Assembly: GCF_002214185.1 (NCBI RefSeq)
Contig: NZ_CP022161.1
Coordinates: forward strand, 3,347,767-3,411,766
From: Streptomyces capitiformicae
GTDB lineage: Bacteria > Actinomycetota > Actinomycetes > Streptomycetales > Streptomycetaceae
Length of the DNA: 64,000 nucleotides
Reading direction: 5' to 3'
Shown: positions 1-64,000 of the stretch, in pieces
Layout of the letters: each line of letters begins with the position of its first letter
Position numbering within the stretch: the stretch's first letter is position 1
Translations under genes and position numbers: made by a program
Notes under the pieces: generated by a model
Seen by the model: only the letters and a program-made list of their open reading frames with translations
Databases searched by the model: none
What the model was told of the DNA's origin: nothing

Positions 1-50
1 CGCTGAGCTGGTTCGCTGAGCTGGTCACTCAGCTGGTCACTGAGCGGGTC

Positions 51-81
51 GGTCTGCGGGAAGCGTGGCTTCCCGCAGACC
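51..81. terminator. Strong hairpin, probable terminator of a gene before the window
   Basis: Arms of 14 bp (51-64 and 68-81) pair perfectly around a 3-base loop. It is preceded by short imperfect repeats of gctgagctggt (1-45). No gene is visible to its left inside the window, so it most likely ends transcription arriving from outside, or insulates the GH74 gene. Confidence 0.6.
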
Positions 82-174
82 GGCCCGTTGTGCGTTCGGC
101 GAGGCCCGGTGAGAGATCTGAAAAAAATTCCTGGACCGCGGCAACCCTGTGAGGAGCCTGCGACAACTGGCAAG

Positions 175-205
175 CGGATCCGGTCAGTTCCGGTGACCGG
201 ATCCG
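175..205. promoter_or_regulatory. Perfect 12-bp inverted repeat upstream of the GH74 gene
   Basis: CGGATCCGGTCA (175-186) pairs with TGACCGGATCCG (194-205) around a 7-base loop, ending about 25 bases before the ribosome site of the xyloglucanase gene. It may be a repressor operator or a leader hairpin. It does not match the CebR operator known from cellulose genes. No regulator for it is visible nearby. Confidence 0.4.
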
Positions 206-245
206 TCTTCCTCTGGTGAACGGTATGCAAGGAGAACTCCTCCCC

Positions 246-2897
246 ATGAACAACCCCACGAACGGCGGACGCCGCGGGCGTCACCGCCGCCGCTGGACCG
301 CCACCGGTCTGGTGCTCGGCGTGCCCGCCATCGTCGTGCCGTATCTGCTCTTCGCGCAGGAGGACTCGCAGGCCGCGACGGTCGACGGCGACGCCTACTA
401 CCGGCTGGTCTCCGTGCGCAGCGGCAAGGTGCTGGACGTCAACGGCTTCTCCACCGCCGACGGCACCCGTATTCAGCAATGGACCGACCAGAACACCGCC
501 AACCAGCAGTGGAGGCTGAAGTCCAAGGGGAACGGCTACTACGAGCTGGTGAACCGCAACAGCGGCAAAGTACTGGGCATAGCGGGCAATTCGACCGCCC
601 GGGGGGCCGCCGCCGAGCAGCAGACCGACAGCTCCTCCACCTCCCAGGAGTGGCGGATCAGCGATGTCAGCGGTTCCGACGCCGTCACCTTCACCTCCCG
701 CAGGAGCGGCCAGGTTCTGGACGTTTCCCGAGGCTCCACGGCCCAGGGCGCGGCGGTCATCCAGTATCCCGGCAAGGGCAGCGCCAACCAGCAGTGGAAG
801 CTGGTGAAAGCGGGCGAGACCCAGACGGCCGGGGCCGGCGGCACGCAGACCACCGCCAAGGCCGGACCGTATATGTGGAAGAACGCCCAGGTGGTGGGCG
901 GCGGTTACGTCACCGGGCTGGTGTTCAACCAGCGGGAGAAGGGTCTGCTGTACGCGCGCACCGACATGGGCGGCGCCTACCGCTGGGACACCGCGGCCGA
1001 GCAGTGGATCCCGCTGACCGACTGGATCGGTGAGAAGGACTGGAACCTGCTGGGCATCGACTCGATGGCCACCGACTCCGTCGACCCCAACCGGCTCTAC
1101 CTCGGGGCGGGCACCTACACCAACGAGTGGGGGGGCAACGGCGCGATCCTGCGCTCCAAGGACCGGGGCCGCACCTTCCAGCGCACCGATCTGCCGTTCA
1201 AGCTGGGCGGCAACGAGGACGGCCGCGGGGCGGGCGAACGACTCGCGATCAACCCCGCCGACAACAGCACCCTGCTGCTGGGCACCCGCAAGAACGGCCT
1301 GTGGCGCAGCACCGACCACGGCGCGACCTGGAGCCAGGTCTCCTCGTTCCCCGTCAAGGACGGGGCGAGCAGCGGCGCGGGCATCTCCTTCGTGACGTAC
1401 GGCCCGGCCGGCAGCAAGACGATCTACGTCGGCGTCAACGACAGGTCCACCTCCCTCTACCGCTCCACCGACGGCGGCGGCACCTGGCAGGCCGTCTCCG
1501 GGCAGCCCACCGGTCAGATGCCGCAGCACGGCGTGCTCTCCGGTGACGGCTCGCTGTACGTGTCGTACACCAACAACCTCGGACCCAACGGCGTGACGGC
1601 GGGCTCGGTGTGGAAGCACACGCCGGCCGGCGGGACGTGGAAGAACATCTCCCCCTCCCAGGGCGACTACGGGTTCTCCGGTCTGGCCGTCGACCCGCAG
1701 AAGCCGTCCACGGTGATGGTCACCACCCTCGGCCGCTGGTGGCCGGAGGACGAGATCTACCGGACCACCGACGGCGGCGCGACCTGGAAGGCCCTGGCCG
1801 AGAAAACGGTGCGGAGCGCCTACGCCGCTCCTTACGTCGGTACCCACACCGGGCACTGGATGACCGCCCTGGCCATCGATCCCTTCAACTCCGGGCACGT
1901 GCTGTACGGCACCGGCAACGGCATCTTGCGCAGCAAGGACGCCAACGCCACCGACAGCGGCGGCACCAGCCACTGGAGCATGGGCGCCCGGGGGCTGGAG
2001 GAGACCGCGCTGCTGGACGCGATCGCCCCGCCCGGCGGCGCCACCGTCATCACCTCCATGGGCGACCAGGGCGGCTTCCGGCACGACGACCTGACCAAGG
2101 TGCCCACCGGGCGGCTGAAGAACCCGATGATGACCAACAGCACCGACATCGACTTCGCCCAGTCCAAGCCCTCGATGATGGTCCGCGTCGGCCGGGGCGG
2201 CGCGCAGGACGGCGCCTACTCCACCGACGGCGGCAGCACCTGGACCGGCTTCAAGGCAGAGCCGGTGGCCAGTGCCCAGGACGGCCATGTCGCGCTCGCG
2301 GCGGACGGCTCCACCATCGTCTGGACCGAGGCCGGCCAGGCCCCGTACCGCTCGACCGACAAGGGGGCCAGCTGGTCGAGGGTCGGCGGTCTGGGCACCG
2401 GCGCCGTGGTCGTCGCCGACCGCTCCTCGGCCAACACCTTCTACTCACTGTCCGGTGGCACGCTCTACGCCAGCACCGACGGCGGCGCGACCTTCAGCGC
2501 CCGCGCCACCAACCTGCCCGACGGCCGGCTCAAGGCCGTCCCCGGCATCGCAGGGGACCTGTGGATCGCCGGCAGCGGCAAGGGGCTGCTGCACTCCACC
2601 GACGGCGGCCGCACCTTCACCACGCTCAAGACGGTGCAGTCCGCCTCCGCCCTCGGCTTCGGCAAGGCCGCACCCGGCGCCTCCTACCAGGCCCTGTACC
2701 TGATCGGTACCGTCAAGGACGTCACCGGCGTCTTCCGCTCCACCGACAAGGGCGCCACCTGGATCCGCGTCAACGACGACGCCCATCAGTGGGGCGCCAT
2801 CGGCGGCGTCGGCGTCATCACCGGTGACCCCGACACCTACGGCCGCGTCTACGTCGGCACCAACGGACGCGGCCTCCAGTACGGCGACCCGTCCTGA
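246..2897 (+). CDS. Secreted GH74 xyloglucanase with N-terminal ricin-type lectin domain
   Basis: This is an extracellular endo-acting hydrolase of the GH74 family, whose members cut the beta-1,4-glucan backbone of xyloglucan. ATG 246 is chosen because AAGGAG lies 11 bases upstream; an in-frame ATG at 216 has none. The protein (883 residues) starts with an Arg-rich n-region and a hydrophobic segment (about residues 20-37) followed by AQEDSQAA, an export signal. Residues 40-190 form a ricin-B/CBM13-like trefoil with three repeats ending NQQW, SQEW and NQQW. The rest is a double beta-propeller with repeated STDGG and STDKG turns. The two GH74 catalytic aspartates are visible in TDMGGAYRWD and TSMGDQGGFRHDD. 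The N-terminal lectin is less usual than the C-terminal CBM2 of many GH74 enzymes. The gene is monocistronic and ends at a strong hairpin. Confidence 0.93.
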   Translation: MNNPTNGGRRGRHRRRWTATGLVLGVPAIVVPYLLFAQEDSQAATVDGDAYYRLVSVRSGKVLDVNGFSTADGTRIQQWTDQNTANQQWRLKSKGNGYYELVNRNSGKVLGIAGNSTARGAAAEQQTDSSSTSQEWRISDVSGSDAVTFTSRRSGQVLDVSRGSTAQGAAVIQYPGKGSANQQWKLVKAGETQTAGAGGTQTTAKAGPYMWKNAQVVGGGYVTGLVFNQREKGLLYARTDMGGAYRWDTAAEQWIPLTDWIGEKDWNLLGIDSMATDSVDPNRLYLGAGTYTNEWGGNGAILRSKDRGRTFQRTDLPFKLGGNEDGRGAGERLAINPADNSTLLLGTRKNGLWRSTDHGATWSQVSSFPVKDGASSGAGISFVTYGPAGSKTIYVGVNDRSTSLYRSTDGGGTWQAVSGQPTGQMPQHGVLSGDGSLYVSYTNNLGPNGVTAGSVWKHTPAGGTWKNISPSQGDYGFSGLAVDPQKPSTVMVTTLGRWWPEDEIYRTTDGGATWKALAEKTVRSAYAAPYVGTHTGHWMTALAIDPFNSGHVLYGTGNGILRSKDANATDSGGTSHWSMGARGLEETALLDAIAPPGGATVITSMGDQGGFRHDDLTKVPTGRLKNPMMTNSTDIDFAQSKPSMMVRVGRGGAQDGAYSTDGGSTWTGFKAEPVASAQDGHVALAADGSTIVWTEAGQAPYRSTDKGASWSRVGGLGTGAVVVADRSSANTFYSLSGGTLYASTDGGATFSARATNLPDGRLKAVPGIAGDLWIAGSGKGLLHSTDGGRTFTTLKTVQSASALGFGKAAPGASYQALYLIGTVKDVTGVFRSTDKGATWIRVNDDAHQWGAIGGVGVITGDPDTYGRVYVGTNGRGLQYGDPS

Positions 2898-2906
2898 CCC
2901 CAACGC

Positions 2907-2947
2907 CCGAGCGGGGCCGCGGCCACAACGGCCGCGGCCACCGCTCG
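2907..2947. terminator. Hairpin terminator after the GH74 gene
   Basis: GAGCGG-GGCCGCGGCC pairs with GGCCGCGGCCA-CCGCTC around ACAAC, ten bases after the stop codon. No T-run follows, as is usual in Streptomyces. Confidence 0.75.
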
Positions 2948-3411
2948 TGGTGGCGTCGCGCCGGGCTGCTCGTGGCCGTGCGTGGCCGTCCCTGGCCCAC
3001 GCACTCGCCGAGCGAAGCGAGATGCGGGTCCCCCCGGCCGAAGGACGGGGGGACCCTCGGCTCCCCCGAGCCCTCGGCCGTCGACCACTGGTCCGTCCCG
3101 TTGGTCGACGCGATCCACGCGGCGGCCCGCGGTGAGACGGTGCGGGCACCCCGAGTGGCCGAGGGGCTCGTCGCCCGGATGCGCCGGCCCGCCCAGGCCC
3201 CGCTCACAGCCGGCGAGGCGGACGTTCCGAACGGGCCCAGCAACTCGCCGTCCACACCGGCTGGTTGCTCAACGGCACCCGAGGCGGACTGTTCGCCGGG
3301 CTCACCCCGGACGCCCTGCGACCGGCCGCCGCGCACACCGCCGACGACGGGCCGCTACCGCTGATCGCCGACGGCGCGCTGCACACCGAACGGCCCAGCA
3401 GTCGAACAGCT
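2948..3411 (+). pseudogene. Gene debris: LuxR-type response regulator linker plus an unidentified fragment
   Basis: No intact gene lies here. Positions about 3090-3220 read VDAIHAAARGETV then RVAEGLVARMRRP and APLTAGEADV. This closely resembles the linker and the start of the HTH domain of a NarL/LuxR response regulator, where PLT-RE-EVL is the usual text. The expected recognition helix is absent. From about 3230 another frame reads LAVHTGWLLNGTRGGLFAG and LPLIADGALHTERP, clearly protein-like but not recognised. A G/C-rich repeat-like stretch (3004-3067) precedes them. Both fragments end where the histidine kinase remnant begins, so this looks like a multi-step recombination scar. Confidence 0.5.
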
Positions 3412-4308
3412 GCCCCCTTGTGACGCGTTCTCGTGTCTCGGTGCGCAGGCGTACCGTGACGGGCACGCTGCCGTGCCGCAGGGCGTTGCCCACGAGGTTG
3501 GCGATCACGATGTCGAAGCGGCGCGGGTCGAGCCGGGCACGGATGCCGTCGGGGAGTTCGGTGCGGACCCGGTCGTCGGTCCAGTGCCGGTTGGCGAGGG
3601 TCTTGCGGATGGCCTCGGCCACGTCGACCTCGTCGGCGTTCAGTTCGGCCGCGCGTGCGTCGAAGCGGGAGATCTCCATCAGGTCCTCGACGAGGACGGC
3701 GAGCTTTCCGGTCTCGGCGCTGACCAGCCGTACCGCCCGGGCGGTGTCGGCGTCCAGACTGTCCGCGTCCTCGTCGAGGACCTCGGTGACGGCGAGCATT
3801 CCGGCGAGGGGGGTACGCAGTTCGTGCGAGACGTCGGAGGCGAAACGGCGGGCGCGCTCCTCGGCCTCGCGCAGTTCCCGTACGGAGCGCTCGAGTTCGC
3901 CCGCCGACTCGTTGAAGGTGCGTGCCAGGTCCGCCAGTTCGTCGCTGCCGCGCACCGGAATCCGGGTGTCGAGTCTGCCGCTGCCCATGCTCCGAGCCGC
4001 CTGGCGCAGTTCCCGCACCGGGCGCAGCACACTGCGCGCGGCGATCAGGCCGGGTATCAGCGCGACGGCGAGGCCGGGCAGGGCGCCGTCCCGGGCGGCC
4101 ATGAGGAGGGCGTCGACGTTGACCTGCTCGTCGGTCATCCGCATGACGGCGTAGAGGACGAGTCCGCTGGGCAGCACGCTGTCCGGGCTTGCCTTGAAGA
4201 CCATGGGCATGGCGATGGTCAGGTAGGGGACGCCGTCCTTGACGACCCGCTCGAAGCTGCCGTGGGGGTTGGCCCGCGCGGCGCGACGCAGTTCGGGTGT
4301 GATGACGT
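3412..4308 (-). pseudogene. Sensor histidine kinase remnant, truncated at both ends
   Basis: Reading right to left, the frame starts inside an extracytoplasmic sensor region (VITPELRRAARANPHGSF, then YLTIAMPMVFKA). It continues through a membrane segment with LPGLAVALIPGLIAA, a HAMP domain (RPVRELRQAA), the HisKA phosphoacceptor helix with FASDVSHELRTPLAG, and the N box of the ATPase domain (DIVIANLVGNALRHG). The G boxes needed to bind ATP are missing, and sequence identity as a kinase ends near 3412. The amino end is cut by the TnpB element. No partner regulator survives, apart from unrelated NarL-type debris next door. The product cannot be a working kinase. Confidence 0.85.
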
Positions 4309-4317
4309 TGACATCCT

Positions 4318-4337
4318 CCCCCTCTTAAAAGAGGGGG
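4318..4337. repeat. Subterminal hairpin at the tnpB 3' end
   Basis: CCCCCTCTT and AAGAGGGGG form a perfect 9-bp stem around AA, with the tnpB stop codon inside the stem. In IS200/IS605-type elements such imperfect palindromes near the ends are recognised by TnpA, and the right-end transcript supplies the guide (omega) RNA. That role is inferred here. Confidence 0.6.
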
Positions 4338-5626
4338 ATTCCAACCCAGTTGGGTTGAGGTTCACGGGCGCTCGAACGGCTGGTGGCCGCTGTCGCCCCT
4401 CCGGCACCGGCTGTTCGCCGGGGGCGGGGGATCCCGCCCTGTCCTGCCGCGACGTTGGTTGCTGCGTTGGTGTCCGCGTTGCAGGTGAAGCCGCAGGACA
4501 CGCACTCGAAGTCAGCTTGGCTCTTGCGTGACTTCTTCTCGATCCATCCGCAGGCGCTGCACCGCAGGGAGGTGTAGGGGGCGGGAACATCCTCGACCCG
4601 GCCGGGGGCTTTGTGCTCGGTGCGCTGCCGGAGCAGGCCCCAGCCCTGGGCGAGGATCGACCGGTTCAGGCCGGACTTCTGCGCCACGTTCTTGCCGGGC
4701 TGCTCCACGGTTCCCTTCGCGGAGCGGGACATGTTCTTGATGTTCAGCTTCTCGAACCGGACAAGGTCGTAGGAGCGGGCGAGCATGGTGCTGGTCTTCT
4801 CGCACCAGTCCTTACGCCGGTTCGCCTCCCGCGCCTTGAGCTTGGCGACCTTCGCGTACTCGGCCGCCTTCTCCGGGCTGCCCTTCTCGGCTCGTGCTGC
4901 GCGCCGCTCGTGCTTGCGGATCTTCGCCCGCTCTTTGGTGGTGAGATGCGGGCAGTTCGGCGTCCGGCCGTCCGACAGGGCGGCGGTGATCGTGACACCC
5001 CGGTCGATGCCGATCACCTCCCCCGTGCCGGGCGCCGGGGTCGGCTCAGGGATGACGGCGAACGCAATGTGCCACTGCCCGTTGCGAAAGGTGACCCTGA
5101 ACGTCTTCGCGTCGGGCAGCGTCCCACCTTTGCCCTTGGCGCTGAGGCGGAACCGGACCCAGCCGCAGCCGGGCACCTTGACCTGAGCCCACCGCCGGTT
5201 GAGCCTGTGCACGACTACCGACCGGCCCATGACCTGCTTGCCGGTCTTCGCGTTCAGCTTCGGCGACCCGTCCGCGCTGTACTCCGGTACGCGGTCGGTG
5301 CCGATGACCCGGAAGCCTTCATGCTTGTACTTCTTGCGCCAGGTTGGCTCACCAAACCCGGACGTGAAGCGGGCGTTCCTGGCCTTGGCGAAGTCCTTCA
5401 GCGCCTGCTGCTGCACATCCGCGTTCCCCGAGCCCAGCCATTCGTTCTCCCGCCGGGCCTCGGTGAGCTGACGGCACTGCTCCGCGAAACCGGGCGCGCT
5501 CTTGCGCCCCTGGCGCCAGTGCGAGTGCTGCTCGACGGCAAGGTTCCAGACGTACCGGGCGTGCGCGCAGTGCGTGAGCATCTGCTCGGCCTGCGCGGGC
5601 GTCGGATACATCCGGAAACGCGACAT
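4325..5626 (-). CDS. tnpB: TnpB-family RNA-guided nuclease
   Basis: TnpB proteins are RNA-guided DNA nucleases encoded by IS605-type transposons and are ancestors of Cas12. The 433-residue protein shows the full set of family marks: an N-terminal OrfB helix-turn-helix-like part (YPTPAQAEQML, ARYVWNLAVEQ), the first RuvC aspartate in GIDRG, the glutamate in RFEKLNIKNM, a four-cysteine zinc finger (CSACGW and CVSCGF) and the last RuvC aspartate in NADTNAATN. The length is normal to slightly long. All three catalytic acids are present, so it could be active. The C-terminal tail, EPQPNWVGIPLF, is encoded by the element end itself. An overlapping open frame on the + strand is an artefact. Confidence 0.92.
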   Translation of the reverse strand: MSRFRMYPTPAQAEQMLTHCAHARYVWNLAVEQHSHWRQGRKSAPGFAEQCRQLTEARRENEWLGSGNADVQQQALKDFAKARNARFTSGFGEPTWRKKYKHEGFRVIGTDRVPEYSADGSPKLNAKTGKQVMGRSVVVHRLNRRWAQVKVPGCGWVRFRLSAKGKGGTLPDAKTFRVTFRNGQWHIAFAVIPEPTPAPGTGEVIGIDRGVTITAALSDGRTPNCPHLTTKERAKIRKHERRAARAEKGSPEKAAEYAKVAKLKAREANRRKDWCEKTSTMLARSYDLVRFEKLNIKNMSRSAKGTVEQPGKNVAQKSGLNRSILAQGWGLLRQRTEHKAPGRVEDVPAPYTSLRCSACGWIEKKSRKSQADFECVSCGFTCNADTNAATNVAAGQGGIPRPRRTAGAGGATAATSRSSAREPQPNWVGIPLF

Positions 5627-5857
5627 GCCACGAAACTAGCCACCCCGCTCCCCTCTCGCGCACGCCTTCGATCAACATCACCCATGAGAGTGACCGGCAC
5701 GCTTTTTGCCTTCCACGGCAACCCCCGACCACAGCACCCTCAACCGCTGGCACCACGAACGGCTCGAGGCCGAACTCACCGCCGTAGCTCCCGAGACGCC
5801 GAATCGCCCCGGCGGCGATTCGGCCTCCCCTGCCCGGCAAGCAAGGCGGAGACTAAG

Positions 5858-6955
5858 GTGACGCCCAGCGCCGACGACCGCGCCGTCACGGTCACTGTCA
5901 CGCCCACGGGAGAACGGACCCCGGCGGGCGAACCCGTACGCGTCACGGCCTCAGGCGGCACCCTCACCTCGGTGACCGTCACCGACACCGAGGGCCACAA
6001 GCTCGCCGGCAAGGTCGCCGCTGACGGCCGGTCATGGGTCTCCGTCCGCAAGGCGGTACCCGGCGCGGCATACGCGGTGACGGCCACGACCCGGACCGAT
6101 GGCGGAACCGCGAAAACCACCGAAGCGGCCTTCACCACGGCTCCGGCGGACAAGGTCAACAAGGTCGACTGGCGACCGGGCACCGGCACCGGCACCGGCA
6201 CCACCGTCGGCGTCGCCCAGCCGATCTCCCTGGTCTTCGACCATCCCGTCAAGAACCGGGCCGAGGTCGAGAAGCAGCTCAGGATCACCACCTCGAACCA
6301 CACCGAGGGTTCCTGGGGCTGGATACGCGACTGGTCGGGCAGGGACCGGGTGGACTGGCGGCCCAAGTCGTACTGGAAGCCCGGGACCAAGGTCACTCTG
6401 AACGCCGAGTTGAACGGCACCGACTCGGGCGCGGCCGGCGGCTGGTTCGTACGCGACTACACGACCACCTTCACCATCGGTGCCCGGCAGATCGTCGAGG
6501 TGGACCTCGACAGGCACCAACTCACGCTCGTCCGCGACGGTGAGACGGTCCGGCGCATACCGGTCTCCGGCGGCACGCCCGGCGGTGACAAGCGCTCCTG
6601 GCGCGGAACCGCCGTGCTCATGGCCAAGGAGGGCACGATCAACATGAACTCCGAGACGGTGGGCCTGGCCGACGCGTACAACAAGATGGTCGACTACTCG
6701 ATGCGGCTGACCTGGTCGGGCATGTACGCGCACGCCGCCCCGTGGAACGCCCGCTGGTTCGGCAACGCCAACCGGAGTTCCGGATGCATAGGCATGAGCG
6801 ACGCGGACGCGGCCTGGTTCTACGGGCAGGTGCGGCCGGGCAACCCGTTCGAGATCACCGGCAAGGACACCAAGGGCGTGGTCGCACCCGGGAACGGATT
6901 CGGCGCGTGGAACCTCTCGTGGACCGAGTGGCAGCAGAAGAGCGCGCTGCGCTGA
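5858..6955 (+). CDS. L,D-transpeptidase (Ig-like plus YkuD domains), export signal missing
   Basis: Family members make 3-3 cross-links in peptidoglycan at the outer face of the membrane. Two Ig-like repeats (about residues 1-190 from GTG 5858) precede a YkuD catalytic domain. The active-site region is visible as HAAPWNARWFGNANRSSGC followed by IGMSDADAAW, with the nucleophile Cys in SSGCIG and the conserved HGAPW-like His. Streptomyces homologues normally start with a lipoprotein signal. Here the frame upstream instead runs into Arg-rich sequence (possible ATG 5684) with no signal peptide. GTG 5858 has a GGCGGAG site but also no signal. The 5' end was probably replaced during the adjacent TnpB rearrangement, so this may be a pseudogene. 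Confidence 0.85.
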   Translation: MTPSADDRAVTVTVTPTGERTPAGEPVRVTASGGTLTSVTVTDTEGHKLAGKVAADGRSWVSVRKAVPGAAYAVTATTRTDGGTAKTTEAAFTTAPADKVNKVDWRPGTGTGTGTTVGVAQPISLVFDHPVKNRAEVEKQLRITTSNHTEGSWGWIRDWSGRDRVDWRPKSYWKPGTKVTLNAELNGTDSGAAGGWFVRDYTTTFTIGARQIVEVDLDRHQLTLVRDGETVRRIPVSGGTPGGDKRSWRGTAVLMAKEGTINMNSETVGLADAYNKMVDYSMRLTWSGMYAHAAPWNARWFGNANRSSGCIGMSDADAAWFYGQVRPGNPFEITGKDTKGVVAPGNGFGAWNLSWTEWQQKSALR

Positions 6956-6957
6956 TG

Positions 6958-6996
6958 CCCCGTGGTGCCGGCGATGCCGTCGTCGGCATCACGGGG
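6958..6996. terminator. Hairpin terminator after the L,D-transpeptidase gene
   Basis: CCCCGTGGTGCCG (6958-6970) pairs with CGGCATCACGGGG (6984-6996) with one mismatch, starting just after the stop codon. Confidence 0.7.
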
Positions 6997-7046
6997 TCGA
7001 GGAGGGACTCCGCAACCCCACGCGGGCCTCGTCCGTCTGACACTTC

Positions 7047-7931
7047 ATGCATATAGACGTCAGGCGTGGGCTCCGTGCCGGAACCGTCGTCGGATCCCTG
7101 CTCGCCGCCCTGCTCCTCATCACCGGGTGCACGTCGACGGACACGAGACGGGCCACGGCCCCGCCCACCGCGAAGGGCCCCGGCGGGAACGGGGGGCTGC
7201 TGGTGGGGGCGCGCTGGTACGTGCAGTGGGTCACCGTCGGCGGGCGGGCGACGACCGCGCCGCCCCGTGCCGCCGCCTGGGTCGAGTTCGGCTACGACAA
7301 CACGACCGAGGGCAGTTACGGATGCACCCCGTTCAAGGCGGCGACCACGGTCACCGAGACAGCGCTCACCGTGGGCGAGAGAACCGAGGGGACAGCCCCG
7401 ACCGGGCGGTGCCCGGCGTCGTATCGAGCCTTCGAGGGGAAGCTGCGGAAGCTCTTCAGCGGGCCGCTCACCATCAACCGGCGCGTCGACAGCCTGACGA
7501 TGGACCTGAAGAACCAGCGGGGCGACTACGTCGCGGTGAAACTGATGCGGCCCGAGGGGCTCTTCGGCTCCCGATGGCGGCTGGACCATCTGGTCGTGTC
7601 CGACACCATCCTGCCGGTCGTCGGCGGCAACGAGGTGTACTACGTCTTCCACCGGAACGGCACGGTCACCGGCAAGGCCGGCTGCAACGACTTCATCGGC
7701 AGGGCCACCTTCGACGGCGACGTCCTCTCGATGTACCGGCTCACCCGGACCACCCACCGGATCTGCTTGAAAGAGCTCATGGACCAGGAGCAGCGTCTGC
7801 TGACGGACGAGAAGAACCCGCGTCGGTTGCGGTACGGCAGCGCCCCCCTGCACCACTCCTTCGAGGCCGTCGACGGCAACAGCCCCGCGGACTACTTCGG
7901 GTACGGCTGGACGGCGATGTCCGACAACTAG
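7047..7931 (+). CDS. META/HslJ-domain lipoprotein
   Basis: This is a 294-residue membrane-anchored lipoprotein of unknown substrate. The signal peptide has an Arg-rich start, a hydrophobic run (VVGSLLAALLLI) and the lipobox LITGC, placing the lipid-bearing Cys near residue 28. The C-terminal half carries the META pattern: GSRWRLDHL, then VTGKAGCNDFIGRA, then THRICLKELMDQEQRLL. The paired Cys in GCN and ICL are typical. META (HslJ-like) domains occur in secreted stress or heat-shock proteins whose biochemistry is unclear. The ATG lacks a clear ribosome site, so a GTG at 7059 is possible. It is flanked by hairpins and looks monocistronic. Confidence 0.75.
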   Translation: MHIDVRRGLRAGTVVGSLLAALLLITGCTSTDTRRATAPPTAKGPGGNGGLLVGARWYVQWVTVGGRATTAPPRAAAWVEFGYDNTTEGSYGCTPFKAATTVTETALTVGERTEGTAPTGRCPASYRAFEGKLRKLFSGPLTINRRVDSLTMDLKNQRGDYVAVKLMRPEGLFGSRWRLDHLVVSDTILPVVGGNEVYYVFHRNGTVTGKAGCNDFIGRATFDGDVLSMYRLTRTTHRICLKELMDQEQRLLTDEKNPRRLRYGSAPLHHSFEAVDGNSPADYFGYGWTAMSDN

Positions 7932-7946
7932 GGGGCGTTTGCGGTC

Positions 7947-7964
7947 GCTCGGCGCGCGCCGAGC
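7947..7964. terminator. Palindromic hairpin after the META lipoprotein gene
   Basis: GCTCGGCGCGCGCCGAGC is a perfect 18-bp palindrome starting 15 bases after the stop codon. Confidence 0.55.
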
Positions 7965-8080
7965 GCAGTCGCGGGGATCAGCGCGACTCGTGAAGGCTGT
8001 CTCACGGCGAAATCCTCGGACTAATCTGATCCCCCTGAACAGCCTTTCGAAGGCACGGCGCGTGGAAAAGGTGACGGGTG

Positions 8081-9913
8081 ATGCCGCTGAGGCCCGGTGA
8101 TGTGGAGTCCATAGGCGGATACGCGCTGATCGACCGGCTCGGCAGTGGCGGCATGGGCGTCGTCTATCTGGGCCGTTCGGCCTCGGGACGGCAGGTCGCG
8201 GTCAAGGTCGTGCACCCGCCGTACGCGCAGGACGAGGAGTTCCGGACGCGCTTCAGACAGGAGGTAGCGGCGGCCCGCCGGGTCAGCGGTGCGTTCACGG
8301 CCCCGGTGGTGGACGCCGATCCGGACGCCGAGCAGCCGTGGATGGCGACGCTGTATGTGCCGGGCCGCACCCTGTCGGATGTCGTGGCCGAGGACGGCCC
8401 GCTGAGCGGAGGTGAGTTGCGCACGCTCGCGCTCGGCCTCGTCGAGGCGCTGCGGGACATCCACCAGGCGGGTGTGGTGCACCGTGATCTGAAGCCGAGC
8501 AATGTCCTGATGGCCGAGGACGGGCCCCGCGTCATCGACTTCGGCGTCTCGCACGCCGTCGACAACGAAGCCCTCACCGTGACGGGGCGGTTGATCGGCA
8601 CCCCGCCCTTCATGTCGCCGGAGCAGTTCAGCTCGCCGCGGGAAGTGACCGCTGCGTCGGACGTGTTCTCTCTCGGTTCCCTGCTGGTGTACGCGGCCAC
8701 CGGTACCCGTCCGTTCGACGGAAGCAGTCCGTACCTGACGGGCTATCAGGTGATGTTCGAGGCTCCGGCCCTGGACGGGGTCACCGAACCGCTCCGGAGC
8801 ATCGCCGAACTCTGTCTGGCCAAGGATCCGGCCGGCCGGCCCGCACTTGCCGAACTGCACCGGATGCTTCTGACGCTGCCCGATGCCACCACCCCCGTCG
8901 CGCCGGGAGCGGCCGACTCAGCCCGCCCCAGTCGCCAGGCTTCCGGGACACGCCCTGTCCCCACCGGGGGTGAGGAGCGCGCGGACAGAACCCTGGCCGG
9001 TCACGGACGTCGAGGACGGCGCGTCCTCATCGCCCTCGCCGCGGCCCTGGTCGTCACCGGGCTGAGCATCACGGTGGTGAAGACAGTGCAGACGTCGACG
9101 GGAACCGGGGCGCACCGGAACGACAGTTCCCAGTCGACCACCGCGCCCACCGCGCCTGCCACCGCACCCTCGTCCGTCTCCGCCGCGACAGTGACTCCAC
9201 CGCCGAAGCACGTGCCGTGGGACTACCAGATCGGCGGCGCGTACGCCCTGCCGGACGGCGTCCGGGTAGTCAGTCGCAGCCACGAGGACGCGGCCGCGCC
9301 AGGCGCGTACAACATCTGCAATTTCAACGCCTTCCAGGCACAGGAGAACGCGGAGGGAGACTGGGACTCCGACCTGCTGCTGCGCGACGCCAACGGGGAT
9401 GTGGTCTACGACAAGGACTGGGGCGAGGCGGTCCTGGACATCCGCACGGAGGCAAAGCGGCAGCGCATCGCTTCGAAGGTGAATGTCTGGATCGGCGAGT
9501 GCGCGACCAAGGGTTACAAGGCCGTCGAGCCCGACAACTACGACACGTTCACCCGCTTCCCGGACTACCTCACAGCCGGTCAGGCCACGGCGTTCATGAA
9601 GCTACTGGTGGCGCACGCCCATGCGAAGGGCCTGGCCGTCGCCCAGAAGAACACCCTGGAGCTGGTGTCCGAGCGTGCGTCCGTGGGCCTGGACTTCGCC
9701 GTGGTGGAGGAGTGCGGCAAGTGGAACGAGTGCGACGAGTTCGCCGAAGCGTTCGACAACAGTGTGCTCGTCGTCGAATACACGGCGAAGGGCCATTCGA
9801 CCGCGTGCTCCGGCTGGAGCAGCACACTGAGCATCGTCCGCCGCGACCAGAATGTCGTACCCAAGGGCGTGAACAGCCATCTCCGCGAAACCTGCGGACG
9901 TCGAACCCGCTGA
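8081..9913 (+). CDS. Membrane Ser/Thr protein kinase fused to an extracellular GH114-like domain
   Basis: The N-terminal 270 residues form a complete Hanks-type kinase: P-loop GSGGMG, VAVK lysine, HRDLKPSN catalytic loop, DFG, and the APE-like SPEQF. A Pro/Arg-rich juxtamembrane linker leads to one membrane segment (RVLIALAAALVVTGLSITVV, near residue 306) and a Thr/Ala/Pro stalk. The outside part, from about residue 375, matches the GH114 endo-alpha-1,4-polygalactosaminidase (TM1410-like) fold: WDYQIGGAY, YNICNFNAFQAQ, then DWGEAVLDIR, KGYKAVEPDNYD and FAVVEECGKWNEC. The GH114 family acts on galactosamine-rich polysaccharide. The arrangement suggests a sensor that binds or trims a cell-surface glycan and signals by phosphorylation. 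ATG 8081 follows AAGGTGA; a GTG lies at 8078. Confidence 0.9.
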   Translation: MPLRPGDVESIGGYALIDRLGSGGMGVVYLGRSASGRQVAVKVVHPPYAQDEEFRTRFRQEVAAARRVSGAFTAPVVDADPDAEQPWMATLYVPGRTLSDVVAEDGPLSGGELRTLALGLVEALRDIHQAGVVHRDLKPSNVLMAEDGPRVIDFGVSHAVDNEALTVTGRLIGTPPFMSPEQFSSPREVTAASDVFSLGSLLVYAATGTRPFDGSSPYLTGYQVMFEAPALDGVTEPLRSIAELCLAKDPAGRPALAELHRMLLTLPDATTPVAPGAADSARPSRQASGTRPVPTGGEERADRTLAGHGRRGRRVLIALAAALVVTGLSITVVKTVQTSTGTGAHRNDSSQSTTAPTAPATAPSSVSAATVTPPPKHVPWDYQIGGAYALPDGVRVVSRSHEDAAAPGAYNICNFNAFQAQENAEGDWDSDLLLRDANGDVVYDKDWGEAVLDIRTEAKRQRIASKVNVWIGECATKGYKAVEPDNYDTFTRFPDYLTAGQATAFMKLLVAHAHAKGLAVAQKNTLELVSERASVGLDFAVVEECGKWNECDEFAEAFDNSVLVVEYTAKGHSTACSGWSSTLSIVRRDQNVVPKGVNSHLRETCGRRTR

Positions 9914-10073
9914 ACGACGGGACCGATCGCGAAGAACTCACCCCGACGACATGGCTACCGTCTCGGCGGTGTCCATCCCGGGCAGACCGTGTCGCGGAGC
10001 CTGCTCCGATCCACCTCCGGCCCGCCTCCGACCGAGTTGCCGACACGAGGCCATGGCGGTGACCTGGGCCAGC

Positions 10074-10619
10074 TCAGTGGTGGGCGTGGACGACCGCGTG
10101 GCCCTTGCCGCGGCCGATCATCCACTTGTTGACCGGGGTCGTGATCAGGAAGGCGACGCCGAATCCGCCGAGCAGCGCGGACCAGAACAGCCCGTCCGCC
10201 AGATGGGCGTCCATCGCGCCCGGCGTGAGGGCGATGATCGCGTTGTCCACGAACTCCATCACCGCGATCGAGACCGTGTCGGCGGCCAGCGCCACCTTGA
10301 TCGCGGCCCTCAGGTTCAGGCCCGCCCGGAGGACCGCGAACAGGGTGAACGAGTAGCCGAAGAGGAACGCGAGCCCGATCGCCAGGACCATGGTGGGCAC
10401 ATTGCCCCACAGCAGGGCGGTGCCGATCACCATGCCGAGGATCTCGCCGATGGCGCACCCGGTCAGGCAGTGCAGCGTCGCCTTCGCAGCCGTACCCCAG
10501 GACGCTCCGGCGTGCCCGCCCTGGTGCGCCGCCTGGTCGGCGGAAGCGTGGTGGCCCGCGTGAGTGGCGTGGTCGTGCGTCGTTCCGGTGTGGTGAGCGC
10601 TGTCATCCATGACCTTCAT
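10074..10619 (-). CDS. DUF4396 membrane protein with His-rich N-terminus
   Basis: The protein has 181 residues. The first 40 are rich in His (AHHTGTTHDHATHAGHH), suggesting metal binding. The DUF4396 core follows with the signature ATLHCLTGCAIGEILGMVIG and about four membrane segments (VLAIGLAFLFGYSFTLF, WSALLGGFGVAFLITT). The family is widespread and uncharacterised, often near copper-handling genes. A CsoR-like operator lies upstream (10673-10689), which suggests copper induction. I chose ATG 10619; ATG 10610 is also possible. It is divergent from the DUF5134 gene, another His/Met-rich membrane protein, so both probably belong to one copper response. Confidence 0.85.
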   Translation of the reverse strand: MKVMDDSAHHTGTTHDHATHAGHHASADQAAHQGGHAGASWGTAAKATLHCLTGCAIGEILGMVIGTALLWGNVPTMVLAIGLAFLFGYSFTLFAVLRAGLNLRAAIKVALAADTVSIAVMEFVDNAIIALTPGAMDAHLADGLFWSALLGGFGVAFLITTPVNKWMIGRGKGHAVVHAHH

Positions 10620-10672
10620 CCCCAATCCCGTCCAGTGTGACCCGTTCCGTGGCCGGCCCACACCAGGAACGT

Positions 10673-10689
10673 ATACCCCCTAGGGGTAT
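10673..10689. promoter_or_regulatory. CsoR-type copper operator
   Basis: ATACCCCCTAGGGGTAT is a near-perfect palindrome 54 bases upstream of the DUF4396 start. It fits the ATACCC...GGGTAT operator pattern reported for the copper repressor CsoR in Streptomyces. A weaker relative (TACTAGGGGTC) lies near 10832, before the DUF5134 gene. No csoR gene is in the window. Confidence 0.65.
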
Positions 10690-10940
10690 CCATCAAGGGG
10701 GAGTGAGGAGAACCCCTGAAGCGGTCCGAGCCGGCGTCGGACACCCATGACGCCGTGCGGCGGGCCAGGCGCGTCACCGGCCAGTGGCCGCGATCCATGG
10801 ACCCTCTGAGAACTCTGGCGCCCCGAGACGTACTAGGGGTCCTGGAAGCTGATGACTTCGAGGTGACGCAGCCGGGCGCACAGCGGCCGACGACCGTCCC
10901 CGTGTCAGCCCGCCCGAGCGGGACAACGGGAAGAGTGGAT

Positions 10941-11837
10941 ATGGGAACTCTTGCTCTGAGCTGGTCCATCGCGGCGGTGGCGACCCTCGTTGCCGCCGTG
11001 AGCGCGGTCCGGGTGATGACCACCAGAGGCGAGGCCCGGTTCGCGGCGGGCGGTGACCTGCTGATGGGTCTGTCCATGGCCGTGATGGCCCTGCCCATGA
11101 CAGTGGCCTGGTACGCGGAGTACGGCCTGTGGTGGTCGGCGGCGTTCGCCGTCATGGGGCTCGGTGGTGTCGCGCTGGCCGTCAAGCACACGCGCGAGTG
11201 CGGCTGGGCGTACGGCCGCCACTGGGTACACCTCATCGTCGGCAGCTTCGGCATGGTGATCATGACACTGGCGATGACGAGCACGTCCTCCGGGACCGTG
11301 CTCGCCCTGGGCCACGGTCACGCCATGGCCGGAATGCCGGGCATGGACCACACGGGAGGCGCGCAGCACGCCGCAGGAATGGAGCACTCCGCCGGCATGG
11401 AGCACTCCGCCGGCATGGAGTCCATGCCGGGCATGACCGCCCATGCCGCCACCGCCGGGGCCGACACCTCGTCGTCCGCGATCTGGCGCTGGGTGATCGC
11501 CGCGCTCGCCCTCTACTTCCTGTTGTCGATCGCCGCGTCCGTGTGGACGCGCGTGCGCGGTGAGAAGAGGAGCGGTACGAAACCGAACAGCCACGCCGAC
11601 GGCCGCGAGAGCGGTCGGCGGGACAGCTGGGCCCGCTGGCTGCTGACCATGCCGGACACGGTCGTCGTGTACCTGGCGTCATTGTCGCTCTCCGCGTGGG
11701 ACAGGACCCGCCCGGCGGAGCGTGGTCGACACAGCGGCCGGCGCCGCCGGATCGGCGCCGCTCCCGAGGCGGCCCTCGCCGCTCATATCGGCATGGGCGG
11801 AACCATGTCCGCCATGCTGCTGATGATGGCCGCCTGA
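10941..11837 (+). CDS. DUF5134 membrane protein with Met/His-rich loop
   Basis: Five or so membrane helices make up the N-terminal 120 residues (LALSWSIAAVATLVAAVSAV, LLMGLSMAVMALPMTVAW, HLIVGSFGMVIMTLAM), as in the uncharacterised actinobacterial DUF5134 family. A central loop (about residues 125-175) is packed with Met and His: HGHAMAGMPGMDH and the duplicated unit AGMEHS. Such loops bind copper or silver in periplasmic metal proteins. Another helix (IAALALYFLLSIAASVW) and a basic, poorly conserved tail follow. ATG 10941 is chosen for the hydrophobic start; longer in-frame starts exist from 10755. A copper role is inferred from the loop and the CsoR-like site before its divergent neighbour. 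Confidence 0.8.
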   Translation: MGTLALSWSIAAVATLVAAVSAVRVMTTRGEARFAAGGDLLMGLSMAVMALPMTVAWYAEYGLWWSAAFAVMGLGGVALAVKHTRECGWAYGRHWVHLIVGSFGMVIMTLAMTSTSSGTVLALGHGHAMAGMPGMDHTGGAQHAAGMEHSAGMEHSAGMESMPGMTAHAATAGADTSSSAIWRWVIAALALYFLLSIAASVWTRVRGEKRSGTKPNSHADGRESGRRDSWARWLLTMPDTVVVYLASLSLSAWDRTRPAERGRHSGRRRRIGAAPEAALAAHIGMGGTMSAMLLMMAA

Positions 11838-11843
11838 CAGGGA

Positions 11844-11939
11844 GTGCACGGCACGATCACGGACCTGCTGGCCGAGGCGGTGCGAACCGGCGATGTGCGG
11901 GACGACATCCCACCCGACGAACTCTCCGGGACCTACTGA
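11844..11939 (+). pseudogene. C-terminal scrap of a TetR-family regulator
   Basis: Thirty-one codons read TITDLLAEAVRTGDVRDDIP then PDELSGTY and a stop. LL-EAVRTGDVRDDVPPDEL is a typical near-C-terminal stretch of TetR ligand domains. The HTH half and most of the ligand domain are gone. The stop lies within seven bases of the tyrosinase gene's stop, so only the regulator's tail survives next to a convergent gene. Confidence 0.6.
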
Positions 11940-12961
11940 TAGGAGTAGCCCAGGACGGTGATGTCCTTGACGGTGTCGGTGGTGAGGCCGCCGGCGGCCG
12001 GGGTCCACCAGGGGTCGAGGCCGGCGTCGGCGCCGGTGACGTCGGGGCCGCCGCTGTGGGTCAGCTGCCACTGGTCCCAGATACGGTCCACGTTGGCGTG
12101 CAGCAGGAAGAAGATCGGGTCGCGCGACGAGGTCATGGGCTGGCTGAGCGTCCCACGGCACCAGTTGTGCACATTGTTGTGGGCGACGATTTCCAAGCCG
12201 TTCGGCTGTACTCCGGCCATCGCTCTTCCGAACGTGAAGGCGGTGTACGTGGGCCGGGCCAGGAGCCCGTCGATGGTCGCCTGGGTCGGCAGACCGCTGG
12301 TCGCGGGAGTCGGCCGGGTGACGCCGCTGGGCTTCCACACCCAGTCGGGGCGGGCGTGGTCGTTGGCGTAGTCCCAGTAGGGAACCGTGACCGCCGGGTC
12401 GACCGAGCGGAGCAGATCCTCGAACTTCAGGCAGTAGGCGCGATGCCAGGGCAGGAAACGCAGGGTGGCGACGGGCCCCATCCCGTGCATCGTGTGGTGC
12501 CGGTGGCTCATGTCCTCGTGGTCGGCCACGAGTTGTTTGTACGCCGGCTTGCCATCGAGCTTACGCAGCACCTCGTTGAACCGGTCCCGCTCGGCGGTGC
12601 TCAACTGCCGGTGGTCCTTGCGTACCCGCTGGGAGGCCCGCACGAGCCTCGCCACCAGGGAGCGGAGATCATGCTCCGTCACCATGGGCGCGGGCATCGG
12701 CGCCGTCCCGGCGACCACGTTCCACCCGGCTTCGCCGAGCCCGGCCGGGGCCATGTGAGCGGCAGGGCCGGCCGCCGTCGGCGCGGGCGGCGGCGTGACC
12801 GGCGCGGCGGGCAGCCCGTCCGTCATCATCCGGTTCAGGCGCAGACCGACCTCCTCGTTGTCGATGAGCTGGCCAGGCTCCCATTCCGAGGCGATCTCGA
12901 ACGCGACCGCGGCAGTGGGGAAGCCTTCTGCCACCGCCGGCGCCACCTTTTTGGGACTCAT
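11933..12961 (-). CDS. Tyrosinase-family copper oxidase
   Basis: Type-3 copper enzymes oxidise phenols to quinones. The 342-residue protein has an N-terminal 90-residue Pro/Ala-rich part with no clear signal peptide, then the tyrosinase core. CuA ligands appear as HRHHTMHG and the very typical FLPWHRAYCLKFED; VPYWDYAN follows; CuB ligands appear in HNNVHNWCRG and DPIFFLLHANVDRIWDQW. It is not the short MelC2 type. There is no melC1 caddie gene adjacent, and the N-terminal extension differs. It may be a polyphenol oxidase delivered by another route. ATG 12961 is preceded by GAGGAG; a GTG at 12979 is possible. Confidence 0.88.
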   Translation of the reverse strand: MSPKKVAPAVAEGFPTAAVAFEIASEWEPGQLIDNEEVGLRLNRMMTDGLPAAPVTPPPAPTAAGPAAHMAPAGLGEAGWNVVAGTAPMPAPMVTEHDLRSLVARLVRASQRVRKDHRQLSTAERDRFNEVLRKLDGKPAYKQLVADHEDMSHRHHTMHGMGPVATLRFLPWHRAYCLKFEDLLRSVDPAVTVPYWDYANDHARPDWVWKPSGVTRPTPATSGLPTQATIDGLLARPTYTAFTFGRAMAGVQPNGLEIVAHNNVHNWCRGTLSQPMTSSRDPIFFLLHANVDRIWDQWQLTHSGGPDVTGADAGLDPWWTPAAGGLTTDTVKDITVLGYSYQ

Positions 12962-13176
12962 ACGCTGTTCACTCCTCACTCCCGGCTACCCACACCTCTT
13001 CCGGTCGGGCCACCCCACCCACTCTGGGCGGAACCCCTCCGGACGGCGACCGCAGCGAGCCGAACGGACCAGCGGGCAGGGCTAGGGCCGCGCAGCCCTG
13101 ATTCCAACTACTCGGTTGACGCACCGGGTTGGGAAGTGATCGGCGACCGAGGCGCTCTCACGGGGGGGAAGAGGAC
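12962..13176. other. Spacer without a recognisable gene
   Basis: Between the tyrosinase start and the lipoprotein remnant I see no coding bias or hairpin of note, only the likely promoter region of the tyrosinase gene. Confidence 0.4.
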
Positions 13177-13310
13177 ATGCGCTTGCGGCGGATGGTCCCT
13201 GTTGGTGCGGTTGTCGTTGCTCCGGTGACGGGCAGCGCATGCACGAGCGACAGCTCACCGAGTGATTCGGCTTCACCGACCACCGGTAGCGGTGGGGAGG
13301 CGGCATCCGC
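13177..13310 (+). pseudogene. Beheaded lipoprotein: signal peptide and stalk only
   Basis: ATG 13177, preceded by a good GGGGAAGAGG site, opens a signal peptide (MRLRRMVPVGAVVVAPVTG) with a Cys in GSACTSD and a Ser/Thr-rich stalk, as in Streptomyces lipoproteins. After about 45 codons the frame runs into unrelated sequence, namely aldo/keto reductase debris in another frame. The remainder of the gene is lost. Confidence 0.5.
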
Positions 13311-13316
13311 TTTGCC

Positions 13317-13425
13317 GAGCGGCTGGCCGAGGTGGCGGACCGACACGGTGCCACCGCGCACCAGACAGGCCTGGCCTGGCTGCTGGCCTCCTCCCCGGCT
13401 GTACGTGTCCCGGGGAGCGGGCGCG
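13317..13425 (+). pseudogene. Aldo/keto reductase fragment
   Basis: One frame reads ERLAEVADRHGATAHQTGLAW followed by LLASSPAVRVPGS. This is the late helix-strand-helix segment of aldo/keto reductases, whose usual text is LAE-A-RHG-TPAQVALAWLL then PIPG. Nothing before or after belongs to the family. It is joined directly to the lipoprotein remnant, marking a recombination scar. Confidence 0.6.
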
Positions 13426-13436
13426 TGAGGCCGGCC

Positions 13437-13470
13437 GGGGGTGTGGCGAAAGTCCCGCACAGCACCCCCT
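13437..13470. repeat. Solo end of a short terminal-inverted-repeat element (copy 1)
   Basis: GGGGGTGTGGCGAAAGTCCC followed by GCACAGCACCC matches, in reverse orientation, the right end of the 209-bp element at 49278-49486. Only one end is present. It sits 18 bases past the stop codon of the binding-protein gene. Confidence 0.7.
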
Positions 13471-13488
13471 GGCGGGTCCCCTGGCAGG

Positions 13489-14460
13489 TCAGCCGAGCCA
13501 CGCCTCGACCTTGTCGGGGTTCGCCTCGACCCACTTCTTCGCCGCCGCCTCCGGTGTCATCTTGGCGAGCGCGATGTCCTTGGCGATGGTGTTCTGGTCG
13601 GTGTTGGTCCACTTGAAGTTCTTCACCAGGTCGTAGGCCGGGCTGCCGGACTGTGCGAACCGGGTGCTGACGATCTTGTCGAGGTCGAACACGGGATAGT
13701 CGCAGGCGACCTTCGCCGGGTCCGCGTCGCAGCCTGCCGTGTGCTTGGGCAGGTCGATGTGGACCAGCGGCACCTCCGAGAAGAACCACTGCGGCTCGTA
13801 GAAGTAACCGATCACCCACTTCTTGTTCTTCTCGGCGTCCCGGAATGCCTGGATCAGCGCGGTCTCGCTGCCCGCGTACACCACCTTGAAGTCCAGCTTC
13901 AGGTTCTTCACCAGGGACTCGTCGTTGGTCTGGTACGACGGGTCGCCGTCGAGGAGCTGGCCCTTGCTGCCCGACTCGGAGGTCTTGAAGTTCGAGGCGT
14001 ACTTGTTGAGGTTCTTCCAGTCGGTGATGTCCGGATACTTCTTCGCGATCCACGGGGGGATGTACCAGCCGATGATTCCCTTGTTGCCGGTCGGGCCGAG
14101 GTTGACGGCGGTCTTCTGCTCGGTGATGTATTTCTTCTTCAGGTCGTCGTGGCCCCAGTTCTCCAGGATGGCGTCGACCTCGCCCGTCTCGAACCCCTGC
14201 CAGCCGATCTCGGCCTTCAGGTCTTTCTTGACGACCTCGCAGCCGAGTTCCTTCTCCGCGACGTAGGCCACGACCGCCGCGTTCGCCTCGTAGCCCACCC
14301 ACGGGTTGACCGCGAGGTTGAAGGTGCCGCACTTGCCCGAGTCGCCGGCCGCCACGGCGGAGTCGTCGCCGACCTTCGCCCCACCACAGGCGGTCAGGGT
14401 GAGACCGAGTACGGCCATCCCCGCCGCGCCGGAACGCCACTGTCCTGCTCTCTTCGCCAT
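13489..14460 (-). CDS. proX: Glycine betaine/choline-type ABC transporter binding lipoprotein
   Basis: OpuAC/ProX-type solute-binding protein of 323 residues. A lipoprotein signal ends in LTLTACGG (Cys near residue 25). The type-II binding fold shows VNPWVGYEANAAV, GFETGEVDAILENWGHDD and WVIGYFYEPQWFF. The Trp/Tyr-rich pockets WVGYE, WYIPPW and EPQWF are typical cation-pi cages for quaternary amines. No permease or ATPase genes lie next to it. It is transcribed with the sulfatase and FGE genes, 20 bases downstream of the latter. This hints that it captures a quaternary-amine ester such as choline sulfate, which is an inference. AAGGAG lies eight bases before the ATG. Confidence 0.88.
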   Translation of the reverse strand: MAKRAGQWRSGAAGMAVLGLTLTACGGAKVGDDSAVAAGDSGKCGTFNLAVNPWVGYEANAAVVAYVAEKELGCEVVKKDLKAEIGWQGFETGEVDAILENWGHDDLKKKYITEQKTAVNLGPTGNKGIIGWYIPPWIAKKYPDITDWKNLNKYASNFKTSESGSKGQLLDGDPSYQTNDESLVKNLKLDFKVVYAGSETALIQAFRDAEKNKKWVIGYFYEPQWFFSEVPLVHIDLPKHTAGCDADPAKVACDYPVFDLDKIVSTRFAQSGSPAYDLVKNFKWTNTDQNTIAKDIALAKMTPEAAAKKWVEANPDKVEAWLG

Positions 14461-14480
14461 GGTCCTGCTCCTTATAGAGG

Positions 14481-15362
14481 TCACGTCATGTCCAGGGCGC
14501 ACCGGAACCCCACATTGCCGGTTGCCGAGTCCGGGAAAAGGCCCTGCCGCGCGGCGACCCGGTAGCGGCGGCAGTAGGAGGCGTGACAGAGGTAGGAGCC
14601 GCCCTTGGCGACGCGCTGCCCGCCACCGAAGGCGTCCTCGCACCATTCCCAGACGTTGCCGGTGGCGTTGTACAGGCCGAAGCCGCCTGGCTCGTAGGCG
14701 TCGACCGGACAGGTGCCGTACCAGGCGTCGGCCGTCGGGTGCCGGTTCGGGAAGTCGCCCTGCCACACGTTCATCCGGGGACGGCCGCCCGGCTCGAACT
14801 CGTCGCCCCAGGGGAACACCTTCGCGTGCAGCCCGCCGCGGGCGGCGCGTTCCCATTCCGCCTCGGCGGGCAGGCGTTTGCCCGCCCAGGCGCAGTAGGC
14901 GCGGGCGTCGTCCCAGTCGACATGGACGACCGGATGATCCGCCCGGTCCTCCCAGGTGGAGTGCGGCCCGTCGGGACGACGCCAGTCGGCGCCCTCGACC
15001 TGTCGCCACCAAGGCGCGGCCGCCACCCCCCGGGTGGGCGGGAAGTCGTCCGGGAGCAACCCGGCGAACACGAACGACCAGCCGATCCGCTCGGCGGAGG
15101 TGCGGTACCCGGTGTCAGCGGTGAAGCGTGCGAACTGTGCGTTGGACACCGCGCAGGCGTCGATCCAGAAGGCGTCGACGTACACCGTGCGCACCGGGCC
15201 CTCCCCGTCTGCCGGGTAGGAGAGCGGGTCCTCGCTGCCCATGAGGAACTCTCCGGCGGGGACGGCCACCATGCCCTCGGTGGCCGCCGGGAGAACGGCG
15301 GTCTGCCGGAGTTCCGGTGTCCGGTCCGCCGCCCGGTCGCCGGACGGCGTGCAGCAGCTCAC
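14481..15362 (-). CDS. Formylglycine-generating enzyme (sulfatase activator)
   Basis: FGE converts the active-site Cys of sulfatases to formylglycine. The protein (293 residues) begins at GTG 15362, which overlaps the sulfatase stop by four bases (GTGA), pointing to translational coupling. The FGE-sulfatase domain is complete: GMVAVPAGEFLMGS, VYVDAFWIDACAVSNAQFARF, HPVVHVDWDDARAYCAWAGKRLPAEAEWE, NVWEWCED and the catalytic KGGSYLCHASYCRRYR with the two redox cysteines. These separate segments run in family order. Its substrate is surely the neighbouring sulfatase, which carries CSPTR. Confidence 0.93.
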   Translation of the reverse strand: MSCCTPSGDRAADRTPELRQTAVLPAATEGMVAVPAGEFLMGSEDPLSYPADGEGPVRTVYVDAFWIDACAVSNAQFARFTADTGYRTSAERIGWSFVFAGLLPDDFPPTRGVAAAPWWRQVEGADWRRPDGPHSTWEDRADHPVVHVDWDDARAYCAWAGKRLPAEAEWERAARGGLHAKVFPWGDEFEPGGRPRMNVWQGDFPNRHPTADAWYGTCPVDAYEPGGFGLYNATGNVWEWCEDAFGGGQRVAKGGSYLCHASYCRRYRVAARQGLFPDSATGNVGFRCALDMT

Positions 15363-17719
15363 TGCGCCCCCATGACGCGCCGGTGCAGTCCGCCGTCGCA
15401 CTCGGACGATTCGGCGCTCCGGGCGTCCACATCGACGCGCACCGTGCGAATGGTCCCGGTGAACTCGTTGTCGAGGACGGCGTAGTCGTCGGTCACCGGT
15501 GTACTCAGGTCCACTCCGACGTCGAGTGTCTCGTCGAAGGAGAAGTAGTACGCGATGGTCCGCTCGATGCGTCCGGTCGCGTGCTTCTCTCCGTCCACCA
15601 GGAGGGTGGCGGTCCCGCCCTTGCCGAGTCCTCCGCCGTCGTAGTCGAACTCGAGCCGGATCTCGTGCCGTCCCGGTGGCAGGGGTTCGCCGCCGCGCAC
15701 GGTGTACAGGCTCATGCCGAAGTAGTTGTAGGCATAGGCCGGCCTGCCCTCGGTGAAGTACAGCGTCCAGCCGCCGAATCGGCCGCCCTGCGCGATGATC
15801 ACGCCCTCGGCCGCAGTCTCCGGCAACTCGACGTCCGCCGTGATGCTGTGCGAGCGGTTCTTGACGTTGGGTGTGGTCTCCTCGGTGAACCGCCGCATTC
15901 CCGCGCGATAGGTGACGGACGTCCGGTCACCGAGCAGATCGATACGGCCGGCCATGGCCGGGTTCTCCCGCTCGGTGACCCGGTCGTCCAGGGGGAAGAC
16001 CTGGTACTTCGCCGCCTCGATCAGGAACAGGTCCTGCAGCCGGCGCAGTTTCTCGGGGTGTTCGGCGGCGAGGTCGCGCGCCTGGCTCCAGTCCTCGCGC
16101 AGGTCGTAGAGCTCCCAGACGTCGTCGGCGAACCTCCGGTGCTTGTCCGGCACCATCTCCCAGGGGATGCCGTGCCGGGTGACCGCCATCCAGCCCTCGT
16201 GGTAGATGCCCCGGTTGCCGCACATCTCGAAGTACTGGGTACGGCGATGCTCGGGAGCGTGGGGATCGGCGAGCGTCCGCCGCATGCTCGTGCCCTCGAC
16301 GGGCTGCTGCGGAACCCCGTCCACGCTGAACGGTGCCGGGACTCCCACACAGTCCAGGATCGTCGGCAGCACGTCGATCACATGCGAGAACTGGTGGCGC
16401 AGGCCGCCGCGCTCGGGGATCCCCCGCGGCCAGTGCAGGATCATGCCGTCCCGGGTGCCGCCGAAGTGCGAGGCCACCTGCTTCGTCCACTGGTAGGGGG
16501 TGTTCAGCGCCAGCGCCCAGCCCGCCGGGGCGATCGGGTAGCTGAGCGGGCCGCCGATCTCGTCGATGTGGTCGATCATCTCGTCCGGGTCGTCCACCAC
16601 GCCGTGGCCCAGCCGGTGCTCGACGATCGTCCCTTCGATGCCGCCTTCGCCCGAGGCGCCGTTGTCGCCCAGGATGTAGAGGAAGAGGGTGTTGTCCAGT
16701 TCGCCGAGTTCCTCCAGCGCGTCGACGAACCTGCCGACCTGCACGTCGGCGTGTTCGGTGAACCCGGCGAACGTCTCCATGAACCTGGCCGCCAGCCGGT
16801 GCTGGTTGTCGGTGAGTTCGTCCCAGTGGGGAACGCCCTCGGCCCATGCCGCGAGTTCCGTCTCCGGGGGGACGACTCCGAGTTCCTTCTGCCGCTCGAG
16901 GGTCAGTTCACGCTGCCGGTCCCAGCCGTGATCGAACCGTCCGCGGTACTTCTCCTGCCATTCCCGGCCGACGTGCAGCGGCGCGTGCGCGGCACCCAGC
17001 GCGAGGTAGGTGAAGAACGGCCGGTCGGGGGTCAGCGTGCGCTGGGTGCGCACCCAGTCGATGGCGTGGTCGACGAGGTCCTCGGACAGGTGGTAGCCGT
17101 CCTCGGGCCGGCGATCCGGCTCGACCGGAGTGGTGCCCTGGTACAGCAGCGGGTACCAGTGGTTCATCTCGGCGCCCATGAACCCGTAGAAGGTGTCGAA
17201 CCCCTCACCGGTGGGCCAGCGGTCGAACGGCCCGACCGCGCTGATCTCCCGCGGCGGGGTCTGGTGCCATTTGCCGAAGGCGGCCGTGCTGTAGCCGTTG
17301 CCTTGCAGGATCTGGGCCATGGTCGCCGCGCTGCGCGGCCGGAACCCGTTGTACCCGGGGGCCGCGGTGGTCATCTCGGTGGTGCCGCCCATGCCCACCG
17401 AGTGATGGTTGCGCCCGGTCAGCAGGGCCTGCCGGGTAGGCGAGCACAGGGCGGTCACGTGAAAGCGGGTGTAGCGCAGCCCGTTGTCGGCGAGCCGCTG
17501 CGCGGCCGGCATCTCGCACGGTCCGCCGAAGGCACTGGAGGTGCCGAATCCGAGGTCGTCGACCAGCACGATCACCACGTTCGGTGCGTCCGCGGGCGGC
17601 GGGACCGGGCCGATGGGAGTGAAGGGGGTCGCCTGGTCGTGGACGTCCATCGTGGTCGTCAGCGGGCGGCTGGTGTCGGGGCGCGGAAGTATGTGCCGTC
17701 CGCCGTCGAATTCATTCAT
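15359..17719 (-). CDS. Type I arylsulfatase (AtsD-like)
   Basis: Hydrolyses sulfate esters using a formylglycine residue. The 786-residue length matches mycobacterial AtsD-type enzymes rather than the 500-residue choline sulfatases. Visible marks are the first metal ligands in VIVLVDDLGFG, the modification motif CSPTRQALLTGR, GMGGTTEM, the second ligand set FLYILGDNGAS and the C-terminal beta-rich domain. There is no signal peptide, so it is probably cytoplasmic, consistent with activation by a cytoplasmic FGE. ATG 17719 has GGAG nine bases upstream. It is the first gene of the operon sulfatase-FGE-binding protein, with a LysR gene just upstream on the same strand. Confidence 0.93.
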   Translation of the reverse strand: MNEFDGGRHILPRPDTSRPLTTTMDVHDQATPFTPIGPVPPPADAPNVVIVLVDDLGFGTSSAFGGPCEMPAAQRLADNGLRYTRFHVTALCSPTRQALLTGRNHHSVGMGGTTEMTTAAPGYNGFRPRSAATMAQILQGNGYSTAAFGKWHQTPPREISAVGPFDRWPTGEGFDTFYGFMGAEMNHWYPLLYQGTTPVEPDRRPEDGYHLSEDLVDHAIDWVRTQRTLTPDRPFFTYLALGAAHAPLHVGREWQEKYRGRFDHGWDRQRELTLERQKELGVVPPETELAAWAEGVPHWDELTDNQHRLAARFMETFAGFTEHADVQVGRFVDALEELGELDNTLFLYILGDNGASGEGGIEGTIVEHRLGHGVVDDPDEMIDHIDEIGGPLSYPIAPAGWALALNTPYQWTKQVASHFGGTRDGMILHWPRGIPERGGLRHQFSHVIDVLPTILDCVGVPAPFSVDGVPQQPVEGTSMRRTLADPHAPEHRRTQYFEMCGNRGIYHEGWMAVTRHGIPWEMVPDKHRRFADDVWELYDLREDWSQARDLAAEHPEKLRRLQDLFLIEAAKYQVFPLDDRVTERENPAMAGRIDLLGDRTSVTYRAGMRRFTEETTPNVKNRSHSITADVELPETAAEGVIIAQGGRFGGWTLYFTEGRPAYAYNYFGMSLYTVRGGEPLPPGRHEIRLEFDYDGGGLGKGGTATLLVDGEKHATGRIERTIAYYFSFDETLDVGVDLSTPVTDDYAVLDNEFTGTIRTVRVDVDARSAESSECDGGLHRRVMGAQ

Positions 17720-17818
17720 TCATTTCTCCGATTCGCTGCCCCGGAAAAGTCTCAGTTGTCACCGAGGCCGGTCAACAAGTCACCTTGAATTCCCGCGAAC
17801 CAGTTTTGAATGAAGGCA

Positions 17819-17833
17819 ATAGAAAACTTCTAT
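17819..17833. promoter_or_regulatory. Candidate LysR binding site before the sulfatase operon
   Basis: ATAGAAAACTTCTAT is a perfect 6-bp inverted repeat with a T-N11-A core, the classic LysR-type box. It lies 100 bases upstream of the sulfatase start and just past the end of the LysR gene, and is markedly AT-rich for this genome. Confidence 0.55.
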
Positions 17834-17846
17834 ACCTGCTGGACGA

Positions 17847-18716
17847 TCAGTCCCGGGCCAGGTCCACGAACGCCTGGGCCGCGGGGGACAGCGGACCCGA
17901 CCGCCACACCAGTCGGCCGTGGCGCAGCAGCCGCGGCCGGTGGGACAGCATCCGGGCCCCGCGCAGCGCGGCGTCCCGGGCCATGGAAGCGGGCAGCAGG
18001 GAGGCACCGACGCCGGAGAGGACCAGCGGCACGATCATCGCGCGGTGCGCGGTCTCCACCGCGATCCGCGGTGCGACGCCCAGCGCGGTGCACAGGTCGT
18101 CCACCGCCGCCCGGGTCTCGGTGCCCGGCGGTGTCACGATCAGGTCCAGCGCCGCCAGTTCGCGCGAGGTGATGGTGTCGCCTGCCGGATGCGGGTGGTC
18201 CGCGGGCAGCACGACGTGCATCTCCTGCGCCGGCAGGTCGATCCCGCGGAGGTCCGCCGTGCTCACCGAGGCGTCCACCAGACCGAGTTCGCACGTCCCG
18301 GCCGCGACCATGTGCGCCACGGCAGGTCCCCGCTCCGGGTCCATGACGCGCACGGAGACCTTCGGATGCGCGTGATGGAAGCGCCCCAGCATGCCGGCGA
18401 GCGGATCGACCGACAGGGTCGTCTGCGAAACGATGTCGAGCCGGCCGCCGCTGAGCCCGAGGACCTCCCGGACCGATGAGCCGGCCGTGGACAGGTCGCG
18501 CAGCACCTGCTGGGCCGGCCGGACCAGCGCCTCACCGGCCGCGGTGAGGGCGACGCCGTGCGGGAGGCGGTGAAAGAGCCTTCCGCCGAATTCGCGTTCC
18601 AGGGACCGGATCGCATGCGACAGCGAGGGCTGCGCGACATGGAGCGCGATGGCCGCGGCCGTGAATCCGCCGTGCTCGACCACGGCGAGAAAGTACTCCA
18701 GCTGACGTCGCTCCAT
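17847..18716 (-). CDS. LysR-family transcriptional regulator
   Basis: 289 residues. The N-terminal winged HTH starts MERRQLEYFLAVVEHGGFTA and continues with VAQPSLSHAIRSLEREFGG, the standard LysR pattern. The rest is the periplasmic-binding-like effector domain (LDIVSQTTLSVDPLAGMLGRF, LPADHPHPAG, GVGASLLPASMA). It is transcribed toward the sulfatase operon, and its likely binding site lies between them, so it probably controls sulfatase, FGE and binding protein in response to a sulfur or amine signal. It begins 62 bases after an ArsR gene on the same strand, and co-transcription is possible. Confidence 0.88.
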   Translation of the reverse strand: MERRQLEYFLAVVEHGGFTAAAIALHVAQPSLSHAIRSLEREFGGRLFHRLPHGVALTAAGEALVRPAQQVLRDLSTAGSSVREVLGLSGGRLDIVSQTTLSVDPLAGMLGRFHHAHPKVSVRVMDPERGPAVAHMVAAGTCELGLVDASVSTADLRGIDLPAQEMHVVLPADHPHPAGDTITSRELAALDLIVTPPGTETRAAVDDLCTALGVAPRIAVETAHRAMIVPLVLSGVGASLLPASMARDAALRGARMLSHRPRLLRHGRLVWRSGPLSPAAQAFVDLARD

Positions 18717-18778
18717 CGGGTCTCCGTAGTAGGTCCGCGATTTTGGGCGGCTCAGCGGGGTGAAGGACTCGGTGGCGG

Positions 18779-19177
18779 TCAGGCGGCCGCGTTTTCCGTG
18801 GGCTCCGGCTCGCCGGCTGGGTCCAGTATCTGCCGTACGCGGCGCACGCCGTCGTGGTGGATGGAGTACCAGACCCACGTGCCGCGGCGCTCGCGGTCCA
18901 GCAGACCGGCGTCGGTCATGACCTTCAGGTGGTGGCTGACGGTCGGCTGGCGCAGCCCGAGGCATGCGGTGAGGTCGCAGACGCACGCCTCGCCCTGGGG
19001 AGCGCGCTCGATGAGCCGGAACAGCTGCAGCCGGGTGGGGTCGGCTATGGCCTTCAGCATGGTGGCCAGCCGCTCGGCCTCGTCGCGGTCGATCAGGAGG
19101 CAGGCCAGCGAGGGAGCACAACCTGCCGCCTCACCCTCCTCCGCCTCCGACGCCGCGTCATACATAGTGATGCTCAT
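18779..19177 (-). CDS. ArsR/SmtB-family metal-responsive repressor
   Basis: 132 residues with a winged HTH: IADPTRLQLFRLI, then CLGLRQPTVSHHLKVMTDAGLL and RRGTWVWYSI. The ELCVCDL metal-binding motif of ArsR/CmtR proteins appears as EACVCDL, and further cysteines occur near the N-terminus (GCAPSLACLL). This implies sensing of a soft metal(loid) such as As(III), Cd or Pb. No metal pump or reductase lies adjacent. An inverted repeat overlaps its own start codon, consistent with autorepression. Confidence 0.85.
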   Translation of the reverse strand: MSITMYDAASEAEEGEAAGCAPSLACLLIDRDEAERLATMLKAIADPTRLQLFRLIERAPQGEACVCDLTACLGLRQPTVSHHLKVMTDAGLLDRERRGTWVWYSIHHDGVRRVRQILDPAGEPEPTENAAA

Positions 19178-19181
19178 CTAT
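19164..19181. promoter_or_regulatory. Probable ArsR autoregulatory operator
   Basis: On the minus strand ATAGATGAGCATCACTAT is a near-perfect dyad (ATAGATGA with TCACTAT) overlapping the arsR start codon. It has the ATA...TGA-TCA...TAT form common for ArsR/SmtB operators. Confidence 0.45.
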
Positions 19182-19240
19182 TCAGGCTAAGCATCGATCA
19201 GACGTTCCCTGGACGCCCGAAGATTCACCCCGCCACTTGT

Positions 19241-19868
19241 TCACCCAGCGTTCACCTTCCTTCGGGCGGGAACGCTGTCGCTGTCCTCCCGTCCGCACTC
19301 CAGCCGGTAGCCCATGCCGGCCTTGGTCAGTTCGCGGCGGCTGACGACCTTGTCGGGGCGCTCCATGAGGTAGCGCAGCTGCGGGAACTCGCGGACCGGC
19401 AACAGAAGCGACCGGCCACGTACGAAGACGTGGAATCCGGGGATGTCGAGCTCGATGTCACCGGCCACGAGTGTCTGCGCGGCGTCGGCCTCGGGGACGG
19501 CCGCGGGGGTGTTGTGGAAGTCCTGTGCGGTGCCCGCGCCCGCCGCGGAAGCGGTTGGTGTCACAGCCGGTGTGTGCCGGGCGCCGTGGTTGCCGTGCGG
19601 GACGGCTCCGGCCTCCTGGGCCGCCGTCGCCTCTGCCGCGCCGTCGGGTCCGGCGCCGACGATGGCCGGTACCGGATGGAGTGTGGCGATCAGCACGGTG
19701 ACCTGTACGGCCCCCACCACCGGCAGTGGGGCGCCGACTAGAGCAGGGCTTCGGCGCCGTCGTGGCAGACCAGGGTCCGTACGCCTGCCGCCGTGAAGCG
19801 GGCCAAGGCCCTCCGGGCGATCTCAGGGTCCGGTTCGGCCAGCAGCAGGTCGGGGGGATTGCCACTCG
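19241..19868 (-). pseudogene. Broken OmpR-type response regulator with a repeat element inside
   Basis: Fragments in the right order for one response regulator survive. At 19740-19868, minus strand, LLLAEPDPEIARRALARF then GVRTLVCHDGAEALL and a stop resembles a receiver-domain start. Further left lies a winged-helix part, GDIELDIPGFHVFVRGRSLL then LPVREFPQLRYLMERPDKVV and SRRELTKAG. It runs straight into GMGYRLE, so the recognition helix is deleted. Between the two sits copy 2 of the short inverted-repeat element (19505-19603). With frame breaks, an internal deletion and an insertion, the gene is dead. It lies beside the pst operon but differs from PhoP in what remains. Confidence 0.65.
19505..19603. 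repeat. Short terminal-inverted-repeat element, copy 2
   Basis: About 100 bases align with the outer parts of the element at 49278-49486, from GGGGTGTTGTGGAAGTCCTG through GTGTCACAGCCGGTG to GCCGGGCGCCGTGG, but without its central 80 bases. The right terminal repeat is degenerate (GGGAC followed by unrelated sequence). Confidence 0.75.
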
Positions 19869-19985
19869 TCAGCGCCTCCGGGACCGCTGTCACCAGCCGT
19901 CTCCGGTGGCTGATGTGGCTCGGGTGTCAGCCGTAGTACTCCTGCGTGTGGTGCGCAAAGGAGGCGGACGCCGTTCGGCAGAACG

Positions 19986-20918
19986 TCAGCCGAAGCGGCC
20001 GGTGATGTAGTCCTCCGTCCGCCGGTCCGCGGGGTTCTCGAAGATCTTCTCCGTGGTGTCGTACTCGACGAGCCGCCCGTGCCGTACACCCTCGGTGTCG
20101 ACGTCCGCGGTGAAGAAGGCGGTGTAGTCGGAGATGCGGGCGGCCTGCTGCATGTTGTGGGTGACGATGACGATGGTGAAGTCGGCCGCCAGTTCCGCCA
20201 TCAGGTCCTCGATACGGGCGGTGGCGATGGGGTCGAGCGCGGAGCAGGGCTCGTCCATGAGGATCACCTCGGGCCGCACCGCGATGGCGCGGGCGATGCA
20301 CAGCCGCTGCTGCTGCCCGCCGGACAGGGCGAGCGCGCTCGACTTGAGCTTGTCCTTCACCTCGTCCCACAGGGCGGCGCTGGTCAGTGCCTCCTCGACC
20401 AGGTCGTCGAGATTGCCCTTCATACCGTTCACGCGCGGCCCGTAGGCGATGTTGTCGTAGACCGACTTGGGGAACGGGTTGGGCTTCTGGAAGACCATGC
20501 CGATGCGGCGGCGCACCTCGATGGGGTCGACCTCGGCGTCGTACAGGTTCTCGCCGTGGTAGGAGACCTTGCCGGTGACGCGGGCTCCGGGGATCAGGTC
20601 GTTCATCCTGTTCAGGCAGCGGATCACGGTGGACTTGCCGCAGCCGGACGGGCCGATCATCGCGGTGATCTGGCGGCGCCCCATGGTCATCGTGACGTCA
20701 CGTACGGCCTGGTGGTCGCCGTACCAGACGTCCAGGTCGGAGATGTGGAACACCGGGTCGTCGAGGGAGGGTTCGGGGCGTCCGCGGCGGCGGTCACCGA
20801 TCGCCAGGGACAGCGCGCGCCCCTCCGGAGCGGGCTTACCAGCGGGGTTGTCAGCGGGTTTACCAGCGGGGTTGTCAGCGGGCTTACCAATGGGGCTGTC
20901 AGTGGGGCTGTCGGTCAT
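19986..20918 (-). CDS. pstB: Phosphate ABC transporter ATP-binding protein
   Basis: ATPase of the high-affinity phosphate importer. Walker A is GPSGCGKST, the signature is LSGGQQQR, Walker B is VILMDEP followed by CSALDP, and the H-loop is [16 protein letters not shown] is diagnostic for PstB. At 310 residues it is about 50 longer than usual, because the N-terminus carries tandem repeats of the type GKPADNPA encoded by 24-base units (about 20838-20905). It starts six bases after the pstA stop. Last gene of pstSCAB; the C-terminus ends EDYITGRFG as in the family. Confidence 0.95.
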
Positions 20919-20923
20919 GGCGG

Positions 20924-21829
20924 TCACCAGCGCTTGCTGAAGCGGTTGCGCAGCCAGATCGCGGCCGCGTTCATGATCAGGAGGATGGCCAGGAGGATCA
21001 CGATCCCGGCCGCGGCGAGGTGGTGGAACTCCTCGCGGGACTGGCTGATCCAGCCGAAGATCTGGATGGGCAGCACGGTGTACGCGCTCTCCAGCCCCTC
21101 CGGGTTGAACGCCACGTACGTCACCGCGCCGAGCAGCAGCAGCGGCGCGGCCTCGCCGATCGCCCGGGACAGGGCGAGGATCGAGCCGGTGGCGATACCG
21201 GGGACGGCGGCCGGGAGGACCTGCCGCCAGATCGTCTGCCACCGCGTCGCGCCGAGCGCCAGCGATGCCTGTCGGATGGACTGCGGTACGGCCCTGATGG
21301 CCTCTCTGGAGGCGATGATGACCACGGGCAGGACGAGCAGCGACAGGGTCAGCGAGGCCGTCAACACCGTGGTGCCGAGGGCGAGTTGGCGGGCCAGCAG
21401 CCCGAGTCCCAGGATGCCGTAGATGATCGAGGGCACGGCGGCCAGGTTCTGGATGTTCAGCTCGATCAACCGGTTGTACCAGCGGTTCGGATCGGCGTAT
21501 TCCTCCAGGTGGATCGCCGCCATGATGCCGGTGGGCAGACAGAACAGCGCGGTGAACGCGATCACCCAGATCGTGCCGAAGATGGCGGACTGGGCGCCGG
21601 CGCGCTCGGGGCGGCGGATGGAGGGGAAGTTGTTCCACAGCCGGGAGTCCAGCCGCGGCCATGCCTCGACGAGTACGTAGGTGAGCAGTACGCCGAGGAA
21701 GATGATCCCCACGGCCAGGCAGCACAGGAGCAGCACGCGGAACGCGCTCTCGTCGGGCCGGAAGCGCGGGCCGGCGAGCTTGCGGGGCGCGGCCGGCGAG
21801 GGCGGTTCGGTGACGCGGACGTAGGTCAC
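20924..21829 (-). CDS. pstA: Phosphate ABC transporter permease PstA
   Basis: 301 residues with six membrane segments and the BPD-transport loop ([26 protein letters not shown]). GTG 21829 overlaps the pstC stop by four bases (GTGA), so the two are translationally coupled. [19 protein letters not shown] is typical of PstA. It pairs with PstC to form the membrane channel energised by PstB. Confidence 0.93.
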
Positions 21830-22773
21830 TCGTACACCTCCCGGTACTTGCGCACCAGGCGGATGCTGATCATGTTCATCACGAAGGTGATGACGAACAG
21901 CAGAGCGCCGACGGCGAAGATCGTCTTGTACTCGAAGGACTGCACCGGGACGTCGCCCGAGCCGGCCTGGGCGATGAAACCGGTCATGGTCTGCATCGCG
22001 TCCAGCGGATTCCAGCTGAGCACGGCCTGGTTGCCGGAAGCGATCGCGACGATCATCGTCTCGCCGATGGCGCGTGAGATGCCCAGCACGCAGGCGGCGA
22101 CGATCCCGGACAGGGCGGCCGGGACGACGACGCGCACGGACACGACGCGCCTGCCCGAGCCCAGCGCGTAGGCGCCGTCCCGCAGCGCGTCCGGTACGGC
22201 GGACATGGCGTCCTCGGACAGCGAGGCGATCGTCGGGATGATCATCACGCCCATGACCAGGCCCGCCGCCAGCGCGTTCTGGAAGTCGGGGCCCGTCCCG
22301 CCCGGCCACCACTCGCGCAGCCGCGGGGTGACGAAGCTGAGCGCGAAGAAGCCGTAGACGACCGTCGGCACCCCGGCCAGCACCTCGAGCGTGGGCTTGA
22401 GGGCTTTCCGGACGCGCCGGTCGGCGTACTCGCTCAGGTAGATCGCCGCACCCAGGCCCACCGGGACGGCCACGGCCAGCGCGATGACCGTGATCAGCAT
22501 CGTGGCGCTCAGCAGCGGCAGCACGCCGTACCGGGGCGAGCTGAACAGCGCCGTCCACTCGGTGCCGCCGAGGAAGTCGGCGAGGCTCACCCTCTCGAAG
22601 AACTCGACGGCGGGCGGGATCAGCGAGACCACGATGCCGACCGTCGTGGCGACGGACACCAGGGCGGCCACCAACAGCAGCCCTTGGACGGCCCGTTCGC
22701 CATAACGCGGCCTGGCCCGCCGCAGGGACCGGGGCCCGTTCCCCGCGGGGGCCTTGAGGGTTGGCGAGGTCAC
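21826..22773 (-). CDS. pstC: Phosphate ABC transporter permease PstC
   Basis: 315 residues. Six membrane helices and the coupling-loop motif ([22 protein letters not shown]) identify a Pst permease. [17 protein letters not shown] and [17 protein letters not shown] are PstC hallmarks. GTG 22773 overlaps the pstS stop (GTGA). Confidence 0.94.
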
Positions 22774-23747
22774 TTCGCCGATTCCTTCAGCTTGTCGAGG
22801 GCTTGCTCGAGCTCGGTCTCCTGCTCGCTGTTGAGCGGAATGAACTTGGCGTCCTCGGCGATGGCCTTGTTGTTCTCGACGTAGTACTCGACGAACGCCA
22901 GCACCTCTTCCCGCTCCAGCGCCTTGGCCGACGGGTAGATGAACAGCGGCCTGGACAGCGGCGCGTACTCGCCGGTCTGCGCGGCCTCGGCGCCCGGTGC
23001 CACACAGCCCTCACCATTGTCGATCTTCAGGGCCTTCAGCTTGTCGGTGTTCTCCTCGTAGTACGAGAAGCCGAAGTAGCCCAGACCGCCCCTGGAGCCC
23101 GCGACGCCCTGCACGGTGACGTTGTCGTCCTCGGACGGCGAGTAGTCGGTGCGGGAAGCGCCCTCCTCACCGTTGATCACGTCGGTGAAGTAGTCGAAGG
23201 TGCCGGAGTCGGTGCCCGCGCCGAACAGTTTCAACGGCTCGTCGGGGAACTTCGCGTCGATCTCGTTCCAGTTGTTCACCTTGGACCCGGGTTCCCAGAT
23301 CTTCTTCAACTGCTGCACCGTCAGACAGTCCACCCACTCGGCGTCCTTGTTCACCACCACGGTGAGCGCGTCGTTGGCTACCTGGAACTCGTCGTAGGTG
23401 ACGCCGTTCTTGTCGCAGGCGGCCTTCTCCTCGTCCTTGATCGGGCGGGAGGCGTCGGAGATGTCCGTCTCGCCGTTGCAGAACTTCTCGAAGCCGCCAC
23501 CGGTGCCCGAAGTACCCACCGTGACACGGACCTTGGGCTGCTCCTCGGCGAAGAGCTCGGCCGCGGCCGTGGTCAGCGGTGCCACGGTGCTGGAGCCGTC
23601 CACCTTGACCGAGCCGGACAACTGCTCGCCGTCACCACCGCCGGTCGTGCCCGCGTCGGCACCGCCGCACGCGCTCACGGCCAGCAGCACAGCAGCCGTC
23701 AGAGCCAAGGGAGTCTGGGCCCGGCGCGACGGAGTGGGAATGTTCAC
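22770..23747 (-). CDS. pstS: Periplasmic-type phosphate-binding lipoprotein PstS
   Basis: 325 residues. A lipoprotein signal ends in LAVSACGG. The phosphate-binding segments are [24 protein letters not shown] and GADTSSGT-like [12 protein letters not shown], plus DISDASRPI and [12 protein letters not shown]. It captures phosphate outside the cell for PstCAB. The start is GTG 23747 with only a weak ribosome site. Expression is expected to depend on PhoR-PhoP under phosphate limitation, and candidate PHO-box units lie upstream. Confidence 0.95.
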
Positions 23748-23853
23748 GTGACTCTCGATCCTCGTGTCCGCCGGTGCCTTCCGGCCGTGTGGATGAGGTG
23801 CGCAGAGCGCGCCAAAAGGACTCTTGGATCGAATCTAGTCGATGTGGACGAAA

Positions 23854-23900
23854 GCCGTATGAACGACTCACCAACCGTGAACCATAGCCGTTCAACGCCG
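23854..23900 (-). promoter_or_regulatory. Candidate PHO-box cluster upstream of pstS
   Basis: On the minus strand GTTCACGGTTG (23872-23882) and GTTCATACGGC (23854-23864) resemble the 11-base GTTCACC-type units bound by Streptomyces PhoP. A further GTTCAACG unit lies on the plus strand (23890-23900). Spacing (18 bases between the first two) deviates from a regular 11-base array, so the match is tentative. Confidence 0.4.
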
Positions 23901-24038
23901 GAGAGGTCGTGCCGGACGCGTGCCGGTAATTCTCATGCGTCGATCCGCGGCACCCCCATACGATCCCTTCGCCGCCCGTACATCAGTGCGCATCAGAGCA
24001 GCGTGCGGGCGCATCCAAACGGGAGGGACCACTTGACC

Positions 24039-25421
24039 ATGTCCTTCGGCGCGCGATCGCGTGCTGTCCTCGCTTCTCTGGGAACCCTCGGCCTGGCACT
24101 CGCCTCCGCGCCGTCCGCGAACGCGGCCGACGGGACGCCCACCACGCCCACCCAGTTGTTCAACGGCTACCGGCACTGCTCGACCGACGCGGACCGGCCC
24201 TCGTACCGCTGGGCCGGCGAAGGCCTCGTCGTCGAGGGCATCCCCGGGACCACGGACACCACCGGCAACTCCCTGGTCGGCGTGCGGTATCAGGCCTGGC
24301 CGGTCACCGACCCGACGCGGATCACGACGGTCACCCGCGACCGCGTCACCCCCGGCTTCGAGGCCCCCGTCACCCTGCCCGCCAGTGCGCTCGCCGACGG
24401 GCAGACCTACGCGTGGCAGGCGCAGACGGTGGTCGGGGACGCCGTCTCGGACTGGTCGGCCCCTTGCTATGTCACGATCGACAACACCCGCCCCGCGAAC
24501 GCGCCCACCATCACCTCACCGAACTACCCGCCGGAGGAGTGGAACCAGGGCGGCGAGCCCGTCACCTTCACACTGAACGCGAACGGCGTCGACGACGTCG
24601 AGGGCTTCGAGTTCTCCTGGCAGCAGGATCTCCCGGTCATCGGCACGCCCATCGGCGACCACGGCATTCCGCAGCCCGTCGACCCGTACTCGGACACGCG
24701 CTACTTCAAGCGCGCCGACGCGCTCGGCGGTTCGGCCACGCTCAACCTGGTCCCGCCGAGGGGCTCCGGCCCGATGACCCTGTGGGTGCGGAGCCTGGAC
24801 CGGGCCTACAACGGATCGGCGATCACCAGCTACACGTTCCGCGTCAGCTCCACGGCGCCCACCGTCACCCCGGCCGTCCCGTCGCCCGAGTTCGGCGAGC
24901 CGACCGAGTTCACGCTCCGGCCCGAGGCGGGACTTCAGTCGAAGAGTCCGGTCGTCAGTTACTCCGTGGAGACCGTCGGCGGTCAGAACGACAAGACCGT
25001 CGACGTCGCGGCGGCGGCGGACGGCACGGCGAAGGTGGAGCTCACGCTGGACGGCATCTACAACGAGTCCCTCCGGGTGACCAGCAAGAGCGCGAACGGC
25101 TGGGTCAGCGACGCGGCATCGTGGCACATCAGCTACGACACCACCCCGACCGTCGCCTCGGACGTCTACCCCGAGAACGGTTCGGGCGGCGGTGCGGGCG
25201 TCCCGGGCACCTTCACGTTCACGCCGAAGGTGAAGGACGTCATGAGCTACACGTACTCCTTCGACGGTGACCCGGAGGTCACGGTCGCCGCGGGCGCCGA
25301 CGGCAGGGCGAGCATCGACTGGACCCCGCCGGCGGACGGTTTCCACTACGTCACGGTCTACGCGACGACCGGCTCCGGCATCCGACTGGCGCCCTACGAC
25401 TACTTCTTCAGCGTGAGCTGA
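24039..25421 (+). CDS. Secreted protein with Ig/FN3-like repeats
   Basis: 460 residues. A Sec signal peptide (SRAVLASLGTLGLALASAPSANA) is followed by about four beta-sandwich repeats. These read like bacterial Ig/FN3 modules (GVRYQAWPVTDPT, YAWQAQTV, FEFSWQQD, MTLWVRSLDRAYNGS, FHYVTVYATTGSG). No catalytic motif is seen, so it may bind a surface polymer. GGGAGG lies 13 bases before ATG 24039 and 7 before an in-frame TTG at 24033, which may be the true start. It is divergent from pstS across a shared 290-base region, so phosphate control is conceivable. Confidence 0.7.
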   Translation: MSFGARSRAVLASLGTLGLALASAPSANAADGTPTTPTQLFNGYRHCSTDADRPSYRWAGEGLVVEGIPGTTDTTGNSLVGVRYQAWPVTDPTRITTVTRDRVTPGFEAPVTLPASALADGQTYAWQAQTVVGDAVSDWSAPCYVTIDNTRPANAPTITSPNYPPEEWNQGGEPVTFTLNANGVDDVEGFEFSWQQDLPVIGTPIGDHGIPQPVDPYSDTRYFKRADALGGSATLNLVPPRGSGPMTLWVRSLDRAYNGSAITSYTFRVSSTAPTVTPAVPSPEFGEPTEFTLRPEAGLQSKSPVVSYSVETVGGQNDKTVDVAAAADGTAKVELTLDGIYNESLRVTSKSANGWVSDAASWHISYDTTPTVASDVYPENGSGGGAGVPGTFTFTPKVKDVMSYTYSFDGDPEVTVAAGADGRASIDWTPPADGFHYVTVYATTGSGIRLAPYDYFFSVS

Positions 25422-25506
25422 CACCTCGTTGAGGCGCCCTGACGGCGGTCGACGGCGGTCGACGGTATGGACGACGAGGCCGCCGACAGGGCGTCGAAGG
25501 TGTCAG
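25420..25506. terminator. Long imperfect hairpin after the secreted Ig-like gene
   Basis: TGACACCT and GCGCCCTG on the left pair with CAGGGCG and AGGTGTCA on the right, with internal repeats of cggcggtcga in the loop region. The stop codon of the upstream gene is inside the left arm. Confidence 0.5.
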
Positions 25507-25523
25507 TGTGGGGATGCGCTTCA

Positions 25524-25546
25524 ACTCCCCCGTAAACGGGGGAGCA
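25524..25546. repeat. Perfect hairpin resembling a TnpB-element end
   Basis: CAACTCCCCCGTAAACGGGGGAG has a short perfect C/G stem like the one at the tnpB element end at 4318. It lies 30 bases before the next start codon, an odd place for a terminator. Confidence 0.35.
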
Positions 25547-25575
25547 CTGCGCAAGATCAGGGGTGGAACGGCGGG

Positions 25576-26049
25576 ATGGACACCGCGGTACTTGAACAGA
25601 TGCTGGACGAGACCTTCGATCACGCCGTCGTGCACCACGGATACACCAGCTACCTGCGCGACTATGAGGTCGTCGTCTACGCGACTGCGGATCCCCGTAC
25701 CGACGTCGAGCCCGCCTACCTGCGGTATCTCTTCCGGTACTGCGTCGAGGCCCGGTGCGAGTCGACGGTGCCGCCCGAGACCTGGCGCGTCTCCCTGGAC
25801 GACCGCCTCATCGACCATGAGACCGATGTCGACCTCGACGGATACGTCTGGGGTGCGAGGTGGCACGCCTTGTACCCGGGCGCGAAGCTTCTCCCCGAGT
25901 CGGAAGCGACCCGCCGTTGGGCGCAAGCCGTCGGGATCGACTTCCACGAGGTCTGCATCGAGACCAACGCGCAGCGACTCACCCTGCTCTTCTCAGACCT
26001 ACAGGTCAGCGAAGTTCCGACCGGGTACGCCCCCTTCACCGCGGACTAG
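25576..26049 (+). CDS. YxiG-like protein of unknown function
   Basis: 157 residues, acidic and cytoplasmic. Segments DYEVVVYATADPRTDVEPAYL, then RYLFRYCVEARCEST and PPETWRVSLDDRLI, resemble the YxiG-like family found in Bacillus and actinobacteria, whose job is unknown. ATG 25576 follows AGGGGTGG. No partner gene is evident: it is preceded by hairpins and converges on the DM13 gene 19 bases away. Confidence 0.6.
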   Translation: MDTAVLEQMLDETFDHAVVHHGYTSYLRDYEVVVYATADPRTDVEPAYLRYLFRYCVEARCESTVPPETWRVSLDDRLIDHETDVDLDGYVWGARWHALYPGAKLLPESEATRRWAQAVGIDFHEVCIETNAQRLTLLFSDLQVSEVPTGYAPFTAD

Positions 26050-26068
26050 ACCGTGAGGTCTCGTACGG

Positions 26069-26632
26069 CTATGTGTTGCTGAGTCGCGCGGCGCCGAAGG
26101 AGACGTCGAAGCGGTCGCACCAGATGGTGACGCTGCTGTAGCGGGCCGGGTCCACGTCTTCGGGCAGGGTGTAGTTCTGGCTGCCTTTGTTGCCCTTGAG
26201 CTTGCCGAGGCTGACGTATGCGCCGTCGTCGAAGACGTGCCAGCCGGCGCGTCCCTCCTTCACCGGTGCGTCGGTCAGCCAGACGCGCAGGTCGGGACCG
26301 TTGCTGGTGTCGAGCCCCTCCAGGCGGACCACATGGCTGCCGTCGGCCAGCCGTACGAGTTTCACGGTGCCGGACGTCGCGTGCTCGTGGCTGATCAGTT
26401 CGCCGCTCGCCAGCGTCGTCGGGCCGGCGGGGGCCGGCGTGGAGGACATCTCGGACGACGGTGGCTGTGACGGTGACGGTGACGACGCGGGCAGCGCCTC
26501 CTGGACCGTCTCGTCCTGCCACAGCTTCCACGGCTGGAACCAGTACAGCCCGAAGCCCGCCCCGGCGACCGCGACCACCAGCACGCCGATCACCCACGGC
26601 CTGACCAGTGCGTTCCGCTTCGACCGTCCCAT
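26069..26632 (-). CDS. Membrane-anchored DM13-domain protein
   Basis: 187 residues. One N-terminal membrane anchor (PWVIGVLVVAVAGAGFGLYWF), a Ser/Pro-rich stalk, then a DM13 domain: SGELISHEHATSGTVKLVRLA, then NGPDLRVWLTD and LGKLKGNKGSQNYTLPEDVD with YSSVTIWCDRF. DM13 domains are proposed electron-transfer or redox modules with a conserved Cys, present here in IWC. ATG 26632 follows a GAGGGGCGG site. A location outside the membrane is inferred from the anchor. Confidence 0.85.
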   Translation of the reverse strand: MGRSKRNALVRPWVIGVLVVAVAGAGFGLYWFQPWKLWQDETVQEALPASSPSPSQPPSSEMSSTPAPAGPTTLASGELISHEHATSGTVKLVRLADGSHVVRLEGLDTSNGPDLRVWLTDAPVKEGRAGWHVFDDGAYVSLGKLKGNKGSQNYTLPEDVDPARYSSVTIWCDRFDVSFGAARLSNT

Positions 26633-26726
26633 ACCGCCCCTCCTGGAGGTCAGACTCAATCCGCCTCCCATTCAACGCACGGGAGCGGCCGTCCGGGGGT
26701 GCGTGGCGGATGACGAAACCCTTACG

Positions 26727-27464
26727 TCAGCGGTGTTCGGGGTTGTCCGCGCCCGGGCGGCAGCCGGCGTCCCACTGCGAGCGCTGGTTGCCGTGAGCCG
26801 GGACGCCTCCGGCGCGCTTCAGCAGGGCGGCGAGATGCATCAGGTTCCAGGTCATGAAGCTGGTGTTGCGGTTGGTGAAGTCGTTCTCCGGGCCGCCCGA
26901 GCCCGGGTCGAGGTACGACGGCCCGGGGCCGGCCGCGCCGATCCAGCCGGCGTCCGCCTGGGGCGGGATCGTGTAGCCGAGGTGCTGGAGGCTGTAAAGG
27001 ACGTTCATCGCGCAGTGCTTGACTCCGTCCTCGTTGCCGGTGATGAGGCAGCCGCCCACGCGGCCGTAGTAGGCGTACTGGCCCTGGGAGTTGAGCAGCG
27101 AGGAGCAGGCGTAGAGGCGCTCGATGACCTTCTTGGTGACGGAGCTGTTGTCGCCGAGCCAGATCGGCCCGGCGATGACCAGGATGTCCGCGGCCATCAC
27201 CTGCTCGTACAGCGCGGGCCACTCGTCCGTCACGAAGCCGTGCTCGGTCATGTCCGGGTAGACGCCGGGCGCGATGTCGTGGTCGACGGCGCGGATCTCG
27301 GATGCGGTGACCCCGCACGACATCATGATCGCCGCGCTCTTGTCGATGAGGCCCTGGGTGTGGCTGAGCTGCGGGGACGGTTTGAGGGTGCAGTTGATGT
27401 AGAGGGCGGTCAGGTCGTCGAAGCGGTACGGGGTGCCGGTGGAGGGGGAGGGTGAGGGTGTCAT
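26727..27464 (-). CDS. Flavodoxin-family NAD(P)H oxidoreductase
   Basis: 245 residues. The flavodoxin-like fold is shown by ALYINCTLKPSPQLSHTQGL (FMN phosphate loop), VMAADILVIAGPIWLGDNSS and GGCLITGNEDGVKHC. Proteins of this NADPH-dependent FMN reductase type transfer electrons to quinones or metals, and the substrate cannot be told. The C-terminal 40 residues (RSQWDAGCRPGADNPEH) are conserved-looking but unassigned. It lies downstream of no obvious partner and converges on nothing. Confidence 0.8.
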   Translation of the reverse strand: MTPSPSPSTGTPYRFDDLTALYINCTLKPSPQLSHTQGLIDKSAAIMMSCGVTASEIRAVDHDIAPGVYPDMTEHGFVTDEWPALYEQVMAADILVIAGPIWLGDNSSVTKKVIERLYACSSLLNSQGQYAYYGRVGGCLITGNEDGVKHCAMNVLYSLQHLGYTIPPQADAGWIGAAGPGPSYLDPGSGGPENDFTNRNTSFMTWNLMHLAALLKRAGGVPAHGNQRSQWDAGCRPGADNPEHR

Positions 27465-27588
27465 GGGGGCAGCGTCTCGCGCGGCTTCCGCCTTGTCCCG
27501 GTCCGACGCACCCCCGCACGCCTTACGGAGTCATGACGTACGGGCCCGGTCCCGTGGTGCGGCGTCGGTGCGGGCCTAGCGTGGCCGT

Positions 27589-28599
27589 ATGCGTGTACTG
27601 GTCACCGGCGGTGCCGGGTTCATCGGGTCCCATGTGGTCGAAGTGCTGGCGGCGCGCGGACACGAGGCGCTCGTGTTCGACGTGCGGGAGGATCCCGCCG
27701 CCGACGTGCGCGACCCGGCGGCCGTCCGCCGCGCCCTCGCCGGGGTGGACGCCGTGTGTCACCAGGCCGCGATGGTCGGGCTCGGTGACGGGGTCGCCGA
27801 CGCGGCGGAGTACGTCTCGCGCAACGACCTCGGTACGGCCGTGCTGCTCGCCGCCATGGCGGAGGCGGGCATACGGCGTCTCGTGCTCGCCGGGTCGATG
27901 GTCGTCTACGGGGAGGGGCGGTACACGTGTGTACGGCACGGGGTCGTACGGCCCGGCCCGCGTGCCGTCGCCGACCTCGACGCGGGCCGGTTCGAGCCCG
28001 CGTGCCCGGCGTGCGGGGACGACCTCGTCCCCGGCCTGGTCGGCGAGGACGCCCCGGCCGATCCCCGGAACGTGTACGCGACGACCAAGCTCACCCAGGA
28101 GCACCTGGCCGCCGCCTGGGCCCGGTCGACGGGAGGTTCGGCGGTCTCGCTGCGCTACCACAACGTGTACGGGCCGGGGATGCCGCGCGACACCCCGTAC
28201 GCCGGTGTCGCCTCCTTCTTCCGCTCGGCGCTCGCCCGGGGCGAGGCACCGCGCGTGTTCGAGGACGGGCGGCAGCGGCGGGACTTCGTGCACGTCCGTG
28301 ACGTGGCGGCGGCGGGCGCGGTGGCGCTGGAGGCGGAAGCCGCCCCGGGTCTGCTCACGGCGTACAACACCGGCAGCGGTGACCCGCACACCGTCGGCGA
28401 GATGGCACGGGCGCTGGCCGCCGCGTACGGCGGGCCCCAGCCGGTCGTCACCGGCGAGTACCGGCTCGGGGACGTACGGCACATCACGGCGGACTCGTCG
28501 CGGCTGCGGGCGGAAACGGGGTGGAAGCCGGAGGTCGGGTTCGAGGAAGGGATGGCGGAATTCGCGCGCGCCGGAATGCGCGGCGCGCAGGCCCTGTGA
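27589..28599 (+). CDS. NAD-dependent epimerase/dehydratase (extended SDR)
   Basis: 336 residues. The Rossmann loop is GGAGFIGSHVV and the catalytic pair is YATTK, with Ser in AGSMVVYG. RYHNVYGPGMPRDTPYAGVASFF and RRDFVHVRDVAAA are typical of nucleotide-sugar 4-epimerases or dehydratases. An extra insertion with CPACGDD (about residues 140-150) may bind zinc. In Streptomyces such a gene often accompanies the glycosyltransferase set found at 30.6-32.7 kb, which would supply a sugar for a surface glycolipid. That link is inferred. Confidence 0.88.
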   Translation: MRVLVTGGAGFIGSHVVEVLAARGHEALVFDVREDPAADVRDPAAVRRALAGVDAVCHQAAMVGLGDGVADAAEYVSRNDLGTAVLLAAMAEAGIRRLVLAGSMVVYGEGRYTCVRHGVVRPGPRAVADLDAGRFEPACPACGDDLVPGLVGEDAPADPRNVYATTKLTQEHLAAAWARSTGGSAVSLRYHNVYGPGMPRDTPYAGVASFFRSALARGEAPRVFEDGRQRRDFVHVRDVAAAGAVALEAEAAPGLLTAYNTGSGDPHTVGEMARALAAAYGGPQPVVTGEYRLGDVRHITADSSRLRAETGWKPEVGFEEGMAEFARAGMRGAQAL

Positions 28600-28618
28600 C
28601 CGGTGGTGCTGCCCGTGT

Positions 28619-29727
28619 TCAGGAAGCGGCGGCGGGCAGCACCACCTCGAAGCGGCAGCCGCCGGGGATGTTGCGTACGGTGGCCCGGCCCTGGTGGGCC
28701 TCCACGATGCCGCGGACGATGGCGGGGCCCAGGCCCGCGCCGGCCGGGGGCGTCCGGGCGTGGGTGCCGCGCCAGCCGGTGTCGAAGACGCGCGGCAGGT
28801 CCTCGGGCAGGATGCCACCGCAGCTGTCCGTCACCGACAGGACCACGCCCTCGGCGGTACGCTCGGCGCCGATCGCGACCGTGCCGTCGGCCGGGGTCCG
28901 GCGGATGGCGTTGACCAGCAGGTTGCCCAGCACCCGGCTCATCTCCTTGCCGTCCACCTCCACCGGTACCGGCTCGATACGGCCTCCCACCAGCCGCACC
29001 CCGTGTTCCCGGGCGAGCGGGTCGGCTCCCGCCAGCGCGTCGCCGACCAGGTCGTACAGGGAGATCCGGCTGGGCGTCAACGGCAGGGTGCCGGCGTGGA
29101 TGCGGGAGAGTTCGAAGAGGTCGCCGACCATGTCGTTGAGGCGTTCGACCTCGGTGCGGATCTGCTTCAGATAGCGGGCGGGGTCCGCGGCGACGCCGTC
29201 TTCCAGGGCCTCCGACATGGCGCGCAGACCGGCCAGCGGGGTGCGCAGGTCGTGCGAGATCCATGCGACGAGTTCGCGCCGGGACGTCTCCAGCGCGCGT
29301 TCCCGCTCCCGGGATTCGGCGAGCCTGGCGCTCGTGGCGGCCAACTCGCGGCTCAGGTACTCCAGTTCGGCGGTGGCCGGGCCGTCGGGGGCGGCGAAGT
29401 CCCCGCCGTCGCCGAAGGAGCGTGCGGCCACGGCGAGTGCGCGGCTGCGGGCGACGACCCAGCGGCCCAGCACCAGCGCGGTGGCCAGGGAGACGACGGC
29501 CGCCATGGCGACGACGGTCGTGACGACCGTCAGGTCGTGCGGCGACAGGAACATCGCCCAGGCGACGGCGAGCGTGCCCGCGAGCATCGCGACGACCCCG
29601 ACCGCCGCGACCACGGTGAGCGAGGCGGTGAGCGAGCGGCGCCGGATCAGGCGCAGTACGCCCGCTCCGGCCAGTCCGCTGGCGGCGGCACCGGCGAAGG
29701 CGTACAGGGCGATGAGGAGGGTGTCGT

Positions 29728-29731
<4 letters not shown>
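28619..29731 (-). CDS. Sensor histidine kinase
   Basis: 370 residues. Two membrane segments near the N-terminus plus short connecting parts (TVVAAVGVVAMLAGTLAVAW), a linker without a large sensor domain, HisKA with WISHDLRTPLAGL, and HATPase with NLLVNAIRRTPADG and TDSCGGI. In the G2 box the usual GLGLAI reads GLGPAI, a change that may lower activity. GTG 29731 overlaps the response-regulator stop by four bases. The pair is divergent from the glycosyltransferase operon. Confidence 0.9.
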
Positions 29732-30513
<782 letters not shown>

Positions 30514-30636
30514 GCCCCCAGCGTGACACCGGGCCGCCGCCGGTGGTGTGTCCGGGGAGCGCCTCGGGCTCCGACGTCCGCGTTTCGTAAGGAGCGGAAG
30601 TCCGGTATGCACCTTTCGCGTTCGTAGGGTGAAAGG

Positions 30637-31347
30637 GTGACCACGACACCTTCGGACGTCGACGTCGACGTAGTGCTGCCCTGCCTGAACGAGGCCGAGG
30701 CCCTTCCCTGGGTGCTCGAACGGATTCCGCCGGGCTGGCGCGCCCTCGTCGTCGACAACGGTTCCACTGACGGCTCGGACCGGGTCGCCCGCGCGTTGGG
30801 CGCGACGGTCGTGCACGAGCCGCGCCGGGGTTTCGGCGCCGCCTGCCACGCCGGGCTGACCGCCGCAACGGCCGACGTGGTGTGCTTCTGCGACTGCGAC
30901 GCCTCCCTCGACCCGTCGCTTCTCGTCCCCTTCGTACGGGAGGTACGGGACGGGCGGGCCGACCTGGTGCTCGGCAGGCGCCGCCCGCGGGGCCGGGGCG
31001 CGTGGCCCGCGCACGCCCGCGCCGGCAACATCGCGCTCGCGCGGATGCTGCGCCGCCGCACCGGGCTGCGCCTGCACGACCTCGGTCCGCTGCGCGCTGC
31101 CCGCCGCGAGCCGCTGCTCGCCCTCGGCCTCTCCGACCGGCGCAGCGGCTATCCCCTGCAGATGGTCGTCCGCGCGGCCGACGCCGGCTGGCGGATCGCC
31201 GAGCACGACGTGCCGTATCTGCCGCGCACCGGGGCCTCGAAGGTGACGGGCACCTGGCGCGGCACCTGGCAGGCCGTACGGGACATGAGCCGCGTTCTCG
31301 CCGAAACGTCCGGCGAGGCTCCGGAAGTCGGAAGGGGCGTACGGTGA
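30637..31347 (+). CDS. Family 2 glycosyltransferase
   Basis: 236 residues, GT-A fold. DVVLPCLNEAEALPWVLE, VVDNGSTDGSD, and the metal-binding CDCDASLDPS are the standard GT2 motifs. There are no C-terminal membrane helices, so it is soluble and resembles dolichyl-phosphate-mannose-synthase-like enzymes. First of three overlapping genes (GTGA with the next one). Start GTG 30637. Confidence 0.9.
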   Translation: MTTTPSDVDVDVVLPCLNEAEALPWVLERIPPGWRALVVDNGSTDGSDRVARALGATVVHEPRRGFGAACHAGLTAATADVVCFCDCDASLDPSLLVPFVREVRDGRADLVLGRRRPRGRGAWPAHARAGNIALARMLRRRTGLRLHDLGPLRAARREPLLALGLSDRRSGYPLQMVVRAADAGWRIAEHDVPYLPRTGASKVTGTWRGTWQAVRDMSRVLAETSGEAPEVGRGVR

Positions 31348-31961
31348 CCACACTCCTCGTCATCGCCAAGGAGCCCCTGCCGGGGCGGGTGAAGACCCGG
31401 CTCACCCCGCCGTTCACCCCGTGGGAGGCCGCGGAGCTCGCCGAGGCCGCGCTCCAGGACACCCTGTGGGCGGTGGCGGCCGCGTCGGCTCGCACGCGGG
31501 TGCTGGTGCTCGACGGGGAGCCCGGCTCCTGGCTGCCGCCCGGCTTCGACGTCGTGGCGCAGGGCCCCGGCGGTCTCGACGAACGGCTCGCGGAGGCCTT
31601 CGCCCGGTGCGCCGGGCCCGCCCTGCTGATCGGCATGGACACGCCGCAGGTGACACCCGCACTGCTCGACGTCGACTTCGCCGACTGCGACGCGTACTTC
31701 GGGCCGGCGGAGGACGGCGGCTTCTGGGCCCTCGGACTGGCCGAGCCCGACCCCGCCCTGCTGCGGGGCGTGCCCATGTCGACGCCGTCGACGGGGGCCG
31801 TACAGCGGGAACGGCTCGTCGCCGCCGGGCTGCGGGTGCGCGATCTGCCCCGCCTGCGGGATGTCGACACCGCCGCCGACGCCGACGCCGTGGCCACGCT
31901 GGCCCCGCACGGCCGTTTCGCGCGGCGGCTGGCCCGGTGCGCGGCGACGAAGCGCTCATGA
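31344..31961 (+). CDS. DUF2064/TIGR04282-type nucleotidyl- or glycosyltransferase
   Basis: 205 residues. The start LLVIAKEPLPGRVKTRLTPP, then GMDTPQVTPALL and GPAEDGGFWALGL, define the DUF2064 family, related to GT-A/nucleotidyltransferases such as CofC and MobA. The family is often paired with a GT2 gene, as here. It overlaps both neighbours (GTGA, ATGA) and is thus co-translated. The biochemical role is unproven. Confidence 0.88.
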   Translation: MTTLLVIAKEPLPGRVKTRLTPPFTPWEAAELAEAALQDTLWAVAAASARTRVLVLDGEPGSWLPPGFDVVAQGPGGLDERLAEAFARCAGPALLIGMDTPQVTPALLDVDFADCDAYFGPAEDGGFWALGLAEPDPALLRGVPMSTPSTGAVQRERLVAAGLRVRDLPRLRDVDTAADADAVATLAPHGRFARRLARCAATKRS

Positions 31962-32722
31962 GCGCACCACGTGTCGCCGAGCCGTCCGCGGCCTGGGCCG
32001 CCGCCGACCCCTACGCCTCAGCCCTGCGCGCCGGCCGCGGCCCGCTGTTCCTGCGTCGCGCGGACGGGTGGCTGCTGCCGTTGGAAGTGGAACGCTGGTG
32101 CGCCCGGGCCGACGCGGTCGACCGGGACGTGCTGGAGCGGTGCGAGGGGACCGTACTGGACGTGGGGTGCGGGCCCGGACGGTTGGTGGCCGAACTCGCC
32201 GGCCGGGGCCGGGCCGTCCTCGGCATCGACGTCAGCGAGGCCGCCGTCGAGCACACCCTGCGGCTCGGGGGCCGGGCGCTGCACCGCTCGGTCTTCGAGC
32301 CGCTGCCCGGCGAGGGCCGCTGGGACACCGTCCTGCTCATGGACGGCAACATCGGCATCGGCGGCGACCCGCGCGCCCTGCTGGACCGGGTGGCCGGGCT
32401 CCTGCGCCCCGGCGGCCTGCTGATCGCCGAGACCGCCCCGGTGGACGTCGACGAACGCGTACGCGTCCACATCACCGATGCCCACGCCACCGTCAGTGCC
32501 CCCTTCACCTGGGCGCGGCTCGGCACCCGCGCGCTGCTCCGGTACGCGCGGGGCTGGGAGCGGGCCGGTCAGTGGACGTCCGGCGGACGGCGCTTCGCCG
32601 CCCTGCGCAGTCCCGGCAGCCGCAGCGCCGGCAGCAGCGCCGAGCCGCCGAAGAGGACGGCGGTGATCAGCAGCCAGAGGGCGAGGAACACGTCCGCCGG
32701 CAGGCCGGTGGCGGACTCGTAG
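31958..32722 (+). CDS. SAM-dependent methyltransferase, C-terminus altered by read-through
   Basis: Class I methyltransferase with VLDVGCGPGRL as the SAM loop and LLRPGGLLIAE as a later strand. ATG 31958 overlaps the previous stop. Family-like sequence ends about SGGRRFAALR (near 32,610). The remaining 37 codons run through the antisense of a membrane-protein remnant and look like read-through past a lost stop. The domain itself is intact, so the enzyme may work. It is the last gene of the glycosyltransferase operon. Confidence 0.8.
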   Translation: MSAPRVAEPSAAWAAADPYASALRAGRGPLFLRRADGWLLPLEVERWCARADAVDRDVLERCEGTVLDVGCGPGRLVAELAGRGRAVLGIDVSEAAVEHTLRLGGRALHRSVFEPLPGEGRWDTVLLMDGNIGIGGDPRALLDRVAGLLRPGGLLIAETAPVDVDERVRVHITDAHATVSAPFTWARLGTRALLRYARGWERAGQWTSGGRRFAALRSPGSRSAGSSAEPPKRTAVISSQRARNTSAGRPVADS

Positions 32723-32868
32723 CGCCGCTCCACCCTGCCGCCGATCAGCGGGAACCACACGAGAAGGAGCAGCCCGGACAAGGCCGCCGGCACGCGCACG
32801 TACGGCACCCGGTTCCGGCGCCGGACCGCGCCGAGTCCTCGTACGACCGCCCGGTCCAGCGCCGTGTA
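32569..32868 (-). pseudogene. C-terminal part of a membrane protein
   Basis: The minus-strand frame shows VRVPAALSGLLLLVWFPLI and VFLALWLLITAVLFGGSALL, two convincing membrane helices, then a basic tail and a stop at 32569. The amino end stops abruptly near 32,866, where a plus-strand SRPBCC fragment begins. The family is not recognised. Confidence 0.6.
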
Positions 32869-33165
32869 ACCGGCGAGGTCACGCGTACGGCGTACTTCCT
32901 GGGCCGGCGCATCGACTACGTGCTGCGGGTCGCCGCGTACGACCCGCCCCGGCTGCTGGACATGATCTCCGTGGCGGGCCCGATGCCCATGCACGTCACC
33001 TACGCCTTCGAGCCCCACCCGCGCGGCACGCTCGCCCGCATCCGGGTGCGGGGCGGCGGAGGAGGCTTCTACCGGCTGGCGGCACCGCTGCTGGGGCGAC
33101 AGGTCCGCGCCAACCTCGCCAAGGACCTGCGCGACCTCGAAGCGAGACTCATGGCACAGGGGTGA
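32866..33165 (+). pseudogene. C-terminal part of an SRPBCC/polyketide-cyclase-like protein
   Basis: Residues such as RRIDYVLRVAAYDPPRLLDM, then GPMPMHVTYAFEPHPRGTLA and QVRANLAKDLRDLEARL, match the second half of SRPBCC (START-like) proteins. There is no start codon or N-terminal half. It meets the opposite-strand membrane remnant head to head. Confidence 0.65.
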
Positions 33166-33189
33166 GACCCCGGCGGCGTCACACCCTCG

Positions 33190-33558
33190 CTACGACGGCG
33201 GCCTCGGCTCCCCCTGTGCCTCTCCCTGCGCGGCCCGCAGGTCGGCGAGGAGTTCGGCCTGGCCGGCCAGTACACCGGACAGGATCGTCCGTGCCACCCG
33301 CAGCAGCTCGGCGACGTGCGGGCTGGTGAGGGAGTAGTAGACGGTCGAGCCCTCCTTGCGCGTCACCACCAGGTTCGCGCGCCGGAGCACGGCGAGTTGC
33401 TGGGAGAGGTGCGCGGGTTCGATGCCCACCTCGGGCAGCATCTCGGCGACCGCGTGCTCGCGCTCGCTCAGCAGCTCCAGGACCCGGATGCGTGCCGGGT
33501 GGCCGAGCGTCTTGAAGAACTCGGCCTTCAGTTGGTACAGCGGCGTACTCGTACTCAT
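33190..33558 (-). CDS. ArsR-family regulator of the SulP operon
   Basis: 122 residues. Winged HTH: FFKTLGHPARIRVLELLSE then VGIEPAHLSQQLAVLRRANLV and KEGSTVYYSL. It lacks cysteines, so it does not sense metals by the usual ArsR site nor redox signals by a dithiol switch. Last gene of a same-strand set (SulP, PPOX-like, RsbW-like, ArsR) but separated by 212 bases, so it may also have its own promoter. The palindrome upstream of sulP (36381-36400) is its likely target. Confidence 0.88.
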   Translation of the reverse strand: MSTSTPLYQLKAEFFKTLGHPARIRVLELLSEREHAVAEMLPEVGIEPAHLSQQLAVLRRANLVVTRKEGSTVYYSLTSPHVAELLRVARTILSGVLAGQAELLADLRAAQGEAQGEPRPPS

Positions 33559-33770
33559 CGTGCCGTCGCCTCCCCGACCCAACACCTGCACCAACAGCGC
33601 GGCCCTACCGGCCGGGCCCCGGCGCATCGCATCCATCCACTCGTCGACAACATGCGGCCCATCCTCGCCTGCGGCGGTCATGGTCGTGAACTTCCCTGTG
33701 TGTGCCGCCCCTTGGGTGACAGGGGCAGGTGGACTCAAAGGGGCAACTCGGTTTGAAGGGTCAGGCGGGT

Positions 33771-34214
33771 TCAAAGGGGCAGGGTGATCCAGATGCTCTT
33801 GCCGCGTCCGTCGGCGTCCGCGCGGACGACCGCGGTGCCGCCCAGGCCGAGGACCAGCTCCATGACGGTGGACAGACCGCCCGACCCGGCCGGTCCGCCC
33901 GCCCCGGTGCCGGTCGCCGCGTCGTGCAGCGGAGGCTGGTAGGGGTGGCGGTCGTGGACGGCGAAGGCCAGGCAGTCCCGGCCGGCCGCGTAGATCACGG
34001 TCACCTGCGGGGAGAGTACGGCGGCGTGCCGGACGCTGTTGGTGACCAGCTCGCTCAGGATCAGCAGGGCCGGGTCCACCGCGGGATGGCGCAGCCCCAT
34101 CCCCCACTCGACCAGGGCCTGCTCGGCCGTCTCGCGGGCCATGCGTACGGAGGACGGTTCGGTCGGCAACGTGACCACGTGCCGATAGGGCAGGGCTTCC
34201 AGCTGCGTGGACAT
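33771..34214 (-). CDS. RsbW-like ATP-binding protein (anti-sigma-factor kinase family)
   Basis: 147 residues of GHKL ATPase fold: LILSELVTNSVRHA (N box), FAVHDRHPYQP and GGLSTVMELV (G-box region). In Streptomyces these small ATPases act in partner-switching networks controlling sigma factors, or as orphan regulators. The start overlaps the previous stop (TGATG). Its presence beside a STAS-containing SulP protein is notable, because STAS domains are the usual partners of RsbW-type kinases. Confidence 0.85.
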   Translation of the reverse strand: MSTQLEALPYRHVVTLPTEPSSVRMARETAEQALVEWGMGLRHPAVDPALLILSELVTNSVRHAAVLSPQVTVIYAAGRDCLAFAVHDRHPYQPPLHDAATGTGAGGPAGSGGLSTVMELVLGLGGTAVVRADADGRGKSIWITLPL

Positions 34215-34621
34215 CACACCTCCGCGCGGGCGAGGCGGAACCCGGTGACCGTCTTGGGGTGCAGGCACAGCAGGGTGTCGTGCGGGCCGTGGGCCCAGCC
34301 GGAGAGGGTGCGCCGGTAGTGCGCGGCCTCGTCCGGGTCGGTGATCACCTCGGCCGGTCCGGAGACGGTGACCGTCCAGCCGGTGCCGTGCACGGCACGG
34401 ATCTCGTCCGCGTGGTACGTCGCCGTCTCGGGCACCGCCGGCGCCGGGACCGGCGTGCGCACGATCAGCCGCCCGTACTCCCACACATGCCGGGCGGGCC
34501 GTACGACGGTCAGGTCGCGCTGCATGTACACCAGCCGTCCCAGGGTGTTGCCCTCCAGCAGCCACAGGGCCTCCGCGCCGGAGACCTCGACCATACGGAG
34601 GGGGACGGGGGACGTGCTCAT
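34214..34621 (-). CDS. Pyridoxamine 5'-phosphate oxidase-like flavin/F420-binding protein
   Basis: 135 residues. The split-barrel flavin-binding pattern is seen as WLLEGNTLGRLVYMQ, then VRPARHVWEYGRLIVRT and GTGWTVTVSGPAEVI. Actinobacterial members often bind F420 or FMN, and no substrate can be assigned. It overlaps sulP by ATGA upstream and the RsbW-like gene by TGATG downstream, so the three are co-translated. Confidence 0.8.
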   Translation of the reverse strand: MSTSPVPLRMVEVSGAEALWLLEGNTLGRLVYMQRDLTVVRPARHVWEYGRLIVRTPVPAPAVPETATYHADEIRAVHGTGWTVTVSGPAEVITDPDEAAHYRRTLSGWAHGPHDTLLCLHPKTVTGFRLARAEV

Positions 34622-36369
34622 CGCAGGGCTCCCTCGCTGGAGGTACGGGGCTTCTGTGCGGGAAGGGCGGGCAGGACTCCGGCCTTCTCCAGGTGACGAC
34701 GGGCGGCGCGGATCGCCTCGGGGGTGGTGGCGTACTCCCGGCCCTGTCCACCCTCGGGGTCCTCGTACCGCAGCAGGTCCAGCGCGCCGACCGAGTCGAG
34801 GACCTGGCGCTGGCCGGGACGGATCCCGGAGGCGAGGACGACGATGCCACGACGCCGCAGCTTCTCCACGGCGTCCTTGAGGACGAGGGCGCCGGTGGCG
34901 TCCATCGTCGACACCCGGGACATACGCAGGATCACGACCCGTACGTCGGCGATGTCGGTCAGCTCCAGCAGGAAGCGGTGCGCGGCAGCGAAGAACAGCG
35001 GCCCGTCGATGCGGTAGGCCACGATGTGCTCGGCGAGCAGCGCGTGCTCCTCGGCACTGTGGTCGCCGCGGTCGAGGGGGACCTGGTCGAAGCGGGCCTG
35101 TTTGGCCACGGCACGCAGGGCCAGGGCGCCCGCGACGGCGAGGCCGATGATGACGGCGTAGACGAGGTCCAGGGCCAGGGTCGCGACCGCGGTCAGGACG
35201 AGGATCAGCGCGTCGGACCGGGTGGCCTTCGCCATGGCCCGCAGCGAGCCGACCTCGACCATGCGGATCGCGGTGGCGAGCAGGACTCCGGCGAGTGCGG
35301 CAAGGGGGATCCACGAGACCAGGGGGGCCGCCGCGAAGACGATCACGGCGAGGAGCGCGGCATGGGTCAGGGCGGCGAGCCGGGAACCGGCGCCCGTACG
35401 GACGTTGACCGCGGTCCGGGCGATCGCGCCGGTCGCGGGGACGCCACCGAAGAGCGGGGCGGCGATGTTGGCCAGGCCCTGGCCGAACAGCTCCCGGTCG
35501 GGGTCGTGTTTCTGGCCGACCGTCATGCCGTCGGCGACCGAGGCGGACAACAGGGACTCCAGGGCGGCCAGGGCGGCGACCGCCACGGCCGGGGCCATGA
35601 GCGTCCCCAGGGAGCCGACGTCCAGGAAGGACAACGAAGGCGCGGGCAGACCGGACGGCAGATCGCCGATCGGTTCGGCGGCGTCCAGCCCGGCGGCCCG
35701 CGCGACCACCGTCGCGGCGATCACGGCCAGGATGGAGAACGGAACGGCCGGCCGCCACCGCGCCCCGACCAGCATGACCGCCGCGACGGCGACGGCGAAG
35801 CCGAGAGCGGTCCAGTTCGGGGACTTCGTGAACTCCTCGATCGCCCGCCAGGTCACCACCAGCACCCGGTCGCCGTCCGGCTTGGGCACACCGAGGGCGT
35901 TCGGGATCTGCTGCAGGCCGATCACGCAGGCGATGCCAAGGGTGAAGCCCTCGACCACGGGGGCGGGAACGTACTGCATGTAACGGCCGGCCTTCAGCGC
36001 GGCCAGCGCCACCAGCATCACCCCGGCCATCAGACCGACCGTGAGGACACCCGTCGGCCCGTACTCGCCCACGATGGGGACGAGCACCACCGTCATGGCG
36101 CCGGTCGGCCCCGACACCTGCAGATTCGATCCCCCGAAGAGCGCGGCGAGCGCACCGGCGACCACGGCGGTCGCCAGGCCCGCCTCCGCGCCGAGGCCGG
36201 AGGAGACTCCGAAGCCGAGGGCGAGCGGCAGCGCCACGATCGCCACGGCCAGCCCGGCCAGCAGGTCCCGGCGCGGGTCGCGGCGTATCTCTGTGAGGTC
36301 GGCGCGGACGGGCAGCAGCGCCGCGATCCGGGCCCCGACCCGGCCCAACATAACCAACATATCCAGCAC
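34618..36369 (-). CDS. SulP-family anion permease with STAS domain
   Basis: 583 residues. About ten to twelve membrane segments form the SulP core (DLLAGLAVAIVALPLALGFG, VSGPTGAMTVVLVPIV, LFGGVPATGAIARTAVNVRTG). A cytoplasmic STAS domain follows (about residues 430-545: AYRIDGPLFFAAAHRFL, then VRVVILRMSRVSTMDATGA, where the serine/threonine patch of STAS proteins lies). SulP proteins move sulfate, bicarbonate or dicarboxylates, and the ion is unknown here. Start GTG 36369 or ATG 36360. A palindromic operator sits 12 bases upstream of the GTG. Confidence 0.93.
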   Translation of the reverse strand: MLDMLVMLGRVGARIAALLPVRADLTEIRRDPRRDLLAGLAVAIVALPLALGFGVSSGLGAEAGLATAVVAGALAALFGGSNLQVSGPTGAMTVVLVPIVGEYGPTGVLTVGLMAGVMLVALAALKAGRYMQYVPAPVVEGFTLGIACVIGLQQIPNALGVPKPDGDRVLVVTWRAIEEFTKSPNWTALGFAVAVAAVMLVGARWRPAVPFSILAVIAATVVARAAGLDAAEPIGDLPSGLPAPSLSFLDVGSLGTLMAPAVAVAALAALESLLSASVADGMTVGQKHDPDRELFGQGLANIAAPLFGGVPATGAIARTAVNVRTGAGSRLAALTHAALLAVIVFAAAPLVSWIPLAALAGVLLATAIRMVEVGSLRAMAKATRSDALILVLTAVATLALDLVYAVIIGLAVAGALALRAVAKQARFDQVPLDRGDHSAEEHALLAEHIVAYRIDGPLFFAAAHRFLLELTDIADVRVVILRMSRVSTMDATGALVLKDAVEKLRRRGIVVLASGIRPGQRQVLDSVGALDLLRYEDPEGGQGREYATTPEAIRAARRHLEKAGVLPALPAQKPRTSSEGALR

Positions 36370-36380
36370 AGCATCTAACC

Positions 36381-36400
36381 AATTGCGAAAATTTGCAATT
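36381..36400. promoter_or_regulatory. Palindromic operator before the SulP operon
   Basis: AATTGCGAAAATTTGCAATT is a near-perfect 20-base palindrome, very AT-rich for this DNA, immediately upstream of the sulP start. Its form fits ArsR-family operators, and an ArsR gene closes the same operon. Confidence 0.65.
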
Positions 36401-36459
36401 CAGCAGCAGCCCACTGCGGCGGTGTCTTCCGTCACGGACGGGTCGACCGGGCGAGCCGG

Positions 36460-36550
36460 CTGGCGGAGCGGGTCGAGGGGCGGAGCGGGTCGGGGGGCGG
36501 AGCGGGCCGGGGGGCGGAGCGGGCCGGGGGGCGGAGCGGGCCGGGGGGCG
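36460..36550. repeat. Tandem 18-bp repeat between sulP and phnA
   Basis: About five units of ggcggagcgggccggggg, the first two slightly divergent (tcg in place of ccg), fill the region just downstream of the phnA stop codon. Confidence 0.85.
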
Positions 36551-36553
36551 GGA

Positions 36554-36919
36554 TCAGGCCTTCTTGACCACGCCGGACTTCAGCTGCATCGCCCCGAAGC
36601 CGTCGATCTTGCAGTCGATGTCATGGCCGTCAACACCGTCGACCAGCCGGATGCCGCGCACCTTGGTGCCGGCCTTGATCCCCGAGGGGCTGCCCTTGAC
36701 CTTGAGCGCCTTGACGACGACCACGCTGTCGCCGTCCCGCAGCACGTTGCCCACGGAGTCCTTGACGACCTTCCCCCAGCCTTCGGCCGGGGGGACCCCC
36801 GTCTCGCTGCTCTCGGCGGGCACCCACTCGTGACTGCACTCCGGGCACACCACCAGGGCGTTCATCTCGTAGGTGTACTCACAGGAGCATTTCGGACAGG
36901 GCGGAGGATTCTCGTTCAT
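36554..36919 (-). CDS. phnA: PhnA/YjdM-type zinc-ribbon protein
   Basis: 121 residues. The N-terminal zinc ribbon is [11 protein letters not shown] then [10 protein letters not shown]; the SH3-like PhnA domain reads [21 protein letters not shown], then [10 protein letters not shown] and [17 protein letters not shown]. Despite the name, E. coli YjdM is not needed for phosphonate use and the function is unknown. Monocistronic, bordered by the 18-bp repeats. Confidence 0.93.
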
Positions 36920-37291
36920 CCGGTCAGCGTATCCGGCGGAACCCACTCCGGCTTCCGCGAACCTGCACATCGATTGCGCAACCGCGGCACAGGGTGCGGC
37001 GGATCTGCACAACGGTCCGCCCGATAGCGTCCTGTTGGCACCGAGTGCCCGCTTCGGCATCGTGACGGCAAAGCCCGTGACCTCCCGGCGCCGCGCGGAT
37101 ATATGGAGAAGCCGTCCTCAAGCCGTGCGCACGCCGACACGGAACAGTCGCCCGTGCGTTCAACGGCCCTGGTGGGAGCGTTGGTTGAGTGGATGCCCCG
37201 GCGAGCTCCGTGCTTTGATCCTCTGCACCCGCCCTCTGTCCCCAGCGGGGCCACCCCCCTTGTGGATCACCATACGAAGGGAAGTCTCCTC
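36920..37291. other. Intergenic region before the double-glycine peptide gene
   Basis: No gene is supported. The stretch contains the start-proximal region of phnA (minus) and the upstream region of the peptide gene (plus). It is somewhat less GC-biased at third positions in any frame, and I saw no strong hairpin or recognised promoter motif. Confidence 0.4.
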
Positions 37292-37498
37292 ATGAACTCC
37301 GCTCCCCAGATCGAGACCGCCGAGATCTCCGACGCCGCGCTCGACAACATCTCCGGCGGCCTGAACCCGCACGTCAGCGTCGTCGCCGGCCCGGCGACGA
37401 TCACCGACGCGGATGTCCTGGCCCAGGTCGACGCGGTGAAGGACCAGGTCCTGGGCGCCGTCGGCCACCACCAGGTCGGCGTCTGCGTCTCCATCTGA
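37292..37498 (+). CDS. Small peptide with double-glycine leader (RiPP- or bacteriocin-like precursor)
   Basis: 68 residues. The leader (1-23) contains ETAEISDAALDNISGG, the classic acidic leader ending in GG cut by C39-type or LanT peptidases (E-L-S-D-x-x-L-D-x-I-x-GG). The putative core (24-68) starts LNPHVSVVAGPATIT and ends GHHQVGVCVSI, with one Cys and few Ser/Thr. GAAGGGAAG precedes ATG 37292. No modification, protease or export gene is adjacent, so it is either an orphan precursor processed in trans or a relic. Followed by a strong hairpin terminator. Confidence 0.6.
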   Translation: MNSAPQIETAEISDAALDNISGGLNPHVSVVAGPATITDADVLAQVDAVKDQVLGAVGHHQVGVCVSI

Positions 37499-37532
37499 CC
37501 CAGGTTCCGACCCGGGCTGCAGGGAACGGCGG

Positions 37533-37584
37533 AGCTCCTGGCGGCAACGGGGTCTCAAGAAGAGATCCCGGCCCGCCAGGAGCT
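37533..37584. terminator. Strong hairpin after the peptide gene
   Basis: AGCTCCTGGCGG (37533-37544) pairs perfectly with CCGCCAGGAGCT (37573-37584), and GGGTCTC/GAGATCCC extends the inner stem. It probably serves both the peptide gene and the convergent genes. Confidence 0.75.
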
Positions 37585-37606
37585 TCGTGCATGTTCGGGT
37601 TCTGCT

Positions 37607-37708
37607 TCAGACGGGCCGTGAAGTGAGGATCACGGCGGCGCCGGCCCCCGCACCCGCCAGACCCGCCTGACCGCACAACAACGGCAGCAGGAGACCGTAC
37701 GGCGTCAT
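37607..37708 (-). CDS. 33-residue hydrophobic peptide coupled to the monooxygenase gene
   Basis: ATG 37708 overlaps the monooxygenase stop by four bases (ATGA). The 33 residues (MTPYGLLLPLLCGQAGLAGA then GAGAAVILTSRPV) are mostly hydrophobic and could form one membrane helix. It ends just before the shared terminator hairpin. No homology is recognised. The coupling and terminator position argue for translation, but it may be chance. Confidence 0.4.
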   Translation of the reverse strand: MTPYGLLLPLLCGQAGLAGAGAGAAVILTSRPV

Positions 37709-38901
37709 GACCCCGCCGGTGGGGTGCTGATGTCGGTGGTGCTGATGTCGGTGGTGCTGATGTCGGCGTCCCACTCCAGGAGCCGGATCAGGGCGGCCTC
37801 GTCGCCGGGCCGCGGCGGGGGCGACGTCGGGCGGGTGGGGGCAGCGGCGCCTCGGGAGATCTGGCCGCTGACGGTGATGTTGTGTTCCACACGGGGGCGG
37901 CGGAGGGTCTCGTAGAGGGAGAGCGCGGTCTCGGTGTCCGGGGCGTCCCGGAGGGCCTTCGCGAGGACGACGGCGTCCTCCAGCGCCATGGAGGCCCCTT
38001 GCCCGGTGGCCGGCGAGGCCGCGTGCGCCGCGTCGCCGATGAGCAGGGACCGTCCGGAGCGCCACGGCATAGCCGGTGGCATCTCGGTGGCGTTGGTGAC
38101 CAGGATGTCGCCGGCCGTCGCCGCGACGATGCCGGCGGCAGGGGTGGCGTCCTCACGCAGCAACGGGACGAGCAGGTCGCGCCACCGGGTCGGCGTGCCG
38201 GCCGCGATCTCCTCGGGCGACAGCGGCTCACCCGCGACGCGGGCGAACCAGTACGCCTCGCCCGCGGGAGACACCGCATGGCCGAAGGCGGCCGAGCTGC
38301 TGCGGCTGAACGTGATGCGCTCGGTGTCTTCGGGCAGGGACGCGTCGGTGGTGTAGCCGTAGAAGACGTACTCCCCTGCGTAGCAGGGCCGCGCGTCGGG
38401 GGCGATCGACCGGCGGACGGTGGAGTGCAGCCCGTCGGCACCGACCAGCAGATCACCGGTCGCCGTACTGCCGTCGGCGAAGTGCGCGGTGACGGACTCG
38501 GGGCCGCCCTGTACGGAGGCGAGGCGGACGCCGTGCCTGATGGTGATGCCTCTGCGTGACACCTCCGCCTGCAGTGCGGCGTTGAGCTCGCCGCGACGCA
38601 TGCACCGATACCGCAGGACCGGGTCCTCGGCCTCCCCGAGCGGCCTGCTCGCCACCTCGGCCCCGGAGCCGTCGAGCACCCGCATGCCGGTCAGCGGGAA
38701 GCCGAGGGCGGTGACCGCGGCGGAGGCGTCGATCTGCGCGAGAGCACGCATCCCGTTGCTCGCCAGCGTGAGGAACGCCCCGATGTCCTCGGCCGCGTCG
38801 GGATGCGCCTCGTACACGGTGACGTCGAACCCGGCCTTGTGCAGCGCGAGCGCCGTCGCCGTACCGGCTGTCCCGCCCCCGATGACGAGTATGTGCCCCA
38901 C
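37705..38901 (-). CDS. FAD-dependent aromatic monooxygenase
   Basis: 398 residues of the PHBH-like class A fold: GGGTAGTATALAL (FAD ADP loop), VGADGLHSTVR (DG motif) and LLIGDAAHAASPATGQGASM (GD motif). It probably hydroxylates an aromatic compound using NAD(P)H. The C-terminus carries three copies of the unit DISTT encoded by 15-base tandem repeats (37722-37765). Start GTG 38901. It is flanked by a TetR/small membrane gene pair upstream, which may be unrelated. Confidence 0.9.
   Translation of the reverse strand: MGHILVIGGGTAGTATALALHKAGFDVTVYEAHPDAAEDIGAFLTLASNGMRALAQIDASAAVTALGFPLTGMRVLDGSGAEVASRPLGEAEDPVLRYRCMRRGELNAALQAEVSRRGITIRHGVRLASVQGGPESVTAHFADGSTATGDLLVGADGLHSTVRRSIAPDARPCYAGEYVFYGYTTDASLPEDTERITFSRSSSAAFGHAVSPAGEAYWFARVAGEPLSPEEIAAGTPTRWRDLLVPLLREDATPAAGIVAATAGDILVTNATEMPPAMPWRSGRSLLIGDAAHAASPATGQGASMALEDAVVLAKALRDAPDTETALSLYETLRRPRVEHNITVSGQISRGAAAPTRPTSPPPRPGDEAALIRLLEWDADISTTDISTTDISTPPAGS
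37722..37765. repeat. 15-bp tandem repeat in the monooxygenase 3' end
   Basis: Nearly three copies of gtcggtggtgctgat, in frame, giving DISTTDISTTDIST. Similar in-frame repeat growth is seen in pstB, ppk2 and the HAD gene. Confidence 0.85.
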
Positions 38902-39040
38902 GCCTGCTCCCCCGCCGAGTCCGCCCGGCCCGGTCAGCCGTGCTCGTCATGGGTCGAACTCCCGGGCGGTGTCCGGGAGTTCCCCGGCGGACCCCGCTCA
39001 GCTCGTGGGCCGGCGGCCGGCAGCTCCGACAAACCACTGC

Positions 39041-39301
39041 TCAAGGACGTCGGTGCCCCTGCCTCTTCGCATGGTGACGGCGCGCCGCGATCCCCAGTAA
39101 GGCGGCACCTGCAAAGCCGACCAGAAGGGTCCCCCACTCAGGCACGTGGGCTGCCCGCAGAAGGCCGGCGACACCGAAGCTTGTGTCCCACCCGGCCTCC
39201 GTGATGGCGGAGCCGAAGCCCTGGACGACGAGGATGGCACCGAACAACCAGAGCAGCCCCTGGCCTGAGCTGTTGTCCGATTTCTTGAACTGTTTCGCCA
39301 C
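39041..39301 (-). CDS. Small membrane protein
   Basis: 86 residues from GTG 39301 (preceded by GAAGGGAC). Two membrane helices: GLLWLFGAILVVQGFGSAI and GTLLVGFAGAALLGIAARR. No family is recognised. It is divergent from the TetR gene, and the two TetR-like palindromes lie between them, so it is the probable target of that repressor. Confidence 0.6.
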   Translation of the reverse strand: MAKQFKKSDNSSGQGLLWLFGAILVVQGFGSAITEAGWDTSFGVAGLLRAAHVPEWGTLLVGFAGAALLGIAARRHHAKRQGHRRP

Positions 39302-39337
39302 GATTGGAGGTCCCTTCAGTTGTACACACATCGTTCC

Positions 39338-39351
39338 GATGCGATCGCATC
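39338..39351. promoter_or_regulatory. TetR operator candidate 1
   Basis: GATGCGATCGCATC is a perfect 14-base palindrome in the region between the divergent membrane-protein and tetR genes. Confidence 0.6.
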
Positions 39352-39375
39352 ACATCGTGCAGCGTAGCCGGATAT

Positions 39376-39389
39376 GATGCAAGTGCATC
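39376..39389. promoter_or_regulatory. TetR operator candidate 2
   Basis: GATGCAAGTGCATC is a perfect inverted repeat sharing the GATGC/GCATC arms of site 1, 38 bases away and 22 bases before the tetR start. Confidence 0.6.
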
Positions 39390-39410
39390 GGAAAACAGGA
39401 GGAGCGAGGC

Positions 39411-40007
39411 GTGCCCAGACAGGTCGACTACGAGGACCGACGCCGCCGGATCGCCGAGGCGGTCTGCACTCTGATCGCGCGTTCCGGCATGGAGGCCGTC
39501 AGCCTCCGCGACGTCGCCGCTCAGGCGGACGTGTCCATGGGTGCCGTCCAGCGGTGCTTCCGCACCAAGGAGGACATGCTGCTCTTCGCGCTGGAGCACG
39601 TCTCCCAACGCGTCAGCGAACGCGCCAACGAGCGCATCGCCACGGCCTCCACCCCTCAGGCCGCCTCCACTCTGCTGTCCCACACCCTGGCCGAACTCGC
39701 CTTGCTGGACGAGGAATCGAAGACGCAGGCACACGTCTGGCTGGCCTTCATCACCCACGCCCCGGCCAGCGAGAGACTGGCCGCCGTTCTTCACGACAGC
39801 TATGCCAAGCTCCACGACCTCATCGCGTGGCTCATCCGCTATGGCCAGAGCTCCGGGGAAGTCCCACAGCACCTCGACCCCATCCGCGAGGCGCACACCC
39901 TCCTCGCCGTGGCCGACGGCCTCACGGTCCACGTCCTCGCGGGCCACCACTCCCCGGAGACGGCACTGACCATCCTCCAGCGCCACATCGACCACCTGCT
40001 GCAATGA
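39411..40007 (+). CDS. TetR-family repressor
   Basis: 198 residues. HTH: RRRIAEAVCTLIARSGMEAVS then LRDVAAQADVSMGAVQRCF and RTKEDMLLFA. The C-terminal ligand domain is TetR_C-like (VWLAFITHAPASERLA). AGGAGG lies just before GTG 39411. Two identical-arm palindromes upstream suggest autorepression and control of the divergent small membrane gene. Confidence 0.9.
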   Translation: MPRQVDYEDRRRRIAEAVCTLIARSGMEAVSLRDVAAQADVSMGAVQRCFRTKEDMLLFALEHVSQRVSERANERIATASTPQAASTLLSHTLAELALLDEESKTQAHVWLAFITHAPASERLAAVLHDSYAKLHDLIAWLIRYGQSSGEVPQHLDPIREAHTLLAVADGLTVHVLAGHHSPETALTILQRHIDHLLQ

Positions 40008-40128
40008 GCTCCAGCCAGGGGTTGGGCGGGGTGCTATTGGCAGTTCCGTCTCGGCGACACGCCGCGTTTGCGACGTGAGGGCCGGGACAGCCGAGACAAA
40101 TCTGCCAATCGTCGAGCACCTGCGACTG

Positions 40129-40437
40129 TCAGGGTTCCTTGTCGCCGTCCTCACCGGCTGCCTCGATCCGCCGCCCTCTGCTGACCGCGATCCGCAGCAC
40201 GTCCTCCAGCGACTCCGCCGCCCGCGTGAGCGCGAACCGCAACGCCCGCTCGCCGGCCGCCGAGTCCGCGAGTACGGCTCTGCCGCCGACCAACACGTCC
40301 TCCGCCGACCCGAGTTGCATGACCTCCACGCTGTCGGCGAGCTGGGAGAGGGGGCCGGGGTACGCGGTGTCGGGGTCGAGGTAGCAGGGCTTGCCGTCCG
40401 GGGTGGTCCAGGGCAGCAGCCGCAGGCCGGTCATCAT
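40129..40437 (-). CDS. Conserved small protein of unknown function
   Basis: 102 residues, high third-position GC. LLPWTTPDGKPCYLDPD then GPLSQLADSVEVMQLGSAED and RALRFALTRAAESLEDVLRI suggest a soluble helical protein, typical of Streptomyces genes near XRE/DUF397 loci. It overlaps the preceding gene by four bases (ATGA at 40434-40437), so the two are coupled. Confidence 0.6.
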   Translation of the reverse strand: MMTGLRLLPWTTPDGKPCYLDPDTAYPGPLSQLADSVEVMQLGSAEDVLVGGRAVLADSAAGERALRFALTRAAESLEDVLRIAVSRGRRIEAAGEDGDKEP

Positions 40438-40678
40438 GCGGGGACTCCTTCCATGCCGTACGCCACGTGGAGCTCCTCCGCGGTGAGGACGTAGGGCCGT
40501 ACGAAGTTGTCGTAGGGCTCGAAGGGCCAGAGATCGTCGACGGGCTTGCGGGGCAGTGGGGGTGGCGGACCGGGGTCCAACGGCTGGGAGTCGCCGGTGC
40601 GTTGGGCGGGGCGCGGCCCCGGCGTCGACCACGTCCGGGGAGCAGTACGTCGCAGAGCCACGTGACGAATGCGCGCAT
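40434..40678 (-). pseudogene. Small gene with an apparent frameshift
   Basis: ATG 40678 has an ideal AGGAGG site and opens MRAFVTWLCDVLLPGRGRR, a start typical of small Streptomyces proteins. High-GC3 coding then shifts frame near 40,600 and continues as PPPLPRKPVDDLWPFEPYDN then FVRPYVLTAEELHVAYGM to a stop at 40434. Read without a shift, neither frame gives a sensible full protein. Either a real frameshift or a sequencing error; a GTG at 40661 in the second frame is a weaker alternative start. Confidence 0.5.
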
Positions 40679-40827
40679 GGCGGTGCCTCCTGATTCTTCT
40701 CAGGGTTAATTCAGGGTCGCTTTGACGAGCGGTGATTACCGTTCGTGTCTCGATGGTCACTGCTGCGACGTACGCTGCGGAAGGGGTCTGGCGTTGCCTG
40801 GAGCGCCAGGCAACGGTGAGGGGTGAC

Positions 40828-41652
40828 ATGAGCGAACGGGTTGACATGGACGCCGAGTCGGGGCGCGCCGTACTGGGAAGGACGCTTCGGCTCCTTCGGG
40901 AGAAGGCGGGCAAATCACTGGGGCAGTTGGCCGACGAGACCGGGTACGACTAGAGCTATCTGAGCCGTCTGGAGAAGGGCGAGAGGGTCTCCAATCTGAC
41001 GGTGATGAAGGACCTGGACGTGTACTACGGGGCCGGTGATCTGCTGGTTAGCCACTGGAAGGTGGCTCGGCTGGACGCGTTCAAGGATCAGTACAAGCGG
41101 TTCATGGAGCTGGAAGCGACGGCTCGGATCATGTGGAAGTTCACGCTCGGCATTCCTGGGCTCATGCAGATCGAGGACTTCGCCCGAGGGGTGTTGTCTG
41201 GGGCCCAGACAACAGCTGACGTTGACGAAGCGGTCGAGGAACAGGTGGCTGCCCGGCTTGGGCGGCAGTACCTCCTGCGGCAGAAGCCCGAGCCCGACCT
41301 TCGGATCATCATGGACGAGTTCGCGCTACGGCGGCCCGCTGCCGGTGGCAAGACCTGGCACGACCAACTGCTTCACCTTGAGACAGCTGCGAGGTGGCCC
41401 AACTTGACGCTCCAAGTACTCCCGTTCTCTGCGGGGGCGCACCACCATATGAACGGGTCGCTGACCCTGCTCTGGCAGAGGGACGGAAGTGCCGTTGCCT
41501 ACAAGGAAGGCAACGGTTGCAGTCGGCTGATCGAGGATTCGGACGAGGTCCTGCGGCAGCGATTGTCCTACGATCGGCTCCGCGATCTTGCGCTGTCCCC
41601 GCCGGATTCGCTCGCGCTCATCAAGGACGCACTGAAGGAGCACAGATCATGA
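40828..41652 (+). pseudogene. XRE/DUF5753 regulator interrupted by an amber codon
   Basis: The frame runs from ATG 40828 through an XRE helix-turn-helix (LGRTLRLLREKAGKSLGQLA, DETGYD), hits TAG at 40951, and resumes at once in the same frame with SYLSRLEKGERVSNL. It then continues through a DUF5753 domain (LDAFKDQYKRFMELEATARI, then QVLPFSAGAHHHMNGSLTLL). A single C-to-T change (CAG to TAG) would explain it, since Q is common there. These regulators pair with DUF397 proteins, as downstream. Unless the stop is read through, the DNA-binding half is lost; the DUF5753 part could start at ATG 41002. Confidence 0.85.
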
Positions 41653-41852
41653 CGCGCACCCTTGACCTCAGCACTGCCGTGTGGCGCAAGTCGTCCTACA
41701 GCGAAGGTGGCGACAACGACTGCGTCGAGGTCGCCGACGGCCAGCCCGGCATAGTCCCCGTCCGGGACAGCAAAGTCCCGGACGGGCGCGCCCTGCTCGT
41801 CTCCGCCGCATCCTGGTCGGCCTTCGTCCGCAGCGTGAAGGCAGCCCCGTGA
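41649..41852 (+). CDS. DUF397 protein, copy 1
   Basis: 67 residues: TAVWRKSSYSEGGDNDCVEV then VPVRDSKVPDGRALLVSA and WSAFVRSVKAAP, the full DUF397 signature. ATG overlaps the XRE/DUF5753 stop (ATGA). DUF397 proteins are small partners, possibly antitoxin-like or developmental co-regulators, of DUF5753 XRE proteins in Streptomyces. Confidence 0.9.
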   Translation: MTRTLDLSTAVWRKSSYSEGGDNDCVEVADGQPGIVPVRDSKVPDGRALLVSAASWSAFVRSVKAAP

Positions 41853-42046
41853 CACCCGACCTCACCACCGCCGTGTGGCGCAAGTCGTCCTACAGCGACG
41901 GGGGAGCCAACAACTGCCTCGAAGTCGCCGACGGCTACATAGGCACCGTCCCCGTCCGGGACAGCAAGCGCCCGGACGCTCACCCCTTGCTCCTCTCCGC
42001 CGCATCCTGGTCGGCCTTCGTCCGCAGCGTGAAGGCAGCCCCGTGA
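41849..42046 (+). CDS. DUF397 protein, copy 2
   Basis: 65 residues, GTG start overlapping copy 1 stop (GTGA). WRKSSYSDGGANNCLEVADG then VPVRDSKRPDAHPLL. The last 45 bases are nearly identical to those of copy 1, showing recent duplication. Confidence 0.9.
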   Translation: MTPDLTTAVWRKSSYSDGGANNCLEVADGYIGTVPVRDSKRPDAHPLLLSAASWSAFVRSVKAAP

Positions 42047-42252
42047 CACCCGACCTCACCACCGCCGTGTGGCGCAAGTCGTCCTACCGCGACGGCGGCG
42101 GCACGAACTGCCTCGAAGTCGCCGACGGCCACCCGGGCATAGTCCCCGTCCGGGACAGCAAAGTCCCGGACGGGCGCCCTCTGCTCGTCTCCGCCGCGGC
42201 CTGGTCGGCGTTCGTGGGCGGCTACGCACCCGGAGCTGGTCAGGGGCGGTAG
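42043..42252 (+). CDS. DUF397 protein, copy 3
   Basis: 69 residues, GTG start overlapping copy 2 stop (GTGA). It keeps WRKSSYRDGGGTNCLEVADG and VPVRDSKVPDGRPLL but the C-terminus diverges (FVGGYAPGAGQGR), because the repeat unit ends and the frame runs 13 bases into the convergent deacetylase gene. Confidence 0.85.
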   Translation: MTPDLTTAVWRKSSYRDGGGTNCLEVADGHPGIVPVRDSKVPDGRPLLVSAAAWSAFVGGYAPGAGQGR

Positions 42253-42956
42253 GCCGCGCGGTTGTGGTAGGTGACCTTGCCGGTGGGGAGCTTGGTGGGG
42301 GCGAAGAGTTCGTCGACGGTCACGAAGTGGAAGCCGCGGGCTTTGAGGCCCTTGATGATGCCAGGTATCGCGTTGACCGTCGTCTTGTGGATGTCGTGCA
42401 TGAGGACGATGTCGCCGGGCCGGGTCGTCTCATTCACGGTCTTGACGAGCCGGGCGGTGTCGCGGTGCTTCCAGTCGAGGGTGTCGACGCTCCAGTGCAC
42501 CAGCGGTCGCGCGGCAATCCTGCGGACGGTCGCGTTGTGGGCGCCGTACGGAGCGCGGACGGTGGTCGGCTTCTTGCCGGTCGCCTTCTTGATGGCCGCG
42601 TCCGCGCGGGAGAACTGCGACGTGATCTGCGCGGCGCTGAGCTTGGTCAGGTTGGCGTGGTCCCAGCTGTGGTTGCCTATCTGGTGGCCGGCGTTCGCCG
42701 CGGCGCGGACGATCGACGGGTTGTTCTGGGCGTTCTTGCCGACGACGTAGAAGGTCGATCTGGCCTTCCCGTCGTTCAGGAAGCGCAGCAACCGCTGCGT
42801 GTCGGCGACCGGGCCGTCGTCGAAGGTGAGCGCGACGCACTTCACCTTGCGGCAGTCGACGGCCGCGGGTGCGGCGGAGGCGGTTGTGGCGGTGCCGGCG
42901 AGCGTGGTGCCGCACAGGGCGGCGGTGAGGGCTGAGATGACGAGGCGTCGCTGCAT
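42240..42956 (-). CDS. Secreted polysaccharide deacetylase (NodB/CE4)
   Basis: 238 residues. Signal peptide LVISALTAALCGTTLAGTAT then ASA. All CE4 motifs are present: TFDDGP, HSWDHANL (H-S-x-x-H type metal site), RAPYGAHN, VDTLDWKH and IVLMHDIH. It removes N-acetyl groups from peptidoglycan, chitin or similar polymer outside the cell. GAAGAGGATC precedes ATG 42956. Confidence 0.93.
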   Translation of the reverse strand: MQRRLVISALTAALCGTTLAGTATTASAAPAAVDCRKVKCVALTFDDGPVADTQRLLRFLNDGKARSTFYVVGKNAQNNPSIVRAAANAGHQIGNHSWDHANLTKLSAAQITSQFSRADAAIKKATGKKPTTVRAPYGAHNATVRRIAARPLVHWSVDTLDWKHRDTARLVKTVNETTRPGDIVLMHDIHKTTVNAIPGIIKGLKARGFHFVTVDELFAPTKLPTGKVTYHNRAAYRP

Positions 42957-43181
42957 CGGATCCTCTTCCAGGGACGGTGGGCCCGGTGGGCTTTCCCTGG
43001 TAGACCAATGCGAAGGGCACTTGGATGCCGGTGTATTCAAGCCCTTTGAGCCCCTTGAACGTCGTGCCGTACGCGACGAGTTGGGTTGCCGATCGGTCCC
43101 AGCCGTGTGCGTGCGCGCGCAGGGCCGCCTCGACTGTGAGCGCTACGGACCTGCTGCAACTCCTCGACGGCGGAGTCCACG
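42957..43181 (-). other. Spacer with a possible protein fragment
   Basis: The minus strand reads VEAALRAHAHGWDRSATQLV then AYGTTFKGLKGLEYTGIQVP and FALVYQG, which looks protein-like but has no start and no clear stop before the deacetylase. Family not recognised; probably a remnant. Confidence 0.3.
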
Positions 43182-43796
43182 CTATGCGCGGCGGCGCCTG
43201 GAGCCGATGGCGTAGGCGAGAGCGAATGCGGTGGCGGCGGCGAGTACGAGGCCGAGAGGGGAGGACCAGTCGACTCCGCCGCTCGCCTCGTCGTTCCACC
43301 AGGCCTTGGCCGGGAAGAACGGCTCGTACGTCAGCAAGTCCCAGGCGGCGGTGGGGGTTTCCTCGTAGGCGAAGATGAGCGGCAGGGAGTTGGTGTAGCC
43401 GAAGAAGGCGCCGAGCGCGGCGATGACGGCCCCGCCGATCCGCGCTCCATTGCTGCGGCCCCCCACCAGGCCGACCAGAGAGCCGACTGCCGCTCCGTTG
43501 AGCAGTGCGTGGCCCAAGTAGAGGGTGGTGGACGTGGTGAACGTCTGATCCTTGTAAGTGGCCACGTTGAGGCCCGAGTAGAGCAGCGCGACGAGGAACG
43601 AGACGAGGAGCCCCAGGAACACCGCGCCGACCGGATGACCGCCGGCGTTCGGCCGCGGCGGTGCGAAGGGCTGCGGCTGGAACGGCGGCGCCTGGTGCGC
43701 CGGGGGCTGACCGTACGCGTTGTTGTACGGGCCGTTGTACGGCGCGTTGTAGGGGTTCTGGTGGGGCTGCGCGGGCGGCGGTGGCGGCTGGTTCAT
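43182..43796 (-). CDS. Membrane protein with Pro/Asn/Tyr-rich N-terminus
   Basis: 204 residues. The first 50 are disordered repeats of NPYNAPYNGPYNN and PPF/QPQPF. Four membrane segments follow (GAVFLGLLVSFLVALLYSGL, GHALLNGAAVGSLVGLVGG, IGGAVIAALGAFFGYTNSL, GLVLAAATAFALAYAIG). No known family; common design among Streptomyces envelope proteins. Confidence 0.7.
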   Translation of the reverse strand: MNQPPPPPAQPHQNPYNAPYNGPYNNAYGQPPAHQAPPFQPQPFAPPRPNAGGHPVGAVFLGLLVSFLVALLYSGLNVATYKDQTFTTSTTLYLGHALLNGAAVGSLVGLVGGRSNGARIGGAVIAALGAFFGYTNSLPLIFAYEETPTAAWDLLTYEPFFPAKAWWNDEASGGVDWSSPLGLVLAAATAFALAYAIGSRRRRA

Positions 43797-43899
43797 TCTG
43801 GGTCCCCCGGTGTGTATGGGCAGGATCAGCAAGCTATCAGCGAGGTCGGCAGGAGGCCGTCGGAGCCGGGGAGGGCCGTGTGAAGGACCCGGCGCCGCT

Positions 43900-45891
43900 T
43901 CAGGGTGATCCGCGCCGGGCCTTGATCGCCCGCGCCGTGTCGGGGTCCTCCGAGTCGCCCAGGCTGTGCAGGAGTTCGCGCATGGCGGCGAGTGCCGAGC
44001 GGGCCCCGGCGGCGACCTCCTCCAGCCGCCCCTGCCGGGCCTCTTCGATCAGTGCCTCCGTTCGGTGCAGGACGGTGTCGTGCAACTTCGCGGCCAGGCG
44101 GTGGCGTTCGGCGTCCGCGGCCCGTTCCGCGTGCCACAGCGTGCCGGCCAGCGCGTAGTCGTCCCGAGCAAGGGTGCGCAGCCGTCGGTGCCGTACGGCA
44201 AGCCCGGCAGCCCACAGGGCGGCGAACACGGCGGCGAGTGCCACGGCCAGCAGCACGGACATCACCACGGCGGCGAACCAGATCGAGGCCTCGCCCTGCA
44301 GCTCACCGTCTGCGGCCGCCGTCGCGACCAGGGTTCCGGCGAGCGAGACCGCCGCCGCGCCCCACGCGGGCCACGTGCGGGCGGCTCCCTGGCCGTAGAC
44401 CGCCACCGCGTACACCGCGAGCAGTTCCGCGAGTGCCCCGCCGGCGAAGAACTCCGACACCCGCGACGGCAGCGCGGCCCCGGCGACCGCCGCCGGCCAC
44501 AGCCACGACGTGGCCAGCACACCGAGGAGCGCAGCCCACGGGGCACGCCGCCGCCACAGCAGCGGCACCGCGTGAACGGTCAGCAGCACGGCCACGACCA
44601 GCAGCGCGGGCACCGCGGCACGCACGCTCGCGCCCGTCCACTCCTCCACAGTGACCAGGGCGAACACCAGCGGAAGGACCGTCGCGGCGAACACCAGCGC
44701 GGGGTCGGCCAGCCGCTGCTCCCGCAGGACGTCGCTCCGGGCCGCGCCCTCGGCAGGACCCCACGGCCCCGTGATGTCGGGCAGCGTGGCCCGGACCCGC
44801 CAGCCGCCGCCGGGGGCAGGGCCGGCCGTCAGTTCCCCGCCGACGGCCGCCGCCCGCTCCTTCATCCCCGCGACACCGCGCCCCGAGCCGAGGCCGCCGG
44901 CGCCGCCTGGTGCCGAGCCGCGCGGGGCGGCGTTGTCGACGGTCAGTTCCAGGACGCCGTCCCCGCGCCGGACGCTCACGCGCGCGGCGGAGCCCGGGGC
45001 GTAGCGCAGCACGTTCGTCAGGGCCTCGCGGACGATCCCGTGGACCGCCTCGGCCGCCGGACCGGCCAGGTCCTCGGGCAGCTCGGCTTCGATCGGACGC
45101 CCCAACCGGCCGAATCCGGCGATCAGTTCCTCGATGCGCGCGGTCATCGGACGGGGATCCGGACGGTCGGCGTCGCGCAGCAGACCGACGAGCCGCCGCA
45201 GCGACGTCAGGGTGTCGGTACCGGCGCGCTCGCTGAACGACAGCGCCTCGGCCGCCAACTCGGGCCTGCTGTCACCGAGTCTGAGCGCGGCGTCGGCCGT
45301 GACGACGACGGACGTCAGATGGTGGGCGCTCACGTCGTGCAGTTCACGGGCCAGGCGCTGCCGTTCGGTGTCGCCCGCCCGCCGTCGGGTCTCCTCCGCG
45401 CCGGCCAGCCGACGGGCCGCGAGCGACCGCCCCTTGAGCCACTGCCGTCGGGCCTCGCCGAGTCCCGCGCAGACGACGTACACGAGCGCGCCGAGCGCCC
45501 ACTGCGCGGCGAGTTCGGGCCGCATCCCGACCTGGACGAGGGACAGCAGCCACTCGACGCCCACGGCCGCGGCGACCGCGCGTACGGTCACGCGCACGGG
45601 CCGGCGGACCGCGACCGAGTACAGCGCGACCAGCGTCCCCAACCCGAAGTAGCCGTCCTCCCAGGCCAGTTGACCCAGCAGGAGAGCGCCGAGGGACCAG
45701 GCCAGGGCCCGGCCCGGCGTCCGCCGCCGACGGCCCAGCGCGGCCGTCTCGACGACCACCGCGCCCAGGACCGCGACGACTGCCGCCGCCCCGGGCACCT
45801 CCTCGCCGACCAGGCCGGCTCCCGGCCACAGCCAGGCGATCTGTCCCGCCGCGAACAGGGCGGGGAGCAGCCAGTTGCGTATCGTCTCCAT
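43900..45891 (-). CDS. NarL/DesK-type sensor kinase with duplicated membrane and dimerisation halves
   Basis: 663 residues, about 260 more than a normal HisKA_3 kinase. Half one: four to five membrane helices, HisKA_3 with LARELHDVSAHHLTSVVV, and a HATPase_c with VREALTNVLRYAPGSAA and GRGVAGMKERAAAVGGEL. Half two: a second membrane array (PALLVVAVLLTVHAVPLLW, FAAVVMSVLLAVALAAVFAA) followed by a second helix resembling the dimerisation helix, HRLAAKLHDTVLHRTEALIE, with no ATPase domain. The second LHD may be another phosphoacceptor or a relic. No response regulator is adjacent. ATG 45891 is chosen as the first Met before the membrane region. Confidence 0.88.
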   Translation of the reverse strand: METIRNWLLPALFAAGQIAWLWPGAGLVGEEVPGAAAVVAVLGAVVVETAALGRRRRTPGRALAWSLGALLLGQLAWEDGYFGLGTLVALYSVAVRRPVRVTVRAVAAAVGVEWLLSLVQVGMRPELAAQWALGALVYVVCAGLGEARRQWLKGRSLAARRLAGAEETRRRAGDTERQRLARELHDVSAHHLTSVVVTADAALRLGDSRPELAAEALSFSERAGTDTLTSLRRLVGLLRDADRPDPRPMTARIEELIAGFGRLGRPIEAELPEDLAGPAAEAVHGIVREALTNVLRYAPGSAARVSVRRGDGVLELTVDNAAPRGSAPGGAGGLGSGRGVAGMKERAAAVGGELTAGPAPGGGWRVRATLPDITGPWGPAEGAARSDVLREQRLADPALVFAATVLPLVFALVTVEEWTGASVRAAVPALLVVAVLLTVHAVPLLWRRRAPWAALLGVLATSWLWPAAVAGAALPSRVSEFFAGGALAELLAVYAVAVYGQGAARTWPAWGAAAVSLAGTLVATAAADGELQGEASIWFAAVVMSVLLAVALAAVFAALWAAGLAVRHRRLRTLARDDYALAGTLWHAERAADAERHRLAAKLHDTVLHRTEALIEEARQGRLEEVAAGARSALAAMRELLHSLGDSEDPDTARAIKARRGSP

Positions 45892-46011
45892 GTCGGCACG
45901 AGGGTAAGGCGATCTCGGCCCCACAGGGCGCGCTCTCTACCTTCCGATGGAGACGCCGTTCGTGCCCGCGGCCGATGTCGGGGGCACGGGCCCGCGGGGA
46001 GGCTTGCCACC

Positions 46012-47088
46012 ATGACGCATCCGCTCGCCGCCCCGACGTATCCACCCGCCGCCCCGACGCCTCCGCCCCTCCCCGAACCGCTCGCCTACCACCGTATGGC
46101 CCGTGTCTCGGCACGTCACCGATGGTGGCGGCCCCTGCTGGGCACCCTGTTCGTGGTCGTGGCGTACGTGCTCGCGTTCGGAGTGGTCGACGTCCTCTCC
46201 TACGCCTGGGGAACCGCAAGGGACTACCCCGAAGCCCCCGACGGGACCATCGAGTTCGGCCCTGTCTCGGGTACGGCCCTCGACCTGCTGATGATCGCCG
46301 TCGCGATACCCGTCGTCCTGCTCGCGGTGCGCTGGATCGGCCGCCGCCCGGCCGGCACGGTCTCATCCGTGACCGGCGGGCTGCGGTGGTCCTGGCTCGG
46401 GCTGTGCGTGGTGGCGGCCGTGCCGATCCTCGCCGTGTCCACCGGGGTCATGTTCCTGCTGCCCATGGAGGGTGCCCCGCCGGCGCGGTGGGCGGGCTGG
46501 GAGGTCTTCGGCCCGGCGCTCGCCATGCTGGTCGTCCTGGTACCGCTGCAGTCGGCGGCCGAAGAGTACCTCTTCCGCGGCTGGCTCACGCAGGCGGTCG
46601 GCGCCTTCCTGCGCTCGCCCTGGTGGGCGCTCGTACCCCAGGCCGCACTGTTCGCCGCCGGCCACGGCTGGGGGACCCCGTGGGGCTTCGCCGACCTGGC
46701 CGTGTACGGAGTGGTCGCGGGCTGGCTGACCGTGCGCACGGGTGGGCTGGAGGCGGCCATCGGACTGCACGCCGTGAACAACCTCCTGGCCTTCGGCACC
46801 TCGGCCGCCGTCGTCGACGGCCTCAAGAACGACGCCACCGCCGCGGACGCGCCCTGGCAGTACGTGGCCGTCGACCTGGCCGGCATCGCCCTGTACGCGG
46901 CGGCCGTCCTGTGGCTGGCCCGTCGCCGCACACCGACCCGCACCGTCCCCGCGCCGCCGCCGCTCCCGGAACAGCCGCCCTTCCCGGGCCCGTACGCCCT
47001 GGGGTCCTTCCCGGGCCCGTACGCCCAGTCGCCCTTCCCGGGCGCGTACCCCCGGCCGCCGCACGACGGGCTCCCACCCCGGTCGTAG
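46012..47088 (+). CDS. CPBP-family intramembrane metalloprotease
   Basis: 358 residues. N-terminal Pro-rich tail, about eight membrane segments, and the CPBP (Abi/CAAX protease) motifs SAAEEYLFRGW (EExxxR), AAGHGWGTPWG and LHAVNN with metal-binding Glu/His. The C-terminus repeats FPGPYA units (PFPGPYALGSFPGPYAQ). Members cleave prenylated or membrane-bound peptides and often guard against bacteriocins. Divergent from the double-core sensor kinase by 120 bases. Confidence 0.9.
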   Translation: MTHPLAAPTYPPAAPTPPPLPEPLAYHRMARVSARHRWWRPLLGTLFVVVAYVLAFGVVDVLSYAWGTARDYPEAPDGTIEFGPVSGTALDLLMIAVAIPVVLLAVRWIGRRPAGTVSSVTGGLRWSWLGLCVVAAVPILAVSTGVMFLLPMEGAPPARWAGWEVFGPALAMLVVLVPLQSAAEEYLFRGWLTQAVGAFLRSPWWALVPQAALFAAGHGWGTPWGFADLAVYGVVAGWLTVRTGGLEAAIGLHAVNNLLAFGTSAAVVDGLKNDATAADAPWQYVAVDLAGIALYAAAVLWLARRRTPTRTVPAPPPLPEQPPFPGPYALGSFPGPYAQSPFPGAYPRPPHDGLPPRS

Positions 47089-47174
47089 GCGGCCCTCTAC
47101 CTCTGGTTACAGACGGGCGTGCGGAAGAATCTTCCCCAGAGCGGAACCCAGCCCTCAGCCCGTCTTTCAGATCG

Positions 47175-48068
47175 TCAGGCGGCGAGTGCGGTGCGCAGGG
47201 TGTCGGCCATCAGCTCGATGGCCTCCTTGCCGGCGGGCACCGGGCCGGTGTGGGTGAAGTAGTGGTCGACACCCTCGAAGACGCGGTGGGTGACCGGGAC
47301 GCCCGCGGCGTCCAGGGCCTTGGCGTAGGCGTCGCCCTCGTCGCGCAGACGGTCGTGCTCGGCGGTGATGACCAGGGCGGGCGGGAGACCGGCGAGGTCG
47401 TCGGCCAGTGCGGGCGAGACGAGGGGGTGGGCCCGGTCGGCCGCGTCCGGGACGTACGCGGCGGTGAAGATCCGCATGAGGTGGGGGTTGAGCAGCGGCT
47501 TGGCGATGGAGGACTGCTTGGTGGACGGGTCGGCGAGCTGGTCGAGCGGTGCGGAGTCGATGATCTGGAGCCGGGGTGTGAAGGTGCCGCGCTCCCGGGC
47601 GGTGCGACAGACCGTGGCGGTGAGGTTGGCTCCGGCGCTGTGCCCGCCCACGGCGAGCCGCGAGCCGTCCCAGCCATGGGGCTCGCCGTTCTCGGCGATC
47701 CACTCGGTGACGTCGTACGCCTGGGTGACGGCTGTCGGGTACGGCCGCTGCGGGGCGACGGCGTAGTCCACGTTGATCACGACGCAGCCGGCTGTGGCGG
47801 CGATGTAGCGGCAGATGTGGTCGTCCTGCTCGGGGCGGCCGACGATGAAGCCGCCGCCGTGGAAGTTGACGTACACCGGGGCGGGCGTACCGGTGTCGGC
47901 CGGGGGGCGGTAGACGGTGCATTCCACCGGTCCCGCACCGGTCTCCACCCGCAGGGATTCCGTGCGCTTCGGGATGTCGGTGAAGCGCAGCTCCTCGTGT
48001 ACGCGGGTCATCATGCCGCTGAGCAGCAGCTGGACACCTCTGGCCTGGATTCGGGAACTGAACGGCAT
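47175..48068 (-). CDS. HSL-family alpha/beta hydrolase (esterase)
   Basis: 297 residues. Oxyanion motif VNFHGGGFIVG, nucleophile elbow VGGHSAGANLT, acid in TAEHDRLRDEGDAY and the final His in GVDHYFTHTG, as in hormone-sensitive-lipase-like esterases. ATG 48068 is chosen; GTG 48080 is possible. A perfect palindrome lies 26 bases upstream, so expression is probably controlled by a MarR/TetR-like repressor that is not encoded here. Confidence 0.92.
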   Translation of the reverse strand: MPFSSRIQARGVQLLLSGMMTRVHEELRFTDIPKRTESLRVETGAGPVECTVYRPPADTGTPAPVYVNFHGGGFIVGRPEQDDHICRYIAATAGCVVINVDYAVAPQRPYPTAVTQAYDVTEWIAENGEPHGWDGSRLAVGGHSAGANLTATVCRTARERGTFTPRLQIIDSAPLDQLADPSTKQSSIAKPLLNPHLMRIFTAAYVPDAADRAHPLVSPALADDLAGLPPALVITAEHDRLRDEGDAYAKALDAAGVPVTHRVFEGVDHYFTHTGPVPAGKEAIELMADTLRTALAA

Positions 48069-48093
48069 GGTCCGACCCACCTATCACTCCAAC

Positions 48094-48109
48094 ACTTCAA
48101 CATTGAAGT
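48094..48109. promoter_or_regulatory. Orphan palindromic operator before the esterase gene
   Basis: ACTTCAACATTGAAGT has perfect 7-base arms around CA and lies 26 bases upstream of the esterase start. It is AT-rich and typical of MarR/HxlR/TetR operators. No regulator gene adjoins it. Confidence 0.6.
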
Positions 48110-48258
48110 ATCAGGATTCCTGTCAATGGCTTCCCGATGATGACCTTTCGACCCGCGTTGCGCAATGGGATGACACCGATGCCCCGGCCCGGCTTGGCAC
48201 CAAGCGACGCGGTGGTCTTCGACGCGGTCGCCCGCCGCGCGGCGGAGCCCTGCGGCCG

Positions 48259-48337
48259 GGCTTGAACGGTCCAGCCGGGCTTGAACGGTCCAGCCGGGCT
48301 TGAACGGTCCAGCCGGGCTTGAACGGTCCAGCCGGGG
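48259..48337. repeat. Tandem 19-bp repeat
   Basis: Four units of cttgaacggtccagccggg in an otherwise gene-free 300-base stretch between the esterase and the DNA glycosylase genes. No coding sense on either strand. Confidence 0.85.
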
Positions 48338-48375
48338 GCAGCGAGGGCGACCGGGGTACGAAAGCCGGCCCCCGG

Positions 48376-49164
48376 TCAGGAGTCGTCCGGCTGGCAGTGC
48401 GGGCACCAGACCGTGCTGCGGCTCGCCATGCGGGAGCGGCGCAGTGTGTTGCCGCAGCGGGGGCAGGTCGGGCTGGGGTCGTCGCGGTGGCCGGTGAGCC
48501 AGGAGTCGCGCGGCGGGACGCAACCGGCGGTGACTGCGGAGCGAAGGGTGCGGCGCATGTGGGTGTACAGGCGGCGGCGCTCGGCCTCGGTGAGATCGCT
48601 CGCCCTGCCGGTGGGGCGCAGCCGGGCGCGCCACAGGATCTCGTCGGCGAGCAGGTTGCCGAGCCCGGCCAGGACGGACTGGTCGGTGAGGACGGTCTTG
48701 ACGCGGCCGCGACGGGCGGAGAGCGCGGCCTCGAACTCGTCGCGGTCCACGGCCAGCGCGTCGGGGCCCTGCCCGTCCAGCAGCCGCTCCAGGCCGGCGT
48801 CGTCGGCCAGCCACAGCCCTTGCAGCTTGCGCTGGTCGCGGTAGCGCAGCTGCCGGTCGTCACCGACGGTGAACAGAACACGGTCGTGGGCCTCGGGCGC
48901 CTCGTCGGGGCTGCCGCAGACCAGCTCCCCGGTCATACCGAAGTGCAGCACGAGCGTGGGCCCGTCGCCGATGCGCGCGAGCAGCCACTTCCCGTGCCGC
49001 TCCGGCTCGCCGAACCGCCGCCCTTCCAGCGCCTCGCGCAGCCGCCGCGCGCTCACCCCGTGCAGCACGCCCGCGTCCCGCACCTCGACGCGCCGGATCA
49101 CCCTGCCCTTCGCACAGGACTCCAGCACTTTCCGGAATGCCTCGACGTCCGGCAGCTCAGGCAT
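48376..49164 (-). CDS. Fpg/Nei-family DNA glycosylase
   Basis: 262 residues. The N-terminus MPELPDVEAFRK gives the catalytic Pro and Glu after Met removal. Lys in HGKWLL, the H2TH helices (VLTDQSVLAGLGNLLADEIL) and the zinc finger CPRCGNTLRRS...CPHC complete the family. It excises oxidised bases and nicks the strand. PDVE in place of PEVE marks a Nei-like or actinobacterial Fpg2 subgroup. Start ATG 49164. Confidence 0.95.
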   Translation of the reverse strand: MPELPDVEAFRKVLESCAKGRVIRRVEVRDAGVLHGVSARRLREALEGRRFGEPERHGKWLLARIGDGPTLVLHFGMTGELVCGSPDEAPEAHDRVLFTVGDDRQLRYRDQRKLQGLWLADDAGLERLLDGQGPDALAVDRDEFEAALSARRGRVKTVLTDQSVLAGLGNLLADEILWRARLRPTGRASDLTEAERRRLYTHMRRTLRSAVTAGCVPPRDSWLTGHRDDPSPTCPRCGNTLRRSRMASRSTVWCPHCQPDDS

Positions 49165-49277
49165 CGGGCACTGCCTCCCTCGACCGACCGAAGATCCACG
49201 ACGAGCGAGCCGCGGCCCCTCAGGCCATTGTCATCCCGGAGCACCTGCCCCGCCCGGGGCCCATTTCCTGCGGCGGC

Positions 49278-49486
49278 GGGGGGTGTGGTGAAAGTCCTGT
49301 GCGGTGCCCGCGCCCGCCGCGGCAGCGGCTGGTGTCACAGCCGGTGCGTGCCCTCGGCGTGCCGGACGAAGGTCCTCCATGGGGGTCCCCCCCCCGCTCG
49401 AGCGAAGCCGAGAGTGGGGGAGAAGCCGAGAGTGGGGGAGCGTGCCGGGCGCCGTGGGTGCTGTGCGGGACTTTCACCACACCCCC
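49278..49486. mobile_element. Short terminal-inverted-repeat (MITE-like) element, copy 3
   Basis: Left end GGGGTGTGGTGAAAGTCCTG and right end, read in reverse, GGGGTGTGGTGAAAGTCCCG are matching terminal repeats of about 30 bases (continuing TGCGGTGCCCGCGCCCG versus CACAGCACCCACGGCG). Total length 209 bases, no gene inside. The centre holds a common Streptomyces intergenic repeat (agcgaagccgagagtggggg) partly duplicated. It ends four bases past the stop codon of the DinB-like gene. Two other copies lie at 13437 and 19505. Confidence 0.75.
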
Positions 49487-49489
49487 TAC

Positions 49490-50209
49490 CTACCCGCCGG
49501 TGGTGGAGCGGGCCGTCCACAGGTCGCGGAGCAGTGCGATCTCGGCCATGTGGTGGATGAACTCGAGGTTGGTCCCCCACAGCACGGAGATGAACGGGTC
49601 GTCGGGGGCGGAGCCGTACGGGTACTGCGAGAAACCGACCGTGTCGAGCTGCTCCTGCGTGACCGTGGCGACGCTGTCGCGCCAGCGGTCGACCGTCTCC
49701 CAGAACCGTTCGACCGCCAGGGCGGCGGAGGGGGTGAAGTCGACCATGAGCTTCGGGTCCTGCCGCCGAGGTCCGAAGGTCCACTCCCACTCGCCCGCGA
49801 ACTCGTAGTGCAGGTGCCCCAGCCGCCACGCGATGGTCGTGATCGGTGTCCGGTCGGGCTCCGGCTCACCGGTGTGGGCGAGGATCTGCTCGACCCGCTC
49901 GACGCTCACGCTCCAGTCCTCGGCGATCTTGTCGACGGTCATGCCGCCGGCGGCCTGCCGGGCGACCTCGGCGTACTCGCTGGCGGGGATGTCCGGGGCG
50001 CCCAGGTCGAGCACCCACTCGCCCGGCCCGAACGCCCTGGGCGTCGTCGCCTCGGTTCTGCGCCGGATCGACCAGCAGTCGGGCGCCGGCTCCCACAGGA
50101 ACTCCTCGTCGCCGAGCCCCGTCAGCCGTACCTGGGCCATCTCCCTGGCCATGTCGAACTGGTCGAGCAACAAGCCCAAACGGTCCGTCCGTACGCCGTT
50201 GATCTCCAT
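49490..50209 (-). CDS. DinB-like/mycothiol-dependent-fold protein
   Basis: 239 residues. The four-helix DinB fold is suggested by LLLDQFDMAREMAQVRLTGL, EFLWEPAPDCWSIRRR, TTIAWRLGHLHYEFAGEWEW and LWGTNLEFIHHMAEIALLRDL, with three His in metal-binding positions. Members include mycothiol-dependent isomerases and bacillithiol transferases; the substrate here is unknown. The gene ends right at the MITE-like element. Confidence 0.85.
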   Translation of the reverse strand: MEINGVRTDRLGLLLDQFDMAREMAQVRLTGLGDEEFLWEPAPDCWSIRRRTEATTPRAFGPGEWVLDLGAPDIPASEYAEVARQAAGGMTVDKIAEDWSVSVERVEQILAHTGEPEPDRTPITTIAWRLGHLHYEFAGEWEWTFGPRRQDPKLMVDFTPSAALAVERFWETVDRWRDSVATVTQEQLDTVGFSQYPYGSAPDDPFISVLWGTNLEFIHHMAEIALLRDLWTARSTTGG

Positions 50210-50345
50210 GCCTGGCCCCCGGTCGCGGTCGAGTGTGTCGTCTGCCGTACGCGCTGCGCTCAGGCGGAAGCTAGCGGCTCGCCGCACGGGACGCGACCCA
50301 TTTCCTCGCCCTCCAGTGTCAGAGGCGGGTCCTAAGGTGCCCGGC

Positions 50346-51746
50346 ATGGACAAGGGTCAGCTGATCGAGGAACTCTCCGGGTCGTGGGACGAGACGAAAG
50401 CGGCGCGGGACTCGCTCGTGGGGCTCGGGGCGGCCGTGGTCGCGCCGGTGTTGGACGTGCTCTGCGACGAGGAGTCGCCCGTCGGTTGGAACGTCCCGGC
50501 GGACGTACTGTGCCGGATCGGGGAGCCCGCCCTCCTCCCGCTGGCCGAGGCGTCGGCATCGGCGTCGGCGGACTCGCCCGAGGTGGCGAGGAGGGTCCTG
50601 TGGGCGCTGGCCCGGCTGGACGTGCCCCATCCCGGGGTCTACGTGCCGCTGCTGACCCATCCGCACCCGCGGGTCCGCGACAACGCGCTCTCCGTCCTCC
50701 GGGGCGAGGGCGAGGCCTCGATGCGTTTCGTCGACAGGTTGCTCCCGCTGCTGGGAGACCCGGAACCAGAGGTGAGGAAGCGAGCGGTCGCGGTGTTCGA
50801 CGCGATCGGCACCGGAGCCGTCCCCGAGCTGCGGCGGCTGCGACGACAGCCCGCGACCGGCCCGCGGATCCGGTCCGGAGCCCTGGAGGCGCTGGCGGCG
50901 ATCGACGGACCGGCCGCGCTCGACGACAAGGACCGGGCGGCTTGGCGTCGGCTGACGAGGATCAAGCGGCCGGCCGAGACCCCGGAGGGCATGCACCTGT
51001 GCGGCTCCTGGTACGCGGTCCCGAGCACCGACCAGGCGGCGGTGCTGGACGCGTTCGATCTGGGCGGCCCCGAGCCGGTCACCCTCAGGACGGGCGCCGC
51101 GGCCTGGAACCACGACCGTCACGCCTGGCACCGGCGCCGCGTGCACTACAAGTGCGCACGCGTCTTCGTCAGCCCCGTGCTGGACGGCTGGACGCTGGTC
51201 TTCGGCGACTCGTCCGAGAACACCCACCGCGTCGAGAGCGCGGACGACGCGGAGGCGGAGAAGGTCCTGGCGTCCGTCGTACGCCGGCGCTGCGCCGACC
51301 TCAGCCGCCGGTTCGGAGCCGCGCAGTGGTACGGCATGAGCTGCGGGGACGGCTGGACGGCCTGGTGCATCGCCGAAGGCGGGGACGTCGTGCGCCATTA
51401 CGACGCGTTCGACGCCGCTGAGGGCGGCCGCGCTGAGGACAGCCACGGAGAAGGGCCCGCGCATCCTGCCGAATCCGGCTATCTCCTGCCCCACCAGCGG
51501 GCGCTGCCCGACGACGCCTTCGACGGTGTGGACCTCTCGGACCCCGAGGCGTTCTTCGCCCGGTACCGCCAGGTGAAGGAGCGGCTCGGGATTCCCGAAA
51601 CCTGCCACGCCAACGACATCGCGGCCCGGATGTCGGTCGACCCTGGAGCACTGGGGGCGCACACCCGGGTCGAGGGTGCCGGGGTCCTCGCGCTCACCGT
51701 GTGCGGCCGGGAGCACGGCCACCCCGCCGGAGCACTGCCGTGCTGA
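50346..51746 (+). CDS. HEAT-repeat protein with a conserved C-terminal domain
   Basis: 466 residues. The first 200 form HEAT-like helical repeats (VVAPVLDVLCDEES, RRVLWALARLDVPHPG, LLPLLGDPEPEVRKRAVAVF). The C-terminal part contains LCGSWYAVPSTDQAAVLDAF and VSPVLDGWTLVFGDSSENTH, a domain seen in Streptomyces proteins with no known role. Cytoplasmic; divergent from the DinB-like gene. Confidence 0.75.
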   Translation: MDKGQLIEELSGSWDETKAARDSLVGLGAAVVAPVLDVLCDEESPVGWNVPADVLCRIGEPALLPLAEASASASADSPEVARRVLWALARLDVPHPGVYVPLLTHPHPRVRDNALSVLRGEGEASMRFVDRLLPLLGDPEPEVRKRAVAVFDAIGTGAVPELRRLRRQPATGPRIRSGALEALAAIDGPAALDDKDRAAWRRLTRIKRPAETPEGMHLCGSWYAVPSTDQAAVLDAFDLGGPEPVTLRTGAAAWNHDRHAWHRRRVHYKCARVFVSPVLDGWTLVFGDSSENTHRVESADDAEAEKVLASVVRRRCADLSRRFGAAQWYGMSCGDGWTAWCIAEGGDVVRHYDAFDAAEGGRAEDSHGEGPAHPAESGYLLPHQRALPDDAFDGVDLSDPEAFFARYRQVKERLGIPETCHANDIAARMSVDPGALGAHTRVEGAGVLALTVCGREHGHPAGALPC

Positions 51747-51768
51747 CCTGCGCGGCTGACCTGCGCGG

Positions 51769-53367
51769 TTACCGGCTCGGGGGCGTGACCCCCGACAGGT
51801 CGTGGGCGGTGACGCTGTTGCGGTCGGTGACCGAGCGGCCGAAGGCGTGGTGCGGCCAGAGGCCTCCGGCCACCCGGCGGGCCTGTTCGGTCCATTCCTG
51901 GGCGGCGGGGGTACGGGGCTTGTAGTGGTTGAGGGCGAAGCCGCCGGAGTGGATGCGCAGGAGGGAGAAACCGCCGGGGTAGTCCTTGGCGGCGGTGACC
52001 TCCTGCAAGGTGACGTGCGGGGCCTGGGGCAGCACGGTGCGTTTGTTGCGGTGGGTGTGGCCGGCGTGGTGGAGGAAGACGCCCGGGGCGTCGGCGTAGG
52101 CGTCCAGGACGGCACGGGCCTGGCGGCGGTCGAGGCGCTGTCCGCCGGTGACGGGGAACACGGAGCCCCGTACGGTCAGCGGATGGTGGCCGAACACCAG
52201 GGTCGGCTGATCCCGCTGTTCCCTCAACCGCCCCCGGAACCAGGACAGTTGCTCGGCACCGAGCCCGCCCGCGTCGGCCCCGTTGCCGGCCCTCTCGTAT
52301 GTGTCCAGCCCGATGATCCGCAGCCCGCCGAGATCATGGGCGAAGTACGAGGCCCCGTCGCGCCCGGGAAAGCTGTCGAGGAACGTGTCGGGGAGGGCGT
52401 CGGGGAGGGCGTCGCCGTGACCGCCTCGGCGAGCGCCACCACGGCGACCGCGACCATGTCCGTGCTCATGTCCGTGCCCATGTCCATGCCCATGTCCGGG
52501 TCTGTCGTGGTTGCCGCGTACGACGAAGTAGTCCCGCCCGTGGGTGCCGAAGCCGTCCAGGATGCGCTTGGCCTCCGCCAGGTCGCGTGGCGCGCCGCCG
52601 GCCGAGATGTCCCCGGCGGCCAGCAGGACGTCGGCGCCGCGCCGGCGGGCCTCGGCCACCAGGGCCCGGCCCATGATCTCCGGGTACGGCGTACGTCCCG
52701 GCCGCTGTGCCACTCCGCGCAGCAGCGGCAGCGGAACGCCGGCCAGCAGTCCGGCGGCGGTCTCGCCGAGGTGCAGGTCGTTGCAGAGGGCGATGGACAT
52801 GAGGTGCTGCCCCGGCGGGGGCTGCGGAGTGGTGAAGGAGAAGGGGCCCTCGTCCGTGCCGAGCCCGTAGGAGTTCGTACCGACGGCGTTGCCCCGGACG
52901 TGGTGCAGCGGGGTGGGTATCGCGGGCGTGCCCCGGGAGCGGGCCTGGTAGTAGTACGTCTGCCCCGGCTCCAGATCAGTGAGCTCGACGTAGTGGTGCG
53001 CGGTGGGCCGGTCCTCCCCCGCTCTGCGGTCCAGGCGGGCGGGATGGGTGCCGTAGACGACCTCGCCCTCCGTGACCGCGGGGAGCAGGTGGCCCAGGCC
53101 GTCGTGGGTGCCGGGCACGCCGGTGTACCAGGTGACGACGGCGCGGTCCTCGGTCAGCGTGACCAGTTCCAGATGGACGGCCGCCACGGCGTCAGGGTGA
53201 GCGGGGCGGCCCCTTCGTGCCGTGCGGCCGCCGTGCAGGGCCTCGGCGGCGGCCTTCAGCAGCGCGGGGGCGAGGAGGGCGCCGGATCGCAGGACTTCAC
53301 AGGGAGCGGGGAGGGCGGACAGCGCGGACCGGGCCGCGAGGGGAGCGGAGAAGAAGCAGCAGCGCAT
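51769..53367 (-). CDS. Metallophosphoesterase (calcineurin-like) with fibronectin-like N-terminal domain
   Basis: 532 residues. An N-terminal beta-sandwich (VHLELVTLTEDRAVVTWYTG, YYYQARSRGTPA) precedes the phosphoesterase core with all five metal motifs: CNDLHLGE, AAGDISAGG, VRGNHDRPG, FGHHPL and AGHTHRNK. Just after GNHD lies a repeat of Gly-His pairs (GHGHGHGHGHEHGHG) that may bind metal. A hydrophobic, Cys-bearing N-terminus suggests weak membrane targeting rather than clean export. GGAGGGGAT precedes ATG 53367. Confidence 0.9.
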   Translation of the reverse strand: MRCCFFSAPLAARSALSALPAPCEVLRSGALLAPALLKAAAEALHGGRTARRGRPAHPDAVAAVHLELVTLTEDRAVVTWYTGVPGTHDGLGHLLPAVTEGEVVYGTHPARLDRRAGEDRPTAHHYVELTDLEPGQTYYYQARSRGTPAIPTPLHHVRGNAVGTNSYGLGTDEGPFSFTTPQPPPGQHLMSIALCNDLHLGETAAGLLAGVPLPLLRGVAQRPGRTPYPEIMGRALVAEARRRGADVLLAAGDISAGGAPRDLAEAKRILDGFGTHGRDYFVVRGNHDRPGHGHGHGHGHEHGHGRGRRGGARRGGHGDALPDALPDTFLDSFPGRDGASYFAHDLGGLRIIGLDTYERAGNGADAGGLGAEQLSWFRGRLREQRDQPTLVFGHHPLTVRGSVFPVTGGQRLDRRQARAVLDAYADAPGVFLHHAGHTHRNKRTVLPQAPHVTLQEVTAAKDYPGGFSLLRIHSGGFALNHYKPRTPAAQEWTEQARRVAGGLWPHHAFGRSVTDRNSVTAHDLSGVTPPSR

Positions 53368-53476
53368 ATCCCCTCCATGCCCGAGCGCGGTGAACGGCGG
53401 CGGATCCACCGACGGCGACACTCGGTATGAAACACGACAACTCCGCCGGATGGGTCCTCACCCGTCGTGTGTTTCG

Positions 53477-53959
<483 letters not shown>

Positions 53960-54057
53960 GTCGGCCTCCTCGTTCAGAGACCTTGATCGAAGCAAGCGGC
54001 TTCGTCCATCCGACGAACGGCGAGCAAAGCCCGGGTGTTCTCCGTGGACGGACGGAA

Positions 54058-54088
54058 CCGGGGCAGGACCCTGACGGTCCTGCCCCGG
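54058..54088. terminator. Perfect 13-bp hairpin
   Basis: CCGGGGCAGGACC and GGTCCTGCCCCGG around CTGAC, between ppk2 and the next gene. It may end transcription from the right or insulate ppk2. Confidence 0.6.
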
Positions 54089-54338
54089 TCGGTCGTCATC
54101 AGTGAGCTCTCGGTGGTCATGGCCGCACCGGTCGCCGACCGCCCGAAGCAGCGCGGTGACGCGCCCTTCCGCGGCCGGGGCACCCGCCGGGGCCAGCCCT
54201 CAGGACGCTCCGGCGGCGCCACCTGCCGCAGCGCCGAAGCCCGCCAGATGGCGGATGCGCGCAAGGCGGCGCGCATCCGCAAGTCCGCCTGACGCTGCGC
54301 GCGGCGCGTCCGGGCGCGCGGGGCGTGTCCGGAACGCG

Positions 54339-54366
54339 GCAGGGCCCGCCGACGGGCGGGCCCTGC
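54339..54366. terminator. Hairpin terminator of the secreted-protein gene
   Basis: GCAGGGCCCGCC and GGCGGGCCCTGC around GACG, 17 bases past the stop of the minus-strand gene at 54383. Confidence 0.75.
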
Positions 54367-54382
54367 ACACACGCGGTCGGCG

Positions 54383-54928
54383 TCAGTCGATGTAGCCGGG
54401 CGACCCGCCCAGCTCCCAGGTCTTGTCGCCGTCACCGTCGTTGTTGATGTTGTAGATGATCTTTCCGTCGGCGGTCCACGTGCCTCCGCCGCTGTTCGTC
54501 GAGTCCGTATTCAGGTCGCATTCGCCCGAGATGATGGTGGGTATGTCGCTGGGCTTGAAGGAATCCGCCTCGATCCAGTTGATGCCGCTCCTGAACTCGC
54601 AGCTCTCGTACCTCATGAGGGCGTCGCTGCGCTCCAGCCTGAGGCCCAGCAGGAACTTGTCCATCTCGCCGACGACGTAGTTGCCCCCGCCGCTCCAGCT
54701 CCCCATCGCGTACGCGTGGTACTTGCCGGTGCTGCTGTTCAGTGACACGCACAGCTTGATCTTGAAGGTGACGTTGGAGCCGGGAGTGTCGAACGTCTTG
54801 CTCTGGTAGTTGGCGTTGCACTTGTCCGGAACGGCCGCAGTCGCCGGAGCCACCCCGAACGTCGTCGCGCAGGCGAGCGCGACCCCGCCGGTCAGCGCCG
54901 TGGCGCCCGCCCTCTTCAGCCAAGTCAT
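54383..54928 (-). CDS. Small secreted protein of unknown function
   Basis: 181 residues. Signal peptide (ATALTGGVALACATTFGVAP then ATA). The mature part has four Cys (CNANYQSK, KLCVSLNS, YESCEFRS, GECDLNT), fitting two disulfides in a beta-rich fold. Not recognised. AGGAGG precedes ATG 54928. Similar in plan to the next secreted gene but unrelated in sequence. Confidence 0.75.
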   Translation of the reverse strand: MTWLKRAGATALTGGVALACATTFGVAPATAAVPDKCNANYQSKTFDTPGSNVTFKIKLCVSLNSSTGKYHAYAMGSWSGGGNYVVGEMDKFLLGLRLERSDALMRYESCEFRSGINWIEADSFKPSDIPTIISGECDLNTDSTNSGGGTWTADGKIIYNINNDGDGDKTWELGGSPGYID

Positions 54929-55638
54929 GAGTTCCTCCTGGGTGTGGTGTTCGCTGTCGTGCTGATCCGTCCCGTTCACCGGTCGGCCCGCCAAGAGTTG
55001 CGGAGCCGGCTTCCGGCGACCTTGCGGGAACCTGGAAACAGGAGGCCCGCGGCCTGAGCGCCCCTCGCGCCCGCGCAGTGCCTCCCCACGCCCCATGGGG
55101 CATGGCCTATGTCATACGAGAACTTCGCCGCTGCCCACCTGGAAAGTTCCAGGGAACATAATTCAGCCAGCTCACCAACACGGTGATGGCTTGGGGAAGA
55201 CATCACCCTCACGCTCGGCCACGGCGAGCACGAGGGTGGTGTGCGGAGCGTCGGCCGGACTCGCCCTGGTTGAGAGCAGGAGCCTGGCATCAAGATCATC
55301 GGGCACGCTCTGTCCGGCCGGGGAAGAGTCGGCAGCGCCGTCACCTGCACGTACGCGTGCTCTGGGGCTGGTGGTGCTCCCGGAGGCCATGCTCGGGCTC
55401 ATGTTCCCGGTCATCTCGCGAGCCCGCAGGTCCGCCGGATGGCCGGGGAATCGGGGCATGGGAGCCTCCGGCCCTCGCGGTCTTCTCCGGGATCGCATGC
55501 CGGATGGTCTACGCGGCAGACACTCGCTGTTGACCAGGATGAGTACAGCTTCCGCGCCGCACACCAGCCCTGCCACCTGGGACCTCAGGGTGCACACCGC
55601 TCAATGGGTGGGCTCAGCCGCCTGGTCCCGTGTGGGGC
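54929..55638. other. 710-bp gap with a weak coding-like remnant
   Basis: No intact gene is supported. On the minus strand near 55190-55300 a stretch reads DDLDARLLLSTRASPADAPH then TTLVLAVAEREGDVF, which looks like real protein but lacks a start and a family. The remainder shows no third-position bias. Probably decayed sequence. Confidence 0.4.
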
Positions 55639-56181
55639 CTAGTTGTCCGACCACCAGCGGGCGCCGGCCTTCGACTTCACATCGCCGACGGTGGCGCACC
55701 AGGTGACGCGCTTGCCGTTGTCGGTGGCGCCCATGGTCGTACGCGCACAGGCACGCATCACGCGACCCTTAACGCCATCGCCGGAGTGGCGGTACCACTT
55801 GGAGTAGAACTTCTTGTCCTTCTTGTCGGTGCTGACACCGCCACATCCCTGCCAGTTCTTGCCCTTGTCGTAGCTGATGTCGACCCACACGCGGTCAGCC
55901 TTGCGCACCTTGCCGCTGAGACGGGCCGCAGAATAGTCCGGCCACTTGCCGGTCGAAAGGATCAGGACACGGCCGTACTTCTCAGTCACGCCGTTGTTGT
56001 ACTTCTTGTCGCCCGCCCCCTTGTGGCTGACCTTGAGCGGCATGCTCTGCTCTTTGTACGTGCACTTGTCGCCCTGCCCCATGGTGCCGATCTCGGCGGC
56101 TGCCGCCGTGCCGCCGGCGACGGTGGCGGTGAGCGCGGTGGCCATGGCCGTGGCCGTGAGTACGCGTCGGACTCGTGACAT
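55639..56181 (-). CDS. Small secreted basic protein of unknown function
   Basis: 180 residues. Signal peptide (LTATAMATALTATVAGGTAA then AAA). The mature protein is Lys-rich with Cys pairs (DKCTYKEQ, WQGCGGVST, MRACARTT, VTWCATVGD). No family recognised. Divergent from the XRE-glycosidase chimera across 200 bases. Confidence 0.75.
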   Translation of the reverse strand: MSRVRRVLTATAMATALTATVAGGTAAAAEIGTMGQGDKCTYKEQSMPLKVSHKGAGDKKYNNGVTEKYGRVLILSTGKWPDYSAARLSGKVRKADRVWVDISYDKGKNWQGCGGVSTDKKDKKFYSKWYRHSGDGVKGRVMRACARTTMGATDNGKRVTWCATVGDVKSKAGARWWSDN

Positions 56182-56379
56182 GTCGTTCGTCCCCGTTCTG
56201 TTGCTCGTTCTCTTGCTTGTGCGTTCGGCGAGATCAACTGTGCTGTTCCGGTTCGGCCGAGGGCCAGTGATCTCGCGTCTCAAGTCGGCGTGGGACGTGG
56301 GCCGCCCCGTTGACCTGGTGTGATGCAGACGGTTTGGGACGGGCATGGAATGCTGGTGCGGGAGTCGGAGCAAGGTGTC

Positions 56380-58011
56380 ATGGGGGTAGAGGCCTTGGAC
56401 GGGACGCGGGGAGCCAAGGAGTTGGCCGCCGTTCTGGCGGAGCTGAAGAGGCGCAGCGGCCTCAGCTACCAGGAGCTGGGGCGGCAGGTCTTCATCAGCA
56501 GTTCCACCCTTCACCGGTACTGCAACGGCAAGGGCGTGCCGGCGGACTACGACCTCGTCGTCCGTATCGCCAAGGAGTGCGGAGCCGACGCGGACGAACT
56601 GAACCAGCTGCTGCGATGCTGGCGGGCCGCGACCGGACAGGAACCGGCGCCGGCGTCGGAGCCGACGCGGGGGCCGGCCCCGGCTCGGGCTCCCGTTCGG
56701 CGGCAGCCCCTGGGCACGAGGTTCGTCCTCGCCGCCGTCATGGCACTGGTCGTGCTCTGTACCGCCGTCGCGAGCGCCCCGTACGAGGCGGCGACGGCAG
56801 CCGTGCCGGTGCCGGTCGGGGCGACGAGTTGGGCCCAGACGCCGAAGCCCGTCGATCCGGAACTGTTCGGCGTGACGATGAACAGCTCCAGCGGGGCCAT
56901 GCCCTCCTTCCGGACCGGCGCGCTGCGGCTGTGGGACAGCCAGACCCGCTGGGCCCAGCTGGAACCCGTACGCGGGGAGTACGACTGGTCCACGCTCGAC
57001 CGGCTCCTCGACGGTGCCGAACGGGAGGGCCTGCCCACGTTGTTCGTCTTCGGCGGTACGCCCGCGTGGGCCGCACCGGACGCCCGGAAGGCCGCGTATC
57101 CGGACGGTTCCCGGGCGGCGCCGCCGGACGACCTCGACGACTGGGACGCGTTCGTGCGCGCTCTCGTACGGCAAGCGGGTGCCCGTATCGACGCGTACGA
57201 ACTGTGGGTCATGGCGAACCACGAGCACCACTACAACGGCAGCGTCAGGACCCTCGTCGAGATGACCCGGAGGGCGAGCCGCATCATCCGGGAGGCCGAC
57301 GCGGACGCGACCGTGGTCTGCCCCTCCATCACCGAACTGTGGAAAGCAGAGGCACACGAATACCTGCTGCGCTTCGCCGAGTCGGGGGGCTACCAGTACT
57401 GCGACGCGGCGGGGATCAAGCTGTACCAGCGTCAGGTCACCGACCCGCCGGAGACCATGCTGGAGGCGGTGCACGATGTGGATCGAACCTTCCAGCGGGC
57501 GGGGTACCACCTGCCGCTGTGGAGCACCGGCACCACGCAGACCGTGACGCTGAACGATCCCCTGGAGGAGGAAACGGCGGCGAACCACGCGGTCCGCTTC
57601 TATCTGACGGGCCTGTACGCCCGGAACCGGAACCTGGCCCGCATGTACTTCTACGCATGGGGCAACGGCAAGATCCCCCTGGTCCTCCAGGCCGAGGGCC
57701 AACCACCCACCAAAGCGGGTCTGTTCGTCGCGCGCCTCCAGCAGTGGCTGGCCCACGCGGACGTCCGTTCCTGCGGCCACGGCCTCCAGATCGCCCTGCC
57801 CGAGAACGTCTGGCAGTGCGAATTCCTCATCCCCGACGAACAGGGCACCCTCCGCACGGCCCGCATCCGCTGGACCCACACGGGCACGGCCGACACCCCC
57901 GTCGGCGCCGGCGCCCGCACCGTCGAGTACCTCGACGGCACCGCCCGTGAGGTCGACGACCGCGACACGGAGCACATCACGGAACGGCCGGTACTGATCC
58001 GGTACGGCTGA
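56380..58011 (+). CDS. XRE helix-turn-helix fused through a membrane segment to a glycosidase-like domain
   Basis: 543 residues. The N-terminus is an XRE DNA-binding domain (LAELKRRSGLSYQELGRQV then SSSTLHRYCNGKGVPADYDL). A Pro/Ala linker leads to one membrane segment (TRFVLAAVMALVVLCTAVAS, near residue 115) and a 400-residue outside domain that reads like a clan-A glycosidase (GALRLWDSQTRWAQLEPVRG, WSTLDRLLDGAEREGLPTLF, YELWVMANHEHHYNGS, GIKLYQRQVTD). The usual NEP acid/base site appears as NHEHH. ATG 56380 follows GGAG; longer starts exist at 56320-56350. It may sense a glycan and control genes from the membrane, which is inference. Confidence 0.85.
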   Translation: MGVEALDGTRGAKELAAVLAELKRRSGLSYQELGRQVFISSSTLHRYCNGKGVPADYDLVVRIAKECGADADELNQLLRCWRAATGQEPAPASEPTRGPAPARAPVRRQPLGTRFVLAAVMALVVLCTAVASAPYEAATAAVPVPVGATSWAQTPKPVDPELFGVTMNSSSGAMPSFRTGALRLWDSQTRWAQLEPVRGEYDWSTLDRLLDGAEREGLPTLFVFGGTPAWAAPDARKAAYPDGSRAAPPDDLDDWDAFVRALVRQAGARIDAYELWVMANHEHHYNGSVRTLVEMTRRASRIIREADADATVVCPSITELWKAEAHEYLLRFAESGGYQYCDAAGIKLYQRQVTDPPETMLEAVHDVDRTFQRAGYHLPLWSTGTTQTVTLNDPLEEETAANHAVRFYLTGLYARNRNLARMYFYAWGNGKIPLVLQAEGQPPTKAGLFVARLQQWLAHADVRSCGHGLQIALPENVWQCEFLIPDEQGTLRTARIRWTHTGTADTPVGAGARTVEYLDGTAREVDDRDTEHITERPVLIRYG

Positions 58012-59107
58012 GCCATGTGTCGAGGGCCGCGTAGTCGCCGTCGGTGAGGCCGAGGCGAGGGTCGGCGCGATGGAGCAGGGCGGGGGCCCGGTGGTGGGCG
58101 GCGACCCAGGCCCGGTCCGTGTCGGTGACCTCGTCGTCGACCCAGGCGAACGGTCGCCCCGCGGCCCAGGCGACGAGGGTGCGGGTCTTCCAATGCAGCC
58201 CGTCGCGTTCGTCCTGCTCATCCTGGTCGCCCTGGTCGTCCCGGTCACCCTGGTCGTCCCGGTCGTCCCGGTCACCCTGGTCGTCCCGGTCGTCCCGGTC
58301 ACCCTGATCGTCCCGGTCGTCCCGGTCACCCTGGTCGTCCTGGTCATCCTGGTCGCCCTGGCCGCCCTGCTCACCCTGGTCGGCCTGCTCACCCTGGTCG
58401 GCCCGCTCACCCTGGTCACCCTGGTCGTCCCGGTCGTCCCGGTCACCCTGGTCGTCCCGGTCACCCTGGTCGTCCCGGTCGTCCCGGTCGTCCCGGTCAC
58501 CCTGGTCACCCTGGTCACCCTGGTCGTCCCGGTCACCCTGGTCGTCCCGGTCGTCCCGGTCACCCTGGTCGTCCCGGTCATCCTGGTCGCCCTGGCCGCC
58601 CTGCTCACCCTGCTCGGCCTGCTCACCCTGGTCGGCCTGCTCACCCTGGTCGGCCCGCTCACCCTGGTCACCCTGGTCGTCCCGGTCGTCCCGGTCACCC
58701 TGGTCGTCCCGGTCGTCCCGGTCGTCCCGGTCACCCTGGTCACCCTGGTCGTCCCGGTCGCCCTGGTCGTCGCGGTCGGAGGGCTCGGGCCAGATCACCA
58801 CGGGCAGCTGCGGCAGACCGAGGCGGGGCGACACGCACGCGTTCGCGTCGTCCATCCATGTGGTCGCCCAGACCACGTCGCAGGGCAGCGCCGCCAGCCG
58901 GGGCCCGTGCCTGGGATCGATCCTGGCCAGCAGCGGATTCGCGTCGGCTTCGGCCGGCTCCGGGCCCGTCGCCCAGATCGGATACGACTCCGGCGCGCCG
59001 CCGAACGGGATCAGCGGTCCGTCGACATCGAGAAACAGCAGCGGAGGCCGCACAGAGCCGGTCACATGAAAACGATAGACGGCAGCAGCGCCCGTCAAGT
59101 CGGTCAT
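57977..59107 (-). CDS. HAD-like hydrolase with a giant DDQGD repeat insertion
   Basis: 376 residues, of which about 190 (encoded by 58205-58780) are pure repeats of DDQGD, DDRDD and QGEQAD type. The flanks form a small HAD-like protein: LLFLDVDGPLIPFGG (nucleophile Asp), ALPCDVVWATTWMDDANA, then after the insert GLHWKTRTLVAWAAGRPFAW and VDDEVTDTDRAW with the metal-binding Asp pair. Homologues without the repeat would be about 180 residues. The highly acidic insert is probably an unstructured loop. The opposite strand is open for 420 codons only because of the repeat. Confidence 0.85.
   Translation of the reverse strand: MTDLTGAAAVYRFHVTGSVRPPLLFLDVDGPLIPFGGAPESYPIWATGPEPAEADANPLLARIDPRHGPRLAALPCDVVWATTWMDDANACVSPRLGLPQLPVVIWPEPSDRDDQGDRDDQGDQGDRDDRDDRDDQGDRDDRDDQGDQGERADQGEQADQGEQAEQGEQGGQGDQDDRDDQGDRDDRDDQGDRDDQGDQGDQGDRDDRDDRDDQGDRDDQGDRDDRDDQGDQGERADQGEQADQGEQGGQGDQDDQDDQGDRDDRDDQGDRDDRDDQGDRDDRDDQGDRDDQGDQDEQDERDGLHWKTRTLVAWAAGRPFAWVDDEVTDTDRAWVAAHHRAPALLHRADPRLGLTDGDYAALDTWLSRTGSVPAVP
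58205..58790. repeat. Coding minisatellite (9-base units in a 240-base higher-order duplication)
   Basis: Units alternate ggtcaccct, ggtcgtccc, ggtcatcct and related nonamers. Two longer blocks (about 58330-58530 and 58570-58770) repeat the same order of variants, showing duplication of a block that had already diverged. Confidence 0.9.
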
Positions 59108-59181
59108 GGAACTCCGGAGGGCGGGAAGGAGTTGCCAGGAGGACGACCGGAACGACATGGGCTCAAGCCGAGGTGGCACGC

Positions 59182-59754
59182 ATGGCGATGTGGGATCGAA
59201 TCAAGGACCAGGCCAAGGGGCTGCAGCAGCAGGCGCAGGGGATGCAGGGCGCACGCGGCGCCGGTGGACACGGGCGGTCGAGCGGCGGGCACTCCGGTGG
59301 GCACTCCGGGGGCACGAAGGCCCAGCTCGTGAGCGCGCTCAAGTCCCAGCTCACCTCCCTCAAGACGGAGCTGAAGAGCGGCGCCTACCGGGACGCCAGC
59401 ATGGCCATGTGCGCGCTGGTGGCCGCCGCCGACGGGCATGTCGACCCGGCCGAGCGGCAGCACGTGGAGTCCCTGATCCTGAACAACGACGTCCTGCAGA
59501 ACTTCCCGGCCGACCAGCTGCGGCAGCGCTTCAACAAGCACGTCGACCAGCTGTCGTTCAACTTCCAGCAGGGCAAGACCGAGGCCCTGCAGGAGATCGC
59601 CAAGGCCGCGAAGAAGCCGACGGAGGCCAGGGCGGTCGTACAGACCGGCTTCGTCGTCGCGGGCGCGGACGGTTACATCGCACCGGCCGAGGAGCAGATC
59701 CTGCGCGAGGCGTGCTCAGTACTCGGCGTACCCACGCAGGAGTTCGGCCTCTGA
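59182..59754 (+). CDS. TerB-like tellurite-resistance-type protein
   Basis: 190 residues. A Gly/Gln/Ser-rich N-terminus (GLQQQAQGMQGARGAGGHGR) precedes a TerB fold: SMAMCALVAAADGHVDPAER, then VVAGADGYIAPAEEQIL, with the acidic metal-binding ADG pair. TerB proteins bind calcium-like ions and work in tellurite, phage or stress responses; no ter operon is here. Starts at ATG 59182 or 59188. Followed four bases later by the DUF5995 gene. Confidence 0.88.
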   Translation: MAMWDRIKDQAKGLQQQAQGMQGARGAGGHGRSSGGHSGGHSGGTKAQLVSALKSQLTSLKTELKSGAYRDASMAMCALVAAADGHVDPAERQHVESLILNNDVLQNFPADQLRQRFNKHVDQLSFNFQQGKTEALQEIAKAAKKPTEARAVVQTGFVVAGADGYIAPAEEQILREACSVLGVPTQEFGL

Positions 59755-59758
59755 CGCC

Positions 59759-60586
59759 ATGGGCCTCCTTGACGGGCAGGGGGGAGAGGGGAGTTGGGCG
59801 TGGCGGCAGAGGGCATCGACGATGTCGTGGGACGGGCTGGCCGGGATCGTGCGGGAGGCCCGTCGCGCCGGTGACCGGGTCGGGTACTTCGCGGCGCTGT
59901 ACCGACAGGTGACCGTTGAGGTCCGCGCGGCCATTCACGGTGGGCTGTTCGACGACGGCGCCCGAATGGACCGTTTCGACACACTCTTCGGCAACCGCTA
60001 CTTCGACGCGTACGACGCCTGGCGTCGTGACCGGAGCGGGCCGCGTTGCTGGCGCGAGACGTTCGGGCTGCTCGACGACGCCGACACCGTCATCGTCCAG
60101 CACCTGCTGCTCGGTGTGAACGCGCACATCAACCTCGACCTGGCCGTCGCCGCCGCGCGGACCAGCCCGGGCGAGGCCATCCACGGGTTACGACGCGACT
60201 TTCTGCTGATCAACGACATCCTCGCGCGGGTGGTGCTGGTGGTGCAGGACTCGCTCGGTGCCCTGTCGCCCCTCATGTCGCTGCTGGATCAGGTCGGAGC
60301 CCGCACCGACGAGCGGATCCTCGACTTCAGTGTCCGTCAGTCCCGCGAGGAGGCCTGGTACAACGCCGTCCTGCTGGCCGGCCAGAACGAAGAGGAGCGC
60401 GAGGCCACCATCGAGCGGCTCGACATCCGGGCCGCCGTGCTCGCCCGGTTGATCGCGCGCCCGGGCGGAGTCGTCCGGCCGGCCATGCAGCTGATCCGGA
60501 GCACCGAGAGTGATGACGTGCCGGCTGTCATCGCCCATCTGGACCACGCCATGGAGCGATCCTCCGCCCGGCCGGGGACGGGGTGA
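59759..60586 (+). CDS. DUF5995-family protein
   Basis: 275 residues. GYFAALYRQVTVEVRAAIHG then MDRFDTLFGNRYFDAYDAW, VNAHINLDLAVAAARTS and SREEAWYNAVLLAG match the DUF5995 family of actinobacteria, of unknown function; the conserved His/Asp in NAHINLD hints at a metal site. ATG 59759 gives tight spacing to terB-like; ATG 59822 is an alternative. Confidence 0.8.
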   Translation: MGLLDGQGGEGSWAWRQRASTMSWDGLAGIVREARRAGDRVGYFAALYRQVTVEVRAAIHGGLFDDGARMDRFDTLFGNRYFDAYDAWRRDRSGPRCWRETFGLLDDADTVIVQHLLLGVNAHINLDLAVAAARTSPGEAIHGLRRDFLLINDILARVVLVVQDSLGALSPLMSLLDQVGARTDERILDFSVRQSREEAWYNAVLLAGQNEEEREATIERLDIRAAVLARLIARPGGVVRPAMQLIRSTESDDVPAVIAHLDHAMERSSARPGTG

Positions 60587-60607
60587 GGCCCGGTACCCGA
60601 CCCGGCT

Positions 60608-60639
60608 GTGACAGCTGTGACTGATGTGACAGCTGTGAT
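60608..60639. promoter_or_regulatory. Duplicated palindromic box upstream of a secreted-protein gene
   Basis: GTGACAGCTGTGAC (60608-60621) and GTGACAGCTGTGAT (60626-60639) repeat at 18 bases, each centred on ACAGCTGT. They lie about 100 bases before the next start and look like two repressor or activator half-turn-phased sites. Confidence 0.5.
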
Positions 60640-60734
60640 TCCTCGTGCGCTGGAGGAAGCGCGCAAACGTTTCGCCTGACGCACGCGAAACACCGCGCAA
60701 TTCGGATCACTCTGCTCGGGGAGACTCACGACTC

Positions 60735-61523
60735 ATGCGCCGACGCGCCACCTTCGCCGTCCTCGCCGCCGCCACGGCCGCCACCACCGCGCTGGGCGGA
60801 CTCCTCGGTCCCACCGCGTACGCGGACGAGATCGTCGGCGACATCCAGATCGACAAGGTCTCCGTCAACGGCGGGAAGAACATCGTGGTCGGCCTCGCCG
60901 ACAAGACGGTCACGGTCTCGGTGACCGCGACCGATCCCTCGGGGATCTGGGACGCCGACTTCCACCTGTGGCGCGGCACCGATCCCGACAACCCCGACGC
61001 CTACATCACGGTGGACCAGAACACCACGCCGGCGGACTGCGTGGCCTCCACCTCGACCACCTCCACCTGTTCGAAGACCTTCACCTTCGAACCGGACTGG
61101 TGGCTCACCAACGCCGACGCCGGGACCTGGAAGGTCGGCGTCTACGTCTCTGCCAACGACAACAGCTGGACCGTGCGGGACGCCTACACGACCACCCGCA
61201 TCCAGCGGCTCTCCCAGCTGACCGTCAACGCCGCCCCGGAACCGATAGCCAAGGGCAAGACGCTCACGGTCACCGGCAAGCTCAGCCGGGCGAACTGGGA
61301 CACCGACGTCTACGCGGGCTACACCGCCCAGCCGGTCAGGCTCCAGTTCCGCAAGGCGGGCACCAGCACCTACACCACCCTCAAGACGGTGAACACCTCC
61401 AGCACGGGCTACCTGAAGACCACGGCCACCGCCTCCGCGGACGGCTACTGGCGCTGGAGCTTCGCCGGCACGTCCACGACCCCGGCCGTCGCGTCGTCGG
61501 CCGACTACGTCGACGTGCAGTAG
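60735..61523 (+). CDS. Secreted beta-rich protein (DUF5707-like)
   Basis: 262 residues. Signal peptide (TFAVLAAATAATTALGGLLG then PTAYA). The mature part opens VGDIQIDKVSVNGGKNIVVG, followed by VTVTATDPSGI-like and LWRGTDPDNPDAYI, typical of Streptomyces secreted proteins annotated as calcium-binding or DUF5707, then an Ig-like second half (KGKTLTVTGKLSRANWDT, LQFRKAGTSTYTTLKTV). Function unknown. Ends at a strong bidirectional terminator. Confidence 0.75.
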   Translation: MRRRATFAVLAAATAATTALGGLLGPTAYADEIVGDIQIDKVSVNGGKNIVVGLADKTVTVSVTATDPSGIWDADFHLWRGTDPDNPDAYITVDQNTTPADCVASTSTTSTCSKTFTFEPDWWLTNADAGTWKVGVYVSANDNSWTVRDAYTTTRIQRLSQLTVNAAPEPIAKGKTLTVTGKLSRANWDTDVYAGYTAQPVRLQFRKAGTSTYTTLKTVNTSSTGYLKTTATASADGYWRWSFAGTSTTPAVASSADYVDVQ

Positions 61524-61543
61524 CGAGACGCGGTAGCGAAACG

Positions 61544-61573
61544 AAGAGGCCCGCACCGAAGTGCGGGCCTCTT
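61544..61573. terminator. Bidirectional hairpin terminator between secreted gene and csp
   Basis: AAGAGGCCCGCAC and GTGCGGGCCTCTT form a perfect 13-bp stem around CGAA, between two convergent genes. Confidence 0.85.
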
Positions 61574-61606
61574 GTGTCCTGCGGGGTGCGCGCGAGGCGC
61601 GGCGAG

Positions 61607-61810
61607 TCAGGAGGGAACGATGTTCTCCGCCTGCGGGCCCTTCTGGCCCTGGGTGACGTCGAAGGTCACCTTCTGGCCTTCCTGCAGCTCGCGGAAGCCC
61701 TGCGTGGCGATGTTCGAGTAGTGGGCGAAGACGTCGGCGCCGCCGCCGTCCTGCGCGATGAAGCCGAAGCCCTTTTCCGCGTTGAACCACTTCACAGTAC
61801 CGGTGGCCAT
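61607..61810 (-). CDS. Cold-shock protein (CspA family), copy 1
   Basis: 67 residues, full [23 protein letters not shown] then DVFAHYSNI with RNP1 (KGFGFI) and RNP2 (VFAHY). RNA chaperone that melts structure in mRNA. It shares a long leader with the copy at 62899 and is transcribed away from the MerR gene's end on the same strand. Confidence 0.96.
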
Positions 61811-61930
61811 GTCAATAACTCCTGGACAGTCTTGGATGCTCGCACTTCGCGAGCCTTCTCATCGCCGTGATGATGACCACTGCCCGGGAAACCGGAAATG
61901 CGAATGGAAATCACACCTGCAACTGGAGTC
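61811..61930 (-). ncRNA. Conserved csp leader, copy 1 (possible RNA thermosensor)
   Basis: The 5' leader starting CCAGTTGCAGGTGTG and carrying TCATCATCACGGCGA then GAAGTGCGAGC matches that of the second csp gene block by block, while intervening bases differ. This suggests selection on the RNA. Confidence 0.45.
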
Positions 61931-61963
61931 GAGCCTAGCAGGAATACCATTGCTCGCGCGCGA

Positions 61964-62440
61964 TTAAACAGTCCGGGTAAGTTGTCGTCTGCGTGGGCGG
62001 CAAGAAAACTTTTCCGGATCCCGGTGGATATCTGGTTCGGCGGCCAGAGATTTTCTATCGCCGTCCTCGGTGGCCTCGGTGTGCTGCTCGGCCGCGTCCG
62101 CCGCGCGGCGCATCTCGTCGTTGGCGCGCTGCGCCGCCTCCAGCTGGTCCTCCAGGCCGACGATGCGGCAGGCGGCCTCGATGGGCGTCCCCTGGTCGAC
62201 GAGTTCGCGGGCGCGGGCCGCGATGCGCAGTTGGTGACGTGAGTAGCGGCGGTGACCGCCTTCCGACCGGGTCGGAGTGATCAGCCGTGTGTCGCCGAGG
62301 GCACGGAGAAAACCGGGCGTGGCACCGATCAGCTCGGCGGCCCTGCCCATGGTGTACGCCGGGTAGTGGTCGTCGTCGAGCCGGTCGGTGACGGTCGGCC
62401 CGTCTGCGGTGTGCGGCCTGCTCTCCGATGGCAATGGCAT
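61964..62440 (-). CDS. MerR-family regulator between two csp genes
   Basis: 158 residues. HTH: YTMGRAAELIGATPGFLRAL then RSEGGHRRYSRHQLRIAARA, standard MerR. The helix after it (RELVDQGTPIEAACRIVGLE) and an Ala/Glu-rich coiled coil (DQLEAAQRANDEMRRAADAA) follow; no metal-binding Cys, so the signal is unknown. An 18-base palindrome lies 53 bases upstream. Such csp-MerR pairs recur in Streptomyces. Confidence 0.88.
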   Translation of the reverse strand: MPLPSESRPHTADGPTVTDRLDDDHYPAYTMGRAAELIGATPGFLRALGDTRLITPTRSEGGHRRYSRHQLRIAARARELVDQGTPIEAACRIVGLEDQLEAAQRANDEMRRAADAAEQHTEATEDGDRKSLAAEPDIHRDPEKFSCRPRRRQLTRTV

Positions 62441-62492
62441 GTGCGCCTTCCCGCGGGCTGCCCGGGGGACACGGCCCGCCGCAGGGAAGCGG

Positions 62493-62510
62493 GTTCCCCT
62501 GCAGGGGAAC
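62493..62510. promoter_or_regulatory. Perfect 18-base palindrome upstream of merR
   Basis: GTTCCCCTGCAGGGGAAC sits between the divergent merR and csp genes. MerR proteins bind such dyads within promoters, so it is a candidate autoregulatory operator. Confidence 0.6.
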
Positions 62511-62792
62511 TCTAGTCGCGCCGGGAGGATTTCTGGTGCGGCGAGACCAGGCGTGGTGGGGCGACGAGCGCAGACGCAGGCCGCGCCGGGCTGTGGCGGC
62601 AGGTCGTCGGACACGTGGGTCGGCCGTAAGGGCGGGCAATATCTGTCGTCGCGAAGGGAGAAATCACCGTGCCGCGCGCGGAATATTCCTCGGTCGGTGG
62701 CAGCGGTCAACCTCGGCCGACAGGCCGTCGGTAACGATTCACGGCGGGTAATTTTTCACAGCTTGCGCAATCCTGCCGTGGTAGTGTCGACG

Positions 62793-62898
62793 CCAGTTGC
62801 AGTTGTGGTTGCCGGACGGTTTTTCCGACGGAGTGATCATCACGGCGACCGGGATCCGCGCAGTGCGGACCCCGAACACCGTCCCGAAGGAGAAACAA
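62793..62898 (+). ncRNA. Conserved csp leader, copy 2
   Basis: Leader of the second csp gene with CCAGTTGCAGTTGTG, ATCATCACGGCGA and GCAGTGCGGAC in the same order as copy 1. Confidence 0.45.
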
Positions 62899-63102
62899 AT
62901 GGCTACCGGCACCGTGAAGTGGTTCAACTCGGAAAAGGGCTTCGGCTTCATCGAGCAGGACGGCGGCGGCCCCGACGTCTTCGCCCACTACTCGAACATC
63001 GCCACCCAGGGCTTCCGCGAGCTGCAGGAAGGCCAGAAGGTGTCGTTCGACATCGCGCAGGGCCAGAAGGGCCCGACGGCCGAGAACATCGTTCCCGCCT
63101 GA
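62899..63102 (+). CDS. Cold-shock protein (CspA family), copy 2
   Basis: 67 residues, nearly identical to copy 1 (differs at about ten positions, for example IEQDGGGPD for IAQDGGGAD). AAGGAG precedes ATG 62899. Terminated by the hairpin at 63173. Confidence 0.96.
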
Positions 63103-63172
63103 CACCAGCGTTGACACTGGCATTGACACCGGCGCTGACGCCCACGTCAGTCCACACGTCAGTCCACTTCGC

Positions 63173-63209
63173 AGCTGGGGCCCGCACTCTTGGGGTGCGG
63201 GCCCCAGCT
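63173..63209. terminator. Hairpin terminator after the second csp gene
   Basis: AGCTGGGGCCCGCAC (63173-63187) pairs perfectly with GTGCGGGCCCCAGCT (63195-63209). Confidence 0.85.
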
Positions 63210-63282
63210 CGCTGTGTTTCCGGGCGCCCCACGAGGGTGCGCCCCACAGCCTTCGGCTCGTTCATGCGATTCTCCGCGCCGC

Positions 63283-63327
63283 TCGATCGTCTCGATCGTC
63301 TCGATCGTCTCGATCGTCTCGATCACC
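63283..63327. repeat. 9-bp tandem repeat upstream of the helicase gene
   Basis: About five copies of tcgatcgtc between the csp terminator and the helicase start. No coding role. Confidence 0.85.
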
Positions 63328-63376
63328 GCGCGACTTCCTTGCCACGTGCCGCAACGAGGAAATTCGAGGATCCCGC

Positions 63377-64000
63377 ATGAGCCGTACCCGTACGACCCGC
63401 GCATACGACCGTTCGGCAAGCTCCGCCGCCATGGGCTCCGCCGCCAAACGCTCCGGCACCAAGCGCTCCGGTGCTCCGCGCCGTTCCAAGGGCGGCCAAG
63501 GCGGTCAAGCGCGTCAAGGCGGTCAAGGACGCCAACAGGCCTCCCCGCAGGGCGAGTTCGCGCTTCCGGTGACGACGACACCCGCGTTGGCCGCCGTCGA
63601 CTCGTTCGCCGAGCTCGGCCTGCCGGCACCGATGACGGCCGCGCTCGTCCAGGAGGGCGTGACCGTACCGTTCCCGATCCAGGCTGCGACCCTGCCGAAC
63701 TCGCTGGCCGGACGTGACGTACTCGGCCGTGGCCGCACCGGTTCGGGCAAGACCCTTGCCTTCGGTCTGGCGGTGCTGGCCCGTACGGCGGGTAAGCGCG
63801 CCGAGCCGCGGCAGCCGCTGGCCCTCGTGCTCGTGCCCACCCGAGAACTCGCCCAGCAGGTCACCGACGCGCTGACGCCGTACGCCCGTTCCGTGAGACT
63901 GCGGCTGGCCACCGTGGTCGGCGGGATGTCGATCGGCAGACAGGCCGGGGCGCTGCGGACGGGGGCGGAAGTCGTCGTCGCGACTCCGGGGCGCCTCAAG
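63377..64000 (+). CDS. DEAD-box RNA helicase, N-terminal part (runs off the window)
   Basis: 208 codons to the window edge. A basic Gly/Gln-rich tail (SKGGQGGQARQGGQGRQQ) precedes the helicase core: the Q motif region (FAELGLPAPMTAALVQEGVT then PFPIQAATLP), motif I reading GRGRTGSGKT (usually A-TGSGKT), Ia VPTRELAQQV, GG, and Ib TPGRL. The Arg in motif I recurs in actinobacterial DEAD-box proteins. Next to csp genes it fits a cold-adaptation group that unwinds RNA. Confidence 0.93.
   Translation, partial: MSRTRTTRAYDRSASSAAMGSAAKRSGTKRSGAPRRSKGGQGGQARQGGQGRQQASPQGEFALPVTTTPALAAVDSFAELGLPAPMTAALVQEGVTVPFPIQAATLPNSLAGRDVLGRGRTGSGKTLAFGLAVLARTAGKRAEPRQPLALVLVPTRELAQQVTDALTPYARSVRLRLATVVGGMSIGRQAGALRTGAEVVVATPGRLK

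Follow-up and report, generated by a model that had tools for sequence, protein, structure and literature searches.

Architecture, relatives and putative glycan-sensing role of a Streptomyces transmembrane kinase with a GH114-type ectodomain

One gene of Streptomyces capitiformicae raises the question of why a Ser/Thr kinase should be joined to a glycoside hydrolase domain, and whether the product could serve as a receptor for a glycan. The gene lies at 8081..9913 on the forward strand of the window, that is, the whole 64,000-nucleotide stretch of DNA that was analyzed, and all coordinates below refer to this window and strand. Its open frame comprises 610 residues from ATG, and the stop codon ends at 9913. 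Translation could start at GTG 8078 or ATG 8081; a Shine-Dalgarno-like GGAAAAGG, read directly from the sequence at 8064..8071, is separated by 9 bases from ATG 8081. The sequence-only reading had proposed a kinase, one membrane helix and a GH114-like outside domain in this gene, and these parts were recovered by Pfam and by a hydropathy scan. From the N-terminus, the protein consists of a Hanks-type Ser/Thr kinase domain (residues 14-259, 8120..8857; PF00069, 134 bits, cut-off 31.7), a variable juxtamembrane linker (residues 266-311, 8876..9013; mean commonest-residue frequency 0.52), a single membrane helix (residues 315-333, 9023..9079), a poorly conserved stalk rich in Ser, Thr, Ala and Pro (residues 338-372, 9092..9196) and an ectodomain of predicted GH114 fold (residues 374-610, 9200..9910; Glyco_hydro_114, 157 bits over residues 380-592, cut-off 27). 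The helix was the only clear membrane segment found. Because arginines precede it, the kinase would be cytoplasmic and the GH114 domain would be outside according to the positive-inside rule. Six ectodomain cysteines, invariant in 121 of 121 proteins, are consistent with the outside location.

The catalytic residues of the kinase, namely K42, D136 (the Asp of HRD), N141 and D153 (the Asp of DFG), were found to be present and conserved in the protein alignment. By its profile and these four residues, the N-terminal half is that of a Hanks-type transmembrane Ser/Thr kinase, predicted to be active, and its sequence falls among the AfsK-like kinases. Sixteen unfused kinase loci in other Streptomyces were 78-86% identical to the fusion in the kinase domain. 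PQQ_2 was detected in all three of those scanned, so the list of sensor domains given earlier for bacterial kinases (PASTA, lectin and binding-protein domains) has to be extended by the PQQ propeller. By eye, 15 of the unfused loci run on into a helix resembling that of the fusion, and the remaining one (L137) stops early at a contig edge. Thus, the AfsK-like propeller kinases have the kinase domain, linker and membrane helix in common with the fusion, whereas they carry a PQQ propeller where the fusion has GH114. The fusion scored 305 bits with the AfsK equivalog model NF053615, below its cut-off of 1300, and lacks the propeller ectodomain expected of AfsK. PASTA kinases of the PknB/StkP type also combine an inside kinase, one helix and an outside ligand-binding part; however, no PASTA domain was among the Pfam matches of the fusion protein, and the PASTA kinase model NF033483 gave 188 bits, below its cut-off of 450. 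Another known design is that of CHRK1, a receptor kinase with an ectodomain derived from a glycoside hydrolase, which, unlike the fusion, is a plant protein and has a chitinase-type domain rather than GH114. In a 2005 survey of kinase architectures (PMC1262709), AfsK is described with nine PQQ repeats, and the words "glycoside", "hydrolase" and "carbohydrate" do not occur in the main text.

The genome of S. capitiformicae itself yielded 46 kinase matches, counting the query and both halves of one broken copy. The nearest intact kinase paralogue (L086) is 62% identical to the fusion and has an outside part that looks propeller-like by eye. Another kinase sequence (L117, G000:C1:922500-927500), 70-74% identical to the fusion kinase, is split over two reading frames, has HQD in place of HRD and has a propeller-like tail by eye; apparently, it is a decayed paralogue.

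The ectodomain was compared with Ega3, for which nucleophile Asp189, acid/base Glu247 and mobile-loop Trp154 are described in PMC12054363. The two sequences matched by phmmer at 3e-9, and structure prediction gave the ectodomain a (beta/alpha)8 fold as in Ega3. In the alignment, Asp485 (9533..9535) corresponds to the nucleophile, Glu543 (9707..9709) to the acid/base and Trp447 (9419..9421) to the loop Trp. Of 121 proteins, at least 120 retain each of these three residues, the sole exception at the nucleophile and acid/base being one change of Asp to Glu. The model shows the GH114 fold that the sequence-only reading had proposed; both catalytic acids are present, and the ectodomain may be assigned to GH114 by profile, predicted fold and catalytic dyad, with putative enzyme activity. 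Ega3 and FsGH114 share the profile, predicted fold, nucleophile and acid/base with the fusion ectodomain. The loop Trp is common to Ega3 and the fusion, whereas FsGH114 has tyrosines there (PMC12054363). Neither enzyme carries a kinase, and the fusion differs from both in lacking Tyr at the position that follows Cys in the ICY motif.

This last position is residue 414 (9320..9322). Among 137 fusion rows, which comprise loci and database proteins with some species repeated, it was Asn in 133, His in three and Tyr in one (P0048). In contrast, every unfused row checked has Tyr there: the 36 free relatives and the two sister domains (L017 and L050), all 10 canonical GH114 proteins of Streptomyces and all 20 loci of a wider set; the Ega3 and Fusarium sequences in the alignment have it too. 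The ICY-motif Tyr was a criterion of our own, outside the published criteria for the GH114 family, and the fusion, with Asn414, deviates from it. Residue 414 lies in a predicted strand (model residues 37-43 in ectodomain numbering), and in barrels of this kind the strands run towards the active site. Since an otherwise invariant Tyr was lost specifically in the fusions among the rows checked, the activity of the ectodomain may be altered, and there is a hint that the kinase-bound GH114 domain has been retuned. Asn414 could mean lost or changed chemistry, which weighs against the receptor reading given below; the kept Asp/Glu dyad argues for catalysis. In the part of PMC12054363 that deals with tyrosine, a ligand contact for residue 414 is not mentioned.

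Both halves are held by selection. In comparisons with 11 relatives, dN/dS was 0.14-0.24 for the kinase and 0.30-0.45 for the ectodomain; it was 0.25-0.89 for the juxtamembrane linker and 0.31-1.14 for the stalk, for which 10 of the 11 pairs were computable.

The origin of the fusion was considered in view of the unfused relatives and of two trees, which point to an ectodomain swap. A gene for an AfsK-like Ser/Thr kinase would have retained its kinase, linker and membrane helix and lost the extracellular PQQ beta-propeller, whose place would have been taken by the mature portion of a GH114-type secreted protein. The free-standing sister proteins L017 and L050 (73-75% identical) adjoin the fusions in the ectodomain tree, and, directly after a signal-like segment, their mature portions can be aligned with the fusions. 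In one genome (G177), both parts occur separately, on different contigs (L133 and L050). Every fusion fell on one side of a branch in the ectodomain tree, with support of 20/91. The kinase tree required three changes, and a single fusion clade was not rejected (p-AU 0.229). A single swap is the simplest reading, and the trees leave one origin unproven.

Taken together, a transmembrane receptor kinase that arose by ectodomain swap and has a putative role in glycan sensing appears to be the best explanation, and a reasonably probable one. The outside domain would bind a polymer that contains alpha-1,4-galactosamine, or fragments of it, with fungal galactosaminogalactan and bacterial Pel as candidate ligands, and may still cleave the polymer, slowly or with changed specificity. 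Upon binding, the ectodomains would change in state or in pairing; the kinases in the cytoplasm would then phosphorylate one another and subsequently regulators inside the cell. A more specific version, in which a hydrolase has turned glycan receptor, with the dyad kept, the Tyr lost, cleavage slow and occupancy or turnover setting the kinase, is put forward only tentatively.

It seems unlikely that the protein is mainly a membrane-anchored enzyme, whose surface GH114 domain cuts a polymer and whose kinase regulates that domain or merely anchors it. The near-invariance of the catalytic Asp, Glu and loop Trp, the purifying selection on the ectodomain and the sugar-uptake genes adjoining many free-standing relatives are in agreement with such an enzyme. 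However, a lipoprotein or signal anchor would be enough for anchoring, the kinase has conserved catalytic residues and evolves more slowly than the ectodomain, and almost every fusion row has another residue where the unfused proteins checked have Tyr. This same replacement (Asn or His in 136 of 137 fusion rows), at a position within a predicted strand, would be expected if the ectodomain were a lectin-like receptor, catalytically dead or retuned, that binds the polymer or another glycan without turnover. Nevertheless, the nucleophile and acid/base are kept to a degree unusual in a dead enzyme, and P0048 retains Tyr; a receptor without turnover is thus improbable as well.

If the receptor reading is correct, Streptomyces would detect galactosaminogalactan-coated fungi or Pel-coated bacteria via a receptor kinase, and a soil bacterium would have a route to recognize a fungal or bacterial matrix polymer. 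To our knowledge, few signals of Streptomyces receptor kinases have been identified; here, the ectodomain points to a testable ligand class, and natural controls are at hand, namely the kinase with a propeller, the sister domain that stands alone and the residue specific to the fusions.

Genomic neighborhoods were compared using flank genes called by a simple script, with some flanks ending at contig ends. No conserved neighbor gene pointing to a pathway was found around the fusions, which counts against the receptor reading. Among 19 fusion loci (L003 counted), neighbors in the window were matched only at L013, by three ORFs 3.5-8 kb downstream, and L009 and L011 had a flank common to these two. 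The closest relatives of the ectodomain are free-standing Streptomycetaceae GH114 proteins (41 loci, 56-75% identical), which have an EPDNYD-type motif similar to that of the fusion; unlike the fusion, they have no kinase, and the N-termini displayed are signal-like or lipobox-like. A binding-protein gene was located directly downstream in 27 of the 41 free-standing loci (24 of 38 after removal of three loci that repeat a species) versus none of 30 fusion loci. Upstream, a DeoR-type regulator gene was found in 16 of the 41. Flanks of only about 1.5 kb were available for 31 free-standing loci. The other 10 had long flanks; four of these (L022-L025) also contained permease, PfkB sugar kinase and GH4 genes and six contained none of them, which again counts against the receptor reading. 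Uptake-operon genes were found in none of the 30 fusion loci, 12 of which had 1.5-kb flanks, and a single permease match was at 32% identity.

The GH4 protein tested matched an alpha-galactosidase model above its cut-off, and the one DeoR protein tested fitted best, below the cut-off of that model, to AgaR, the repressor of N-acetylgalactosamine use. This uptake neighborhood is consistent with a polymer of galactosamine and galactose, as galactosaminogalactan is described in PMC12054363. The free-standing loci L022-L025, with others among L055-L083, represent a candidate operon for the use of a galactosaminogalactan-like polymer; another GH114 protein (183 bits) is encoded downstream of the free-standing one in L024, at L024:14666-15523. 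The binding protein of the uptake operon was searched for in 15 genomes, comprising 13 with an intact fusion, G222 with a broken one and G177 with unfused parts. It was detected in two (G381 and G235), hence in two of the 13 with an intact fusion, which counts against the receptor reading, and it was absent from the genome of S. capitiformicae. Because this protein is rare in fusion genomes and missing from that of the window, the fusion would not simply control the uptake operon.

The suggestion that the ligand is a galactosamine polymer on the surface of the cell itself found no support. PelG was not detected in the genome, whereas one genome out of 14 used as controls gave a match to the family. 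Agd3 was not detected either, but its control was equally silent, so that this search has no bearing on the question. The only other GH114 protein of this genome (L001/L118) is canonical and lipoprotein-like; no polysaccharide cluster was recognized nearby, and its neighbors are presumably, by eye, a cobalamin synthase and a leucyl aminopeptidase. Low levels of galactosamine-containing wall polysaccharides are described for Streptomyces, and S. griseus secretes a galactosaminidase (PMC7229062).

The spread of the fusion was studied in several sets. When 5.8 billion proteins were searched with the ectodomain, 144 relatives were obtained, 120 of which were listed; the kinase HRD motif was present in 114 of these 120, and five of the remaining six (P0003, P0004, P0022, P0081 and P0095) begin within the kinase. 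The sixth, P0085, is encoded on a metagenomic contig of 3.6 kb and combines an N-terminal solute-binding domain with a GH114 domain; it may be chimeric. All organisms named among the listed relatives were Streptomyces, with many rows carrying no name. Most NCBI names were "endo alpha-1,4 polygalactosaminidase", which conceals the kinase half. Contigs from one genome per species contained 29 loci, namely 18 intact fusions, 10 free-standing genes and one partial copy from another species (L003) without kinase residues 1-223. In 392 sampled Streptomyces genomes, a set overlapping in species with the former, an ectodomain relative was present in 183 at E 1e-20. Thirty loci were retrieved (13 fusions, including that of the window, and 17 free-standing genes), and the remaining matches were at most 63% identical among the matches listed. 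Two further genomes contained pieces only: a broken fusion with GH114 in two pieces (G222) and a segment of 67 residues (G218). Apart from the fusion of the window, none was found in 14 family-level loci (13 from other genera and one from Streptomyces), and no kinase match was obtained in 20 long-frame GH114 loci picked from search lists (nine from other families and 11 from Streptomyces), so these loci gave no sign of convergent kinase fusions.

The same architecture, which the sequence-only reading had proposed to seek elsewhere, is therefore real and recurrent in many Streptomyces genomes within a narrow clade, and because the two-part protein recurs in this way, it is neither a chance product nor an assembly join. 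Relatives without HRD and the incomplete copies in L003 and G222 are what might be seen if two genes had been joined artificially during assembly or annotation; however, the in-frame recurrence in independent genomes rules out assembly error and makes such an artefact practically negligible. AfsK-like kinases and GH114 domains are each known, and their combination appears to be new; no description of it was found in the accessible text of the open-licence literature searched (including PMC11212257, PMC12691653 and PMC7112168).

Several other genes of the window were recognized. A META-domain gene (7047-7931), on the same strand as the fusion, ends 149 bases upstream of its ATG and was matched in none of 29 related loci. 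Downstream, a tyrosinase-like gene (11933-12979) reached 104 bits with the MelC2 model, for which the cut-off is 450. Farther upstream, a frame at 4613-6955 on the strand of the fusion encodes Big_10 and YkuD (L,D-transpeptidase) domains, and positions 4325-5626 contain a gene for a TnpB-family RNA-guided endonuclease (206 bits, cut-off 100).
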